This document shows positions 1 through 64,000 of a DNA stretch of 64,000 nucleotides, one piece after another. The notes under the pieces are model-generated. The model saw nothing but the letters and a program-made list of their open reading frames with translations, did no database searches and had not been told where the DNA came from. Where the stretch lies: assembly GCF_004210375.1 (NCBI RefSeq), contig NC_134827.1, positions 100,735,285 to 100,799,284 on the forward strand. The letters are read 5' to 3'. This DNA comes from Tachypleus tridentatus. Taxonomy: Eukaryota > Arthropoda > Merostomata > Xiphosura > Limulidae. Positions within the stretch are counted from its first letter, which is position 1; each line of letters starts with the position of its first letter. The translations under genes and the position numbers were made by a program.

Positions 1-3000
1 GCAAGCCAAAAGAACTTTTATGGAAAGACGAATGTATAGCAATTTCAGTGGATGTTATACAACTGTCTGAATATATTTGAAGACGACTAGATGCTGCTAT
101 TCATTATTTTAGGAAGAAATGTTAACTAAACTCTTTATTAAAGTTCTTCCTTCGAATCTGAAATGTTGACTGCTCATTTCGAAATATTAAAATCGGAAAC
201 AGTGCATATCAAATATTGAAAATGCCAAATTATGTACTGGTGGATCATTCATCTTGTCATGATGTGAAATAACGAACCACATATTACTAAAAAGGAAAAC
301 AATTTATTTAATACCAGTATTTGATTTGGATCTCCATAACAAATTGGATTATTACTTTGACACTTTTTATAGCCTTAAACTTCGTCATATTTAACTAAAA
401 AAGTGTGTTTAACATTTCTTTAAATATTTTCATTTCCCAATTAATATAAATATAACACATTGTTGGTTAATTTTTAGGATAATATTAGCCCTTTATATAT
501 AAATAAAAAACACTCGTTAAGCATGCATATAATTACTTTTAAGTTGATAGTAAAACACAGTAACAACGTAACCATGTGACAAAGACAGCATGATGAATGC
601 TCTTTGAAACTATTTCGGAAAATAACAAGTACTGGATTATTTCATTGTCGTTTCAAAAGGGTTTTTACATCAGAATATAGGAAGAAAAAAATAAGCATGA
701 AACATTTTGATACACCCAACATTAATTAACCCCTTTAAAAGGATCCTACTCACATTGACATCATCTCCGGCTGAACAACTCGATTCAGGCCAATATGAAT
801 GTTAGATGGATTGTAGCCATTATCCATTGCCTGGCAGATTAATTAATAATAATTACATATTTTCATTTGTATTACATAATTACTCTAAATCTTGTATGAA
901 AAGACAAAGTATCGCCTGATCTATATGTTATAATTCTAATTGAGGAAGGGACATTATTTACAAAATCAGATATATAACAAAAGCAAAAACTGGTTTTTCA
1001 AATAACCACTTCTGAATATAGAAGCAAATAACTTTCGCGTGTAATATTCGTAATGAAGCAGTGTACGAATAGTTGTCCAATATCGTGCAAAGCTATCCAA
1101 GATCTTTCGTGCGCTAATCGTCACTAATTTTTTTAAGTGACAAATCAAAAGGAACGTAATTAGTTCACACACCCTACCACCAACTCGTGGGCTATTTTAA
1201 TCGAGTAAGTGATCTGACCGCCGCTCTTATAACGCATCCACGGCTTAAAGTACAGAGCGTATTTTTGTCTTCTGGCAATAACGGAACGCAAACCAAAACC
1301 TGATATATGCAGCCTTAAAACGGTGTAAAAGTTGGTTTATTTTTGAACTACATCTGAGCCATTTTAAATACCGAGACAAGATTCCCCATCATTGATTTAT
1401 GAAGAAACGTAAAATAATTCAGCAGTTATGAATGTGTCTTCGGCTTTGTAGTTGATACACTCAAGCTATCATATGGGTGTGCCCCCAATATAACCATTCC
1501 ATGTTCGTGTCACTTTTATCTCACTTGCCAAAATATATTTAAGAAAAATCAAACTTGTTTTAACGTAGAATTGGAAAAGGTTATTGATAATTTTAACGTG
1601 TTAGTTCGAACACTGGCTATTTCGTAGAAATTTTAACAGGTTTTATCTAAACAATATAATAAGCATGGTTATTATTCTTTTATTTTTTTTATAAATTTGG
1701 CTATTTTTAACATACACATTTCACTCTAACATTTTCTTCCAGATTCCCTCTTACACAAAACACGAGTTTCACTTCATTTTGACATATGAAATACACGTTC
1801 ACCAAACGAGTCTAGTCATGCTCACACTGTAGGGGTTAACCCGATTCTTCGGTTTTATCTTTAATCTTTATCTAAGTAGAGACATCTAGAATAATTATCC
1901 AAAACACTATTGTGCTCTTTTTGTTCATATATGTAAAATTCAACAACCATAAAATTATGGCATAAAGTTCTCTTAATCAACTACCCTCAGATATACAGAA
2001 CAAATGGAACATTCGACGCATCACGTGATATTAAAACCTCACCACAATAAACCTCCCGTTCTTTAAAAGCCGGTTGATTTAACGAATTAATAACATTCCA
2101 CAACACGAAAATGTTTTTAAATGAGTATCACCAGTTTTAGTTATTACAATGGATCATATAAATAAGGGTTATAGGTACGTAATGTTGTTTCACTCGTTCT
2201 TCTAAAGTATTTCAGGAAGCTAATTTCAAGTATTACAATAATTTTGTTGCACTGCAATAAATATATACACATTATCATATTTTCTACGTTAATTTTTTGA
2301 TGCATATTCTATGGTAAAGGTCCTATCACTTAAGTACTTTATTTGAAAGCGAGTGAAATTATTGTAACGACCTTTTGCAGACCACTAGTTGTCGAACGTT
2401 TATATTCGAATAAATTCTCCTATCATACTCATCCATCGTATGGTCATTTTATTTTTTCCTGCGAATTACTAAAGAATGAATTTTGTCCTATGAAATGGTG
2501 AAGACTACTGATGCTACATTAATTAATCGAAAAAAAAACCCACTATGCTGCGACATCTGTCTCCAAACTGGGTGTTTCATCATCAGAAGACTACTTGATG
2601 TGCAAAGCCACGTGTTATTTTACAAAAGACATCTTTGGAAGTACAAAATAAGACGAGACGTAATCTACTCGGCGGCACCCGCCACATAAATACGAAATTC
2701 CTGACGTTATTGGTAATACGGTAGAACTCACCCAAAGCTGAAAATGTAAAGTGTTTGTTTGTACAGAGACTCGAACCATGGATGAACTATAATCCATTAA
2801 ACCACGCTCAAGCCCTCCAAGTATTAATACCCAATAATAAAAAACAATTTTTCAGTCAAGTTGTTTGAAACTACCAACAGTTCTAGACATTTTGAACTTC
2901 TCATTATAAGTAGTCCATGGATCATAGTTCAGCCAAAGACGTTTACAATATTCTGACCAATATAGTTTGTAAATTTGTGTGGATATAACTGAAGTCTTGC

Positions 3001-4245
3001 TTACACAAGAGGTGATCAGAGAAACTTCATACATCCTTCAAAGTTGTCACAAATGCGTTTTGAAGTCTGAGAACATTTGTTGGACACAACAGGGTTAGTT
3101 CTTCAAATACCAATTAAGTCATTTGGTAAATGAAATGGAATACTTTCTTTCACCCTCCTCTCAGAAAAAATACGTTAACATATATTTTGTATATATGAAA
3201 ACTTTTTCCAAGATAGATGCACCAAACCCATGATGCAACGTGTTTTGCTCAAACGGCAAACTGCTAGACTATGCTGTTTAAATTACCACATGCACGAAAA
3301 TATTCGCACTTGATTCATAAACTGTTAAGTCTTGAGTTGTCACATTCATTGATTGTTGAAGAATTCGTGCATGTTTATACAGGTATATAGTAGGCAAGAT
3401 ACGTAATAGGTGTATTGGCATTTACTAACGCTTTAAAAAATCGTTTGCATTGAGTTTTTACGTCAATTTATGTGCAAATTCTAACCAGTATAATTTCATA
3501 TTCTAATTGAAATGCAACCAATTGTCCGAAAACGATGTAATATTTTGTAAACAACAACTTGTACCTGTGAACGTTATTTTACTTTCAAAATGTACCAACA
3601 GTTAAAGAAAAAAGCAAGGATTTTATATTTTCTTGGGTTTCTTCAAACTATTCTTTAAAAATCTAAACCGTAAATGTTGGACTAATTTTCACCGGAAGTG
3701 TTTGAAATGTAAGCCCCGTAACTATTTAAGTTAATCGAGTTAAAACGAAACCAACACGGCATTTAATTACTTTTAAATGCTCTCTTGTGACCTGACAACA
3801 ACACATCTGCTGTCCAAACTTTACGACACTTCGCATCGACAAATCTTTTTAAGAAAGAAACTCAATACATATCCATTATTTAAAAACAGTTTATTATACC
3901 ATATTTGAGTCTTCAACTAACGCCGGGTACATTATTTGTAACGTGTTGTAATAGGTCTAAAAAAATTGAATTGGTAGAGTTTACCCCAAACATGAAAAAC
4001 TACGATACCAAACTTGTGGTACAAAGGCATCTTTAAACAGGGAAGGATAATCTACTGTAAGGTGAAAGTTCGCCTTTTATTACCCTCATAGTAATAACTA
4101 ACTGCATTTCTAAACTAAGTAACAGAATCAAGTCATTTGAACAAATCTAAACAAGCCCTATACAAGGACTCTGCTACTGAAAATTAATAACAAAGCCAAC
4201 AATAATAAGCATTGGTCATAGCAAAATGTCACATGAATGAACAAT
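1..4245. other. AT-rich stretch without a supported gene
   Basis: Short ORFs only, none with recognisable domains. A decayed minus-strand SINE1 tail is visible at about 1160-1265 (CCAACTCGTGGGCTA, CCACGGCTTAAAG). TTAACCCCT motifs at about 726 and 1832 resemble piggyBac-type ends but do not pair convincingly. Confidence 0.5.
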
Positions 4246-4394
4246 CAGTGGTCCTCAAACTTCTTTCTCAAACTACCTATCAGTCCTGACACACTCGGTC
4301 TATTACCTTGTATGACTTAGGTTGCGGCAGTGCGCAGCTGTGACTTGCATTTTGGACCACCAGTGATGCTCGAACCATATTTTGAGAACCACTG
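4246..4394. mobile_element. hAT-type MITE, 149 bp
   Basis: Starts CAGTGGTCCTCAAACTT and ends GAGAACCACTG, the inverted terminal pattern of many non-autonomous hAT elements. The flanking 8-mers TGAACAAT and TGACTGAT match at five of eight positions, consistent with a decayed target duplication. No coding capacity. Confidence 0.55.
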
Positions 4395-5048
4395 TGACTG
4401 ATCTAAATGAATAAACCTAAAAACACTAAACTAATAACAGGTGTTACTGAGAGAAATCTAAACTGCATACAATACTTACATCAACTTACTATGATGTATA
4501 GCTTGTACACTAAAAACCTTATCCAATATTTGATAAAATGCGTCATGTTAGATGAAAATAAGGTTTATGGTTATCACATCTTTCCAGTCTTATTGTGATC
4601 TGTGAAGATATTGGGTTACACGACAAAGTTGCGTTCGATCAATTACTCACAAGAACAACTAAATTCTAAGAACTTACGACTGCAAGTAACGAATAATAAA
4701 GCAACCACACTAAGTATGCAGTGCCAAAGGTCTTTCGTTCAATACCAGGGATCATCAGATTGGCTGGATACGAAAAGACATTAAGTAGCAGTCGAGACCT
4801 TTTATATCATCAATTTCATGTACAACTTTCTATTAAGTGAACTGTATTATAAATTCAGTTTATATTACCCGCAATTCAACTGGGTAAGAACGCATATTAC
4901 ACTAATATTAAATAGTTCAGAAGGTACAACTTTCTAAAAATAGTCTCCACTCTATAATGTGTTATTGTCCAAATTCTATACCTGTTCCATCATCAAAACT
5001 TGTTAGTTTGGCAAGTAGTGCATAACAACAACTTAATGTTTGTAGTCA

Positions 5049-5192
5049 GTTTAACACTAATAATATATTTAAAGATACATCTCAGAACAGTCCTAGTCTG
5101 TACTGATTACGGTGCGTTATGTTTAACACTAATAATATATTTAAAGATACATCTCAGAACAGTCCTAGTCTGTACTGATTACGGTGCGTTAT
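5049..5192. repeat. 72-bp perfect tandem duplication
   Basis: Two adjacent copies of a 72-bp unit starting GTTTAACACTAATAATA. The copies look identical, so the event is recent or the assembly duplicated it. The length is divisible by three, which yields an ORF that is probably meaningless. Confidence 0.9.
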
Positions 5193-6496
5193 GTAAATAC
5201 CATAAAAAGTAAACTAACGTTTCTTGTACTAAAACTTCACACTTTGTTTACAGGCGTATTCACAATTAAAATATAATTGTACGCTCTACATATTTTACCA
5301 CAAAGAAATACAATAATTAATTTAAACATGAGGAAAATGAGGTGAAGGAAAAAAATCAACGGATTCTGAAAACCATAATTATAACAGCTTATTTCTTTAA
5401 ATACCAAAATAAAACTGCCCATGTAGAAAAAAATTAATTTTACTGTAAAGACATTTCATAGAACAAAGAATTTTAAAACCACGTTTTTACACATTTAAAA
5501 GTATCTATTAATTTTTTTTTAAAGTGTAATCACACACAGACATCCTATCCTATCAATGAAAGTGTAATATACCTTTCAAATTTTCAGACAGTGGAAACAA
5601 CTTAAGCAACAACAAATCATGAAATAGTAAATACACAAATCAGGTTGATTATAAAGTTATTCTTACCTGCTGGTAGAATAATGAAACAACTTACGTAAGT
5701 AAGAAAGCAACATGATTACAAGATCCAGACACTAGTAATGAACACATCTCCAACAACCATTTTATATATTAAAAAAAAAATCAAACCAAATTAACGCCCC
5801 CTATCTCAGTAATCTATTACTATACTATGCTCGAGATAACATCTTTGGAAGGTAACAGTAAATTCACAAAAATGCCAAATTTTAATAAAATGGTTTTATT
5901 CTGGGGAACAGACTCTGGTTCTACAGACCAATGTTCTGTCTAAATATGTAAGGTGTTCCCCAAAATAATACCGCTTCATTATACCTATTCACACTAATCT
6001 GTCATTTTACTATTATATGTTAGCACTGTGTTTCCACTACAAGTATCACTGAAGCTATTATAAAAATTCCTTTTATTCAATGTATCATACTAAAATGGTT
6101 CTTAAGTTTCTCTAAAATATTTCAAAAATTGATTTGAAAAACGTATACAATAACGTGTTTATTGATTGTTGTCAAAAGCATAGAACCCGATACACTTACT
6201 TTCCTAGCAGGTATATGCCATCTATTGAAATCATATGTAACTAAAACAAATCAATGATTTAACTCATTGAACAAGTTTCCAATGAACTGATGGCACATCA
6301 GTACAAGTGATAATACATTTCACAAAATACTAATTTTGTTTTGGCACTGCTAAAATGCTGAAAATATAAACCATTTTTACACGTGTCTTTGAATGCATTA
6401 TGACAATGACAAATGGAACGTCTGCAAAAAACTAGAAAACAACAAAAACATCTGTCAGGTGTTACAGCATATTTCCCAAATTTCATGTTACCTTAC

Positions 6497-6565
6497 CTGG
6501 ACTAGACTGGATCCCATGACGCGGGGTGTCCCCAAGAGACAGCTCGGCGTGACACTGGGTTTAAA
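6497..6565 (-). other. Candidate isolated minus-strand exon, GC-richer than its surroundings
   Basis: Sixty-nine bases between acceptor ACATTTGTAG and donor CAG|GTAAGG, divisible by three and open in one frame (23 codons). CpG-containing triplets make it stand out from the AT-rich flanks. No protein family was recognised. It may be an alternative or UTR exon of FUBP, an exon of another gene, or chance. Confidence 0.25.
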
Positions 6566-7121
6566 CTACAAATGTAACAAGACATTGTAGTGGTCAGTCC
6601 AATGTTTATGAACATACAATAAAAATCAACCAATGACACCCCTTGTCACAAAATGCCCCCGCAAATCAATGAGATCTACTGTTCAATCATGATTGTAACT
6701 AGTGGGCACAAAAGAAATGTATTCTACCAACATCAACACAAATAGTACCTAAAACATGGTTTCTAACAACAGAATCAGACAGAATATTTTAGGGATAAAG
6801 AGAATCATACAATTTCTGATCTAATAAATCAGTAAAGTGATTTAAAAATTTCTAAGCATAAACAAGATATTTAAACGTTATGAACAACTGATTCTGAAAG
6901 AGAAAATGAAACAATTGTGATAAACAGAAAAGTCCATAATTGCAAAAATATAAACCACAAGTTATGAATAATAGATATTGCTATATTATAAAAATGTACA
7001 AGATTTAAAAATAAAAAAGAGGACAGAAAATAGTATACTATAATATGAACTTTCTTCAGAATATAAGAACTGACCGAGCCAACTACTCTCGAGCACGCAA
7101 GCTCACCAGTTATCTCGCTAC

Positions 7122-7304
7122 TTAACCCCTTAGCAGGGGACACGCCATATGGTGTGATCGTGAACCAACAAGCAACTGCAGAACACACCACATGATGTGC
7201 TTTAATTTTGTTCGAGCAACAGCTGGCAGAATGCACCCAAACTGATTACTAAATTTTGATTGGTTGACAATTTATTTAATAAAATTTCACAGCTAAGGGG
7301 TTAA
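7122..7304. mobile_element. piggyBac-like MITE flanked by TTAA, 183 bp
   Basis: TTAA target sites at 7122-7125 and 7301-7304 enclose termini CCCCTTAGC and GCTAAGGGG, perfect inverted repeats of nine bases. TTAA plus a CCC start is characteristic of piggyBac-type transposition. No ORF of its own. Confidence 0.65.
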
Positions 7305-10300
7305 TAATAGTCTCATGTATCAAAATACCCAGCTCAAAAAAAAAGGTTCCTATAAGATGGAAATTCAGTCCCAAAACCAACATAAACAGTTATGAGTTAC
7401 ACATGTATGTGAAGAGAGATTGATTCATCTCCTTCCAAATTGTTACTTATTTAACAAATATTCACTCTTGTGCAGTGAATAGATGGTTAGAATTGTTTAT
7501 TAATACATTGCAAAAATAAATATTATTTTTACCAACCAATTATAAAATGCAAAATTTTGCAGGTTTACAGAGAAAAACAAAAACCAAATGTAGTGACCAC
7601 CATTTTCTTTTCTTACAGCATGGTATAACCAAAAGGCCTCCAACCCACACTTTGCAATGCTGACCACTAAGTGAAGTCAAGTCTTCCAAATAATGGAAAG
7701 ACATAACAGCTTTGAACCTATTAGTTGTGTGACCATGAGATAACTTTCCTGAACTTAAATGGATGATCACCAGTTTAAAATGTTTGACACTAGATTTTTT
7801 CTGTAGATTCTGAGTATCCTCACACAAGTTTTTAAGAGTCAAGTTTATTAGAGGGCCAAATATCAATCTTAGAGGTACCTTTATCTTCATCTAACCACAA
7901 GCATTTTAAAATGCCAACATACTCATAGTCAAGTAAAGAGTGATGAAATAACTCCAATAACACAGTCCTGTGATGGTTTTACTGTCTTGAAGTGTTTACA
8001 TGCATTATACAGTAATTCGTGTATGACGAATCCAAAAATATCTACTTTTCTCCATCACCTACAGATTTTTCACAAAATGTCATATGCACTTTCACAAAAT
8101 TGGATTTTTAATGAAATCAGGTCACATTTGTTGTGTTTAAAATGTTAACCACTGGCTACTGATTTCTCTAAACCAATCATGTCGCAAGTCTTACTGTTCT
8201 AGAACCCAAACATAACAAGTAATGTTCAATGTAATATGCGAAACAATTTGATCTAAATAAGATTTTTTTCCTCAATTTATATAAAAAAATCCTTACCTCA
8301 TAGAAGAGAATGAATATTTTTGAAATCTGCATAGCTAAATAAGGAAAATCTGTTATTAAAACCAAAACTTTGTGAAGTTTAAATTAACAAGCCTGTGTAA
8401 TTTGGCATGTACAAACAGCACCCACCCAAATAAGATCAGTTACCCAAGAGTCACAAATTTTTTACCAAAACTAAAAAACATGTTTGATCCAAAACACCAA
8501 TGTTACCTATAATTCCAAGTGGTTATGAATAGCATTGTGTGATATTTACAAGATTTGTGCAGAACAATTTTGAAATAATGTTATGCAAAGAGTTTAAGTA
8601 GTTGTGTCCATTCAAGATTTCACACCTTTTCAAGAGTGTACAAGCAAGTCACTAATATATCTTGTTCATATAATAAAACAATGTAGTAAAACTTAAGACT
8701 TGGATAATTAGGGTTAAGATAATTTGGAACTTTTTTGATGTACAAAAAAACAACAAAAAACCCACAAAAAACACACTAAATTTAAGAACAGTATCACCAA
8801 AGCATAAACGAGCATTTAAAACAACAAACCATTGTGAATTTGAATGTTAGAACATTTTCAATGAGGTTATCAATTTTTTAAAATTTCATATCTTTGGTAA
8901 CATACTTCAAAATTTTAACATTTCTAAATGTTAAGCCACTGCCTAGAAAAATTAGATAAAAGTAAAAATTCTTAAAAATGCCAGTGTAATGTTAATTTAC
9001 AAAATGTCCATCAACAAATAGTGCATCCAATAAATATCATAAATGATATAATTCTAAGTAACAAATACAGATATAAAACCAGGACGCATGTTTAAACGTC
9101 TAGAACCCCGAGTTCGAATTCGTAGGATTAGATGACATTGTCTTTTCATCCAGAAATGTTTACCACCAGAAATCAATTTTCTCTGATGTTGCTCGACACT
9201 TGTAATTGCTTAGTTTCAGTTGAGCCTATTAATTTTTGGAAAAGTTTTGTTTGAAACTAAAAATTCAAAACTGTCAGCTATAAAACTCTTAAAATTTTTT
9301 GTTTCAACCCTCAACTGGTAGGGTAAAGTATTTGTATAAGTGGTAGAGCATGAGAACACAACCCATGTATAATAAACTTCTACAATGGTGGAGTCAGAAT
9401 GACAACAAATGAGAAACATTTACATGTGTTATAGAAAAGTTCAACAACAAATTCCAAACACTCAATTAGTACCAAGTAAAAACAAAACTACTGGCAGAGA
9501 GCAGTTCTAGCCAAGTTGGAATACTGATTTGAAAAGTTATTATGAGCACACCCTATCAGTTCAGAGTTAACACCTGTTACTTGTGTGTATTACCACTTAC
9601 AAATAAATGTTATAAAGCTAACTGAAAAAATATCAAATGACATAAATTAACAAAAAAATAAACACCCTCCCTCCCCATGACAGCTTTTAATTTAAACACC
9701 TGATGTCTTGTAGTAATAATTTTGTCCAAGTTTCTCTCTTAAACCAATCCCAAGTACTGAAAACCATGTCATTCAAGTTAAACTAAATCAGAGAACTGGT
9801 AGGTTGAAACTAAAGATACCAGATGTCCACATATTTCCACCAATTAGATAAATACATAGTTTATGGTGATCCAGGAACACTGTTCCATTCCACATTAGCC
9901 ATAGTAATCTCTGGTGTACAAGCTGTACATGCACACCCTTTCTGTAGTAACTGAGATTAGAATCATAACTCTAAATACAATAAAGTGTTTTGATAGTAAC
10001 TGCAGAAAAAATAAAATGATTATAATCACAAACTAATTTTCACTTAAAAAGGGGAAAAATATCTGAAGGGATCAAATGAATGAAAACAATCACAAAGGCA
10101 CAGTAAAACAAGAATAGATGCACAAATACTGTTACAAGATTAAAAAAGCAACATTACAGTGCGTAGCCTTAATTCTTATAAAAAAAACAACCTCAAAATC
10201 CAAATGCAATAATTTCTATTCTGATAATTAATTAACATTCACAGTGAATTCATCTTGGCTTTCTACTTTAGCCAACAGTAACATTTTTCAAACAATTATG

Positions 10301-11025
10301 TTTGCAATATGGATTTTTAAAAAAAGAAAAACAATTTACATGAACTGTTATACGAGGTTAAGAAAGTTCAAATATAACTACAAACATCTCATGATGAAAC
10401 ATCTTTATGGAGTTTTTTTTATAATGAGCACTGTTTGATGCATCTTTCAATCAAAAATCACTTGCCAATAAATAAGTTCTGTACCATTGAAACATGTACT
10501 TAAAGCTCTTACACATGGATATAACTAACAAACTGGAAATTATAGAGACAACCCAAAACAGAGTGACACAACACAGACACATATTAGAGACATGGACCAA
10601 CCTTGTCTCAGAACAAATAGCATTTGTAATAACTGTTTTCACACAAGTTACCTGTTGTATATTGTGCTGTCTTCATGATTTCTAAATAACAATAAAAATA
10701 ATTAAAACAGACATTGTGCTCGAAACATAAAACAAAATAAAGATTCAATTCAGAGATGTTTATAATTTATGATAAGAATACCTGGTTCTTTCCGAGAACA
10801 CCAGTGGTATGGCTTTAGATGGTTGTTCTGTAATTAATCGCCCCACAAATATTAAAGAAAAGCTTGTTCAATTTATAATTATTTGCTAGAAAAGTTCTGT
10901 TTACAAGCAACTTTGTTATCTTCAAAATTACTACTTTAGAGTCGTGCTACATTAATAATAAAACCACCAAATGAACACCATTCAATAAAAATCAACAAAA
11001 TAGATTTGAGCTGTAATTCTGCATA
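7305..11025. other. AT-rich stretch without a supported gene
   Basis: Only short ORFs without domains, including a 116-codon minus ORF at 7540-7890 that has no recognised similarity. No further element with defined ends was seen. Confidence 0.4.
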
Positions 11026-11704
11026 TTAACCCCTTAACCGTGAATACTCTCATTCAATAAGAAATAATTTTAACCAAATACTGTCAAATTTAGTATAGTT
11101 TACCAGCTTCTGCATGTTTAGTTTCTCCATAAGAAGATGAGTTAACTCATCCTGATGTTGCTTGACCATGTCTGAAATGGGGAGGCCATTTATTTTGTCC
11201 GAGCAATTATTTCCTTTTGTTATAAGAGTATGGTGGCTTAATTTAGCAGTTATAAAAACCAAAAAACTGAAATAATAAATAGCATCATACAGACATTGTT
11301 AGCACACAGTTGTCAGTTTTGACTAAAATTTTAGCTAGAAATGATTCAGTTATAATCAGATTCTGAAATTAATGCTGAGTCGAAGTTTGACAGTGACTGT
11401 TCAGAGGGTGAAAACAGTCAGATTTAATATAATTTCAGAATCTGATTATAACAATGAATCTTCTCTAGCTAAAATTTCAATCAAAACAACAGCTTGTGCT
11501 TACGTCCGTTTCATGCTATTGTTTCAACAGTAAAAACTAAATTATACCACCAGAACATAGGCATATAACCAAAACACTAGTAAACAACATGGAATATTTA
11601 TAAAAGTAACAGTAGTTCAGATGAGATAAAATGGCCATCCCATTTCAGAAATGGTCAACCGACATCAGGATGACGCAACTCACTTTCACCAGTTAAGGGG
11701 TTAA
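11026..11704. mobile_element. Long palindromic piggyBac-like MITE, 679 bp
   Basis: TTAA at 11026-11029 and 11701-11704 enclose long imperfect inverted arms. CCCCTTAAC pairs with GTTAAGGGG, and inner blocks such as CTGAAATGGGGAGGCCATTT pair with the right arm near 11628-11652; an inner palindrome around 11325-11475 (TCAGATTCTGAAATTA) makes the centre a hairpin too. It shares the CCCCTTA start with the 7122 element. Confidence 0.7.
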
Positions 11705-13370
11705 ACAAGGAAGCCATAGCTGCAAATACTTTAGAGATTAAGCCCACAACTAAAGTACTGTCAGCTGTACAGCTGTACGATTTTGTTAGTTTATAAACAT
11801 TTGTCGAAAAAGATGTACATAAAATAGACTCGCACGTGAATCTTAAAAATCCAAGCAGTAAAATTATCCCAAAAATTATAAATGTGACAAGTCAGAAAAT
11901 ATTTTAAAATGTGGTACCTTAAAATATGCGAGAAAACATTATAAAAAAAAAACAACAAAAAAACTTGTTATATGAAAGTATATAGTAATTTTTGAAAGGT
12001 GTATAGAAATGTTGATAAATTAGATATTTAACTAAATTTAACATAAGTGACATTTCCAAATGTTCTGAATACCATTTTACTCATACATTTCAAACCCCAG
12101 TTCCTGTTATTAAGCATCACATTGTAACATGTTAAAATTTTCCCCCAAAATTGTAATACAATAATCTCCATAGTTCAAGTTAAATAAAAGACATTGAATT
12201 TAATCTGCATAACAATAAAACATGGAAGATAAAATGTGAAGGATTTGACAATTACAGTAAAATCATGCCAGAGTACTTCTTTTATCATTCAAAACGTACC
12301 GTATGGCGACACCTTGTATTTCTATTTTATTCTCACAATAGAAACAAAGTAGCAATTTCCAAACTAAAGCAACATAAATTTTGTCTTTCATTTATAACAT
12401 ACCCAGCTACAATTCAAAAGAAATACTCTAGGCTATGTTCAAATGAATATATCAGTGCAATATTATGAAAAACACAGGTTAATTAAGTGTATGAAAAGTC
12501 AAAATCAAAATGTGGTATTCATCATTGCTCTCCAGTAATTATTAATAAAACAAAATACCACAACAATATTCATAAATATAGAAATATAAGCATCTGCATA
12601 AATTACACAAAAAAAAGGACACACAAGCTTTAATCAGTTAACTTTATTAAGCACTGAAAATGTGGTGATATATTGATCACAAAGGTACAAAAACAATAAC
12701 AAATGTTACACAGCTAAAAACACACTGCTTAAAAGCTCTATTGGAGCCTCTATCATTAAACATATTTCTTAGGTGTACCAGTGGTAAAACTATGGACTAA
12801 TCCTTACCATACCAGAAGATTAATAGGGCCAGACAGCTGTAATCATAAAAGGTATTATTCCAAGCACTAAAATGTAAGGACTTAAGTTTTGTCAAAAACA
12901 AATATGTCTGCATCAAATCAAAATTATGAACTAATGCACAGTAACACTGAACTTTTAATAGTACTAATAATAGTTAAAAACCTGAAAATGGTTTCAGAGT
13001 GTCTGCACTTTCACTTCCTTGTAAAAGCTGCATTGGCCCTTTTCCCTCTTCTAGTTATGCCTCAGATGTCATACTGAAAAGCTTGTGATTAAACAAAACA
13101 TATAAAACTAAGATGGAACCGGCTTAATTGGTGTAAAATAGCCACTGTCACTTCTGAGGAATGTGTGGACCATGACTATAAAAATCTGAAAGACAATACA
13201 TTTCACATACATCCAATATTCATAACTTTAAATGTCTATACAGTTTTTCTGTCTCTCATAGGGAACCTTAAGAGAAATTGGAAAAGTTGAGACAACCTAA
13301 GTGCTGGAAGTCTTACAGTTATTATAATTATTAAATGTATTTAGTTAAAACATGTCATGATAATGTATTT

Positions 13371-13418
<48 letters not shown>

Positions 13419-13447
13419 TTTTTGCATGGGCATCCACATAATGTTAC
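11705..13447. other. AT-rich stretch with a (GT)n microsatellite
   Basis: No supported gene. A (TG)n run of roughly 20 repeats lies at about 13374-13414. A minus-strand acceptor-like TCTTTCAG near 13188 might start a UTR exon, but no donor could be assigned. Confidence 0.4.
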
Positions 13448-13569
13448 CTGGATTCAAATACTGACACTATTCACTATCAGCAAAACATGAAAAATTCAGG
13501 AAACCCTTCAAATGACGTCACCAGCATCACCAAATTTCAAGCAAGACAGACCAGCAATGATCTCGTTTT
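13448..13569 (-). other. Candidate noncoding 3' exon of FUBP
   Basis: On the minus strand, TATTTTTTACAG precedes 122 nt that end AATCCAG|GTAACA. All three frames are closed, so if spliced it would be UTR. It could pair with the donor found 10 nt after the FUBP stop. Only splice consensus supports it. Confidence 0.22.
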
Positions 13570-14331
13570 CTGTAAAAAATACAACAGGAAATTTCACTCA
13601 GTGTTCTACAATATGCACCTCGCTGCTTCTGGAAAAACAAAACCTATACGAAACACACAATTACTGCAGCTTCTTCAACTTACCTTTACCTACCTTACTA
13701 GACCAGGATGAGGGCGAGCAAAACCTATGTGATCTTGAATGAGGCTGCTCAGTCAATGTTTATAGGAACCTCTGCTAGCTTTTGAAACAAAGTACAATAA
13801 CAACCAAGCTAAAGTATTAAACACCTATTAATAAGCAAGACACAAAACACAATGAAATTACAATGTTGATGGGATATAAAATATTCCCGTTATAACTGCC
13901 TAAGTTCTATCTCCCCTAATAACTAGGCTTGTAGCATATCACTAAAGTCCAGTGAAATAATAATAATGTTTTCTTCTTGGAAATCCAAGAACAGCACTAA
14001 TTGTATCCACCACATTGACACAGATTTAGAAGTTAGACCTTAATATTAGATAGATGAACCTTGCTAAGACATTTGCAGATCCATTGGTTTAGAGACTTAA
14101 CAGTCTATAAAATAATATACAAAACCAAAACAACTACCTAATTAGGCCAGTATTCCAATGTTCAGATGTATCAACTCAAGTTGAATGTCTGTTAAACTAA
14201 TGGTTTATCCCAATGTAAATTATGTTACTTAAGCTAAATGGGATTGAAAGTACACTTTCATAGCCACTTTCAATGCCTGAAATATACAAAGCTTCAAAAA
14301 GGATTTTCTTGGTTTAATTACAAAGTATTCG

Positions 14332-14337
14332 TTTATT
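14332..14337 (-). terminator. Candidate polyadenylation signal for FUBP
   Basis: AATAAA on the minus strand, about 320 nt after the stop codon. It is one of several such hexamers in AT-rich DNA, so it is only a candidate; if the downstream donor at 14643 is used, the true end lies further on. Confidence 0.25.
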
Positions 14338-14652
14338 TAGAGAGAAAAAAAGTGGAAAAGATTCAAATATCCGTTAAAGTTTCTTCACTGTAAAAGTGAC
14401 TTCTAAAGTGTCGAAGATTTGCCTTTCAATCTCAAAAGAATTGAACTGATACATGGACTCTTAAACAGAAATATAGCTCATACCATGATTCATTACTGTA
14501 ATGTCTCTACAGTGGGAAAGTCTGCATACCACATGTGATGTTTGGTGTTTCTCATCTTGCCTCAGGTAAAATTAAAACTATTTTAAAAAGATACTTAAAA
14601 TGCTACCAGATACAAGCAAGTACACCTTTGTCCACAAACGTACCTCAAACAA

Positions 14653-14943
14653 TCACTGTCCATAGCCTGGAAAACTGTACCCAGCATAAGGATTTTGTTG
14701 AGGGTAAGCCTGCTGTTGTGGTGGGGGCTGTTGCTGTTGTTGTTGCTGCTGCTGCTGTTGTGGATATGCTGCAGGAGTCCACTGACCCGAGGGAGCTGCA
14801 ACTGCATATTGTTGTCCCTGTGGAGCTGGCTGTCCAGGCTGAGGTGCTGCAGGTGGCTGTTGTCCCTGAGGAGCAGGGGTCTGAGATGGGGCAGCAGACT
14901 GGACTGCAGCAGGTTGTGGTTGTTGTGCATACTGTTGTCCAGC
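14653..14943 (-). CDS. FUBP1: FUBP exon 18: Gln/Pro/Ala-rich C-terminus with an 11-Gln run
   Basis: The acceptor TATTTAG opens a 97-codon tail rich in Gln, Pro and Ala, with an uninterrupted run of 11 Gln (mixed CAG/CAA) near the end and a final [13 protein letters not shown] before TGA. Ten bases after the stop lies a strong donor (GAG|GTACGT, donor at 14643-14642), so the 3' UTR may be spliced. An opposite-strand ORF here is a shadow of the CAG/CTG repeat. Confidence 0.92.
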   Translation of the reverse strand, partial: AGQQYAQQPQPAAVQSAAPSQTPAPQGQQPPAAPQPGQPAPQGQQYAVAAPSGQWTPAAYPQQQQQQQQQQQPPPQQQAYPQQNPYAGYSFPGYGQ

Positions 14944-17900
14944 CTAAATAAGTTTATGTACAGAAAGACAATGTTATTAGCAACAATTTGGCTTTCAGCT
15001 CAAAAAAAAGAGGGACAGAAAATAACAAATGCCATTCTTATCTGAATAACACTCAGCTATTTACATGACCGTTTAAGCATAGGTTCAGTCACTGGGACTG
15101 AGCTTGTGACCATTTACTGCTTGTTATAGTTTATGGTATTACTTTAAAATCAGTAAGCATTGTTCACGAAATGTGGTAAGCATTACACTTCCATATGCAA
15201 AAGAAAGTTTTTAAACCAAGCCTTGGGGTTTGTTTAGCAATGCTTTGCTTGTGCCTTTTGTTTCTGCATGTTGCCAGTGCAAAGTAATTTTACCTTAGAT
15301 ACTTCTATCCTCAAAAATATTAACTTTCACATATAAAATAATTATGTGCAAATATTTTCATCAAACTTAAGTAAAAAATAGTTTTGTTATTTTCACTAAC
15401 AAATCTCTATTGGTTCAGTTTGACCATGTAGCCACCACATAAAAATTAGAAAATGAATATAAATTATGCCTTTTGCAATTCTTTGACAAACAATACAGAC
15501 TTTACCATGATGTGGCACACATACGCTTGTGTTACTCTATCCAATAACATAAAATTGACCTTTAGTCTTTACAAAGTGACCCATCTTGGCTATGTTTTAG
15601 TGGACTAGTATTTGGTAAAATACAGGTCACCTTTCAGTTACTATAAACTATACATGTATATAGATCACTATTTACAAACAAGTTCTCAAAACATTATTAA
15701 AACATAGAACAGTAAATAAACAAAGCAAGCAATTATTTTTTCCAGTTACAACCTTTGTATTTGGATTGTTGTAACTTACAAAGCCTTGACAAATTTCTCA
15801 CACTGAGGACGTGAAACATGAAACTTCACTGATAACCACAGAATGCCATTATAACTTAAGTTTAATAATAAAGCTGTATTTCTACCTAAAAAAATATGAA
15901 ACTTCACTGATAACCACAGAATGCCATTATAACTTAAGTTTAATAATAAAGCTGTATTTCTACCTAAAAAAATATGAAATCTCGAATGGGCTGAAAACAT
16001 TTTACCAGCACAGAGGTTTGTCTCAAAACTTAAAAATGTCTAAGAAACTAAAGGGACATCCTCAAAATTCCAATCAGTTATTCACACGTCACATATACAA
16101 GTGTACATTAAAGACGATTTTCACAAATGGAAAGATGAGTGGGAGCCACTGTTTGATTTACTGAAGATAGCAACAGCTCAAAACAGTAAACACAGAATGT
16201 ATTTATTTGAAAATAAAGTTATCCTTTATTTTTACATAGCCAAAGTGGAATATTTTAAATAAATAACAACCACAGATGAAACACTTTTTTTTTTATCCTA
16301 ACAGTTATCAAGTTCCAAATAAAAATAAGTGCTCGATTGCACATGTAGTAAAGGAAGCTGAACAAAGCACACAATCAACACATTTCTCAGTGGTCAACTG
16401 TATTTTCATGCCAAATATGATGATGAACACTGATAAGATTAGAGTTTTAACACAACACTGTAAAATGTCACGTTTACATGGATCTCGACTTGGGAAGCAC
16501 TGGGCAAAACAAGTGTATCAAGGATTCTATTATAGTGATAGAGAGAAGCCCAAACACCTCACATTAAAGGTTAACAGCGTCTGGCACCTTCACCTGGTTT
16601 GACAAAGTGTACCATAAACTACTACTATTACACTGAAGTTCAATGACAAACACTAACCTGTTGGTTGTCACGGGCCTGTTGCTCAATCATATCTGCTTCT
16701 CGGTGCATCCCTACAGAACGATAATATTCTATCCAGGCTGCACTGTAATCTGGTTGTCCACCAGGTGTTGTTGCTGTAAACCAAACTAAGCTTTAATTAC
16801 CGACAAATGTCCATTTTGTTTTACATATTACAACATACGTTAGTTTGATATTGTGATAAGTATAGAGAAATACTTACAATGGGTCGAGTAAAATATTATT
16901 TTAAAAAAATGTACAGGGGATCGAATTACATCCAATGGTGCCTAAATAGAAATTCTTACCAGGCTGGGGTTGTTGTTGAGCTTGCGGTTGAGCAGGCTGT
17001 GGCTGCTGTGGTTGGGGTTGAGGCTGGCCTTGAGGTTGAGGTTGCCCTTGTGGCTGTTGTTGGTTGTAGAACTGAGCATAATAAGCAGCCCATGCTGCAG
17101 CATTTGCATCAGCTGCAGCTTTGGCTGTAATTAAGAAAAACAGTCAATTGAAATTACTATTTTCAATAAAAAAGTATTAATAACACCACTAATGTTAACC
17201 CTAATTGAGAATTGACTTCCTGCATGTATACACGAAACTTTGCAAATTTTTCAGTGAACAGATTCAGTAAATACATTGAGTTTCAGTCGTTCTAAGCTTA
17301 AAAATCTAGAAAAAATATTGTCTAAATGTTGGAGTTTCTCTCCCATAATTTATGTAGAGTTGTATTTCTCTTCTTAAATAGATACTAACTTACCAACATT
17401 TTATATATTTAAAACAATCCATCTAAAGCTAGATTTCCCTTAGTTTGTACTTCACCTAGGATTCTGATACAATTAAATTTATGGGTTTTCATGGATGTGT
17501 TTCCATACGAAATGACACGTTCCTAGTGATAAAGGGTAGCCATTAACCACCTTATCTGAAATAACTAACCACCACATGAATAATAATAAAAAGAGTAGAT
17601 TTAAATATTAGAAATAAGATTAACCCAATAAAGGTTTAGTAACAGTTTCTGAAATAATTCTTATTATACAAAATAAAGCAGTTAGATCAGTAAAGGAGTG
17701 GTAATGGTACTTCTGCACAGAACATGCACACAGGTAATTTAATAACCAAGTTCTAGTAATATCAGTGGATTTTACTTGAATAAACGAACTGAATGGAAGC
17801 AAAAAAAAAACAATCGTATGTTTTAAATGACTGAAAATGTGCACGCTTTATTACTGATCAAAAATATGCCTTCTGGTTAAAACCTGAACTACAGCACTTA

Positions 17901-20900
17901 CTGGGATCATTTGGAGCTGCTGGTTGGTTCTGCCAATGTTGGTATGCATTACCCCACCCTTGAGGAGCATACTGTTGATTTGGTGGAACTGGTTGCTGCT
18001 GGCTGTAGGGAGGAAAATAATAAATAAATTAAAACTGGTAGCCATCTTTAGTCTTCATAACTTTTAAAATTATTTTTTGTTGGATTTTGTGAAAAGTTAT
18101 TTACACTAGCCATTCTTAACCACAAACAGACTGGCTAAACAATAACCAGCAAGACATCACCCATCGATAATTCTTGTCACACTGAATATAGGGTATTGAG
18201 ATCTCAGGGTTTGCTGCCCATCACCACCAAGAAAAAACTCATCTCTACAGACTGGTATGTTTATCACTCACCTCATAAGAAATAAACTCAACTATTTATG
18301 CTTTCCAATAAATAATACTTTAAATACAATTTTATTCATTATTTCAGAGTTTTCCTCCTGAAATTACCAACACTTTTGGGTTAAAACTAAAAACAAATGT
18401 ATCTTAGAAATACTTATCAAGTATTATCCAAGTTAAACCATCAACAACAGAACAAGAATTATACATACTAATGTTGTGGGTACTGTGTTGGATATGGTCC
18501 TGGAACAGGTCCTGGTCCATTTGGTCCAGGAGGCTAGATAAAACAAACAGATACTTGAGGGTGTTTGATACATAAGATATAAACAGTTACAATTTAGAGG
18601 AGTTCTAAATATAAAGTGTACAATGCAACATGAAAATCAGAAACAAATATTTCATTAAGTTGATAAGTTGGCAGTATTTTTTGCACAATATCTAAAATGT
18701 TGGAAAATTATATTTTTCATGACCAAGTTTTCACTTATTCTTTACCGACAGACCAACATACCCATATGTTTTGAGAAGTTACAGGTAACATAAAAATTAG
18801 AATATTTTGGTAATTTTCAATTCTTTTATTAAGACAAATATTCCAAGCTATAGATTTACTTCATATAAAAACTTACTCCTCCATTTGGAAGCGTACTGCC
18901 AGGTCCTCCAATTTTTTCATTAATCAACTGCTGTGCATGCTCAATTTGTTGGGGAGCTCCTCGTATAATGAACACTTTTTCGTGAGGGTTAGGAGGTGGG
19001 CCTCTTGACAGTTCAACATGTGCACCACTCTGTTGATTAATCCCCTTTATTGTTTCACCACCTGGGAAGAGAGAGAGAGAAAAAAAAGTGGTTATTCTTG
19101 TTGTATATAATCACAGAAATACTTGAACATTATGAATATTTAATGCTGCTAATGTATACTGGTAGTGAATATTAAAGTTACAGAATAACCCCTAGCAACA
19201 ATCTTTGTTAGGAAACAGATACCATTACCACACACAATTAATGTTTGCAGGCATCTGATTTCCAATTACATGATATGGCACAAGTTTGACACCAGACATC
19301 TATGGCAGGCAAAACCCCTTATGATGTCTGGCTCTAATACTGTGCACCAAGGTAATCCAATGTTACTTCACAGATACACTAGTCTTTTCAATATATTAGA
19401 CTAAAACTGTTACAAAAACAGAATTCTGTAACTCAAAATATAAATGACAACTTCACAAAAATAATTACCATCATTTAATGCATTTCCTTTCAAGAAGATA
19501 AATCCAACCATACTGTGTTGTATTTACTTTGGTTAAACCAATGTACATTAATTCTCACCATCATGTAACTTTTAATATGTGCAGATAGCCTGGTTGCTTT
19601 GTGCCATAAAAACACCAATACAAACCAACTTGAATTTCACAAGTTTTTTTACTCACCTTTCCCAATTACAAGACCACACTTATTTGCAGGAACGGAATAA
19701 CTAATTTCCTGCATATCACCATCAGGTCGACCCCTGCCCATCCCTGGACCTGGTGGACCAAATGGTGGACCTCCTGGGCCTGCATCATATCCTCGGCCAC
19801 GACCAGGCCCCCTACCAACATTCTGCTGATCTCTCATCTGCTTTATATGACATAATTCAATATAATTTTATTAATCCTACAAACACAACACTAACACAAG
19901 TTGATACACACAGAAAGATATTAACATTTTAAAATATTATTGTGGTTTTACAAAGGCCTTTCAGCTGCTACCATACACTGAAATCCATAAATAGAAATGT
20001 TAAATGATGCCACAAGGTGAATACATAATTAAATATTAACTTATACTAAATGACACAGCATTGCAGCTAAACTTTCATATCATATTTTACACAAAAAATA
20101 GAAACTTCATTAATAATTTTGTTATACTGCTTTACATTGGGGCTGCAGCAGAGAGAGAAAATAATTTAAGATTTAACTGACCAGGACACTACGAATTAGA
20201 TCGTGTATGATATTTGCAGCCCTCTGAGCTTGCTCTGGGTTTCCACTGACTAAACATATCCTGTCTCCAGGCCCATCATCCTTCCCTTGTTGGAACTGAA
20301 CTTTGGCTCCACCGGAATCTTGTTGAATACGTCGTATCATATCTCCACTTTTTCCTATGACTACTCCGACAGCTTGTCTCGGGCACCAAGATCTACAAAG
20401 TTTTAAACCATTCTGTATTTTTCATAAGATAATTATTAACTTGAATAGCATTACTAAAATGTTTAAATTATTTCAAGCAATAAAGCAATCATTACAAGAA
20501 ACTGTTTAGTACATTCACACCAAGTAATTTAACCTTGGAATAAACTCTTTCATTTTTCTGTAAACTCTGTTAATTGTATTTGCAGTGGATGAAAATTATT
20601 AATTCAAACAAAACTAATGCTTTGGAATGAACAAACAAAGATAACTTGTTTACAAGTGAGGTGTGCAAACCACAACACCTGTAAAATGATTACTAGTCTA
20701 AGCAAGGTTAAGGGTAATTAAGCTTCATTACACTGTACTTTTTCAAACATTAAAATAGCTAATAATTTCATCTGAAAACATTGACGATGGCAAGAGTACC
20801 CACCTCATGAAGTAACACTACTTACTAAGTTTGTAATGCTATGTAAGTAGTTTATTTTATCAAATACTCAACCAATAATGCATAATTAATATGCAAAATT

Positions 20901-23900
20901 AAAAAACCAGGTTATTTATAACCAGTGTGTTTTAACAATGCATGATCTTGTTGAGAAGTCTACTATCAAACTCCATTCACGAGGCTTAAAAGTTAACCTT
21001 TTGCCTTAATGGGGTTAGCGAAACCTTCTCATTTCTTTAGCACAGCATCTACACCCAGCACTCTTAAGAGGAAATGTAGGTTCTAGTTCTGTGCATTTTT
21101 ATTATTATTACAAATGTTGTCTTGATGCTTTAATTCTGAATACGTGGAATTCACGGGTACACAGAAACTTTTAAAATAAGATATTTAGGCTTAAAGTGCA
21201 AAGTCAATTCTCTTAAAAGTAAAATATTCCGACTGTATTAAAATCCCTACATGCTACTTACTAAGAGTTCAACTAATAAAAACCTTACTTTTCTGTCAGA
21301 AATATTTATGAATATACTGAAATTAAATTTCAGATAATTTATCATCCATACATTTAACATACGTTGTGTGTGTGTGTGTGTGTGTAAATAAAAAGAAAGA
21401 AGAGACTAAAAGTTCACCATTCTTCCACAATATATATTCCTGTGCTGTACCTCTTAAGAGAAAGTTGTTTTACCTCTTGTGTACCAGGTGGTACAGATCC
21501 ATATTCATTTGTTAGAGGTCCTCCTCCCATATAGCTCCCACCTCCTCTGTTAACATTCTAAGTTAAGAAAAAAAAACAATCAAATAATAAACACCTCCTA
21601 ACACAAACATCCAAGTTTATTAAGTCACAGGTAAATAATCAACATAAACCATAAGTTTTTTTTTTTTTCAATGCAGTTCAACTGTAAATCAGCCAACAAC
21701 TTGTACACACACGAACAGGGTAGCTAAGAAAGCTATGTTCTGTAATACCACAAAAATCTTTAGATTACCCCCTCAAAAGTGTGTTCCAATGGTTATGTTT
21801 TACACAAGACCTAAACCTGGGAATGTTTCTAGTCTTAATAGCATTTGTTATTTATATTGTTGCTTATTACACACACAATCTAATAATGGTTCTCAAACCA
21901 GAAATTGATGCTTTATTGATAGCTATAAGCTATTTGTGCTGTGCCCACCATGGATATTAAAAAAACAACCTTAATTTGACATTTTAAGTCTCCAGACTTA
22001 CTGCTGAACCACCAGGGGACAGATTTAGTCTGATAATAACGTCATTCGACTGTTGATCACAACTTTTTTCACTAAATGTTTATAAGGCTAGCTTGCCAAG
22101 TAGAGTAAAATATATTTATGTCCTCAACTTCCAAGCCTACAAATTTGTCTGCACTCGCATCACATTTGACATGAATCAGTACGTTTCCCACACAAAACAA
22201 GTTCTTTATTTTGCTTCCACTCCATATCCTGTCAACACTAACAGTTCATTATATGGCAATAAATAACTGCGTGACTTTCTCAATGGAAATACCATAAAGT
22301 TTAGTTAGAGTTTCTTCTGAATTTTCCCCAATATCAGAACTTTCCACAATTTTTAGACTTGAAAAATAATCAGTGTTTCCACATTCTTTTCCAAATTCTA
22401 CACGTTAAAAACCATGCGATATGTACATTTATCAAGTTCAGTTTTCAGACCAATTCAATCTTCACAATTGTGATTCTCTGTAATTTTTGCTGATGGGACA
22501 CAATAGAAAGCATAAAATTTGCTAATTTACCTTAAAATAAGAGAAGGTAACTGATACAAGCTTTTATATTTTTACTTTTAAATATTAAAAAATGAACATA
22601 CAGAATCACATACCTCTATTTCTTTCTCTGTTAATAGATCCATTACTAACTGTTTGGCAAACTGTAAAAATAAAATAAGTATTGTTATCAAATTTATCAA
22701 TCTAGGGGAGAAAAAATTAATACAAACTGTTCACCAGTCTGTCAGACAAAACAAACTTAAAAACAAAATAATACAAGCTGTTCACCAGTCCAGACGAAAG
22801 AAACTTAAAAACAAAATAATACAAGCTGTTCACCAGTCCAGACGAAAGAAACTTAAAAACAAAATAATACAAGCTGTTCACCAGTCTGTCAGACAAAAGA
22901 AACTTAAAAACAAAATAATACAAGCTGTTCACCAGTCTGTCAGACAAAAGAAACTTAAAAACAAAATAATACAAGCTGTTCACCAGTCTGTCAGACAAAA
23001 GAAACTTAAAAACAAAATAATACAAGCTGTTCACCAGTCTGTCAGACAAAAGAAACTTAAAACAAAATAATACAAGCTGTTCACCAGTCTGTCAGACAAA
23101 ACAAACTTAAAAACAAAATAATACAAGCTGTTCACCAGTCTGTCAGACAAAACAAACTTAAAAACAAAATAATACAAGCTGTTCACCAGTCTGTCAGACA
23201 AAACAAACTTAAAAACAAAATAATACAAACTGTTCACCAGTCTGTCAGACAAAACAAATTTCAGAACAAAATAATACAAGCTGTTCACCAGTCTGTCAGA
23301 CGAAAGAAACTTAAAAACAATTCTACATAAACAGAAAAGAAACCCGCTCCAGCAACAAGAACAACGCACCTCACACTTTGAAGGATCTCCAGTAATTCTT
23401 AGTGGTTTGTCCATCCCAGTTTGTTGTGGGCTATCCTGAATCATAACCATTTTCACTGCAGCTCTTTCCTGGAAAACAATTCTTTCCCATCATTTTATAT
23501 TCAAAAGCCAATAAGAATGTATAACTACCTACAGACAAATCTCAAACATTTTTAAAGCACACAACAAAAGTAAATTTCACTCATTTCAACTCAAGTGAAA
23601 TTAAACAGTGCAGTTATTTAGGCTGATTTTATTATTATTAATCCAACTATTTAGCAACATATCCAATATTCAATGTTATTTGTCTGCCTATTTCCCAAAC
23701 TACCACCATTAACTGTCACTACAATCACAATCAGTGAATTTAACAAGTATGTTCAACTTGAAAATGTTTACTTTTTTCACTTATAATTGTTTCACAAGGT
23801 GTGTTATTTTTTTCAGTTTCAGTAATAATTTTTGCTACTAGCCATAGTTGCTAATCCTACACTTCACAAGCTAACTTCATATGACAATACTGTGGTTTCA

Positions 23901-26900
23901 AAAGACCAGTTAAGTCTGAACAGTGTAGCTTTAGTTAAGATCTGGCAAAAAAAGAGAAAGTTGCTAATTGATTAATTATTTGGTAAACATCCATATTTGT
24001 CTGTTCTTAACCACAATGTGTAAAACTGTCCTACCTCTCAAAGTAAATACACACACACCTCTAACACCACTCAAATTTTTTTTTCTTTATTTTTGCTAGC
24101 AATTTGCATTTATCAAACCAAGTTGTTTTTACAGTTTTCTCCATTTCAAATTATGCTAAAATTTCCAATTACAACCAGAATAACCAACACTAGTTTCTGA
24201 ATCTTATGAATTATAAGCACACAAGATGTCCAGAAAGATCCTACTCTATACTTTGGTTTTCATTCAATGATCATATGACATATTGAGAGTAAAACTAACA
24301 ACCTAATATTATGAATATAAAATACAAGCAGTGATGTCACTGCCAGTACAAATACGCACTCTATAAATGACCGACAAGAACTAAGGAAAGTGATGTGAAT
24401 TTCTGACTTTTGGCAGAGATTTACTTTAACCATAAATGGAATAACAAAGAAGGCTGTAAGGTTTACTTTTGCCAAAAACCTATCATATTGGCTTTATTTT
24501 TCATACTAGTCTAATATTAATTATTTTTATACAACTTTAGCTGCTGAATGTTTCCTGTCTACTCTTTGTTTAACATCAAACATCTTTTGGTACAAACCCT
24601 GATCTATGCTAACTGAAGTCTAACATATCATATATACAATATAGTACAAAACTGTAACCAGATGGAATCTGATTAATACTGTTCAGTAGGTTTTCCCTAC
24701 AAATTTTCAAAAGAGACTAAAATCAAGTAAAGCAATTCTTTAAAAACAATTGCTCTAAAATTTCCTATGTTAAACCTTATACATCTTAGTGACATAAAAG
24801 GATTAATTCTGACACTAGAAAACTGTAGTACATTATGACAATTTGGTAAGACTACCTGCAATGATAGATTACCTTAAAAAAAGACCACAACATCCACAAA
24901 ACAACTAATGATCATCTGAAAACAGCTAGACTTTTCTTATTCTTTTTCATTACTTTCAATCTAATTAAACTGGCTAATGATGTGTCAATTATTACTGTTG
25001 TTAGGCTGCATATAGAAACTTTTAACAGTATTAATGAACAAATTATTATGTTTTTTTGAACAAATAAAGGAACAAAGAATAACTTGCCACAAATTTTTAA
25101 ATTGAATTAATTTATCAATATTGTAGTATACATAAGCAAGCATATATAGTCCAGAAAAGATGAACAACAGACACCACTGTGACTAGTTATGTAAACCAAT
25201 AGCCATGATTTTTGTAAATAATCTCACATCCATTTACAACAATGAAAGTAGTAGTAAGTATTGTGTTGGGTGCAAGTTATTACAAATCTGAAGCCAAACA
25301 AATATGTATTAAAGGGCAAACATGGCTTGTGACAACAGGAACCAAACCTGTGATTCACAAGGTATTTATATTCATCAGTGGTCCAGACACTAAATAAACT
25401 TGGATTACTCAGAGCTAAAATCCAAACCTTAATTACACTATTATCGTTGTTATTAATAAACGTGCTATCAATACAGTTTAAATTTCAACATTTAACACAA
25501 GGAAATAAATTCTTAACCTCTATTATACAGTTCTTATTCAAAATTATTCATTTTAAATTTTCTTTTACTCATGTACAATCTTTTTATTTTTCCATAAATT
25601 ACACACTTATACTGTACACATTCCAGAGTTAAAAAGTAAATTCACAGCCTCTAAAACTTGCTCTGAAACATGAAGTGAAACCCACTGTATGTGGCAAATT
25701 AAGACTAATCAATTTCATCTGCACAATAATGGTATGCAGTTCACATTTTAAAACATACATTATTTCACAAGTCTATCAATAAACACACACAAACACGGTT
25801 TTGTCCTAAAAAAAAAAAAAAAAAAAGAGGCTAGTTTATCTGATTGAAATAATGTAGCCTATTTCACAGATGTTTTTACTTTTAATTACAGCAGGTTAAA
25901 GATTACCTGTAACTGTCTGATTGTTTCACCACCTTTACCAATAATGAGGCCAACTTTTCCAGCAGGGATGATCATATCAATTACCACTTGTCCTTCAGGT
26001 ACTTGGTTAATATCCACATATGGAGGAGGTGGTCCTCCTCTGTTGATGATTTGAGTCATTAAATCTTTTGCTTTTCTGCAAAGTTGTCCAAAATCATGTA
26101 ATTAGAAAATACTTATATCACAACAGCATTCCCAGTGACTTGAATAGTTCAAGTACATAAAGTCACAGAAGCTACTGATACTCCAGAGAAGCCTTGTCTT
26201 TCAGAATCTGACAGTATTAGTAAACAGATGGACAGATTCAGGTGACCAGATAATACATTTAAAAAGCTTTAAGAGGTATTAAATGTTGAAACTTGAACAA
26301 ATAATATTGAAATTCTATCAAACTGAAACCAACAGGTCATATTATACCAGAAACTTACTGATTAACAATGTAAAAAAAAATTAATTCAAGACAAATTTTC
26401 TTCAAAGTGTTGACTGAAGTTAACTTTTATCATATAAAAAGTAACACACATACACAACTCTCTTTCTTAATCAACTGTTCTGAGTTTTCATATGGCAGAG
26501 TGAAATAACACTCAGCAGGTCAATTACAAGATTAAAACAATGTGAAGTATTTCCAATGAGGAAAACCAAGGTATATCAGGAAAACACCCTTCTCTTTCCA
26601 AAAAGGACAAATTTCAAAATGTATTTAAAACAAAAAACTTACTCTATGGACTGTCTGGATCCTGTCAACGTACATGCCCGATCAGGGGTACCTCCACTAT
26701 CAGCTGCCATCTGAATTTTGCAACCCGATTCAGCCTGTAACCTGGTGATTTGTTCACCACCTCTTCCAATAACTGATAAAAATAATAATAGAGACTGTGT
26801 TTGACTGTTTTGTACCTAAATCTGCAACTAAAATGTAAGACATAAGAATGGCTCAAAAATAAAAGTTTATAAATTTGCTACAGCTGAGTTGAGGGATTAA

Positions 26901-29900
26901 ATGCCAAGAGAATCATTTGCACATTTTCTTTCTGATGAAATTTTAATCACTGTATTAATCAACAAAGTGATTCTAATGCATAACTATAATAGGGACTGAC
27001 AGTTAATGAAGCTGTCAAAAATGTAGGCTATAACAGTATTCTTCCATTAAATGTTGTTAATCACAATCTACTGATCACCATCAAGGTGTGAAAGATAAAT
27101 AGTGCACCTTCTGTTCCCTGTACATGCTAGGATTGTCAGTTATTAATTTCAATCTATGTCTAGGCCCTTAATAAAACCTCTCCTACAGGACTAAGTTATT
27201 TAACCACCTCACACTGGTGCAACATTCAATAAATACTTCAACCTGAACAATTTTGTTATCACTGGTTTACGACTTATGATCTTTATTTCAAGGCAAGGAA
27301 ATATTGTTGTATTGAACTGTAAGGTAAATAATGGTTCCCCGACAATCAGTTCAGTAGTTTCAGTTATGGCACACACACAGACTTTTGTCAAAAAATGGTA
27401 AAATGTAAGCTCATTGTTACCTTTTTTCCTTGAGATGGAGTAAGTAAATTTTTCACATGAAGATTAGATGCTGAAACAAACCATGAGTAGCCCTGAGTGG
27501 TAAAGCTTTCCTTTCTTTATGGTAGGTGTGCAACTTGTTAGTGATAAATTCCAACAATAAACAACACACAATTCAACTGTTTTATAAATTTAAATATTGT
27601 TTTGGTTATACAATCAAACAGAAAATCAGATCCCTTTTGGCACACCCACTTGTTACATTTTTTCTTTCAGGATTTGTTAATAGTTTTCTCATGTTTAATA
27701 CTATTTTATTGAGAACCAACAGAAAGATGAGATTTTTCATCTATCAATTGATGTATTTCATTACACTGTTTTCTGAACAGAGAATTGTCAATTTCTCTTA
27801 GCACAATTTGTTTCCGAGTGAAACATATCAACTAGCACATACAAATTTGTAATACTTCTTGTCAGATAGTTAGAAGCCAGAACAACTGCTACAGTTATGA
27901 GACACAGTTTACTTTTTTGCATGTTACTATTCTACATTCTTTTGGGCATTATTTAACTAAATAAAAAATTAAAAATTTAGTGCATTACTACAGCTAAGTG
28001 ACAGAAAAAATCAACAGAAAAATAAATACCTGGGCAGGCATTTTACATTTTCATGTATACTCTTTATTATAAAAGTAATCAAGATGTAGAAACAGGAATC
28101 TCTTTAGGTTAGTTGAAATTAGTAACAACTAATGTTTTCATAAAGCACATGTGCAAGCAGCTTGTGGGTAATGTAATTCAAGAGTGTAACATGAGCTTCA
28201 CATTCTTCAAATAATAACTAATGTTGACCTCAGTGCCAAGACACAGTTCAAAGATCAATAAAACTTAAGTATAGATGTACATTGTCAGCAGTTTAAAGTT
28301 ACTTATGATAAAATGTAATTTCATGTTACAATTTGAAATCATTCTAGAAAACATTTCATTTCACTTGAAATCTTTAATATGCATTTTTAATCTTAACACT
28401 AAAATAACTTAGCACTAGGATTAGTATATATCTTAAACATTTTTTTTTTATTTGAAAGAATGTTTAATGAAAGTCTGGCAAATTTTGTGAAGCTATACAT
28501 ACTATATTAAAAGTTAGTCATAACAAAACTTTAAATCCATACCAAGTGGCCACATGGTTTGTCAATTTGACCAAGTCCATGTAGAGTTAAATAACTGTCT
28601 CCTAGTCAAAGTCCACACAGCTTTAATTACTCTTAGAATACCCTTCAACAAATTCTCCTCTACCTCTTGCAACAAGAGATGCAATGTTTTCACTTTAGAG
28701 ATCACCACAATGGGCTTTATGGCTAAACTCAATCAAGCAGTCTACATTTTTCACTATTACTCTAAATTAACTCGTACTGACTTAGTTACTCACACATTTT
28801 GTCCAACTGAGGTCTAAAACTACAAATTACAAGACATGATAATGTAACAATACTTAAAACCAAAAAGAAAAATTTAGAAAGTTGGTATAACATTAATTCA
28901 TGACTGAACAACACAACCAGTGATAAATTATCACTTCTAAAGAATACTAAATTTAAAACTTGTGCTTTATATATAAATCATAACTTTAGAGAAACTGACA
29001 GAAGTAACAAATTACATCAAAGTACACTGTCTATCCAGCATGTATATAAATGTCATATTCCACACTTTTAATGCTTTATTTGGATGCTAATTGAATACAG
29101 GGTGTATGATGTCGGTGGGCCAATAAAATTTATATCTGCAAAGCATCTACAACCAAGGCTAGATTACTAGATCATAAACTTGAGAATGTTTTCCTCTGAG
29201 TGGGTAGTGATTGTGAGTCAAGTACCTCAACCACCAGGCCCATTACTGAGGTATCTGCATTTGAATGTCAAGTAAACTTAAGACCTACAAGTTACTATAC
29301 AACTGAAAGCAGTTTGTAAGAAAATAAACCAATGTTGTTACGTGGAATTTAAAGTACTTACAGCAGATAATCTAACAACAACAACATTATAATCATATAA
29401 TTGTCTGTGGAGAGAACTTCACTTTACAAAACAGATATCCAAGTCTTTAAAATGAAAAGTACATGAAGTAGCCACTCAAGGTTCAGTTTATTAACCCAGC
29501 ATTTTTGGTAGTTGTTATAAGTTTTAGTCTCAATTTTATTTACTTTTGCAGATTTCAGAGATGCCCAGCTTAAGGTGTTGAATTATTATCTGCTTAATTT
29601 TCTTTAAAGCTAACATAAAACTCAAACACTGTAAAGCAATGTAAACTTTAATAAACAGAGAACTGGGAAAATGTTAATAAAAAAAAATTCACTTCTTGCA
29701 TTTTCTTTGCACCTATTAATCATTTTTAAACCCATACCTTAGTATGCAACCTAATTCAACAATGTAACCTTTAACACTTAGACCTAGACAATCTTAGGAA
29801 ACTGTACAATTAACTTTTAGGCTTGCTAGTAATTTAAATATGGTGTGAACAAGATTAACCATTATATTACCCATTTACAACTTATAAGGTAAGATTTAAC

Positions 29901-32900
29901 AACACATTCTTAACACCAATTACATTTTAAAGTATTTCCCTCACAAGTGCTTTACAAATATTTATCAAAAGATGTTACTATACGAAAAGCAAGGAACTGA
30001 ATACTTACGCAAACCAACCATTTTATCGGGAACTTTCCATTCTTCAACAGTAACTGCATTAGAACCAGGCATAGATCTAAGACAAACAAAAACTCGTACA
30101 AAACAATTCAAACCAACTGCCTTGAAAGACATACTGACCTTTTAATCTTTAGGGCTGTACAATATATAACATTAATATTTGTTAATTAATTTATTCTGAA
30201 TCTTTTAATTAACGTAAGTAACACTCCAAGATTTCACCCCCAATTTACATTACATTTGGCAACATTTTGTTTTACCTAGATGGACAAGCAATATGCAGAA
30301 ATGTCTCCCCAAACCAGTTATCATATCTTACAGTATCAAAAAACACACATCTATATTAACATGTGAACTGTGTTTGTATATTTATACCCGATATATAATA
30401 CTCAAATATTAGATTTATTTAAAAAGTTATCTAGTGTACTCACCTTTGCTGATGAATAGCAGCTAACTGGGCACCAATGGCTGTATAACAAAATACATCA
30501 ATATTTTAAACTGTATTAAAATTAATGCAAGTTATAAAGAAGGAATTTCACTATTTTCTAACAAACTTCCAAGCATCTTTATATTCCAGATAAAAGTTTG
30601 TCTTAATGTTAATATTTAATTACAGTAATCTACAAACTATTTTAAATATGAGTGAATGATAAACCAGTCTCGTTTATTTACAAAACCTACATAACGCAGA
30701 TGTCAGCATTCAGTAAAGGCTGTCTAACATTTAATGTGGCAGTAATTTCAGTTTCTTATTATAACTAGACCACCATTGACTCTCAAAACAGGATGATTTC
30801 CTTTCTTGACCAGTAAGAACCATTTATGCAGTAACAGAATTTCTTCTGAAAGCTCCGAGACTTTTACTGGATTACATTAATTACTATTGAGGTGCAGGGT
30901 CCCCTCCATTTAAGTCATAACCCATTTCTATAAATGCAATACTGTTAAAACATACGTATTGATATAGCTTACTTTTTAAAACTACAAACTGTATTCTGAC
31001 AAACCAAAACTGAGATAAGTTAGATGTGAATTTATTTCAAGAGTTTCTGTACTATTCAATTATTAATCTGGTTATAAAGATATAAAAAGTGCTAACTTTC
31101 ACTTGAAAACAACTATGAATGAATATGATCCTATGTTATCCCATATTTTAAAACTCAGATTTCATAAACATGCTTACAAATGTATTAATCATAGTTAGGT
31201 TGTTTTGTTCTTTATAATTTATTCTAAGCTATTTAACTCTTCACAGCTGTGTCTGTTATAAACAGTTATCTGCACAAGGATTAGAATCTCACCTAAGTGA
31301 CATTTTAATATTTGCCCTTATATAAAAAACAACATATCTGCATAATACTTACGATCTTTCATTGTTGCAAGCTTTTTAGGATCAGAACCACCATCTGAAA
31401 AAGTAAATTATTAAGATCACCAGTCCTTTCCTTACATTTTTATTATTAAAAACTAGTATAGAAGTCTGTTAAAATTGAATGGAAACCAAAGCTTATTAAA
31501 TTCAATTCTTCCAATACACACTTGCAACTCTGCCTCCTATAAACAGATAAAAACAAAGGGCCTTTGGGAAACCAGTCTATCATGAGTAATATCTCTTTTA
31601 CCTAAAGAGTCTCTTTCTAGCCTTCACTGGTCAGTTATTTTCTTATCACTTCCATTGCATTAATGCAATAGTTCTCTTAAAACCACTCATAATGATATCC
31701 ATATACTGATCACAAAGATGTGCTCAATATGGTGATTTAGAAATTCCAATGATGCATCCTTTGTATTTAATGGAATAAGGAAACAAAAAAAAAAAATCTA
31801 GATTAACTTTAAGCACCACCAAAAAACAGATCCACAAATCATAACTCAGCTATGACATCTCTAACTGGAAATCCACCAACAAAAAGGTCAGTGGTCAAAG
31901 CCTCCTAAGAGTCCCACATAAAGGACTTTCACTTGGAAAAGTAACAAGTTCACCTGTATACAAGGTGATATACCTGTTCAACCATCATATATTATAAACT
32001 TTGCAATTGACTGATCAATGGAAGTTGTCACCTTTGTTGATTTGCATTAAATTTTTTATTAAACTACTATTTTATGAATTTATGTCATTAAGTTTGGAAT
32101 CAAATGGTAGATTACAATTCAAACTTAATAATATTTTTACATGTTAATTTCTTAACTTAAAAGTAAATATTAAAAGTAACATCTACAGATTTTGGATAGT
32201 CAAGTGGTGTGTTGAATGCAGGACTGTTTGAAATGCCAAAATACTAAGTTATAGTTTCATACAAATTAGGATCTAAAATTATTAATATAAAATATCTTTT
32301 TATTTTGCTGAAATACGGCTTATGTACTGAATCATACACAGTAACCCCATTCAACCCTTTCCATTATTGAAATGGTCCCTTACACACACACACACACATT
32401 TCAAAATATGGCAAGTGAATAACCAATAAATAGCTTAGAATGTCCCCAAAGTGGTTTTCTGTCATTTTAATCTTTCAAAAAGGTATAACGTTCTTTCAAT
32501 CCAAGATTTCAATGAGGTAGGATGTCTTTAGTTTGCATGATGTTTCACATTTCTTAAATATAAATAGTTCTTAGTTACTAAGGTTAATAAATTAGTGGAA
32601 TTCTATGGTATCAGTGTAGTTATTTATGATTCTCTGGTTATTCAACTGTATACACAAAACCTAAAAAAAATTAATATTCTCCATGCAGAAAACTTTAAAA
32701 GGCTTAGCAACTGGGTACATAGGTCATAGTGAGAAGAGAATTGTTACTTTTACTTTGATTTATTGTTGTATTTTAAAACAAGTTTAATAATTTATTTCTA
32801 TATAGTAATAATTTATATACATATATAATATATTAATAACTGAAATGTTATTATATTACAAAATACTAGTCCACAAGAACAGCCAAGACAGGGTATGAGA

Positions 32901-35900
32901 CATGACTGCATGTGCACTGCATAATTGTAAGTAATCTAGTGTTAGCTAGACATTGTTAAAAGGTCAATATATTAACATAATAAATGTACATGATTTAGCC
33001 TACATGTGTATTTTGTTATACGTAGTCATTCTAGCATAAAAAAAATTTATATTTAAATTGTTTTTATGATGGTGATGAGGTGACAAACCCCACACAGTAT
33101 AGAAAATAATAATATTAAAGTTTTTCTGAAAACCAAAGTTTAAGATCATGCAAATAACATGAAATTTTTGGGAAAAGAATATTTTTAATCATAACATAAA
33201 ATCACTCAGACTAGTAATGAAACAAACTCAATTTTCACATTTTTTATTATACAAAATAGCTGTTAGCTTTACTAAAAGTATCAAAACTCTGAATATAAAA
33301 ATGCTCTATTAAATGTTATAGTGCAAAATTTAATGCATGGAAAATTGTAAACAAACTCCAGTATATTATACTGAACATGTTGTGAAAACATTAAGAAAAT
33401 AATACAAAATTAGTGTTTCCGATTATCCTAATTATCCATGTCAACCAAGAACAATCAGTTGATTGTAACTGACCAGTACAAGCACGTCTACTCAAGGTAG
33501 CCTGTGTTTTATGGTTTCATAAAATTAATTAGCATCAGTTTATAACTCAGTTTTTTTACATTACCTGAGACTTAACTACAAATTTTTTTTTAGAATCTTC
33601 AACCTTTACAGTGACATGAGATCACTTTTACTCCCCCTTCAACAATGTAAGCATAACAGATTTACTAATTTACCTTCAGATTCTTAAATAAGTATTGCAA
33701 AAGTCCCACCCATTCTCTTCTCTACATCTGTAAAAAATTCCAGTGAGTGAATCAACAAGATGATTACCAAAACACCAGTGTATCCTTGAATATTGTTTCC
33801 AACCCAACATGAGAACCTCACTCTAAAAGTTTATAAACTGAATTGCCAAGAGAGTTTTTATAGTTGTTGCTTTGTTACAGTTAATGTACTATAAACATCA
33901 GAAACTATAACTGTGATAAATACTTATTAATCACAGCTACAGATATTTGATCAGGAATGTTTATAGATGTCTAACATTAGATATATACACTTGAAAAGAG
34001 AAAAACTTGTGAAGCTAGTTACCTTATCATCAAGTGTAAACACAATTATTCATTCATTGTGAACTACCCATAAAATATTCCATTTCACACCAGACAGAAG
34101 ACTCAATACTGTTTGTACCTTTGCAAAACATTTGTAAATAAATCATTATTTTTCACCATTGTTATAAACTGCATTACTGTTGGTATATGTGTTAAGAAAG
34201 AAAAGTGTATCAATCTTGTGGACAAATAAATTTGATACACACTGGCATTAAAATAACCTATAAATTAAAAATAAAATTTCTGGCTATTGTAATGTAACAA
34301 TGCAATAGTTATGTTGACACAATTTATAAATAATTCCAAAGTCCACTGTACAGTTTCAAAGCATTAAAGCTTGCTGTTTAGCAAGATATCAATAAATTAC
34401 CAATTCCCAACAAAAGCCCCACCATCAACATAATACTGTTTCAAAACCACACCATTCTATTTGACTTTATTCACCTAACAGACACGTGAATGAAAACCTG
34501 TTACAGTCTTCCCATCCTGATATAGTTGTTTCAGACATGAATGAATTGTACATCACATGAGCCATACATTAAAATTAAACTGTGAAACAATAAACTGAAA
34601 TTGTGATTAACATGAACCATGAAACCAATTAGGAATGAAAGATGTTTTGTTTTAAACAATTTCATTTCACTGAACACCGATGACAGTTACAATTAGTGTT
34701 AGTTATATAAAATGGATACATTAGACTTTTAATATTCACTTAAGATGTTCTGAAAGTTAGAAAAGTGAAATACGAAAAACTAAGATGAAAAGTTTTTACT
34801 TTTAGTATGAAAAACCATTTATTTAAACTAGTCAAAATGGCCTCATTAATTGAAATATTTATTAAAAATCAATAAATTTTGTGTGCAACATGCAATGTTT
34901 ATCAAAAGCTAGAAAATACCCTTAATAAATTCAACTTTAGTAAACACTTCTACACTTATAAAGGGTGATAGAAAACATCCACACCAAAGTTAATTAACCC
35001 GATGATTAGATAATTCCATTGATCCTTTAGTTCTGCTCCCAGAGCATACCACCTCTCATTTTAAATGTTAACTGCTTTATGTCACATACATGTATATCCA
35101 CTCTAATTTTAACTAACACCCAATAAATGCATCTCCCTAAGTGAGGCCAACATTAACAGACAGGGGTGAATCAAAGGCTAGTTTGTGAACACAAGGAGAG
35201 TTAAGATTTTGTCTTAGTTTTAGGAATAATATAGTAATTTAGAGAACCAATTTAGGTTTAACTTTCACCTTAACCATCTTTTAACAAATGCACATTTAAA
35301 GAAAGTTTGAGGCATACAAAAATATATATACAGAAAAGAAGCATACCTGATAAAAGATCCATACTATCTTCTAGAGGACGCTTCGTTCCACCAGTGGTAC
35401 CAGTATCACCACCACCAGGATTAATCTTTGCTGCTATCTGTTAAAATAACATCTTCAATCTTCAAAATATCTAATCTTGCCTATTTTACAACCTTTAACC
35501 ATATTCACACAACAATCTTGTCACAAGATTTTACTCAAGATAAGTAATATCACATGTTCATGTGTAACAAATCTTAAATATTTAATGATAAAATCACAAA
35601 TATCTGACTAAAATGTTGAATGGGAGGGCAGGTGGATTGGGAGAGGGCATTTGTAAAATCTCCCAATCCATCTGCCCTCCCATTCTTTACACAGTTGCTT
35701 TGGCAACCTAATAAACACAATAGATTGGCATATTTTATAACTAATAATAACCATGTTTAGTTAACGACCTTTAATAACTAACAAAAATAGATCTTTGGCA
35801 GAAGTACATTTAATACAAAAACTCTGAATTACTTTTGAATACCGCAGAAGAATAGAATTTTAAAATATAATTAAACAGTCCAGAATAGCAAGCATGATTT

Positions 35901-38058
35901 TAAACTTAAAAACACTAATTTTTCATCTATAATACATAATATTAATACAAAATTATATTTAAAAAAAAGCTGGTACTGAAATAAGAGTTAGAAAATGCAA
36001 TTAAAAACAAACACTCAAAAAACATGTAGTTACAGCTTGATATTTTCGGAAATCAAGTTCATGTTCTCAGAAAAATGTTTTAAATCTGAAATTTATTTAA
36101 GACTTGTGTGCATGTCCAACTTTATAACAGAATGTCATTCAACAGCACAGCAATACTCCATTTAGCATCCAAAAAGGATACCCAAGAACATAGTTGTAAA
36201 TGAAACAGCTCTAAACAGAGTCATCCTTTCTTCTCTGTGAATGATGTATAACTGCATTATTTAGGTACTGACAAGTTTAGCATACATTACTTTATTACCA
36301 CCATTACCAGAAAATTATTAGTCTTCAATCTTGTTTGGTTAAAGAGCCATCAAAAAGAAAACCAGATCCCTCCTACTAGGGCCACATGTCACATTCTCTC
36401 TTTCAAGATTTGTTACTGCACATAATTCTGTTTACAATTATACTGGTTATAACCAATAGACATGCTATGTTTTCATTTGTCAAATGACTTTTTTTTTCTT
36501 TTCCCATGGCAATGATATTGTAGAGATGGCTAATTTCATTGGCTAATATTGTGTAACTAGAAATGTCAGATAAACTGTGATAGTTAAGTGACATCCAATT
36601 TTTGTATATTATCATTCTATGTTCTTTGTTGCATTATTTTACAAAATAAAAATTACTGACTGCACTATTACCATTAAGTATTAAAAAAGTATTCAGTTAA
36701 TTATGGATTTTCAATTTTTTTTTCTTTCTTGTGAAAAATCTCCAGGAAACAAGAGCTTTATAACGAATTAGTGTAAAGTAGAGTGGCATTATGTGGGGTC
36801 TTACTTTATTATGCATTTATGTCAGATTAACATTATGCTACAATATTGATTCCACAATAAAATACAAGGGTAGTGGAAAGAATGAAAGTTAAATACTTAA
36901 GTAGTAGCAGAGGTTATGCAAATGCAATTTACAAATTTTAAGAACAATTTTTATCACATTCACATCATTTCCAATATATAAAAATGAAGTTCAAAAACCA
37001 ACTGACTTCATGTACACACTGCTGTACATTTGATTAAAAGTGTGCTACTTATAAACTGAAACAAGTATGCCTTCATTTGTTTTATTATAAACCATTACAT
37101 ATAATGTAACATTACAAAACGACTTATTTTACTTCTCCCACCAATTGCCATTTAGTTGATTGAACCTGAGAACTTGAAAAAACACTAATGTGTGAAGTAC
37201 TTAATTAAGACATTTATAATATAAATAATTAGATAACACTGTCAAACTTTGGAACAAACGATTGGTAAAACTTTTGTATCTAGATGTATATCGTACCAAC
37301 TACTATGATAAGATATGCACCTTTTGTAAAAAGTAACCACCACCCATGTGAAAAGGTAAGGCCATGTCGATATGAACAGTACTACTTGTAAAGTCTTACA
37401 CAAATATTGTACATGTAACAGTTTTATACGTTCATGGCATATTTTAATGTTAACAACAGAAACAAAATTCAAAAAGGCTTAAATACAGGATTAAATTAAA
37501 GCTCAACCCTACCATGAATTTGAATACAACATGACAAAAACATAGTTTGTAATTTTATTTCACTTAAAACCTGTAGCATAAAAAAGAAAACTTTTCTTTT
37601 TTAATTTCCCAATAATTCATAAGGTGAATAGTCACATACACTACATTACTATATACAGAAATACAACAGCTATTTTCAAGTTTTACTTACAATTACATAT
37701 TAATAATCACTGGAAATTACTGATTATAAATTCTCTACGTATTATTTTAAATACTGCGCAAGTGAACACCTGATGGACAGAACCAACAGGTAACACTAGC
37801 AACATCATTATTAATAGAACAAATACTACAAGAACGTAGTCCTTTGTTGCCAAAGTCAGAATAGGCTTAGCAGCTCAATATCTAGTTTTAGTTCTGTTTC
37901 CTAAATATTGACAATTATCAACATTTTTAAGACGCTATTTTTGATATTAATATAAAATAAAGAAATAATACCTGTCTAGCTCTCTCAAGCGCATCCGCAA
38001 AAGCAGAATTTGTGTCGAACCCACCAGAAACAGTTGATTGAGGTGGAACAACCGACAT
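14653..38058 (-). CDS. FUBP1: FUBP/KHSRP/Psi family four-KH-domain nucleic-acid-binding protein (whole gene, 18 coding exons)
   Basis: Family role: far-upstream-element-binding proteins bind single-stranded DNA and RNA in the nucleus, acting in MYC-type transcription control, splicing and mRNA decay; Drosophila Psi is the single insect member. Seen: a start at 38058 followed by 18 GT-AG exons, ending at TGA 14655-14653. Order: N-box-like helix (about residues 18-34), KRPLED motif (about 48-53), KH1 (GRGG, 111-114), KH2 (GKGG, 198-201), KH3 (GKSG), Gly/Pro/Arg-rich linker, KH4 (GKGG), then a Pro/Gln-rich tail with [21 protein letters not shown] and [10 protein letters not shown] motifs, as in vertebrate FUBPs. 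Length is 722 residues if one base in KH3 is an error, or 730 with an alternative donor; family members are about 570-710. Which vertebrate paralogue it matches best cannot be settled here; the symbol is a family label. Confidence 0.95.
14944..16657 (-). other. FUBP intron 17 with a 78-bp tandem duplication
   Basis: A 1.7-kb AT-rich intron. Positions 15818-15973 are two nearly identical 78-bp units (each starts ATGAAACTTCACTG) followed by a short third fragment. Nothing else was recognised. Confidence 0.7.
16658..16773 (-). CDS. FUBP1: FUBP exon 17: [12 protein letters not shown] motif
   Basis: A 116-nt exon, acceptor GTTTACAG and donor CAG|GTTAGT, phase 1 in and 0 out. It encodes [20 protein letters not shown] and [14 protein letters not shown], matching the PDYSAAWAEYYRQ repeat of human FUBP1. 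Confidence 0.95.
16960..17124 (-). CDS. FUBP1: FUBP exon 16: [11 protein letters not shown] motif and Gln/Pro stretch
   Basis: A 165-nt exon, acceptor AATTACAG and donor CCTG|GTAAGA. It encodes [20 protein letters not shown], then a (PQ)n-like low-complexity run. The Trp/Tyr repeats correspond to the Tyr-rich activation motifs of FUBPs. Confidence 0.94.
17902..18002 (-). CDS. FUBP1: FUBP exon 15: APQGWGNAY motif
   Basis: A 101-nt exon, acceptor CCTACAG and donor CCCA|GTAAGT. It encodes [16 protein letters not shown] and PAAPNDP, a hallmark of the FUBP C-terminal activation region. Confidence 0.95.
18469..18533 (-). CDS. FUBP1: FUBP exon 14: Pro/Gly tail
   Basis: A 65-nt exon, acceptor TATCTAG and donor TTA|GTATGT, phase 0 in and 2 out. 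It encodes [20 protein letters not shown]-type sequence, the Pro/Gly-rich region after KH4. Confidence 0.88.
18877..19061 (-). CDS. FUBP1: FUBP exon 13: KH4
   Basis: A 185-nt exon, acceptor TTCCCAG and donor GGA|GTAAGT. It encodes [38 protein letters not shown] and [13 protein letters not shown], a close match to the family KH4 (GKGG loop completed across the junction). Confidence 0.97.
19657..19837 (-). CDS. FUBP1: FUBP exon 12: Gly/Pro/Arg linker and start of KH4
   Basis: A 181-nt exon, acceptor AAAGCAG and donor AAAG|GTGAGT. It encodes an RGPGRGRG-type linker, a [11 protein letters not shown] stretch and the first strand of KH4 ([18 protein letters not shown]). The linker resembles the RGRGRG region of human FUBP1. 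Confidence 0.96.
20182..20392 (-). CDS. FUBP1: FUBP exon 11: KH3, with a probable one-base frameshift
   Basis: A 211-nt exon, acceptor TTTGTAG and donor CTG|GTCAGT. It encodes [20 protein letters not shown] and the rest of KH3 through [10 protein letters not shown], with loop GKSG. The first four codons read ILVP in phase 0, but RQAVG lies one base out of frame, because four bases (CCCG) separate GTG from AGA where three are expected (20380-20383). This is probably an assembly or homopolymer error, otherwise a real lesion or a different donor for exon 10. Confidence 0.92.
21474..21557 (-). CDS. FUBP1: FUBP exon 10: Gly-rich linker between KH2 and KH3
   Basis: An 84-nt exon from acceptor AACTTAG to donor GAG|GTAAAA. 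It encodes a Gly-rich linker ending [13 protein letters not shown] second donor 23 nt further on (AG|GTACAG, exon end 21451) would give 107 nt and the only in-frame join to the next exon as sequenced. I prefer 21474, because with it the next exon opens with the expected ILVP strand. Confidence 0.78.
22614..22661 (-). CDS. FUBP1: FUBP exon 9: last helix of KH2
   Basis: A 48-nt phase 0-0 exon, acceptor TTTTTACAG and donor GAG|GTATGT. It encodes [16 protein letters not shown], aligning with the family QQAKEMVLELI helix. Confidence 0.92.
22719..23325. repeat. Minisatellite, 12 copies of a 51/48-bp unit, in FUBP intron 8
   Basis: Twelve tandem units containing GCTGTTCACCAGTCTGTCAG, most 51 bp and two early ones 48 bp, with very few differences between neighbours. 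Both lengths are multiples of three and the units are open on both strands, which produces long spurious ORFs. It sits between KH2 exons 8 and 9. On the sense (minus) strand each full unit carries an acceptor-like TTTTGTCTGACAG. Confidence 0.95.
23370..23468 (-). CDS. FUBP1: FUBP exon 8: KH2 centre
   Basis: A 99-nt phase 0-0 exon, acceptor TTTTCCAG and donor GAG|GTGCGT. It encodes [19 protein letters not shown] and [10 protein letters not shown], almost the same as the KH2 of vertebrate FUBP1. The minisatellite begins about 45 nt downstream in the intron. Confidence 0.97.
25907..26075 (-). CDS. FUBP1: FUBP exon 7: end of KH1, PPP linker, start of KH2
   Basis: A 169-nt exon with acceptor CTTTGCAG and donor CAG|GTAATC, phase 2 in and 0 out. 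It encodes the last KH1 helix ([10 protein letters not shown]), a Gly/Pro linker, and KH2 through [15 protein letters not shown] with an intact GKGG loop. Confidence 0.96.
26643..26772 (-). CDS. FUBP1: FUBP exon 6: KH1 core
   Basis: A 130-nt exon with acceptor TTATCAG and donor GA|GTAAGT. It encodes [20 protein letters not shown] and the rest of KH1, up to the TGS-RQSIE helix start. The GRGG loop is intact, so nucleic-acid binding is expected. Confidence 0.96.
27597..28010. repeat. Diverged dispersed repeat, copy A (FUBP intron 5)
   Basis: Shares blocks with 36325-36690 in the same order: the CAGATCCC segment, TTTCTTTCA-GGATTTGTTA, and a GCATTATTT-ACT-AAATAAAAA end. The two copies are too diverged to define ends or class by eye. 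Confidence 0.45.
30009..30076 (-). CDS. FUBP1: FUBP exon 5: first strand of KH1
   Basis: A 68-nt exon with acceptor GTCTTAG and donor TTGC|GTAAGT. It encodes [14 protein letters not shown], matching the family TEEYKVPDGMVGF; the KH1 GxxG loop follows in the next exon. Confidence 0.93.
30444..30480 (-). CDS. FUBP1: FUBP exon 4 ([11 protein letters not shown])
   Basis: A 37-nt exon with acceptor TATACAG and donor AAAG|GTGAGT, phase 1 in and 2 out. It encodes [12 protein letters not shown], a helical family motif just upstream of KH1. Confidence 0.86.
31353..31394 (-). CDS. FUBP1: FUBP exon 3 (linker before KH1)
   Basis: A 42-nt exon between acceptor TTTTTCAG and donor GATC|GTAAGT, phase 1-1. 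It encodes about [14 protein letters not shown]. It is small, but phase and splice signals fit both neighbours. Confidence 0.82.
35347..35437 (-). CDS. FUBP1: FUBP exon 2: IAAKI and KRPLED motif
   Basis: The acceptor is TTTTAACAG and the donor CAG|GTATGC; length is 91 nt, phase 0 in and 1 out. It encodes IAAKI, a Gly/Thr-rich stretch and TKRPLED, a conserved basic segment of FUBPs that is probably part of a nuclear localisation signal. Confidence 0.93.
35618..35685. other. Intronic 26-bp near-perfect hairpin (68 nt)
   Basis: Arms 35618-35643 and 35660-35685 are reverse complements with one mismatch, enclosing a 16-nt loop. The arms are much more GC-rich than the surrounding intron. It lies in the first FUBP intron, between exons 1 and 2. 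It could be a pre-miRNA-like hairpin or a small foldback repeat; no known miRNA seed was recognised. Confidence 0.75.
36325..36690. repeat. Diverged dispersed repeat, copy B (FUBP intron 1)
   Basis: Partner of the repeat at 27597-28010, same orientation and block order. The family is not recognised; it may be an old non-autonomous element. Confidence 0.45.
37972..38058 (-). CDS. FUBP1: FUBP exon 1: start codon and N-box
   Basis: Twenty-nine codons from ATG (38058-38056) to a CAG|GTATTA donor, phase 0. It encodes [12 protein letters not shown]-type sequence, the amphipathic N-box that in human FUBP1 binds the repressor FIR/PUF60. The start is chosen because the family N-terminus lies directly after it and the 5' leader contains a promoter-like motif. 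Confidence 0.93.
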
Positions 38059-38165
38059 GCTGCGACACTAAAAATGGCGGAAAATGCGAATGAACAAAGC
38101 AACCTTGTGTCTGGTTATCAAGGGTAGTTATAAAACGTGGTACTGTTTTATAATCGTCTTATTCA
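38059..38165 (-). promoter_or_regulatory. FUBP 5' leader and promoter candidate with YY1-like motif
   Basis: Immediately upstream of the FUBP start codon is AAAAATGGCGG (plus strand, about 38070-38080), which fits the YY1-type element (AANATGGCGG) common near metazoan TATA-less start sites. No TATA box is evident. The exact transcription start cannot be seen. Confidence 0.4.
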
Positions 38166-39811
38166 CTGTTGTTGTGTCTAGCAGGAAAAGTGCAAGATTT
38201 TAATTTAAAAAATTATAAAAATAATCCAATTGAAATTTCTTTGAAAATTTTAGTTGAGATTCAGAAAAACAGTATTACTCATTATAAAATTACATCTGTA
38301 TTCCACCTCCTAGATTTCGCTCAACATGAATGGAAAGCACTTATTGGCTAGCTCAATCATAAGTCTACCTATTTAGGTTTAAGAGCAAAGGCAAAAGTAT
38401 ATTATATCCTGTGAATAATTGTAGGTAAACGTAACACATTTGAAACACTCATAATTTTATCTTTCACAGTTTTAAAAGGGATGCCTTAATATATAATTTA
38501 TTAAGTAGATTAATTTTCACTTTCATGGAATATAAATTATTTAAAGAGAAAGAAATATGAAAAAGAAGTTTCTGTATTTTTACGAAAGCTAATTAAAGCT
38601 TTTCTTTTAGAAATAACAAAAAGGTCTAAAGTTGAAACTTTATTGACAAATGATATTCATTATTTGCACATATTTTTTGTACTGTGCTCAATGACTTATC
38701 TGTTTAAAGTACGAATAGCAACACAAATGTGTAAGAGCAATCACGAGAGCACGTTTTCATAGTTCGTTTGATTTGAATTTGGCGCAAAGCAACTCGAGGG
38801 CTATCTGCGCTAGCTGTCCCTAATTTAGCAATGTAAGATTAGAGGGAAGGCAACTAGTCATCACCATCCACCGCCAAATCTTTTACCAACGAATAGTTGC
38901 AAACGCAAACTAACGTGGCGGGGTTTAGTTTAGAGAGAGAGAAATCAGAAGAATTCTCTCTCCAACTGGGGTGTTCAGGAACGTTGTGGTTCCTCTTCGT
39001 CCCCTTTCGTGGAAGGTTATTGAATTTAGCTGGGTTTTTTTTTTTTTCTTTTAGTTTGACTCTTTTTGGGTGAAGGAGTGAAGTTGATCATAATTAATAT
39101 TTATGGCAAAAGTTGAATAACTTTTCTTTTTAGAAGATTTACTTTCAAACAAATTGCCCATTTCACTAGATTTTTTGTTATAACAGATACTATCGTATGC
39201 GCTTTACGAGACTAAAGTCAACTTGTAACTTGAATCAACAAAATGAAAACAATGGTTAAAACAAACACCAATGTTATTCCAAACTGAAGTTCGGATTATC
39301 GGATTATTTTTGTTTTTTCTTTTCTGTTATTTAATGTACAAAGTCATGTTGTTATGCATTATAAACTCAGGAAAAAACAAAGGAAAAAGAGACGGTGGCT
39401 GCTATGAAAGAAAATATACAAAAATAATAAAATATGTAATTGTAACGCTTCAGTACCTTAACGATAAGACTGAAGGCTTATAACAATAAAATCCGAATTT
39501 TGAGACTCGTGTTGAGCACAGTACAGATAGTCCATTGTGCAGCCTTGTCTTTAAATACAAACAAGTGTACTTCACAGTGCAGCTTTAAAACTTTAGAATA
39601 ATGAAATATTGGGAAACACTCTTTAGCCTCATAAAATTATAATAATGTCTGAATAAACTAATTAACGCATACTGCATAATAACAACATTTACTACCTTCA
39701 ATTAAGAAAAACATGAAAAAAGGAAATTATTTATAAAAATGTCAGAGATGATCCTATGAAACTCACTCTCTGTTACATTTATCAATCTGAAAGGAAATCA
39801 AAACATTTTTT
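38166..39811. other. Intergenic stretch downstream of the FUBP promoter
   Basis: Contains a partial minus-strand SINE1 (about 38764-38930) and a SINE2 tail fragment at about 39505-39560. An open frame without ATG at 38169-38351 (ending HEWKALIG) reads protein-like but has no start, donor or recognised family. Confidence 0.4.
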
Positions 39812-39823
39812 TTCTTCCTTTGG

Positions 39824-40101
39824 GGCACGGCATGGCCAAGCGTGTTAAGGCATTCGACTCGTAATCCGAAGGTCGCGGGTTTGAATCCCGGTCGCACCAA
39901 ACATGCTTGTCCTTACAGCCGTGGGGACGTTATAATGTAACGGTCAGTCCCACTATTCGTTGGTAAAAGAGTAGCCCAAAGAGTTGGCGGTGGGTGGCGA
40001 TGACTAGCTGCCTTCCCTGTAGTCTTATACTGCTAAATTAGTGACGGCTAGCGCGGATAGCCATCGAGTAGCTTTGCGCAAAATTCAAAACAAAGAAACA
40101 G
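39824..40101 (+). mobile_element. SINE1 (tRNA-Thr-like head), full length with 12-bp target duplication
   Basis: The head has an A-box-like TGGCCAAGCGTGTTAAGG, an anticodon-loop-like CTCGTAA and a B-box-like GGGTTTGAATCCC, followed by the family body (AAGAGTAGCCCAAAGAGTTG) and an AAAATTCAAAACAAA tail. TTCTTCCTTTGG occurs at 39812-39823 and 40102-40113, a perfect 12-bp duplication. Confidence 0.9.
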
Positions 40102-40204
40102 TTCTTCCTTTGGTGCAGTTAAAGAGAAGAGAGAATAAATATTGTATTTAAGAATAATTTATTTCTATTTCTTTTTTTACTCTGATCATTATAATATATA
40201 GAAC

Positions 40205-40355
40205 ATGCCATTTCTCCACTAATCGTGGGTAAAAGAGCAGTCCAAGAGTTAGTGGTGGTGTTGAATAACTGCCTTCCATCTAGTCTATCACTGCTAAATT
40301 ATGGACGGCTAGCGCAAACATCTCTCATGGAGTTTTCTTTAAAATTCAAACGTGC
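40205..40355 (+). mobile_element. SINE1 body fragment
   Basis: Matches the SINE1 body (GGTAAAAGAGCAGTCCAAGA, then CTTCCATCTAGTC) and tail, but lacks the tRNA-like head. Confidence 0.75.
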
Positions 40356-40667
40356 CTTTTTCAACATTAGGGCTAGAAAATTGGACATGTTATTTATTAC
40401 TGCCATCTTAAATTACTACAATTAAAGAGAGAGTGGAGTGGTTAAAAGGATTTGAACAAACAATGTGAGGATTACAGCAGATATAAAGTCGTAGAAAAGC
40501 TGAATGTAGCCAAACTACATTGTGAGATTGCTCGAATTACGTAGGCGGAGTGTGTGTCAGCCATTTTTCACAAAAATATTTTTACACTCATATTACAAAG
40601 ACATGTTTAGATCGGAGAGTTATAGCTTACAAGACTTGTATTTGTTTCTTTATTTTGAGAAAAAAGT

Positions 40668-40752
40668 CACATTGGGCTGTCTGATGTATCCATCAAAGGT
40701 AATTGAACCCGCATTTTAGCGATTAAGTCCTTAGACTTACCATTGTCACATT
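40668..40752 (-). mobile_element. SINE2 fragment
   Basis: Reverse-oriented SINE2 remnant with the B-box region (TAATTGAACCCG) and GTCCTTAGACTTAC. Diverged. Confidence 0.45.
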
Positions 40753-41558
40753 GAGAAACGATTTTTACGTAATGGCAATGGAAAATAAATGAATAAAAAT
40801 CAACTCCTGGAACCAGGATTACCCAAAACGAGAATTGCAACAAGTCAAATCATGGTCGTAGTATAAAAAAGGTGTGATGTTTTGTAATAGGTGAAAATCC
40901 ATGAACACAAAGGTCAATGTCAGAAGCCACCTGTGTACCACAGGTAACAGTAGGCCACATAATAAATAAGGATTTCTGCCTGAAGAAATGAAAAGTGGCA
41001 CAAGTCACGAGTACGCAAGTAAGGCTTCTAGTCATACCTCTCGCTCAACTATAATACACCTCAAGCAATTAGAAAATGGGATGATTATTCCTGCCATTAT
41101 AAACAAATACTATTGGTCAAGTCACTTGATGAAATACCAATGGGTTTATGTTTAATTATACCATTGACAAAAACATTGGAAAATCATCAACCTCGCACAC
41201 ATGATGGATTAAGGAGACAATGTGAGGAAGAGTGGTGTGATTGAACATGACTGTCTTACAACACAAATGTTTGCAGGAAACTAAGCTGCAGGGATATTGT
41301 CAAATTGCGCAGTAGATAAAACAAGACGAGGCTTGGCAACCTGGACTGTAATGACGCGGTAAGGCTATAATATAGTTTTAATGTAATATATTCAACCAGT
41401 GACGTATTGATTTTTTTAATTATATAAAATTCATGCATGACAACAGGGGTAATTAGGTATTGTGTAAGACGAAGACCGTAATAGTAATTTCCGCCTACTT
41501 TTATGACAGCAGTATTATTTACATTGTATTGCGAAAATACTGTGTTCACTAAGCAGTG

Positions 41559-41832
41559 CGGCCCTGTATGGCCAGTTGGTTAGGGCGTTCGACTCGTAAT
41601 CTCAGGGTTGCGGGTTCGAATCCCCATAACACCAAACAGGCTCACCCTTTCAGCTTTGGAGGCGTTATAATGTGACGGTCAGTCCCAATATTCGATGGTA
41701 AAAGAGTAGCCCAAGAGTTGGCGGTAGGTGGCGATAACTTGCTGCCTTCCCTCTAGTCTTACACTGCTAAATTAGGGACAGCTAGCGCAGATAGCCCTCG
41801 AGTAGTTTTGCGCGAAATAAAAAAAACAAACT
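41559..41832 (+). mobile_element. SINE1, near full length
   Basis: Head with GGCCAGTTGGTTAGGGCGTT and GGGTTCGAATCCCC, body AAAGAGTAGCCCAAGAGTTG, end CGCGAAATAAAAAAAAC. No clear target duplication was found. Confidence 0.88.
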
Positions 41833-41840
41833 AACATTAA

Positions 41841-41958
41841 GTAATGCCACAGGGGTACGTCTTCGAACTTGCAACGACAGAAACCAGGTTTCGATAGCTA
41901 TGGTGGGCATAGCACAGGTAGCTTTGTGTATCTTTGTGCTTAACTTCAAACAGACAGA
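41841..41958 (+). mobile_element. SINE2 copy
   Basis: Second tRNA-like family: AGAAACCAGGTTTCGATA (B-box-like), then a GGGCATAGCACAGGTAGC body and a CTTTGTGCTTAACTTCAAAC tail. It directly follows a SINE1. Confidence 0.7.
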
Positions 41959-41985
41959 CACGAAACTGTGGAGTAGGAATATTTT

Positions 41986-42253
41986 ATTTGTTTGAATTTC
42001 GCGCAAAACTACTCGAGGTCTATCTGCGCTAGCCGTCCATCATTTGGTACCGTAAGACTAGAGGGAAGGCAGCTAGTCATCACCACTCACCACCAACTCT
42101 TTGGCTACTCTTTTACCAACAAATAGCGGAATTGACCGTCATATTATAACTCTCTCACGGCCGAAAGAGCGAGCATGTTTTTGGTGCAACAGGCATTCGA
42201 ACCCGCGACCCTCGGATTACGAACGCCTTAACACGCTTGGCTATGCCGGGCCC
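41986..42253 (-). mobile_element. SINE1, near full length
   Basis: Reverse complement of SINE1, from the TTTGAATTTCGCGCAAAACT tail to the GGCTATGCCGGGCCC head. The short ORF across it is a shadow. Confidence 0.88.
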
Positions 42254-42563
42254 AGTGAGAAGGAAGATGTTTTACAAATTGTGACATGTCCTTTACCACA
42301 ACTTATTCACCCAGATTAACGGTTGGCTCGTTACCTCCCGCCCCCCAAAATAATTGAAACCATTCTTTTTGTATAACACCAGAAGTATTATGGGATCCGA
42401 TTTTTTGTCCCTGTTTCTGAAGCTCTAAAACTTTTTATATATTGGTATCTTATGAGGCTATTAAAATTATGTTGGACAAGACCTTTATTGTCCTTACTTT
42501 AGACAGATACTGTCATTTCATTCTTAAGTTTTAGAGTATGTTTCGCACATCAGAATTTAACCC

Positions 42564-43198
42564 CTTTCTCTCGTAGATGCCGTCTTATTGTTCTTGAGCT
42601 GCATTCTGCGTCCGTAAGAGTCTTAATCTGGTTCGTCTGGTATCTTGCCGGACAACCCGTCGAATCCTCCTGCTCAACGCCGGCGAAATTTTCTTGGGCC
42701 GACTACTTGAAATTCTCGTTCCGTATCCTTTAGGGTCTTTTAAGAAATTTTTAATAGCAGCTTTACTGCGTCCAAACTCACCAGCGATGGCACGTTGAGA
42801 GAGACCTTGCTTTTGCAGCTCGACAATTCTGCCACGTTCAAACTCTATCAACTTTTCAGCCTTTGCCATGTTTTTACCCAAGGTAACACAGGAGATGTCA
42901 GTGGAAGATGTTGACAACACTAATGCTTGAACACAAATGACTAAATTTCGTTACATGTTTACCGGTTAACGCTTAGTTTCAGTATGGTCTTGAACTTTTG
43001 ACCAGCTAGTATTTAGGCTAACTTTATAGTGTTCACATTTTCCCTATTAAATGCTAAAAAAGGTTTTTATTTTTATTTTTCCTTTTCTCATTTTCATCTT
43101 TCGAAGCTCTACTCAAATTAGTGGTTGAGTCTAACAACGCAAAATGCATATTTTTTTTCTTTTTGTTCATTGGCCTTAAGATTTTGGCCAGCAGTGTA
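42564..43198 (-). mobile_element. Truncated Tc1/mariner element with transposase N-terminus
   Basis: Retains one terminal repeat (ending GGCCAGCAGTGTA) and the start of a Tc1-like transposase read leftward from 42868, beginning [20 protein letters not shown], whose helix-turn-helix includes [19 protein letters not shown]. The copy breaks off at about 42564, within the sequence that lies at 46237 in the longer copy, so the catalytic DDE part is missing. Confidence 0.85.
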
Positions 43199-43199
43199 C

Positions 43200-44023
43200 C
43201 TAAAAACTTCTAACCCTTACTGCAAAACCACATTCTGTCTTTACTTGTCTGAGTAATATTAGTTTACGGTTTAGCGAAGTACAACTATAAGTGATTTATA
43301 AAAATTAAAGCTTCAGTAATCATTAAAGCTGTTGTTTAAATACAGGATGTGGTCCAAAGATTTGAATCATACGATTTTAAAGTAGGTTAAAAGCTTTTCT
43401 TTGGACAAGATATTTTTAAGTCTGTTTCTTTTGAATCCCTGCTGTAATTTTCTCTAACATAGTTACGTAGTTGCCGATACATATCCCCCTCCCCAGATAC
43501 TGTTTTTCTATTTATCGGAATTCCTCTAAAAATATTTGATCGAAGTTACGCCGCGGTGTGTTTCAGTTTTATTTTTTTAATTCTGATTTGTGTTTCATAA
43601 AACAAACATTGCAAAAAACGAGCAAACAAGCTTACTTTTACAGGATTATTTCTGTTTGCTTAAGGTTTTAAAAAGACTGAGATCCGAGCAAAAGTCCATA
43701 TCAGTTAGTTTAGAGTCCATATCAGTTACTCAACTACGCCCATGTCCTGATGAGACTCCACCTTTATCAACATTACTACGAAGCTGTTCCACACTTTAAC
43801 CTAAGTCTAATTTTTTCCGCTTGGATATCCATCAGCCGGAACCATGTTTTTTGTTTTTTTAGGCTGTCGTTTGCACAATACGACCATGACGTCATTCTTA
43901 GCATACATTCTTATTTTAAAGTTAAAGCGAAAGCCCCTTTTCACATGAGAGAATTTAGCATTTATAAGAAACCATTCGAGAGAAGAACTAGTGTCTTCTT
44001 GGTATTAGTCGTGTGAGGGTAAA
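43200..44023. other. AT-rich stretch without a supported gene
   Basis: Overlapping short plus-strand ORFs without recognisable domains. No repeat with defined ends. Confidence 0.35.
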
Positions 44024-44140
44024 ATGGAAGGAAGGTTAATATTAATTTTGCTGTACATGAAACTATGTGGACTTGGTGTTAGAACACAAGAAATAACTTC
44101 TTTGGGACGTTGGAAACCTATTGATAGATCAATGGTTCCG
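44024..44140 (+). CDS. Candidate signal-peptide exon, possibly of the CUB gene
   Basis: ATG opens 39 codons with a hydrophobic stretch (LILILLYMKLCGLGV) like a secretory signal and ends at a good donor (CCG|GTGAGT). It lies upstream of the CUB exons on the same strand. However, it ends in phase 0 while the first CUB exon needs phase 1, so at least one unseen exon would have to lie between them. It could also belong to another gene or be chance. Confidence 0.3.
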
Positions 44141-44488
44141 GTGAGTATGTTAAGACGCCGAAATATTATTTCTAATTATATTTGTGGCGTAAATAATTTT
44201 AAAGATAATTAGATAGGAAATCATACAAGGGAATACTAAACAGTTCATTTAGGCCTAATGTTTGCAAATTTACCACAACAAAACCATAAACATTGTTTAG
44301 CTAAAGTTTCGTGAGGTAGTGTATCTCAAATGTATTATATTCAGACCACATGATATTTTTGTACCTCTACAGGACATAATGGGATCTATATACTATTCTA
44401 TCGAGCCGAACGAAGCCCAGTGTGTAACAAGACAGGTCTGCAGATAGGAGATCCCTTAGTTCATGACCCGTAACTGCAAAAAGATGTT

Positions 44489-44655
44489 TGAAACTAAGCA
44501 CAAAGCTACCTAACAGGCTATCTGTGTTCTGTTCACCACGGGTATTGAAACTAAGCAAAAAGCTACCTAATAGGCTATCTGTGTTCTGCTCACCACGGGT
44601 ATCGAAACTCGGTTTCTAGCAACGTGTGTCTGCAGACATAATACTGTGCCACTAG
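44489..44655 (-). mobile_element. SINE2 copy with duplicated tail
   Basis: Reverse-oriented SINE2. Its tail and body (AAGCTACCTAATAGGCTATC, GCTCACCACGGGTATCGAAA) occur twice in tandem with a 57-bp period starting at 44489 and 44546; the head appears once. Confidence 0.7.
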
Positions 44656-44699
44656 AAGACAACTGCAAAAACAGAGAGGGATGGGGGAATCTAACTCCA

Positions 44700-44850
44700 G
44701 GTTTTGTATTCATAGCTGGCTTCCCTGTAGCTTATTAGTTGAAAATTAAGGACTTAAGCGCAGATAACCCTCGAATAGCTTTTCGTAATTATTCAAGATT
44801 TCCACAAACCATTTGAATGGAGTCCGTAGACTACACGTTCAGAACCACTA
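44700..44850 (+). mobile_element. SINE1 tail fragment and hAT-like end
   Basis: AGCTGGCTTCCCTGTAG...GCGCAGATAACCCTCGAATA is a diverged SINE1 end. Just after it, GTTCAGAACCACTAG resembles a hAT-type terminus with no visible partner. Confidence 0.4.
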
Positions 44851-45289
44851 GCTTAAAAATTTAAGAAACAATTTGTTGATTACAGCTGTTTGAAATACAG
44901 AAATAATGAGACATTAGAAATACTTTATGCCAGTTAAATGCTGTACATGTGGCTTCCCTCTAATGAAACAACAACAAAGAAACCATTTTGACTGCAATAG
45001 CCCTAACTATATTGATCTCTGTACTAATCCTCTACAAACGTTGGAGTGTTACAACTTATCAATTATTGACTTTAGATAACAAGGTCTAACGTCTTCCATC
45101 TTCTTAGAGGTACCTTGACAGGATTACCTTTTATTTAGAACAATGTCTTATCACTTATAATCTTCTGGAGATTTCGTATTCTTAAAATAAATGGACTTCA
45201 CAAAAAAACAGCAGATTGACAGCTATAACATTTCGAAATTCACAAACTTATAGTGAACAAAAGTTACTTTATTATATTTTATTAATATA

Positions 45290-46860
45290 TACAGTGCTGG
45301 CCAAAATCTTAAGGCCAATGAACATAAAGAAAAAAATTTGCATTTTGCGTTGTTAGACTTAACCACTTATTTGAGTAGAGCTTCGAAAGATGAAAAAAAA
45401 AAAATAAAAAAAAAAAAAAAAAAACTTTTTGCATTTAATAGGAAAAATGTGAACACTATGAAGTTAGCCTAAATACTAGCTGGTCAAAAGTTTAAGACCA
45501 TACCAAAAAGAAGTCCTAAACAAGGTAGGAAATGCCCAACAAGAGGTTTCAGTAGTGAGTTACACGCCCGTCATTGCGTTTAACTTCAAACATTCCCTTT
45601 GGCATGGTCGATAAAGTGTTTGCAGAAGGTTGGCTGGAATGTTATTTCAAGTAGTGAAGATGGCTTCACGAAGATCATGCACTGTTTGGAATTGACGTCC
45701 ATTTCTATAGACCTCTCTTGCCTTCCACCTCCAGATATTTTCACTAGGGTTCAGTTCGGGCGAACACGCTGGATGGCCCAAAAGAATCACGTTATTCGAC
45801 ACGAAAAAGTCCTTTGTCCTGCGGGCATTGTGGATTGCAGCGTTGTCCTGCTGAAGGATTCAGTCACTTCCACATAAGCGAGGGCCTTCAGTCAATAAGG
45901 ATGCTCTCTCCAATATGCCAATGTAGCCAGCTGCTGTTCGATGCCCCTGTATAACCTGAAGCTCCATTGTTTCATGGAAGGAGAAAGCACCCCAGATCAT
46001 GATGAAGCCTCCTTCACTGTGCCGTGTAGAAAATGTCTCTGGTGGGATATCCTTATCGTGCCAGTAACGTTGGAAGCCATCTGGACCATCCAGGTTAAAT
46101 TTTCTCTCGTCAGAGAACAAAACCTTCGTCCACGTTTTTACGTCCCATGTTTGGTGCTTCTTAGCAAAGTTTAACCGAGCTGTTTCGTGGTGTGGAAGGA
46201 GTCGTGGTCTTTTAAGACGTTTATGGTTTTTAAAGCCTTTCTCTCGTAGATGCCGTCTTATTGTTCTTGAGCTGCATTCTGCGTCCTTAAGGGCCTTAAT
46301 CTGGTTCGGCTGGTATCTTGCCGGACAACCCGTCGAATCTTCCTGCTCAACGCCGGCGAAATTTTCTTGGGCCGACCACTTGAAATTCTCGTTCCGTATC
46401 CCTTTTAAGAAATTTGCAACAGCAGTTTTACTACGCCCAATCCTACCAGCGATGGCACGTTGAGAGAGACCTTGCTTTTGCAGCTCGACAATTCTGCCAC
46501 ATTCAAATTCTATCAACTTTTCAGCCTTTGCCATGTTTTTACCAATGTAACACAGGAGATGTCAGTGCGAGATGTTGAAAACGCTAATGCTTGAACACAA
46601 ATGACTAAATTTCGTTACGTGTTTACTGATTAACGCTTCGTTTCAGTGTGGTCTTCAACTTTTGACCAGCTAGTATTTAGGCTAATTTCATAGTGTTCAC
46701 GTTTTCCAATTAAATGGTAAAAAGGTTTTTTATTTTTATTTTCCCTTTTCTAATTTTCATATTTCGAAGCTCTACTCAAATAAGTGGTTAAGTCTAACAA
46801 CGCAAAATGCATATTTTTTTCTTTATGTTCATTGGCCTTAAGATTTTGGCCGGCAGTATA
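45290..46860 (-). mobile_element. Tc1/mariner element, near full length, about 1.57 kb
   Basis: Terminal repeats TACAGTGCTGGCCAAAATC (left) and GATTTTGGCCGGCAGTATA (right) flank a long reverse-oriented transposase gene. TA dinucleotides bound the ends. A poly-A-rich tract at about 45395-45425 lies inside the left end. Three related copies occur in this window. Confidence 0.92.
45590..46534 (-). pseudogene. Tc1-like transposase, broken
   Basis: Begins [20 protein letters not shown] with a paired helix-turn-helix ([19 protein letters not shown]). The catalytic region shows [15 protein letters not shown] (first Asp), QQDNAAIHNARR (second Asp) and HPACSPELNPSENIW (Glu), a Tc1-type DDE triad. The open frame stops at 45860; the part with the second Asp and the Glu is in another frame, and a further stop follows LREAIFTT. 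It is therefore not functional as sequenced. Codons 1-224 are at 45860-46534. Confidence 0.9.
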
Positions 46861-47060
46861 TGTATTAAATGATTGTGGTTCAGCTACGTAAGCCAATTAT
46901 ACAACCCGAGATATTAAAATTTCAAGGTTGCTTTATGTCGAATACAAAGGATTATTATATCCGTTGTCGAATACAATACACTAACTATTTTTTTTTGTTC
47001 TGATGACGTACCAACAAAGAAATGTTCCACTACATTTACCCGATCTTAATTTCTCACAGT

Positions 47061-47336
47061 GGTTTGGTTTGTTTTGAATTTCGCGTAAAGCTAGTCGAAG
47101 GCTATCTATGCTAGCCGTCCCTAATTTAGTAGTGTAAGACAAGAGGGAAGGCAGCTAGTCTTCACCACCCACCGCTAACTCTTGGGCTACTCTTTTACAA
47201 ACGAATAGTGGGATCGACTGTGACGTTGTAACGCCCCCACGGCTGAAAGGGCGAGCATGTTTGGTGTGACGGGGATTTGAACGCGCGACCCTCAGATTAC
47301 GAGTCGAGCGCCTTAACCACCTCGCTATGCTGGACC
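47061..47336 (-). mobile_element. SINE1, near full length
   Basis: Reverse SINE1 from TTTGAATTTCGCGTAAAGCT to GCTATGCTGGACCC, with the body CTAACTCTTGGGCTACTC and a CCTCAGATTACGAGTCG anticodon-arm region. Confidence 0.87.
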
Positions 47337-47826
47337 CTGACTCAGAATACTTCACACAAAAACTGGAGTACATAATAAGAATGTGTTTACTATTTTATTG
47401 CTGACGTGTTAGGCGTATGTCACCTTAATCATTTGTCATCCGTTAAATCGAAAAAAAAAAAAGATATATTATTTTATAAACAAAAGGTTTGATCTATAAG
47501 CCTTGAACACTGATGATCATAGTATCAAAAATAACACCTAAGCGATGGTATAAATTAGTTGTTCAGACTTCACCAATGGACTACAAAGAGAAAAGAGATT
47601 TCTAAACTGTTGAGCTCATCCGGGTATAACGTAAAGAGGATTTCAAATATCATGAGACCAGTATCTGACTTTTCAACCTTAACGTTTCCTTTTGTGACGT
47701 ATGAATTAGGTCTAGGCTGGGCTGTTTCTAATTTATAACTGCTGACCAGAAAGAGGACAACCACTCAACGGCGACTGCCACCTATATAGTTACTCTTAAT
47801 TGAATAGCAGGGTTGGCTGTAATTCA

Positions 47827-47945
47827 TGATGACGAGAAACCCACTTGACGTAAAAATGTTTGGTTAAAAACGGCTGGTGTGAGTACTAATACTTTAATTA
47901 AAATACAGAACAACGTTTCGACCTTCTTAGGTCATATTCAGGTTA
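47827..47945 (-). mobile_element. Penelope-like terminal fragment
   Basis: Contains ATGACGAGAAACCCACTTG and, further on, ACAACGTTTCGACCTTCTTA with the hammerhead-like block in reverse. It is related to the termini of the elements at 51257 and 60689 but more diverged, and has no coding part. Confidence 0.6.
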
Positions 47946-48257
47946 ACAAGGAGGATGTAAATTTTATAACCCCCTCGCAGCTGAAAGTACAGAGGAGCGT
48001 GTTTAGTCACATATCTCTGAGATTGAACCTTGGACCTTTTCATTCAGAGTCAGTATTATAATCACCACCCCACGCCTGGCTGAAGTTTCACGGGTCTATA
48101 GCCTTAACAATACTTACCGAAATGTAATGTTAGCACTCGCGTATCATTTAAGTATGAATAAAAGTGTTGCCAGTTTTACTAAATGTTAAATAACAAGTAT
48201 CTTGTCTTTTCAGTGAATCATTAGCACTAGGTCACTTTAACGATAGTTAAGAGAGAG

Positions 48258-48482
48258 CAGCCTCCTAGTGGTAGAGTGGTATGTCTATGGACTTATAACA
48301 TTAGAAATTGGATTTCAATACCCGTCATTGGCAGAGCACAGATAGTATGATTTCTAACTTGATCCATCCTTTGGCACGTTGGTAAAATTGAGGGCTCTTA
48401 ATGTAAACATTATGGGTTCGATACGCGCGATAAGCACAACGCACTTAGCTGATTGTAAAGCTTTGTGCTTTAAGACAACAAA
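48258..48482 (+). mobile_element. SINE2 copy, dimer-like
   Basis: Starts CCTCCTAGTGGTAGAGTGGT (A-box-like), then GGATTTCAATACCCG. A second B-box-like ATGGGTTCGATACGCG follows at about 48413 and the tail is AGCTTTGTGCTTTAAG, suggesting two related heads. Confidence 0.65.
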
Positions 48483-48489
48483 ATAAAAG

Positions 48490-49540
48490 CAACACCCTCT
48501 CTTGTATTAATTAGATATACAAGTATTCATCTTCAGTGGCAATGCTGAATAAACCATGGGCTAAATAATACAAAGTTTCTTGGAGATTCCTGGGTATAGT
48601 AACTAAGAGGGTCGTTTTATGTTCTCAGGAAACTCCATAAGAGTTTTCCTGTTTCTTCTATATACTGGATTCTGCTTCCCAAGACATGTTTTCTTTGAAT
48701 TTGATTGTCCAAAAATACTTGAAAGAACAGACAATAATCAAATGAAACAGTTATTATCAGATTAGTGTCATTAGGATTGGTCTTTATGGTCAGGCATTAA
48801 GGAAAAAAGGAGAATTGGTGTTTATCTCCCAGGACTTAGTCATGAATTGAATCTGATTTCTCATGATTTTTTGCTACCATAAACTGTTAGTTCCTCAATA
48901 AACCACAAAGATGTAGTAAATTCAGTCATCTGCACTGTCTAAAAGGAATGGCTATAGCAACTGCAGTAATCCATAAATACGCTCCAAGCAGCATAGCTTT
49001 GGAAGTTTGATTAGCACTTAAAGATGTTACTACTGCAAATGTCATTGTTGTGTTGTCCATATCTATTATTTCATGGGGATATGACGAAGATGTCATTGCT
49101 CCAAGTGGCATAGTTCTAATGACTTCAGTTACTCTCCAAGATGTTATTGCTCCAAATGGAACGGTTGGAGTAACTGAAGTAACTCTCGTTTGAAATTCTT
49201 GAGGATGGACTGTCAAGTTATTTATGCAATGGATTTCTTCTTTCTGTAATCATTTTTTACCACTGTTAACTTTACAAGACACACCTTCTCTCACTGTATC
49301 AATCATTTTAATTGCAAGGCAATTGTATCATATCCATCTCTTTTATTTGTAGTGAATTTGCCATCGTTGTATTCTATATAGATCATCAACGTGTCTGATG
49401 TCTCAGAACTCCGGTTATAAATCAATTTATTTGTATTCCATTTAAAGCTCTTTCAATGACACCATGTACGATGTTTCTTAATTTCTCTGATGCTTGAAGA
49501 TTAAGTTAGTAATTAGGTTTTTCAACTCTTCATTAACTTA
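48490..49540. other. Stretch with an internally repetitive open frame
   Basis: A 96-codon minus ORF (48926-49216) contains two similar segments, TVPFGAITSW and TMPLGAMTSS. No family was recognised, and the opposite strand is also largely open there. It may be decayed coding sequence or a degenerate repeat. Confidence 0.3.
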
Positions 49541-49549
49541 CATTTCTTT

Positions 49550-49683
49550 CCACTATGTTCCTTCAAATCTACGGAAATTTTTGATGACATTTTAGATAAC
49601 GTTATCATTATTTTTTCCACTATGTTCCTTCAAATCTACTGTAATTTTTGATGACATTCTAGATAACGTTATCATTATCTTTC
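49550..49683. repeat. 67-bp tandem duplication
   Basis: Two adjacent units starting CCACTATGTTCCTTCAAATC at 49550 and 49617 that differ at a few positions. Confidence 0.85.
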
Positions 49684-49705
49684 TGTCTCATTCCTTCAGG
49701 GTCTT

Positions 49706-49955
49706 TGGTTTGGGTTGTTTGAATTTCGCACGAGAGCTATCTGCGATAGCCGTCCCTAATTTAGCAGTGAAGGACTAGAGGGAAGGCAGCCAGCCATCAT
49801 TGTCCACCACCACGTCTTGGGCTACTCTTTTACCAACGAATAGTAGGATTGACCATAACATTGCAACGCCCTCGCGACTGAAAGGGCAAGCATGTTTGAT
49901 GGGACAGAGGTTCGAACCTGCGATACCCAGATTGTGAGTCGAGCGCCCTAACTAC
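49706..49955 (-). mobile_element. SINE1, slightly truncated
   Basis: Reverse SINE1: GTTTGAATTTCGCACGAG tail, CGTCTTGGGCTACTCTTTTA body, GGTTCGAACCTGCGATACCC head. The last part of the head is degraded. Confidence 0.82.
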
Positions 49956-51243
49956 TTTTTCTGGATATTTTATAAATTGCAGTCGCTTTATTTAATTATA
50001 TTATGGTGTAATTCTTTATTTCAATATCTTAAGAATAACAAGAACTGTCTTATTTACGTTTAGTTCTATCAAAAGTTCTAATAAGTCTTAAAACCTTTTC
50101 CTTTTTTTTTTTTTTGAACATTCTTAAATATAAATTGTTAGACTATTTGACCTAAACCTTAGATTAATGTTTGCAGCATAATAGGTAATCAAAATCACTA
50201 CATGAAAAATTTTTCTAAACTCACAAGATGAGAAGAAGCCTGGTGGCGAGGTATATTTGAGTCGTAACCTGTGTGTCACGGGTTCGAGTTTTTTGTCACT
50301 AAACATACCCTTCAATTCATGAGGTGTTGTAATGTCCGGTCAATCCAACTTTCTTCTAGTCTATCTTTACTGAATTAAACTTTATCTATCGAAAGTTTGA
50401 TGCTTGAATAGACTCTTCAGTTTATCACTATATTTTACTTTTAGTTAACTTTACTACTTTCATGACTATTTTGCCATACAGTAATATTTCAATGATTGGA
50501 AATTCTGGTTTTATTTGTTTTGCCAGTGAGGAAACCAATAACATAGAAATTTTATTTTTCACGTAAAGTCAAGACAGCTTAGCCTACTATGTGATCATTA
50601 ACTGATCAAGTGATATGTCCAGTTCTATCATCATCGTGTTTGCTTTCTTTTTCAAAGTTTATTAGCCAGTCCTAGCGTTTGTTTTATTTTTGTATAAGAT
50701 GGCGGAAGTGGATTACTAGGTTATAAAATATATTTTAAATTTTTGTAAATTTTACACAGAATAATAATAAAATAGACAATCAAAGATCGTGAAGAATAAT
50801 CAAATGATGATAACATTATAGTTATTGCTAGACGCCTAAAGGGAAATAAAGATGAATGAAAATAAGAAATATCGTTTTTTATTCTCCCGTTTTTGACTTT
50901 GGGACGCTCTGGATAGCTGAAAAGCGGCAACACTAGAGACAGAGCGACTATGCCAGGTAAATCTTTCTTCTGACGACTTGTGGAGAAGAAAATCTAGATG
51001 ACTTTTGTATTGCTTTAATATGGACGTCTGTGTCATCCCTGCATAAAGAGTGATAGCGCACTCTAGAATACACGTAAAAAAAGGAAAACAACAAATCGAC
51101 TGTCTTGGTTACTATTTGAATATTGTGAAATTAAACATAATTTATCATTCTTGCTGTACCCATGGGCGTAGCAGTGTAGGGACAGAGGGCGGACGACCAG
51201 CTCAATATTTTAAATAGGTCCACTATTGAAATAAATACTTTAC
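49956..51243. other. AT-rich stretch without a supported gene
   Basis: A diverged SINE1-like head (GTGTCACGGGTTCGAG) is visible at about 50225-50350. Otherwise nothing was recognised. A short MAEVDY reading at 50699 was considered and dropped. Confidence 0.4.
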
Positions 51244-51326
51244 TTTCATATAAACATCAGTGATGTCGAGAAACCCACTTGTTGAGAAATTTATATGCAA
51301 AAACGACTTGTTTGGGTTGAGAAAAA

Positions 51327-52941
51327 GCAGATAAAGGTAACGCTATAGTCATAATGAACACGAATGAATACATCCAAAAAATGAATAACATCCTATCAGA
51401 CACGAACAAATTTAAACCAATACACACAAATCCAACAAAGACACACGAGACGCAACTGAACAAATTGCTACTGCAAATAAAAAAAGCCAACACAATTACA
51501 CAAACACTTTATTCCTACCTACGTAAAACCGACTCACGCACACCGCAAATATACGGCATCCCCAAACCTCATAAACCAGATTGTCCATTACGACCAATAA
51601 TGTCCACATGTGAATCGTTTACTTACAATCTTGATAAATACATAGCATGGGCATTCTCCAAATATGTAACATCAGCCAGCTCATTCATCAAAGACTCTTT
51701 TAATCTAAAGTCTAATCTAAATCAACTTAATCATAAAGCCTTAATGGCCAGTTTCGATGTTATATCCCTCTTTACAGAAGTTCCAACCACTGAAGCCTGC
51801 AAGATAGTCTTAGAACTCTATATCTGAGACCCTAACCCAACTGTAGACATTCCTAGCAACCAACTAGCAACCCTCATAGAATTCACCACGATGAAGACAA
51901 ACTTCATGTTCAACAACCACAACTATATACAAACAAATGGCCTAAGCATGGGCAACCCAGTATCACCAGTTCTAGCCATTATTTTTATGACACAAGTTGA
52001 AACACAAGCAATTAACACAGCATTACATCCACCACTATACTGGTACAGATATGTAGATGACACGGTTGCGGGATTCAAACCTACAGAATACACACTTAAT
52101 TTTTTCAATCACATTAACTCTATACATCCCAACATTAACTTTACATGTGAACAGGAATAAAGCAATCAAATATCATTTCTTAACCTCAAAATTACAAGAA
52201 CCGACACACAATTCAAAACAGAAATCCACCGAAAAATCACCCATACTGGACTATACATTCCTTGGGACTCAGCACATGAAACAAAACAAAAACTCAACAT
52301 ACTAAGAAACCAAATAAACACAGTCATAAAACTATGCTCACCAGATAAAATTAACGATGAATTAGACAAAATAAAACAATACTTCATCAACATCAATAAG
52401 TTTCCTCCACAAACTGTAGAAAACATTATACGCACACACCTTGACAGAAAGCAAAATCAACCAACAAAAGTAAATATATCTCACGAATCAAAAAAATCAC
52501 GAAACCATATACTGCTGTATTCCTGACATCAGCAGACAAATAACCAACATTTGGCAAAAACTAGTAACAAAATATGACATTCCAGTTAATACCAAATTTA
52601 TTCAAAACCCAGGCACAAAACTGAGGTCTATACTATGTAAAAACTACACTGACAAATACCACACCAACATTATTTACAAAATACAATGTGATAACTGCCA
52701 CGACTTCTATATTGGAGAAACAAGTAGAAATATGGAAACCAGATTTAAAGAACATAGAAAGTCACCTTCAAACGTTTTCGAACACTGCAAGTCAAATAAA
52801 CACAACATAACCATAGAAAACACTCAAATACTAAATAAAGAAACAAACATAAACAAACGCAAAATTAAAGAAGCCTTACTTATACAACAACTTAAACCCA
52901 AAATAAACCAATATAAAGGAACGCCTTTATACCTATATTAA
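51327..52941 (+). pseudogene. Penelope-like reverse transcriptase with C-terminal GIY-YIG endonuclease, broken
   Basis: RT motifs in order: ADKGNAIVIMNT, IYGIPKPHKPDCPLRPIMS, ASFDVISLFTEVPT (motif A Asp), GLSMGNPVSPVLA (motif B), YWYRYVDDT (motif C), FLNLKITR. The C-terminus shows IYKIQCDNCHDFYIGETSR and HCKSNKHNI, the GIY-YIG endonuclease typical of Penelope-like elements. Damage: TGA at about 51825, TAA at about 52158 and a frameshift near 52490-52510; the endonuclease part is in a different frame from the RT. Penelope RTs are related to telomerase and prime from nicked chromosomal DNA. Confidence 0.92.
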
Positions 52942-53069
52942 TATAATAAAATAAATAAAATTATATATTCAAACATCTAATACCTCCCTTTACATTCCGA
53001 CACTCAGTTACACAACCCCTTTCAAACATGTGGTCAGCTTCCGGTCAGTTACCTCTTTCTTTGTGAACC

Positions 53070-53100
53070 TAACGATGACCGAAGAAGGTCGAAACGTTGT
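53070..53100 (+). ncRNA. Hammerhead-ribozyme-like block in the Penelope terminus
   Basis: CGATGACCGAAGAAGGTCGA followed by AAC. GACC/GGTC can form helix II around GAAGAA-type loop bases and GAAAC matches the conserved 3' core. The 5' core (CUGANGA) is imperfect here. Penelope-like elements are known to carry hammerhead motifs in their terminal repeats, so this is probably a decayed one. Confidence 0.35.
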
Positions 53101-53169
53101 TCGCTCTTCTATGTAAAATATTTTCTCAACCCAAACGAGCCGTTTTTGCATATAAATTTCATATAAACA

Positions 53170-54003
53170 AATTAAATTGTTTGCGTTGGAAGAAAAGTCC
53201 ATATTTTTTTGAAAGGTGACTCTCTAATGATGGTTACGACCCTGTTTTAACCATATATTGTTTCATTTAAAACACTAAGCTTTCTATTTGTGTATACGGT
53301 TTGATATTACCTGCAACTTACGTAAACATTAGTCTTTGTTTTTTATCGCAGATTTCTAAATTCTTCGCACAGATGACGCCACTTATTTTAATTCATACAA
53401 CATTTGATTGAAATAATTTAACATGAAAATTATTCGCCACTGATTTTATGTTCTAGCTCAAAATTGCGTAGTTGGTTGTCCGTACTGTGTTCAACACAAA
53501 GAGCTGACCCAGAATTATAGGATTAAGACCTCTCAAGCTTACCAACGACTCACCAGAGATCAGACTTTAAGAATAACAGAATAGTTTTGACAATTTTGTA
53601 AGAAACTAACAATTGACCTCCATTTATTGAACAAAAGTTTAAATCATTGCCTGACCGGAAATGGTAACAATAATAGATAAGAATGGTTAGTTAGCTTAAG
53701 TTAGTTTTACAGCCTGTTTCTTGTATTATTTCTCATGTTTAAATGTTTTGTATTACAGGTTGAATTCAGGAATCCCAGAACAGGTTAGTCCGGTTCTTTC
53801 GTACTAACAAAGAGCTCAAGGTTGGGTTTTCTTTTCAGTGTGAATCTTAGTGTGAATCTTAGGTTGAGGATTATTTTGACAGTGAGGTTTAATTACATAG
53901 TAGTAAAAAGGTATACACACATAAAGTAATAAATTAACAATACTCACAATATTTAGTATTATTTGTTCGTGGTTTAACATTTTGTTTGACAAAGACTTGT
54001 GGA
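53170..54003. other. AT-rich stretch without a supported gene
   Basis: No domain-bearing ORF or defined repeat was recognised between the Penelope insertion and the next SINE1. Confidence 0.4.
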
Positions 54004-54250
54004 ATCCGGAATGGCTAGATGGTTAAGGCACTTGAATCGGAAGCTGAGGGTCGCGGGTTTGAATTCCTGTTACACCAAAACACGTTCACCTTTGCAACTT
54101 TGAACGCGTTACAATGTCACCGTCAAGTCCCTTCTTCATTGGTAAACGAGTAGCCAGAGAGTTGACGGTTATTTGTGATAACTAGCTGCCTTCCATCTAG
54201 TATTATGGCAGAAAGCCTTCATGTAGTTTTGCCAGAAATTTAATATAAAC
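54004..54250 (+). mobile_element. SINE1, diverged
   Basis: Head ATGGCTAGATGGTTAAGGCA and GGGTTTGAATTCC, body GTAAACGAGTAGCCAGAG, shortened tail GTAGTTTTGCCAGAAATT. Confidence 0.82.
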
Positions 54251-54392
54251 AGATTTGCAAGCACAACAATAAAAGTCAATTATAACAACTTGTCCACGTA
54301 GTTTTATTTTGTTTCCTATTGACAAAGTGTTAATGGACTCTTCCATCCTCACTTTACGTGAACATTTCAATTTCATTCAATTTTATCGCATA

Positions 54393-54603
54393 TACACTGC
54401 TGGCCAAAATCTTAAGGCCAATGAACATAAAGAAAAAAATATGCATTTTCCCTATTAAGTGCTAAAAGGTTTTTTATTTTCATTTTCCCTTTTCTTATTT
54501 TCATCTTTAGAAGCTCTACTCAAATAAGTGGTTGAGTCTAACAACGCAAAATGCATATTTTTTCTTTATGTTCATTGGCCTTAAGATTTTGGCCAGCAGT
54601 GTA
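54393..54603. mobile_element. Tc1/mariner-derived MITE (internal deletion)
   Basis: Perfect termini CACTGCTGGCCAAAATCTTA and its inverse bounded by TA. The interior equals the outer parts of the 45290 element with the transposase removed. It lies just upstream of the first CUB exon. Confidence 0.9.
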
Positions 54604-54858
54604 TATGCTTTTCCTACGTTATGTGTAATAATTTAATTATAAATTAGGTTTCCGAAACAACACTTATAGTATATTTCAAAAATATAATTTGTTTGGAATT
54701 AAAGTGTTAAAATATATTTAGAAACGAGAATTAGTTAGTTTGTGTTATCCAATCATATTCGCAACGAACTCAGCTATTACCAGAAGCCGTAAGTATAAAT
54801 ATGTATAATAGTATGTTGACATATAATACTTTTGTATGTTTTTTATATTTTATTTTAG

Positions 54859-55110
54859 TTACACACTGTGATGTCACTGTCGAAAAATTGGAAGGGTGGA
54901 TTTCCACACCAAATTACCCGTTGGAATATAATGATTTTCTATCTTGTTCTTACATCATTCATCGTTTTAGTAGCGACATCTGTGTAGTAGATATGACAAT
55001 TGTTGATTTCGATTTGGAAAAGACTCCCGGTTGTCGGGGAGATTATCTTGATTTGAATGTGGACATTCCTGGTCAGAAAATTTGCGGTAGTTTAATGTCC
55101 GGCACCGAAA
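54859..55110 (+). CDS. CUB gene exon a: first half of CUB1
   Basis: The acceptor ATTTTATTTTAG and donor GAAA|GTAAGT give 252 nt, phase 1-1 like the other CUB exons. It encodes CDV, GWISTPNYPLEYNDFLSC, ICVVDMTIVDFDLEKTPGC and GDYLDL. An alternative is a start at ATG 54801, which would give a hydrophobic leader (FVCFLYFILV) ahead of the domain; the phase symmetry favours splicing. Confidence 0.8.
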
Positions 55111-58100
55111 GTAAGTGTTTTACAATTTTAATTTTTGTTAAGATACTTTCAGAAAAGAAAAATGATCTATTTAAAAACAAAATTTTAAAAAATTAGGTCA
55201 ACACCCTTATTTTAATGTAGTTGGTTAATTATTAAATCCATTAGGTTAATTCAGTCATGCAAACTACTTTTGTGAGAGCTTTTTCTTTTGGAACAAAATG
55301 AAAGAATCGAGAATTGTGACTTTAATGGAAATTGAGATCGTTTAGCGAAACATAGATTGTAATTTACCTTAAATTAATTGTACTTACTTCCAGTGATAAG
55401 GCCCAGTATGGCCAGGTGGTTAAGGCACACCACTCGTAATCTGAGGGTCGCGGGTTCGAATCCACGTAACACCAAACATGCTCGCCCTTTCAGCCGTGGG
55501 GGCGTTATAATATGACGCTCAATCCCACTATTCGTTGGTAAAAAAGTAGCCCAAAAGTTGGCGGTGGGTGGTATTGACTGGTTACCTTCCCTCTAGTCTT
55601 GCACTGTAAAATTAGGAACTTTTAGCGCAAATAGCCCTGGTGTAGCTTTGCGTGAAATTCAAAACAAACCATCATGTGATAAATGCTATGAAAATATGTC
55701 TTCGCATAAGGTATTAAATGTAACAACTATTAAAATAAATGACGCGTAACAACAGCAACAGAAAGAAAAATAACTGAAACGTTGTCTATATATATATATA
55801 TATTTTTTTTAAATAGAGAAACTGAAGTTTTGCCAGGAAAGAGGAGTTTGACGTTGCGGTTTAAAAGCGATGGGATAAATAATCGAAACGGATTCATGAT
55901 ACAACTTAAACAAGTCCCAAACTCCTGTTCAGATGAAGATGTTAGACGAACAGGTGGGGCGTTCAATGTTATTTCTTATCAGAAATAAAATATAACTTAC
56001 TAAAAAGATGCTGAATTATTTTAACTTCTAAATAAATATAAAATGATAAATATTATATTGAATTAATAAAATTAATTGCTTCTTATTTTAAAACGAAAAT
56101 ATGACAACTTTACACAAAATTGAGTATGTATTTAACTGCTCACCAGTTAACCCAAACATAATGAAATACCAATGGTCTAATTATGATACATATAAATTGA
56201 TAGCAGAAGACCATTTTAAATTACAAACGTACAATTTAATACTAAATGTACCCCAGAAATTAAAGTTCATTAGTAATTATTTTTTGAAATCGGTAAATCA
56301 CATTTTAAGGCATTTTTATAGATAGGTTGGATGCTCCAAACATTTATTATTAATATCAAGGGAATCACAGAACAAAATAGTTTGGAAACCACTGCACTAA
56401 ATAAGAGTTTCTGTATTTTTTTTTCTCAAGTTAGGAGTAGTTGTATAGAGACGACGTGTGAAAATTACCTCTTATGTTACCTATTGCCGAATCTTTCTGG
56501 GGTATACAAAGTAGAATTTATATGTTCTATTTGCATACACTTGTAAGTATTCGAACAGTTCGTCCTCAAAAGGGACAATATGTGTCCAAATAACCAATCT
56601 CGTTATTTGTATAAATGATAAAAACCTGATAATCCGAGTGATTTTGGAAGACTACCTTATTTTATTAGGGATGAAGACCTATCAGAAATCAGGTTCTTGG
56701 TTTTCTAATTGTAATCTATTTGCTTTATGTAAGCTACGAGCTTCAAGAATCCAGAATGAATATATCAGTAAAGAAATCCATGCCAATCAGATGTAGAAAA
56801 GGAACGAGTGATTAACATTAAAGTTTGAAACGTGATTTTGGTCATATAATGGGTTACAAGTTTAAAACGAGGCATAACTGTAATAGCTTACAATATTAGG
56901 AATTGCCACTTTTGAGTTAAAAGTAATCCAACTCTGTTATTATTACTTAAAAAAAAACAACTAAAACACACATTTTCTTTACACAAGTTCATGCCAAGCT
57001 AGACTACTGACTTTGAAACAAATACTTTTTACTTTTGCTTTTAATTTACTGGATTAGTGCATAGCTTTCACAGTAAAAAGTTGTGATATATGTATGTACA
57101 CAAATTTTTGTTTGTACACTCTTAACATTCTAAGAACCCTGAAACAAAAAAGTTACTGAGTCAAAACTGAAAACAAATAGGCCTAATATTCATGATTCTA
57201 TCATGATGTTTTGTACAATAAACACTGTAATTCTAATTAATTCATGGCTAGCCCAGTTTATTTGTACACAGGTTATATTGAGTTGATTATTTTCTTTGTT
57301 ATTTATTGTTTTGTTTGGAAATATGTTATACGATTCATAACTTTTGTTTTATATTTTTTCGTCTGGAATGACAACCTAAAGCCGTTCAGTTAGCTCTAAT
57401 AGTTATATTTTCTTATCCATTCGTTTTCATATACGTTTTACTGTGGTATAAGGCATTTTAGGTATTTCATTACACTTTTAATTATCCAACTGTACTAATA
57501 GTTTTAATACCTAACACAGGAGGGCGCGACTGTGATCAGCACATTCAAGAGTTTATCGGTCGAATTACGACGCCCAATTTTCCTGGACGTTATGGACCAA
57601 ACCAAGAATGTGTTTTCTCCATTCAACGTGCCGATTCTCACATCTGTCAGGTGGAGCTCGAGTTTCGAGTGTTTGACCTGGAGCCAAGCTGGGGTCGGTG
57701 CGATAAGGACTTTCTGGAGCTCCCGAACAGTTCTCGGCTCTGTAATGGAAGACACAAACAGATACGTAAGAACAGATGCATTAAATTATTAATTTCGACT
57801 TATAGTGGTCTGGTGTTTATAGGTGTTTGTATATTTATTTTTAAATTTATATAAAATATTCAAATTCACGGACAGATATAACATCTCTTGCATACCACTA
57901 TAACAGTTTTATGGACATGTTTTCTCTTCAGCATGATGACCATTTTATCGTGTGTAATATCTTAGTAAGCATTTTAGTCTATTTTGTAACAGAAAATGAC
58001 TTAGAAGCTGCGAAAGAAAGGAAAAGAAGAATTAGAATACAGGCATATTAAAATCCATTGTAAAATAATTATTTGTTTATAAGTGCAACAATACAGAAAG

Positions 58101-59900
58101 GGCTATTTTTTTAAATTCCATTGCTCTTCCCGCTAAGCCACCAGATGGCCTCTGTAATAATAATAATATTAAAGAGTTTATTTCGGAATCTTCGTTCAAG
58201 GCTACACAAGGGATATTTTTCAAATCCAAGAGTTCTTGCTGAGCCACCAGATGGCATTTAGATTGATAATAATAATCAAGTGTGGCCCGGCATGGACAGA
58301 TGGTTAAGGCACTCGACTCGTAATCCGAGGGTTACGGGTTCGAATCCCCGTTATACCAAACATGCTCGTCCTTTTAGCCGTGGGAGCGTTATAATGTGAC
58401 GGTCAATTCCACTATTCGTTGGTAAAAGAGTAGTCCAAGAGTTAGCGGTGGATGGTGATGACTAGCTGCCTTCCCTATAGTCTTACAGTGCGAACCCTCA
58501 TATTACACGTCGCACGCTTTAACACGCTTGACCATGCCAGGCCTGTATGTATAAGTGTACTTTTGAATGTAAATAGGAAATTATTTACCGTAACCTTACC
58601 ATACTAGTGAAAACAAACGTCTAAACATCAAAAAAAACAGATGAAACCCTCCACGAAGGTCTATGAATAATTTTGTGAGAAGTAAAGAAATAAAGTTGTT
58701 TGCTAAATCCATGTGGGTTTTACAAGTGGGTTTTCTCGTCATCACGGATTATTAAATCCATGAGGACCCATGTAACAAAACCAGAAGTTAATTGTTAGGG
58801 AGTTTTTATAGTTCACATGTAACATAGATTCGTCGTTAGTGTTTCAAATTTTTACGCATATGATTGAAATCGTGCTGATTGACGAATAAATGAGTTACAA
58901 CGTGTGCAACTCTGTAAAGAGATTTTTCAAAATGAACTATAAATTACTCGTCCAAGCCGATTAGTAACACAGTGCCACGGACAAGTTAATTCATTCTCAA
59001 TAATACCTAACTTCAGTGCTAGATGTCAGTACCATACATGCATTTGACCTACTTACAAATTGTTTCACTTTCGATCCAAAATGGCGTTACGAAAAAGTTA
59101 CAAAATGTCTTCATTAGAGTTGTATTGTAGCAGCTGAAATACTTGGCAGTCAACAGGTTAAATAAGTAATCTATTACGTATGGAATACTTTAAAAAGTTT
59201 TTTCGTCTACTTGTTGGATTTGTTGTAATTAGAAATTCTAACAGAAAAGAAATGTAAGGACGTGTTTTTATTCATATTGTTTTCTGATGTAAACCATGAC
59301 TTTACAACACCAGGGATAAACCAATAAAAGGTTTCAACAATCCCTATAGGCATTTTAAATAATAGTGTTTGTGTTCTCCTTATGGCAAATCCACATCAGG
59401 CTATCTGCTGAGCTCACCGAGAGGGAATCGAACCCCTAATTTTGGCGTTGCAACTCCGTAGACTTACTGCTGTACTAGCGGGGGGCTTTTAAATAATAGA
59501 CAAATTATTAAGGAGTCAAACAACGTGGCTTTCTGCAATCCCACAAAAAAGAGATTGACAAACTTGATATATATATATTACCATTGTACTTTAAATTATT
59601 AACAAAATTATTCATACTTTTGTAATTCAATCGTCTAACCTTTTAAATATTAGATTTTTTGTTTTAAATCGATAATTTTGAAATGCTTCCAATATTTCGT
59701 AGTGTAAATTGGAAATTATTTTCCTGTAAAAGTGAATGTTTAAATTTGATTTTTATTCACAGAGAGACTTGACTTTCCCCACGATAAAAACGTTTTGACA
59801 TTGAAATTTGTTAGTGATAGCAATGGATCAGGAACTGGTTTCGACATTGTTGTTCGCCAACTTCAGGAGTTTTGCAGATTGCCAGCCGTGCCGCCTTCTA
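54859..59900 (+). CDS. Tandem CUB-domain secreted or membrane protein (four exons seen, partial)
   Basis: CUB domains are extracellular beta-sandwich modules of about 110 residues used in protein binding (tolloids, cubilin, complement proteases and many arthropod orphan proteins). Exons 54859-55110, 55819-55953, 57520-57765 and 59763-59900 join in frame, all phase 1-1, to give two CUB domains of two exons each. CUB1 runs from CDVTVEKLEGWISTPNYP to QLKQVPNSC; CUB2 from CDQHIQEF-GRITTPNFP to VVRQLQEFC. Conserved Cys pairs are present in both. The last exon ends at a donor in phase 1, so more exons lie beyond the window. The specific orthologue is not recognised. Confidence 0.85.
55400..55670 (+). 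mobile_element. SINE1 in the first CUB intron, 7-bp target duplication
   Basis: Full SINE1 (GGCCAGGTGGTTAAGGCA, GGGTTCGAATCCACG, CTTTGCGTGAAATTC). GTGATAA occurs just before it and again about ten bases after the visible tail. Confidence 0.88.
55819..55953 (+). CDS. CUB gene exon b: second half of CUB1
   Basis: The acceptor is AAATAGAG and the donor ACAG|GTGGGG; 135 nt, phase 1-1. It encodes KTEVLPGKRSLTLRFKSDG, NGFMIQLKQVPNSC and DEDVRRTG. The acceptor AG is the second of two adjacent AGs; using the first would break the frame. Confidence 0.82.
55989..57519 (+). other. CUB gene intron (exons b-c)
   Basis: AT-rich, with short ORFs only. A hAT-type terminus-like GTTTGGAAACCACTG occurs near 56378 without a visible partner. 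Confidence 0.45.
57520..57765 (+). CDS. CUB gene exon c: first half of CUB2
   Basis: The acceptor CTAACACAG and donor ATAC|GTAAGA give 246 nt, phase 1-1. It encodes GRDCDQHIQEFIGRITTPNF, ECVFSIQRADSHICQVELEF, RVFDLEPSWGRCDKDFLEL and SRLCNG. Richer in GC and CpG than its flanks. Confidence 0.92.
58283..58544. mobile_element. SINE1 joined head-to-head with an inverted SINE1 head
   Basis: A plus-strand SINE1 (GGCCCGGCATGGACAGATGG onward) runs to about 58490 and stops at CTTACAGTG. It continues into CGAACCCTCATATTACACGT and GCTTGACCATGCCAGGCC, the reverse complement of the same tRNA-like head (58491-58544). Confidence 0.85.
58714..58752 (+). mobile_element. 39-bp Penelope-like terminal insertion with 10-bp target duplication
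   Basis: Contains ACAAGTGGGTTTTCTCGTCA and a CACGGATTATT end, the same terminus as the foldback at 60689-60976. TAAATCCATG at 58704-58713 is repeated at 58753-58762. It is an extremely 5'-truncated copy that marks the true element end. Confidence 0.85.
59390..59492 (-). mobile_element. SINE2 copy
   Basis: Reverse SINE2: ATCAGGCTATCTGCTGAGCT, GGGAATCGAACCCC (B-box-like inverse), CGTAGACTTACTGCTG. Confidence 0.65.
59763..59900 (+). CDS. CUB gene exon d: second half of CUB2
   Basis: The acceptor TTATTCACAG and donor TCTA|GTAAGT give 138 nt, phase 1-1. It encodes DKNVLTLKFVSDSNGSGTGF and DIVVRQLQEFCRLPAVPPS. The next exon is not in the window; a candidate at 61248 falls inside a hAT element and was rejected. 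Confidence 0.9.
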
Positions 59901-59955
59901 GTAAGTATTATTTTAGTTATGCTCTTAGAAGTAAAATGTACAATGTACAATAAGG

Positions 59956-60223
59956 TTTGTTTGAATTTCACGCAAAGCTACACGAGGGTTATCTGCACTA
60001 GCCGTCCCTAATTTAGCAGTGTAAGACTAGAGGGAAGGTAGCTAGTCATCACCACCCACCGCCAACACTTGGGTTACTTTTTTACCAACAAATAGTGGGA
60101 TTGACCGTCACATTATAATGCCCCAACGGCTAAAAGGACGAGCATGTTTGGTGCAACGGGGATCCAACCTGCGACCCTCAGATTACGAGTCAAGCGCCTT
60201 AATCACCTGGCCATGCCGAGCTT
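59956..60223 (-). mobile_element. SINE1 in the CUB intron with perfect 12-bp target duplication
   Basis: Reverse SINE1 from TTTGTTTGAATTTCACGCAA to CTGGCCATGCCGAGC. TGTACAATAAGG at 59944-59955 recurs at 60224-60235. It lies 55 bp after the last CUB exon seen. Confidence 0.92.
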
Positions 60224-60435
60224 TGTACAATAAGGCTTCCCATAGTGAACTTTTTAGAATTTTGTTGTCGTTTTCAAATATTCACATTATGATATGACGT
60301 TAGATTTGACAGACTAGACGCGATGTAAATCAAATTTTTAAGTGTGTGTGTGTAATTGTAGAATGTCACAAAAAATCAGAGAAATAATACATTTTGAAGA
60401 TTTGAAATATAAGCTTGAGTTTGATTATTTGTTGT

Positions 60436-60545
60436 TAAGTACAAAGCTACGCAATGAGCTGTCTTTATTTTTTCCACCAAAGGTACTACAACCCGCTTTT
60501 TCGGGTTATAAATCTTTAGACTTACCTCTGAGCCAGTTGAAAGTC
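60436..60545 (-). mobile_element. SINE2 fragment
   Basis: Reverse SINE2: AAGTACAAAGCTACGCAATG tail, then ATAAATCTTTAGACTTAC and CTCTGAGCCA. Diverged. Confidence 0.5.
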
Positions 60546-60688
60546 TAAAACTTTATCATCGGTTTTTATGTGTATGTGATTAGGGATTTAATATAAATTC
60601 TTATTTAACAATATTTATGAATAACACTTTAAATTTTATTGAATGACAAATATCTTCAATTATTAAAAAAAAAAAAAGTCATTATCAT

Positions 60689-60976
60689 TTTTATATGCAA
60701 AAACGGCTCGTTTGGGCTGAGAAAACACTTTTACATAGAAGAGCGAACAACGTTTCGACCTTCTTCTCTCATCAAGGAAACCTTTCATAGTACTGTTAAT
60801 GGAGACATGTAGCCTATGAATTCTGATGCTTGAAACTCTAAATTTATTTTATTTACATGACCGAAGAAGGTCGAAACGTTGTTCGCTCTTCTATGTAAAA
60901 GTTTTCTCAGCCCAAACGAGCCGTTTTTGCATATAAATTTTCTCAACAAGTGGGTTTCTCGTCATCACTGATTATT
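60689..60976. mobile_element. Penelope-derived foldback enclosing 91 bp of hAT sequence, 13-bp target duplication
   Basis: Left arm about 60693-60766 and right arm about 60863-60936 are inverse copies (GGCTCGTTTGGGCTGAGAAAA, GAGCGAACAACGTTTCGACC). The middle 60768-60858 equals 61891-61981 with one difference. The right end continues to CTCGTCATCACTGATTATT. AAGTCATTATCAT at 60676-60688 is repeated at 60977-60989. Confidence 0.9.
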
Positions 60977-61014
60977 AAGTCATTATCATATTTAATGTTT
61001 TTTTATAATTCAAA

Positions 61015-61070
61015 TAAGCCTCTAGCGGCACATCTGCGAACTTACAACTATAGAAACTTTGTCTTGATAC
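61015..61070 (+). mobile_element. SINE2, left half, split by the hAT insertion
   Basis: CCTCTAGCGGCACATCTGCG and TAGAAACTTTGTCTTGATAC are the SINE2 head up to the B-box; the remainder resumes at 63608 after the hAT element. Confidence 0.75.
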
Positions 61071-63599
61071 CATGGTTGCCAGATGATTTTCTTGGATTTC
61101 ACTAAACAATTTTCTAAAATTTACCAAAAATTCTTGGATTTTACCAAGTTAAATAAAAAACTAACCTTATTTTATTGAAAACTTGGTGTTTTTTTCTTCA
61201 TTGGTGCACAATTTTAGTTTCCTTCATCTGTTTGTATTATTTTTCAGGCGGTTGCCATTCTTTACATGTCGTGTTTTCTAAAAGATTTTTACCATATAAT
61301 ACAGTATCTTGTGTTTCCGTACTTAGCCGGGAACGGTTTTATACCTTTATATTGTTCACCAAAGATAAACAGCCTTTCTGCTGCAGCTGAAGAATGAGAC
61401 AATGATAGTAAGTTTATCATTAATTTGGAGCTAATTGGGAAACGAAATTTATCTCCACATTTTTCTTGAGAAATATAATACCAGTATTTTTCTGGTTTTG
61501 AAATGTCATTCTCTTGTAAAGTTAACTATCTCGTTTCTCTATTGATGTCTTAACACTCTTTTTCCTCAATAATATTAGGATATTTCATGGCCAATGGGAT
61601 AATTGAACGTGGCTGTCCTTGAGACACATTTCCTGGATCTAAAGCTTCAAATAGTTGTAAATACGTGAGCATACCAGATGATACAAACCGTTTGTACATT
61701 TCCTTGCTTAGTATGATATAAAAATTCAGTGTCCAAAGCTGAAATTTTCTTCGAGTTCTTTGGTTTGGATTTTGGAAGAATATTCCAGAAAGATACTTTC
61801 AGTTCTTGCTCACGATATATTTCATTTAAGGGAAGGTAAATTGAAGGATCATTGATGTTAACCTTCGATATATCCGCATCTTTTTATAAACTCATCAAGG
61901 AAACCTTTCATAGTACTGTTAATGGAGACATGTAGCCTATGAATTCTGATGCTTGAAACTGTAAATTTATTTTATTTACATATGGCAGAATAAAAGTAAG
62001 AAATGCGAAGTACATTTTTACAATTGGATTCTGTAATCCTTTTAGTATTGTAGATACTAAAGTCATCCCATCTTCTAATGTCACTGAAGTGATGGCCATT
62101 GATTCAGTTGTCTTTCTACCACATGCTGAAGTGATAACCATCGAGTATAGCTATGATGTAAAATCGTTTTAGGATCTGGGTAAATTCCTGAAATTCTACG
62201 TATTCAGATAATCTCTATGGGTTGTTTGACAAATATGAATAAATATTTCTAGTCAGCTCCTCCAAGGAAGTTGGAAGTTCAGAACATGCATAGGGTATAC
62301 ATAAATACATTGAATGGGATACACAATCTTGTACAAAGAGATATGGTACTTTCGGCTTTAGAAGACTTTGAACACCAATTTTTGACCCCATCATTACACT
62401 TGCATAACCTATCATATTTTTAAATGGAATTCCATGTGTTTCTTTAAAAAAATTACTATAGAACTGTAAATGCCTTGGGCAGTACAACAATTTATTTCCA
62501 AAAAGAATTAAAAAATTCTCAGCTGTTTTTTGAATATTGCTACAATAAAATCTAGCTATTAGAACAAGTTGTTTTTTGTAGATACATCTGTACTTTCATC
62601 AATAATTTAAAAAATATTATTTATAATTGTGCTATAAGTATTTCCAAGTTTTCCTCACCAATGACATTACGAAAAATAACTGTTCCTTTTGTTCTTGCAC
62701 ACTTAGTTCCATTAGCAATTTTAGAATCAGGGCATGCATTAGGTAGAAAGCCTGGAAGATAATCTAGTATTGAAATGGGGAGATTGTTTTCTGTCACAAA
62801 TACACACATTTTCAGTTCAGTGGAAACCACTTGAGACATGTTATATGAAGAAGCAGAAGGCCGTAAACAGTCAGTTACTTTAGAAGTCTGGGCACTTGCT
62901 TTAATATTTTTTAAACGTTTTTCACTGTTAAGATGTTTCTAAAGTATGGTAACACTCCCAGATAAGTCGCAACTGCATATTTTACAAAATGACTTATTTA
63001 AGGTTTTCGGACTTTGACTAAAACAACCAAACTTAGGATCATTAAGCCATTTTTGTGGCAACTAACGTTTCTGTTAGTAACTAGGCCTAAGTAGGCTTAT
63101 TTTCTTGCATGGACTTTCTACTAAATCACTTTCCTTATCGTTCCTTTTCTCAGCCATTGTGATCTGTGGGTTAGATTAAATGTAAATTAAATAAAATTAT
63201 AAAAATTAAGCAAAACACAAATGTAAAATTAAACAATACATTACACTGTAAACGAAGACGGAACTTACGAGTTACAACTCACGAAATCATAACAAAAGCT
63301 ACAGTATATGAAAACAAGACTAACAGAGACGCCGGTGAATCATCATTGTTTGAAATTATCTTGCGCCTTATAACGCAATCTAAATGTTTAAAACATTTAG
63401 ACATAAAACTCGCTCATATAAAGCATTATCACAAGATCAAATTTCACGTAAAGGAGGCAATAAATTTGAAAATCTTTTATTGGCAATGCAACAGGTAAAT
63501 TAGCAAAACTTACCAAATTTCATGAAGGTTTTACCAAATTTATCAAACAGAACTAAATTTACCAAATTTGGTAAAACATTACCTAATTCGGCAATATTG
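61071..63599 (-). mobile_element. hAT transposon, about 2.5 kb, 8-bp target duplication
   Basis: Ends CATGGTTGCC (left) and GGCAATATTG (right; inverse CAATATTGCC), matching at seven of ten positions. CTTGATAC occurs at 61063-61070 and 63600-63607, the 8-bp duplication expected of hAT. Both subterminal regions repeat TTACCAAATTTGGTAA-like words. It is inserted into the B-box of a SINE2. Confidence 0.93.
61340..63157 (-). pseudogene. hAT transposase with BED-like zinc finger, broken
   Basis: Starts MAEKRNDKESDLVESPCKK at 63157. A BED-like finger follows (FCKICSCDL...KHLNSEKR). Later blocks are KCARTKGTVIFRNVIGEENL, a DCVSHSMYLCIPYACSELP segment (family CH-L motif), LQNPIVKMYFAFLTFILPYV and a C-terminal SAAAERLF-FG (dimerisation region). 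These lie in several frames with internal stops, so the gene is dead. No transposase activity is expected. Confidence 0.88.
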
Positions 63600-63607
63600 C
63601 TTGATAC

Positions 63608-63670
63608 CCGTGATGTGCAGAACACAGGTAGTCCATTATGTAGCTTTGTGCTTAAATTCAAACACATTTA
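63608..63670 (+). mobile_element. SINE2, right half, split by the hAT insertion
   Basis: CCGTGATGTGCAGAACACAG and TTATGTAGCTTTGTGCTTAA complete the SINE2 interrupted at 61070. Confidence 0.75.
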
Positions 63671-64000
63671 ATTATACTGTACATGCCATCTTAGTAGTCA
63701 TTTAAAAAGTAAATAACGATGCACTCAAAGTCAATAACAGAGATCCCAAAATATTTGCGATCAAATTAGTATTTTTACTGAAACAGTGCTTCTTTAAATA
63801 CAGGGTTTTTAGCGTAATGCAAATAGATTCTAATCGCAGACATCAAAATCTACCAGTCCACTTCTCTTACGTCTAAGATTAGTTAAGCTTTTATTTAGTA
63901 ATGCCTATATTCGAAAAAGAATAAATAAATTAACACTGTAACTTGTATACGTTTAGTAAGGGCTAACCCTTAAACCCTAATTAATACTATTAATAAATAG
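63671..64000. other. AT-rich end of the window
   Basis: No gene or recognisable element. The CUB gene presumably continues to the right. Confidence 0.4.

Follow-up and report, generated by a model that had tools for sequence, protein, structure and literature searches.

A 288-bp insertion in the genome of Tachypleus tridentatus consists of two inverted copies of the 3′ terminus of a Penelope-like element (PLE) with 91 bp of a neighbouring hAT transposon between them. With a probability of roughly two in three, it arose by two-sided target-primed reverse transcription in which one cDNA end was extended on a nearby chromosomal template before joining. The arms, the target duplication, the asymmetry of the tail and the identity of the donor are established by the observations given below. 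Positions refer to the window, i.e. the whole stretch of 64,000 nucleotides that was analysed, unless a contig is named.

Structure of the fold-back unit

The unit (60689–60976) is bracketed by an exact 13-bp direct repeat, AAGTCATTATCAT, which begins at 60676 and again at 60977 and forms the left (60676–60688) and right (60977–60989) target site duplications. In a chance control with 20,000 random site pairs at a spacing of 301 bp in the window, an exact match of at least 13 within 3 bases was found for 60 pairs (0.3%). In the unit, an inverted PLE arm is followed by a 91-bp core and then by a second PLE arm, in direct orientation and extended by 39 bp. A single base (60689) separates the left target duplication from the left arm (60690–60766, minus strand), which is an inverted PLE 3′ terminus with a tailless outer end at PLE reference position 1830. 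One further base (T, 60767), judged by eye to match neither the donor nor the PLE, lies at the border to the non-PLE filler (60768–60858, plus strand). The right arm (60859–60937, plus strand) is again the PLE 3′ terminus and is followed by the PLE tail (60938–60976, plus strand, to reference position 1869), which is present at the right end only. The two arms pair as inverted repeats at 100% identity between 60690–60726 and 60901–60937 and at 92% between 60721–60772 and 60857–60908, and their inner ends are almost symmetric, at PLE positions 1747–1756 and 1748.

At the left junction there is no clean microhomology: either two PLE bases were replaced beside the motif TCATC, or one untemplated base was added. 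Alternatively, the left switch may have occurred within the TCATC common to donor and PLE. At the right junction the PLE similarity runs 2 bases (AT) back into the donor-matching stretch. Repeat searches of the window thus bore out the arms, the core, the donor and the 13-bp target duplication of the original prediction. The single integration event that it proposed is also the simplest reading, as one target duplication surrounds the whole unit. The hAT fragment within the unit has no likely function.

The inserted 91 bp were copied from the neighbouring hAT element

The filler is a direct repeat of 61891–61981 (plus strand), in the same orientation and with one mismatch. This donor starts 901 bp past the right target duplication, inside a decayed hAT copy whose coding strand is minus and whose approximate span, 61069–63600, was obtained by alignment with ten other genomic copies. 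The hAT copy is a frameshifted pseudogene; its match to Dimer_Tnp_hAT in 61292–61525 (minus strand; E = 3.8e-4) scores 20.6 bits, just below the curated cut-off of 21.4. With the PLE insertion located some 80 bp beyond the hAT span, other hAT copies provide no usable empty site. A genome search with the hAT region returned, among the best 40 of 80 candidates, the local copy (100%), a segmental duplicate of it (99%), and others at 77–86%.

When the 91 bp themselves were searched, as the original prediction had proposed, the best 40 of 53 candidates comprised four matches at 98–100% and 36 at 78–87%. The four are the unit, the donor, and the duplicate of each, and no other match exceeded 87%. 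The alignment with the ten others reveals a 7-bp deletion and four substitutions that are private to the local copy and recur in the insert, which shows that the local hAT copy, with its deletion already present, was the template. At the sole mismatch between insert and donor the donor base is private, and the insert has a C as in nine of the ten other copies; judging from this alignment, the donor most likely changed by one base after copying. The template, originally given as hAT RNA or DNA, is narrowed by the private changes to the hAT copy that lies about 0.9 kb away on the same chromosome. An RNA template transcribed from an unlinked hAT was considered and rejected, since the insert bears the private changes that distinguish the local copy from the ten others aligned. 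By hand arithmetic, the probability that a random genomic position lies within 1.2 kb of a given site is about 1e-6.

The same event could have involved a switch to RNA, with the neighbouring hAT supplying a nascent or read-through transcript onto which the PLE reverse transcriptase jumped from PLE RNA. A hAT-sense template would be needed to extend the left cDNA and, as the hAT reads on the minus strand, a sense transcript would fit; LINE-1 chimeras with other RNAs are likewise known (PMC13174262, in the part available). However, use of the adjoining copy among the 40 hAT places scored is left unexplained by free RNA, though nascent RNA would account for it, and the donor is a frameshifted pseudogene. 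We regard such a switch as rather unlikely, and infer that the template was chromosomal DNA rather than a nascent local transcript.

A segmental duplicate contains both the unit and its donor

The sequence from 59020 of the window to at least 74000 (in continued coordinates) recurs in inverted orientation at C3:111174642–111189611, on the same contig and 10.4 Mb away, with 98.8% identity. This duplicate of at least 15 kb includes the fold-back unit as well as the hAT donor, so the second copy of the unit in the assembly is due to segmental duplication. Comparison of duplicate and window across about 2.9 kb that include the unit gave a single substitution, against 21 bases that are missing or extra. 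To judge from the sequences, this pattern of few substitutions may be that expected of a very young duplication or of a retained haplotype with read errors. Doubling within a chromosome, target duplication included, is also seen in other fold-backs (L015/L016, L023/L024, L026/L046, and L027/L076).

The structure and the junctions of the unit are identical in both assembled copies, and this double assembly makes a local assembly error unlikely. An artefact would be in keeping with copies that differ almost exclusively by single missing or extra bases, like unpolished reads; given that both copies hold the structure and that the fold-back architecture recurs genome-wide, we consider it very improbable.

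Presence of the unit at two places might also suggest that the 91 bp belong to a non-autonomous PLE family that carries hAT sequence and is mobile as a unit. This is hardly credible, because the second copy lies within the duplicated block that includes the donor, because the 91 bp occur in no other fold-back examined, with other matches at 87% or less among the best 40 of 53, and because the insert has the private changes of the local hAT copy. Capture of a mobile kind implies that the captured sequence has moved with the termini to new sites, and the one other copy found is the segmental duplicate. The original prediction was to fall if the 91 bp occurred within the arms of all family members; among the fold-backs examined they were found in the unit and its segmental duplicate only.

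The arms belong to a Penelope-like element family

The arm sequence also terminates a longer copy of the same family that bears a reverse transcriptase (51256–53160, plus strand). This copy consists of an inverted, tailed arm piece, a 5′-truncated open reading frame with the reverse transcriptase, and a tailless 3′ arm, and it is flanked by a 13-bp target duplication, TTTCATATAAACA. RVT_1 was matched in the window at 51828–52160 (E = 7.5e-8) and in the genomic copy L006 (E = 6.7e-12). Inverted terminal copies (pseudo-LTRs) with a 30–40-nt tail at one end, as are expected of a PLE, are present, and so is a target site duplication around the whole insertion (13 bp in the unit). The arm family is thus a Penelope-like element, an assignment made by the reverse transcriptase domain, the termini and the target duplication.

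Pfam gave no GIY-YIG endonuclease match in 52474–52941 or in the endonuclease part of L013; by eye, the stretch CDNCHDFYIGETSR looks like a candidate for this motif. Searches with the Rfam hammerhead models returned no match at the gathering score in the window and none at E ≤ 5 in 46–64 kb, a threshold that a diverged motif could escape; to our knowledge, the hammerhead is not the defining criterion of PLEs. Such a motif has been reported for PLEs (PMC11167929, in part). A hammerhead ribozyme in the arms was also considered as the maker of the junction and was rejected, there being no Rfam match.

Two other PLE remnants were seen in the window. A tail-only insertion of about 39 bp at 58704–58762, with a 10-bp repeat, TAAATCCATG, at 58704 and 58753, is consistent with a cDNA that halted almost immediately, the tail having been copied first. 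On the minus strand at 47827–47933 lies a terminus from a diverged PLE family, which shares about 76% identity with the arm.

Fold-backs are ordinary insertions of this family

The genome searched comprises 2,167,478,450 bases (2.17 Gb). Three samples were taken as the best matches to the whole unit, to the tailless arm (with no tail in the query) and to the tail, and in each the best 40 places were scored, out of 1960, 978 and 416 candidates, respectively. One of the 40 places scored in the unit sample (C3:97540215) was left out. Among the 38 loci L002–L030 and L042–L050, eight were without a clear fold-back. The tailless-arm matches represent 39 loci, seven of them, including the fold-back unit, already in the set; the 32 newly taken loci consist of 20 head-to-head pairs (L076 being a duplicate) and 12 with a single arm within about 400 bp. 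The tail sample comprised 19 new loci, two of which (on C8) were left out. Duplicates (L002, L016, L024, L046, L076, and L114) were removed before counting. This yielded at least 62 distinct arm-spacer-arm fold-backs in the family, namely 47 that include the unit and the element at 51 kb, and 15 from the tail sample. Insertions of this architecture are therefore ordinary in this PLE family.

Target duplications were identified in 43 of the 47 fold-backs, the exceptions being L008, L081, L092, and L089, the last of which was covered up to one outer end only. They were likewise found in 13 of 16 tail-sample stretches, with none for L110, L113, and its duplicate L114. Their lengths in the family are 9–16 bp, with 35 of the 43 at 13–15 bp. 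As a control, the left and right ends of 42 fold-backs, each of which has a duplication, were mismatched: a match of at least 9 bases was seen in 5 of the 1722 pairs and one of at least 12 in none, whereas true pairs reached at least 10 bases in 41 of the 42.

Typically, a tail of about 37 nt is present at one outer end and absent from the other. The pairing of tails was judged on the tailless-arm sample only, since the other two samples had been chosen with the tail in the query. There, exactly one tailed end was seen in 16 of 17 fold-backs with both outer ends readable (p = 1.4e-4 by hand arithmetic, if ends are independent at 50%). L008 in the unit sample and L081 in the tailless-arm sample are apparently tailed at both ends, and an outer end of L092 is at an unusual position. 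These observations suggest that two start sites are paired within one insertion, one per strand.

Inner junctions and fillers

Inner junctions were readable in 59 fold-backs (45 + 14), leaving out L081, the element at 51 kb, and L110, which is too scrambled. Microhomology of 1–7 bp was found in 30 and a blunt junction in 5; fillers of 1–9 bp were present in 18, fillers of 10–21 bp in 4, and longer ones in 2, these being L011 (54 bp) and the fold-back unit (91 bp). Apparently larger spacers in L008, L009, L010, L026 and L030 consist of PLE body. In L100, L104 and L108 the filler, too, is largely PLE sequence (longest exact match 12/18, 9/9 and 11/13 bases), and the longest exact PLE match covers 9/14 bases in L020 and 6/8 in L007. 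Non-PLE filler of at least 15 bp is thus restricted to three of the 59 junctions (the unit, L011, and L083), and the search for fold-backs with different captured inserts, part of the original prediction, has in this way produced two further cases. Identical inner junctions with different target duplications are shared by L099, L109 and L112 (5-bp microhomology) and by L003, L049 and L090 (7-bp microhomology). These two sets represent either junction hot spots or fold-backs moving as units, and the junctions of these six fold-backs accordingly need not all be independent joins.

L083 (C1:130548790–130549120) contains a 21-bp non-PLE filler for which a genome search with 0–1 mismatches found one other copy, at C1:130622066–130622086, 73 kb away on the same chromosome. 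These 21 bases alone prove little, as a control with the reversed pattern also gave one match. Their other copy, however, flanks an older, 5′-truncated PLE arm (L097, C1:130621800–130622350). In its outer part the tailless arm of L083 has the alleles of the reference copy, and at its inner end it shows the exact truncation point of the older copy followed by that copy's flank. It thus seems that synthesis of the L083 cDNA switched, in a stretch of about 50 bp common to both templates, from the element RNA to the chromosome around the older copy. The filler of L011 (spacer positions 1181–1234, C3:117393985–117394038) is 54 bp long and is formed by two repeats of a unit of about 26 bp. No source for it was found within about 4.5 kb on either side, and the genome held no other match at 0–1 mismatches. 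Filler copied from an identifiable nearby template, as expected of templated fillers, is therefore seen in the unit and, as a second case, in L083, and the only two filler donors traced are the neighbouring hAT copy and the L097 flank.

Palindromes are known to break. A two-step origin, in which an ordinary fold-back was inserted first and its palindromic centre was later broken and repaired with the nearby 91 bp, would draw on this proneness to breakage, and it would suit both the almost symmetric ends of the arms (PLE 1747–1756 and 1748) and a local donor. Near-symmetric arm ends are, however, also observed with little or no filler (L028 and L043), and in L083 the capture proceeded via the PLE cDNA's own homology. 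We therefore think it improbable, slightly more so than a switch to a hAT transcript.

A model for integration

In the preferred reading, extension of a cDNA end during two-sided target-primed reverse transcription, a putative endonuclease-bearing PLE would make cuts about 13 bp apart in the two strands of an AT-rich site, and the 3′ region of the PLE RNA would be reverse-transcribed from both exposed ends. At one end synthesis would start at the distal site, by which the tail is kept, and at the other at the proximal site, which leaves no tail. The outcome would be two short cDNA arms arranged head to head; such arms within one target duplication are what priming on both strands would give. 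Next, one cDNA, most likely the tailless left arm, would be extended at its 3′ end, at or near TCATC, by 91 nt on the hAT copy, the template lying 0.9 kb rightward, and the extended cDNA would join the other arm at a 2-nt match. We propose the tailless arm as the extended one because it is the tailless arm of L083 that leads into filler and because TCATC, too, is on the tailless side; the switch is accordingly assigned to it with some probability, and either the PLE reverse transcriptase or a host polymerase may have been the agent.

A template switch thus stands as the best explanation of the chimera. The return switch onto the opposite strand that had been proposed along with it is not needed, as head-to-head arms, which priming on both strands would produce, are normal in the family. 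To speak of a gene-capture mechanism is an overstatement, since what was captured here is 91 bp of a frameshifted pseudogene with no sign of further mobility. PLE termini that enclose captured unrelated DNA had been reported before (PMC3846280, in part). Joining of the hAT sequence looks like a by-product of repair with neighbouring DNA and not like a dedicated device for gene capture.

More generally, and only tentatively, PLE integration might be obligatorily two-sided, with a start site that differs per strand, one tailed and the other tailless, and free cDNA ends might copy any template in cis to which they anneal, from less than 1 kb to tens of kb away, before the two halves are joined. 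If true, PLE fold-backs would be a fossil record of the template search by broken chromosome ends.

Relation to known systems

The Pen PLEs of Adineta vaga have inverted termini, one of them with a 31-bp tail, and target duplications of 8–10 bp in the cases quoted. Microhomology at 5′ junctions and capture of unrelated sequence between PLE termini within one target duplication are also described there. The captures are long (0.9–1.5 kb spacers, a whole gene) or of untraced source, whereas here a 91-bp capture is traced to one neighbour by private mutations and the target duplications are 9–16 bp (all for A. vaga from PMC3846280, in part).

For the purified Poseidon PLE of Anolis carolinensis, the accessible part of PMC11167929 reports that both strands are cut and extended in vitro, and that the RNA has two adjacent internal sites at which reverse transcription begins, the interval between them corresponding to the tail. 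Two-strand priming and two start sites that account for the tail are thus common to Poseidon and the present family. In contrast, that source reports no strand difference in start site for Poseidon, whereas one tailed and one tailless end are nearly always paired here; how the two cDNAs are joined is not dealt with in that part. The same source states that the later steps of PLE integration, after first-strand synthesis, have yet to be validated.

Alternative (polymerase theta) end joining in Drosophila produces microhomology junctions and insertions with possible templates in the flanks (PMC2895639, in part), and resembles the present junctions in both respects. Its templates are sought beside the break according to that source, whereas here the distance is 0.9 kb for the 91 nt and 73 kb for the 21 nt. 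A further difference is that one partner here is a retrotransposon cDNA. In LINE-1 twin priming, or 5′ inversion (cf. PMC2837659), two primings, one at either end of a single target site, give inverted copies. PLE fold-backs resemble its products in having inverted copies within one target duplication. They differ in that both PLE arms begin at the RNA's own 3′ start sites, and both halves are consequently the same terminus. Among open-access titles and the beginnings of abstracts, no PLE filler traced to a neighbour and no rule of one tailed and one tailless end was found; subscription papers were outside this survey, and a prior description is possible. The part of PMC12910113 available likewise contains nothing on traced PLE filler or tail pairing.

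The fold-backs give in vivo support for PLE priming on both strands, to which the genome adds the pairing of start sites and the extension of a cDNA end in cis. To judge from the unit and L083, chromosomal neighbours may serve as templates for extending a cDNA end, and host DNA enclosed by PLE termini could have arisen in this simple way. In itself the hAT fragment is of modest importance; more useful is the handle on PLE integration provided by many termini of one family and many short fold-backs in which target duplications, start sites and junctions can be read.

Other features of the window

A remnant of a Tc1-type transposase is present at 45860–46561 (HTH_Tnp_Tc3_2, E = 4.7e-11), and 42585–42950 appears similar by eye. 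Repetitive open reading frames on both strands at 22582–23489 are apparently a tandem repeat array. Two open reading frames with CUB domains, at 54735–55196 and 57462–57854, likely belong to a host gene. Three stretches (55406–55472, 58292–58356, and 60151–60216) are tRNA-like, with a weak match to an Rfam plastid model below the cut-off, and we take them to be probably a tRNA-derived SINE.
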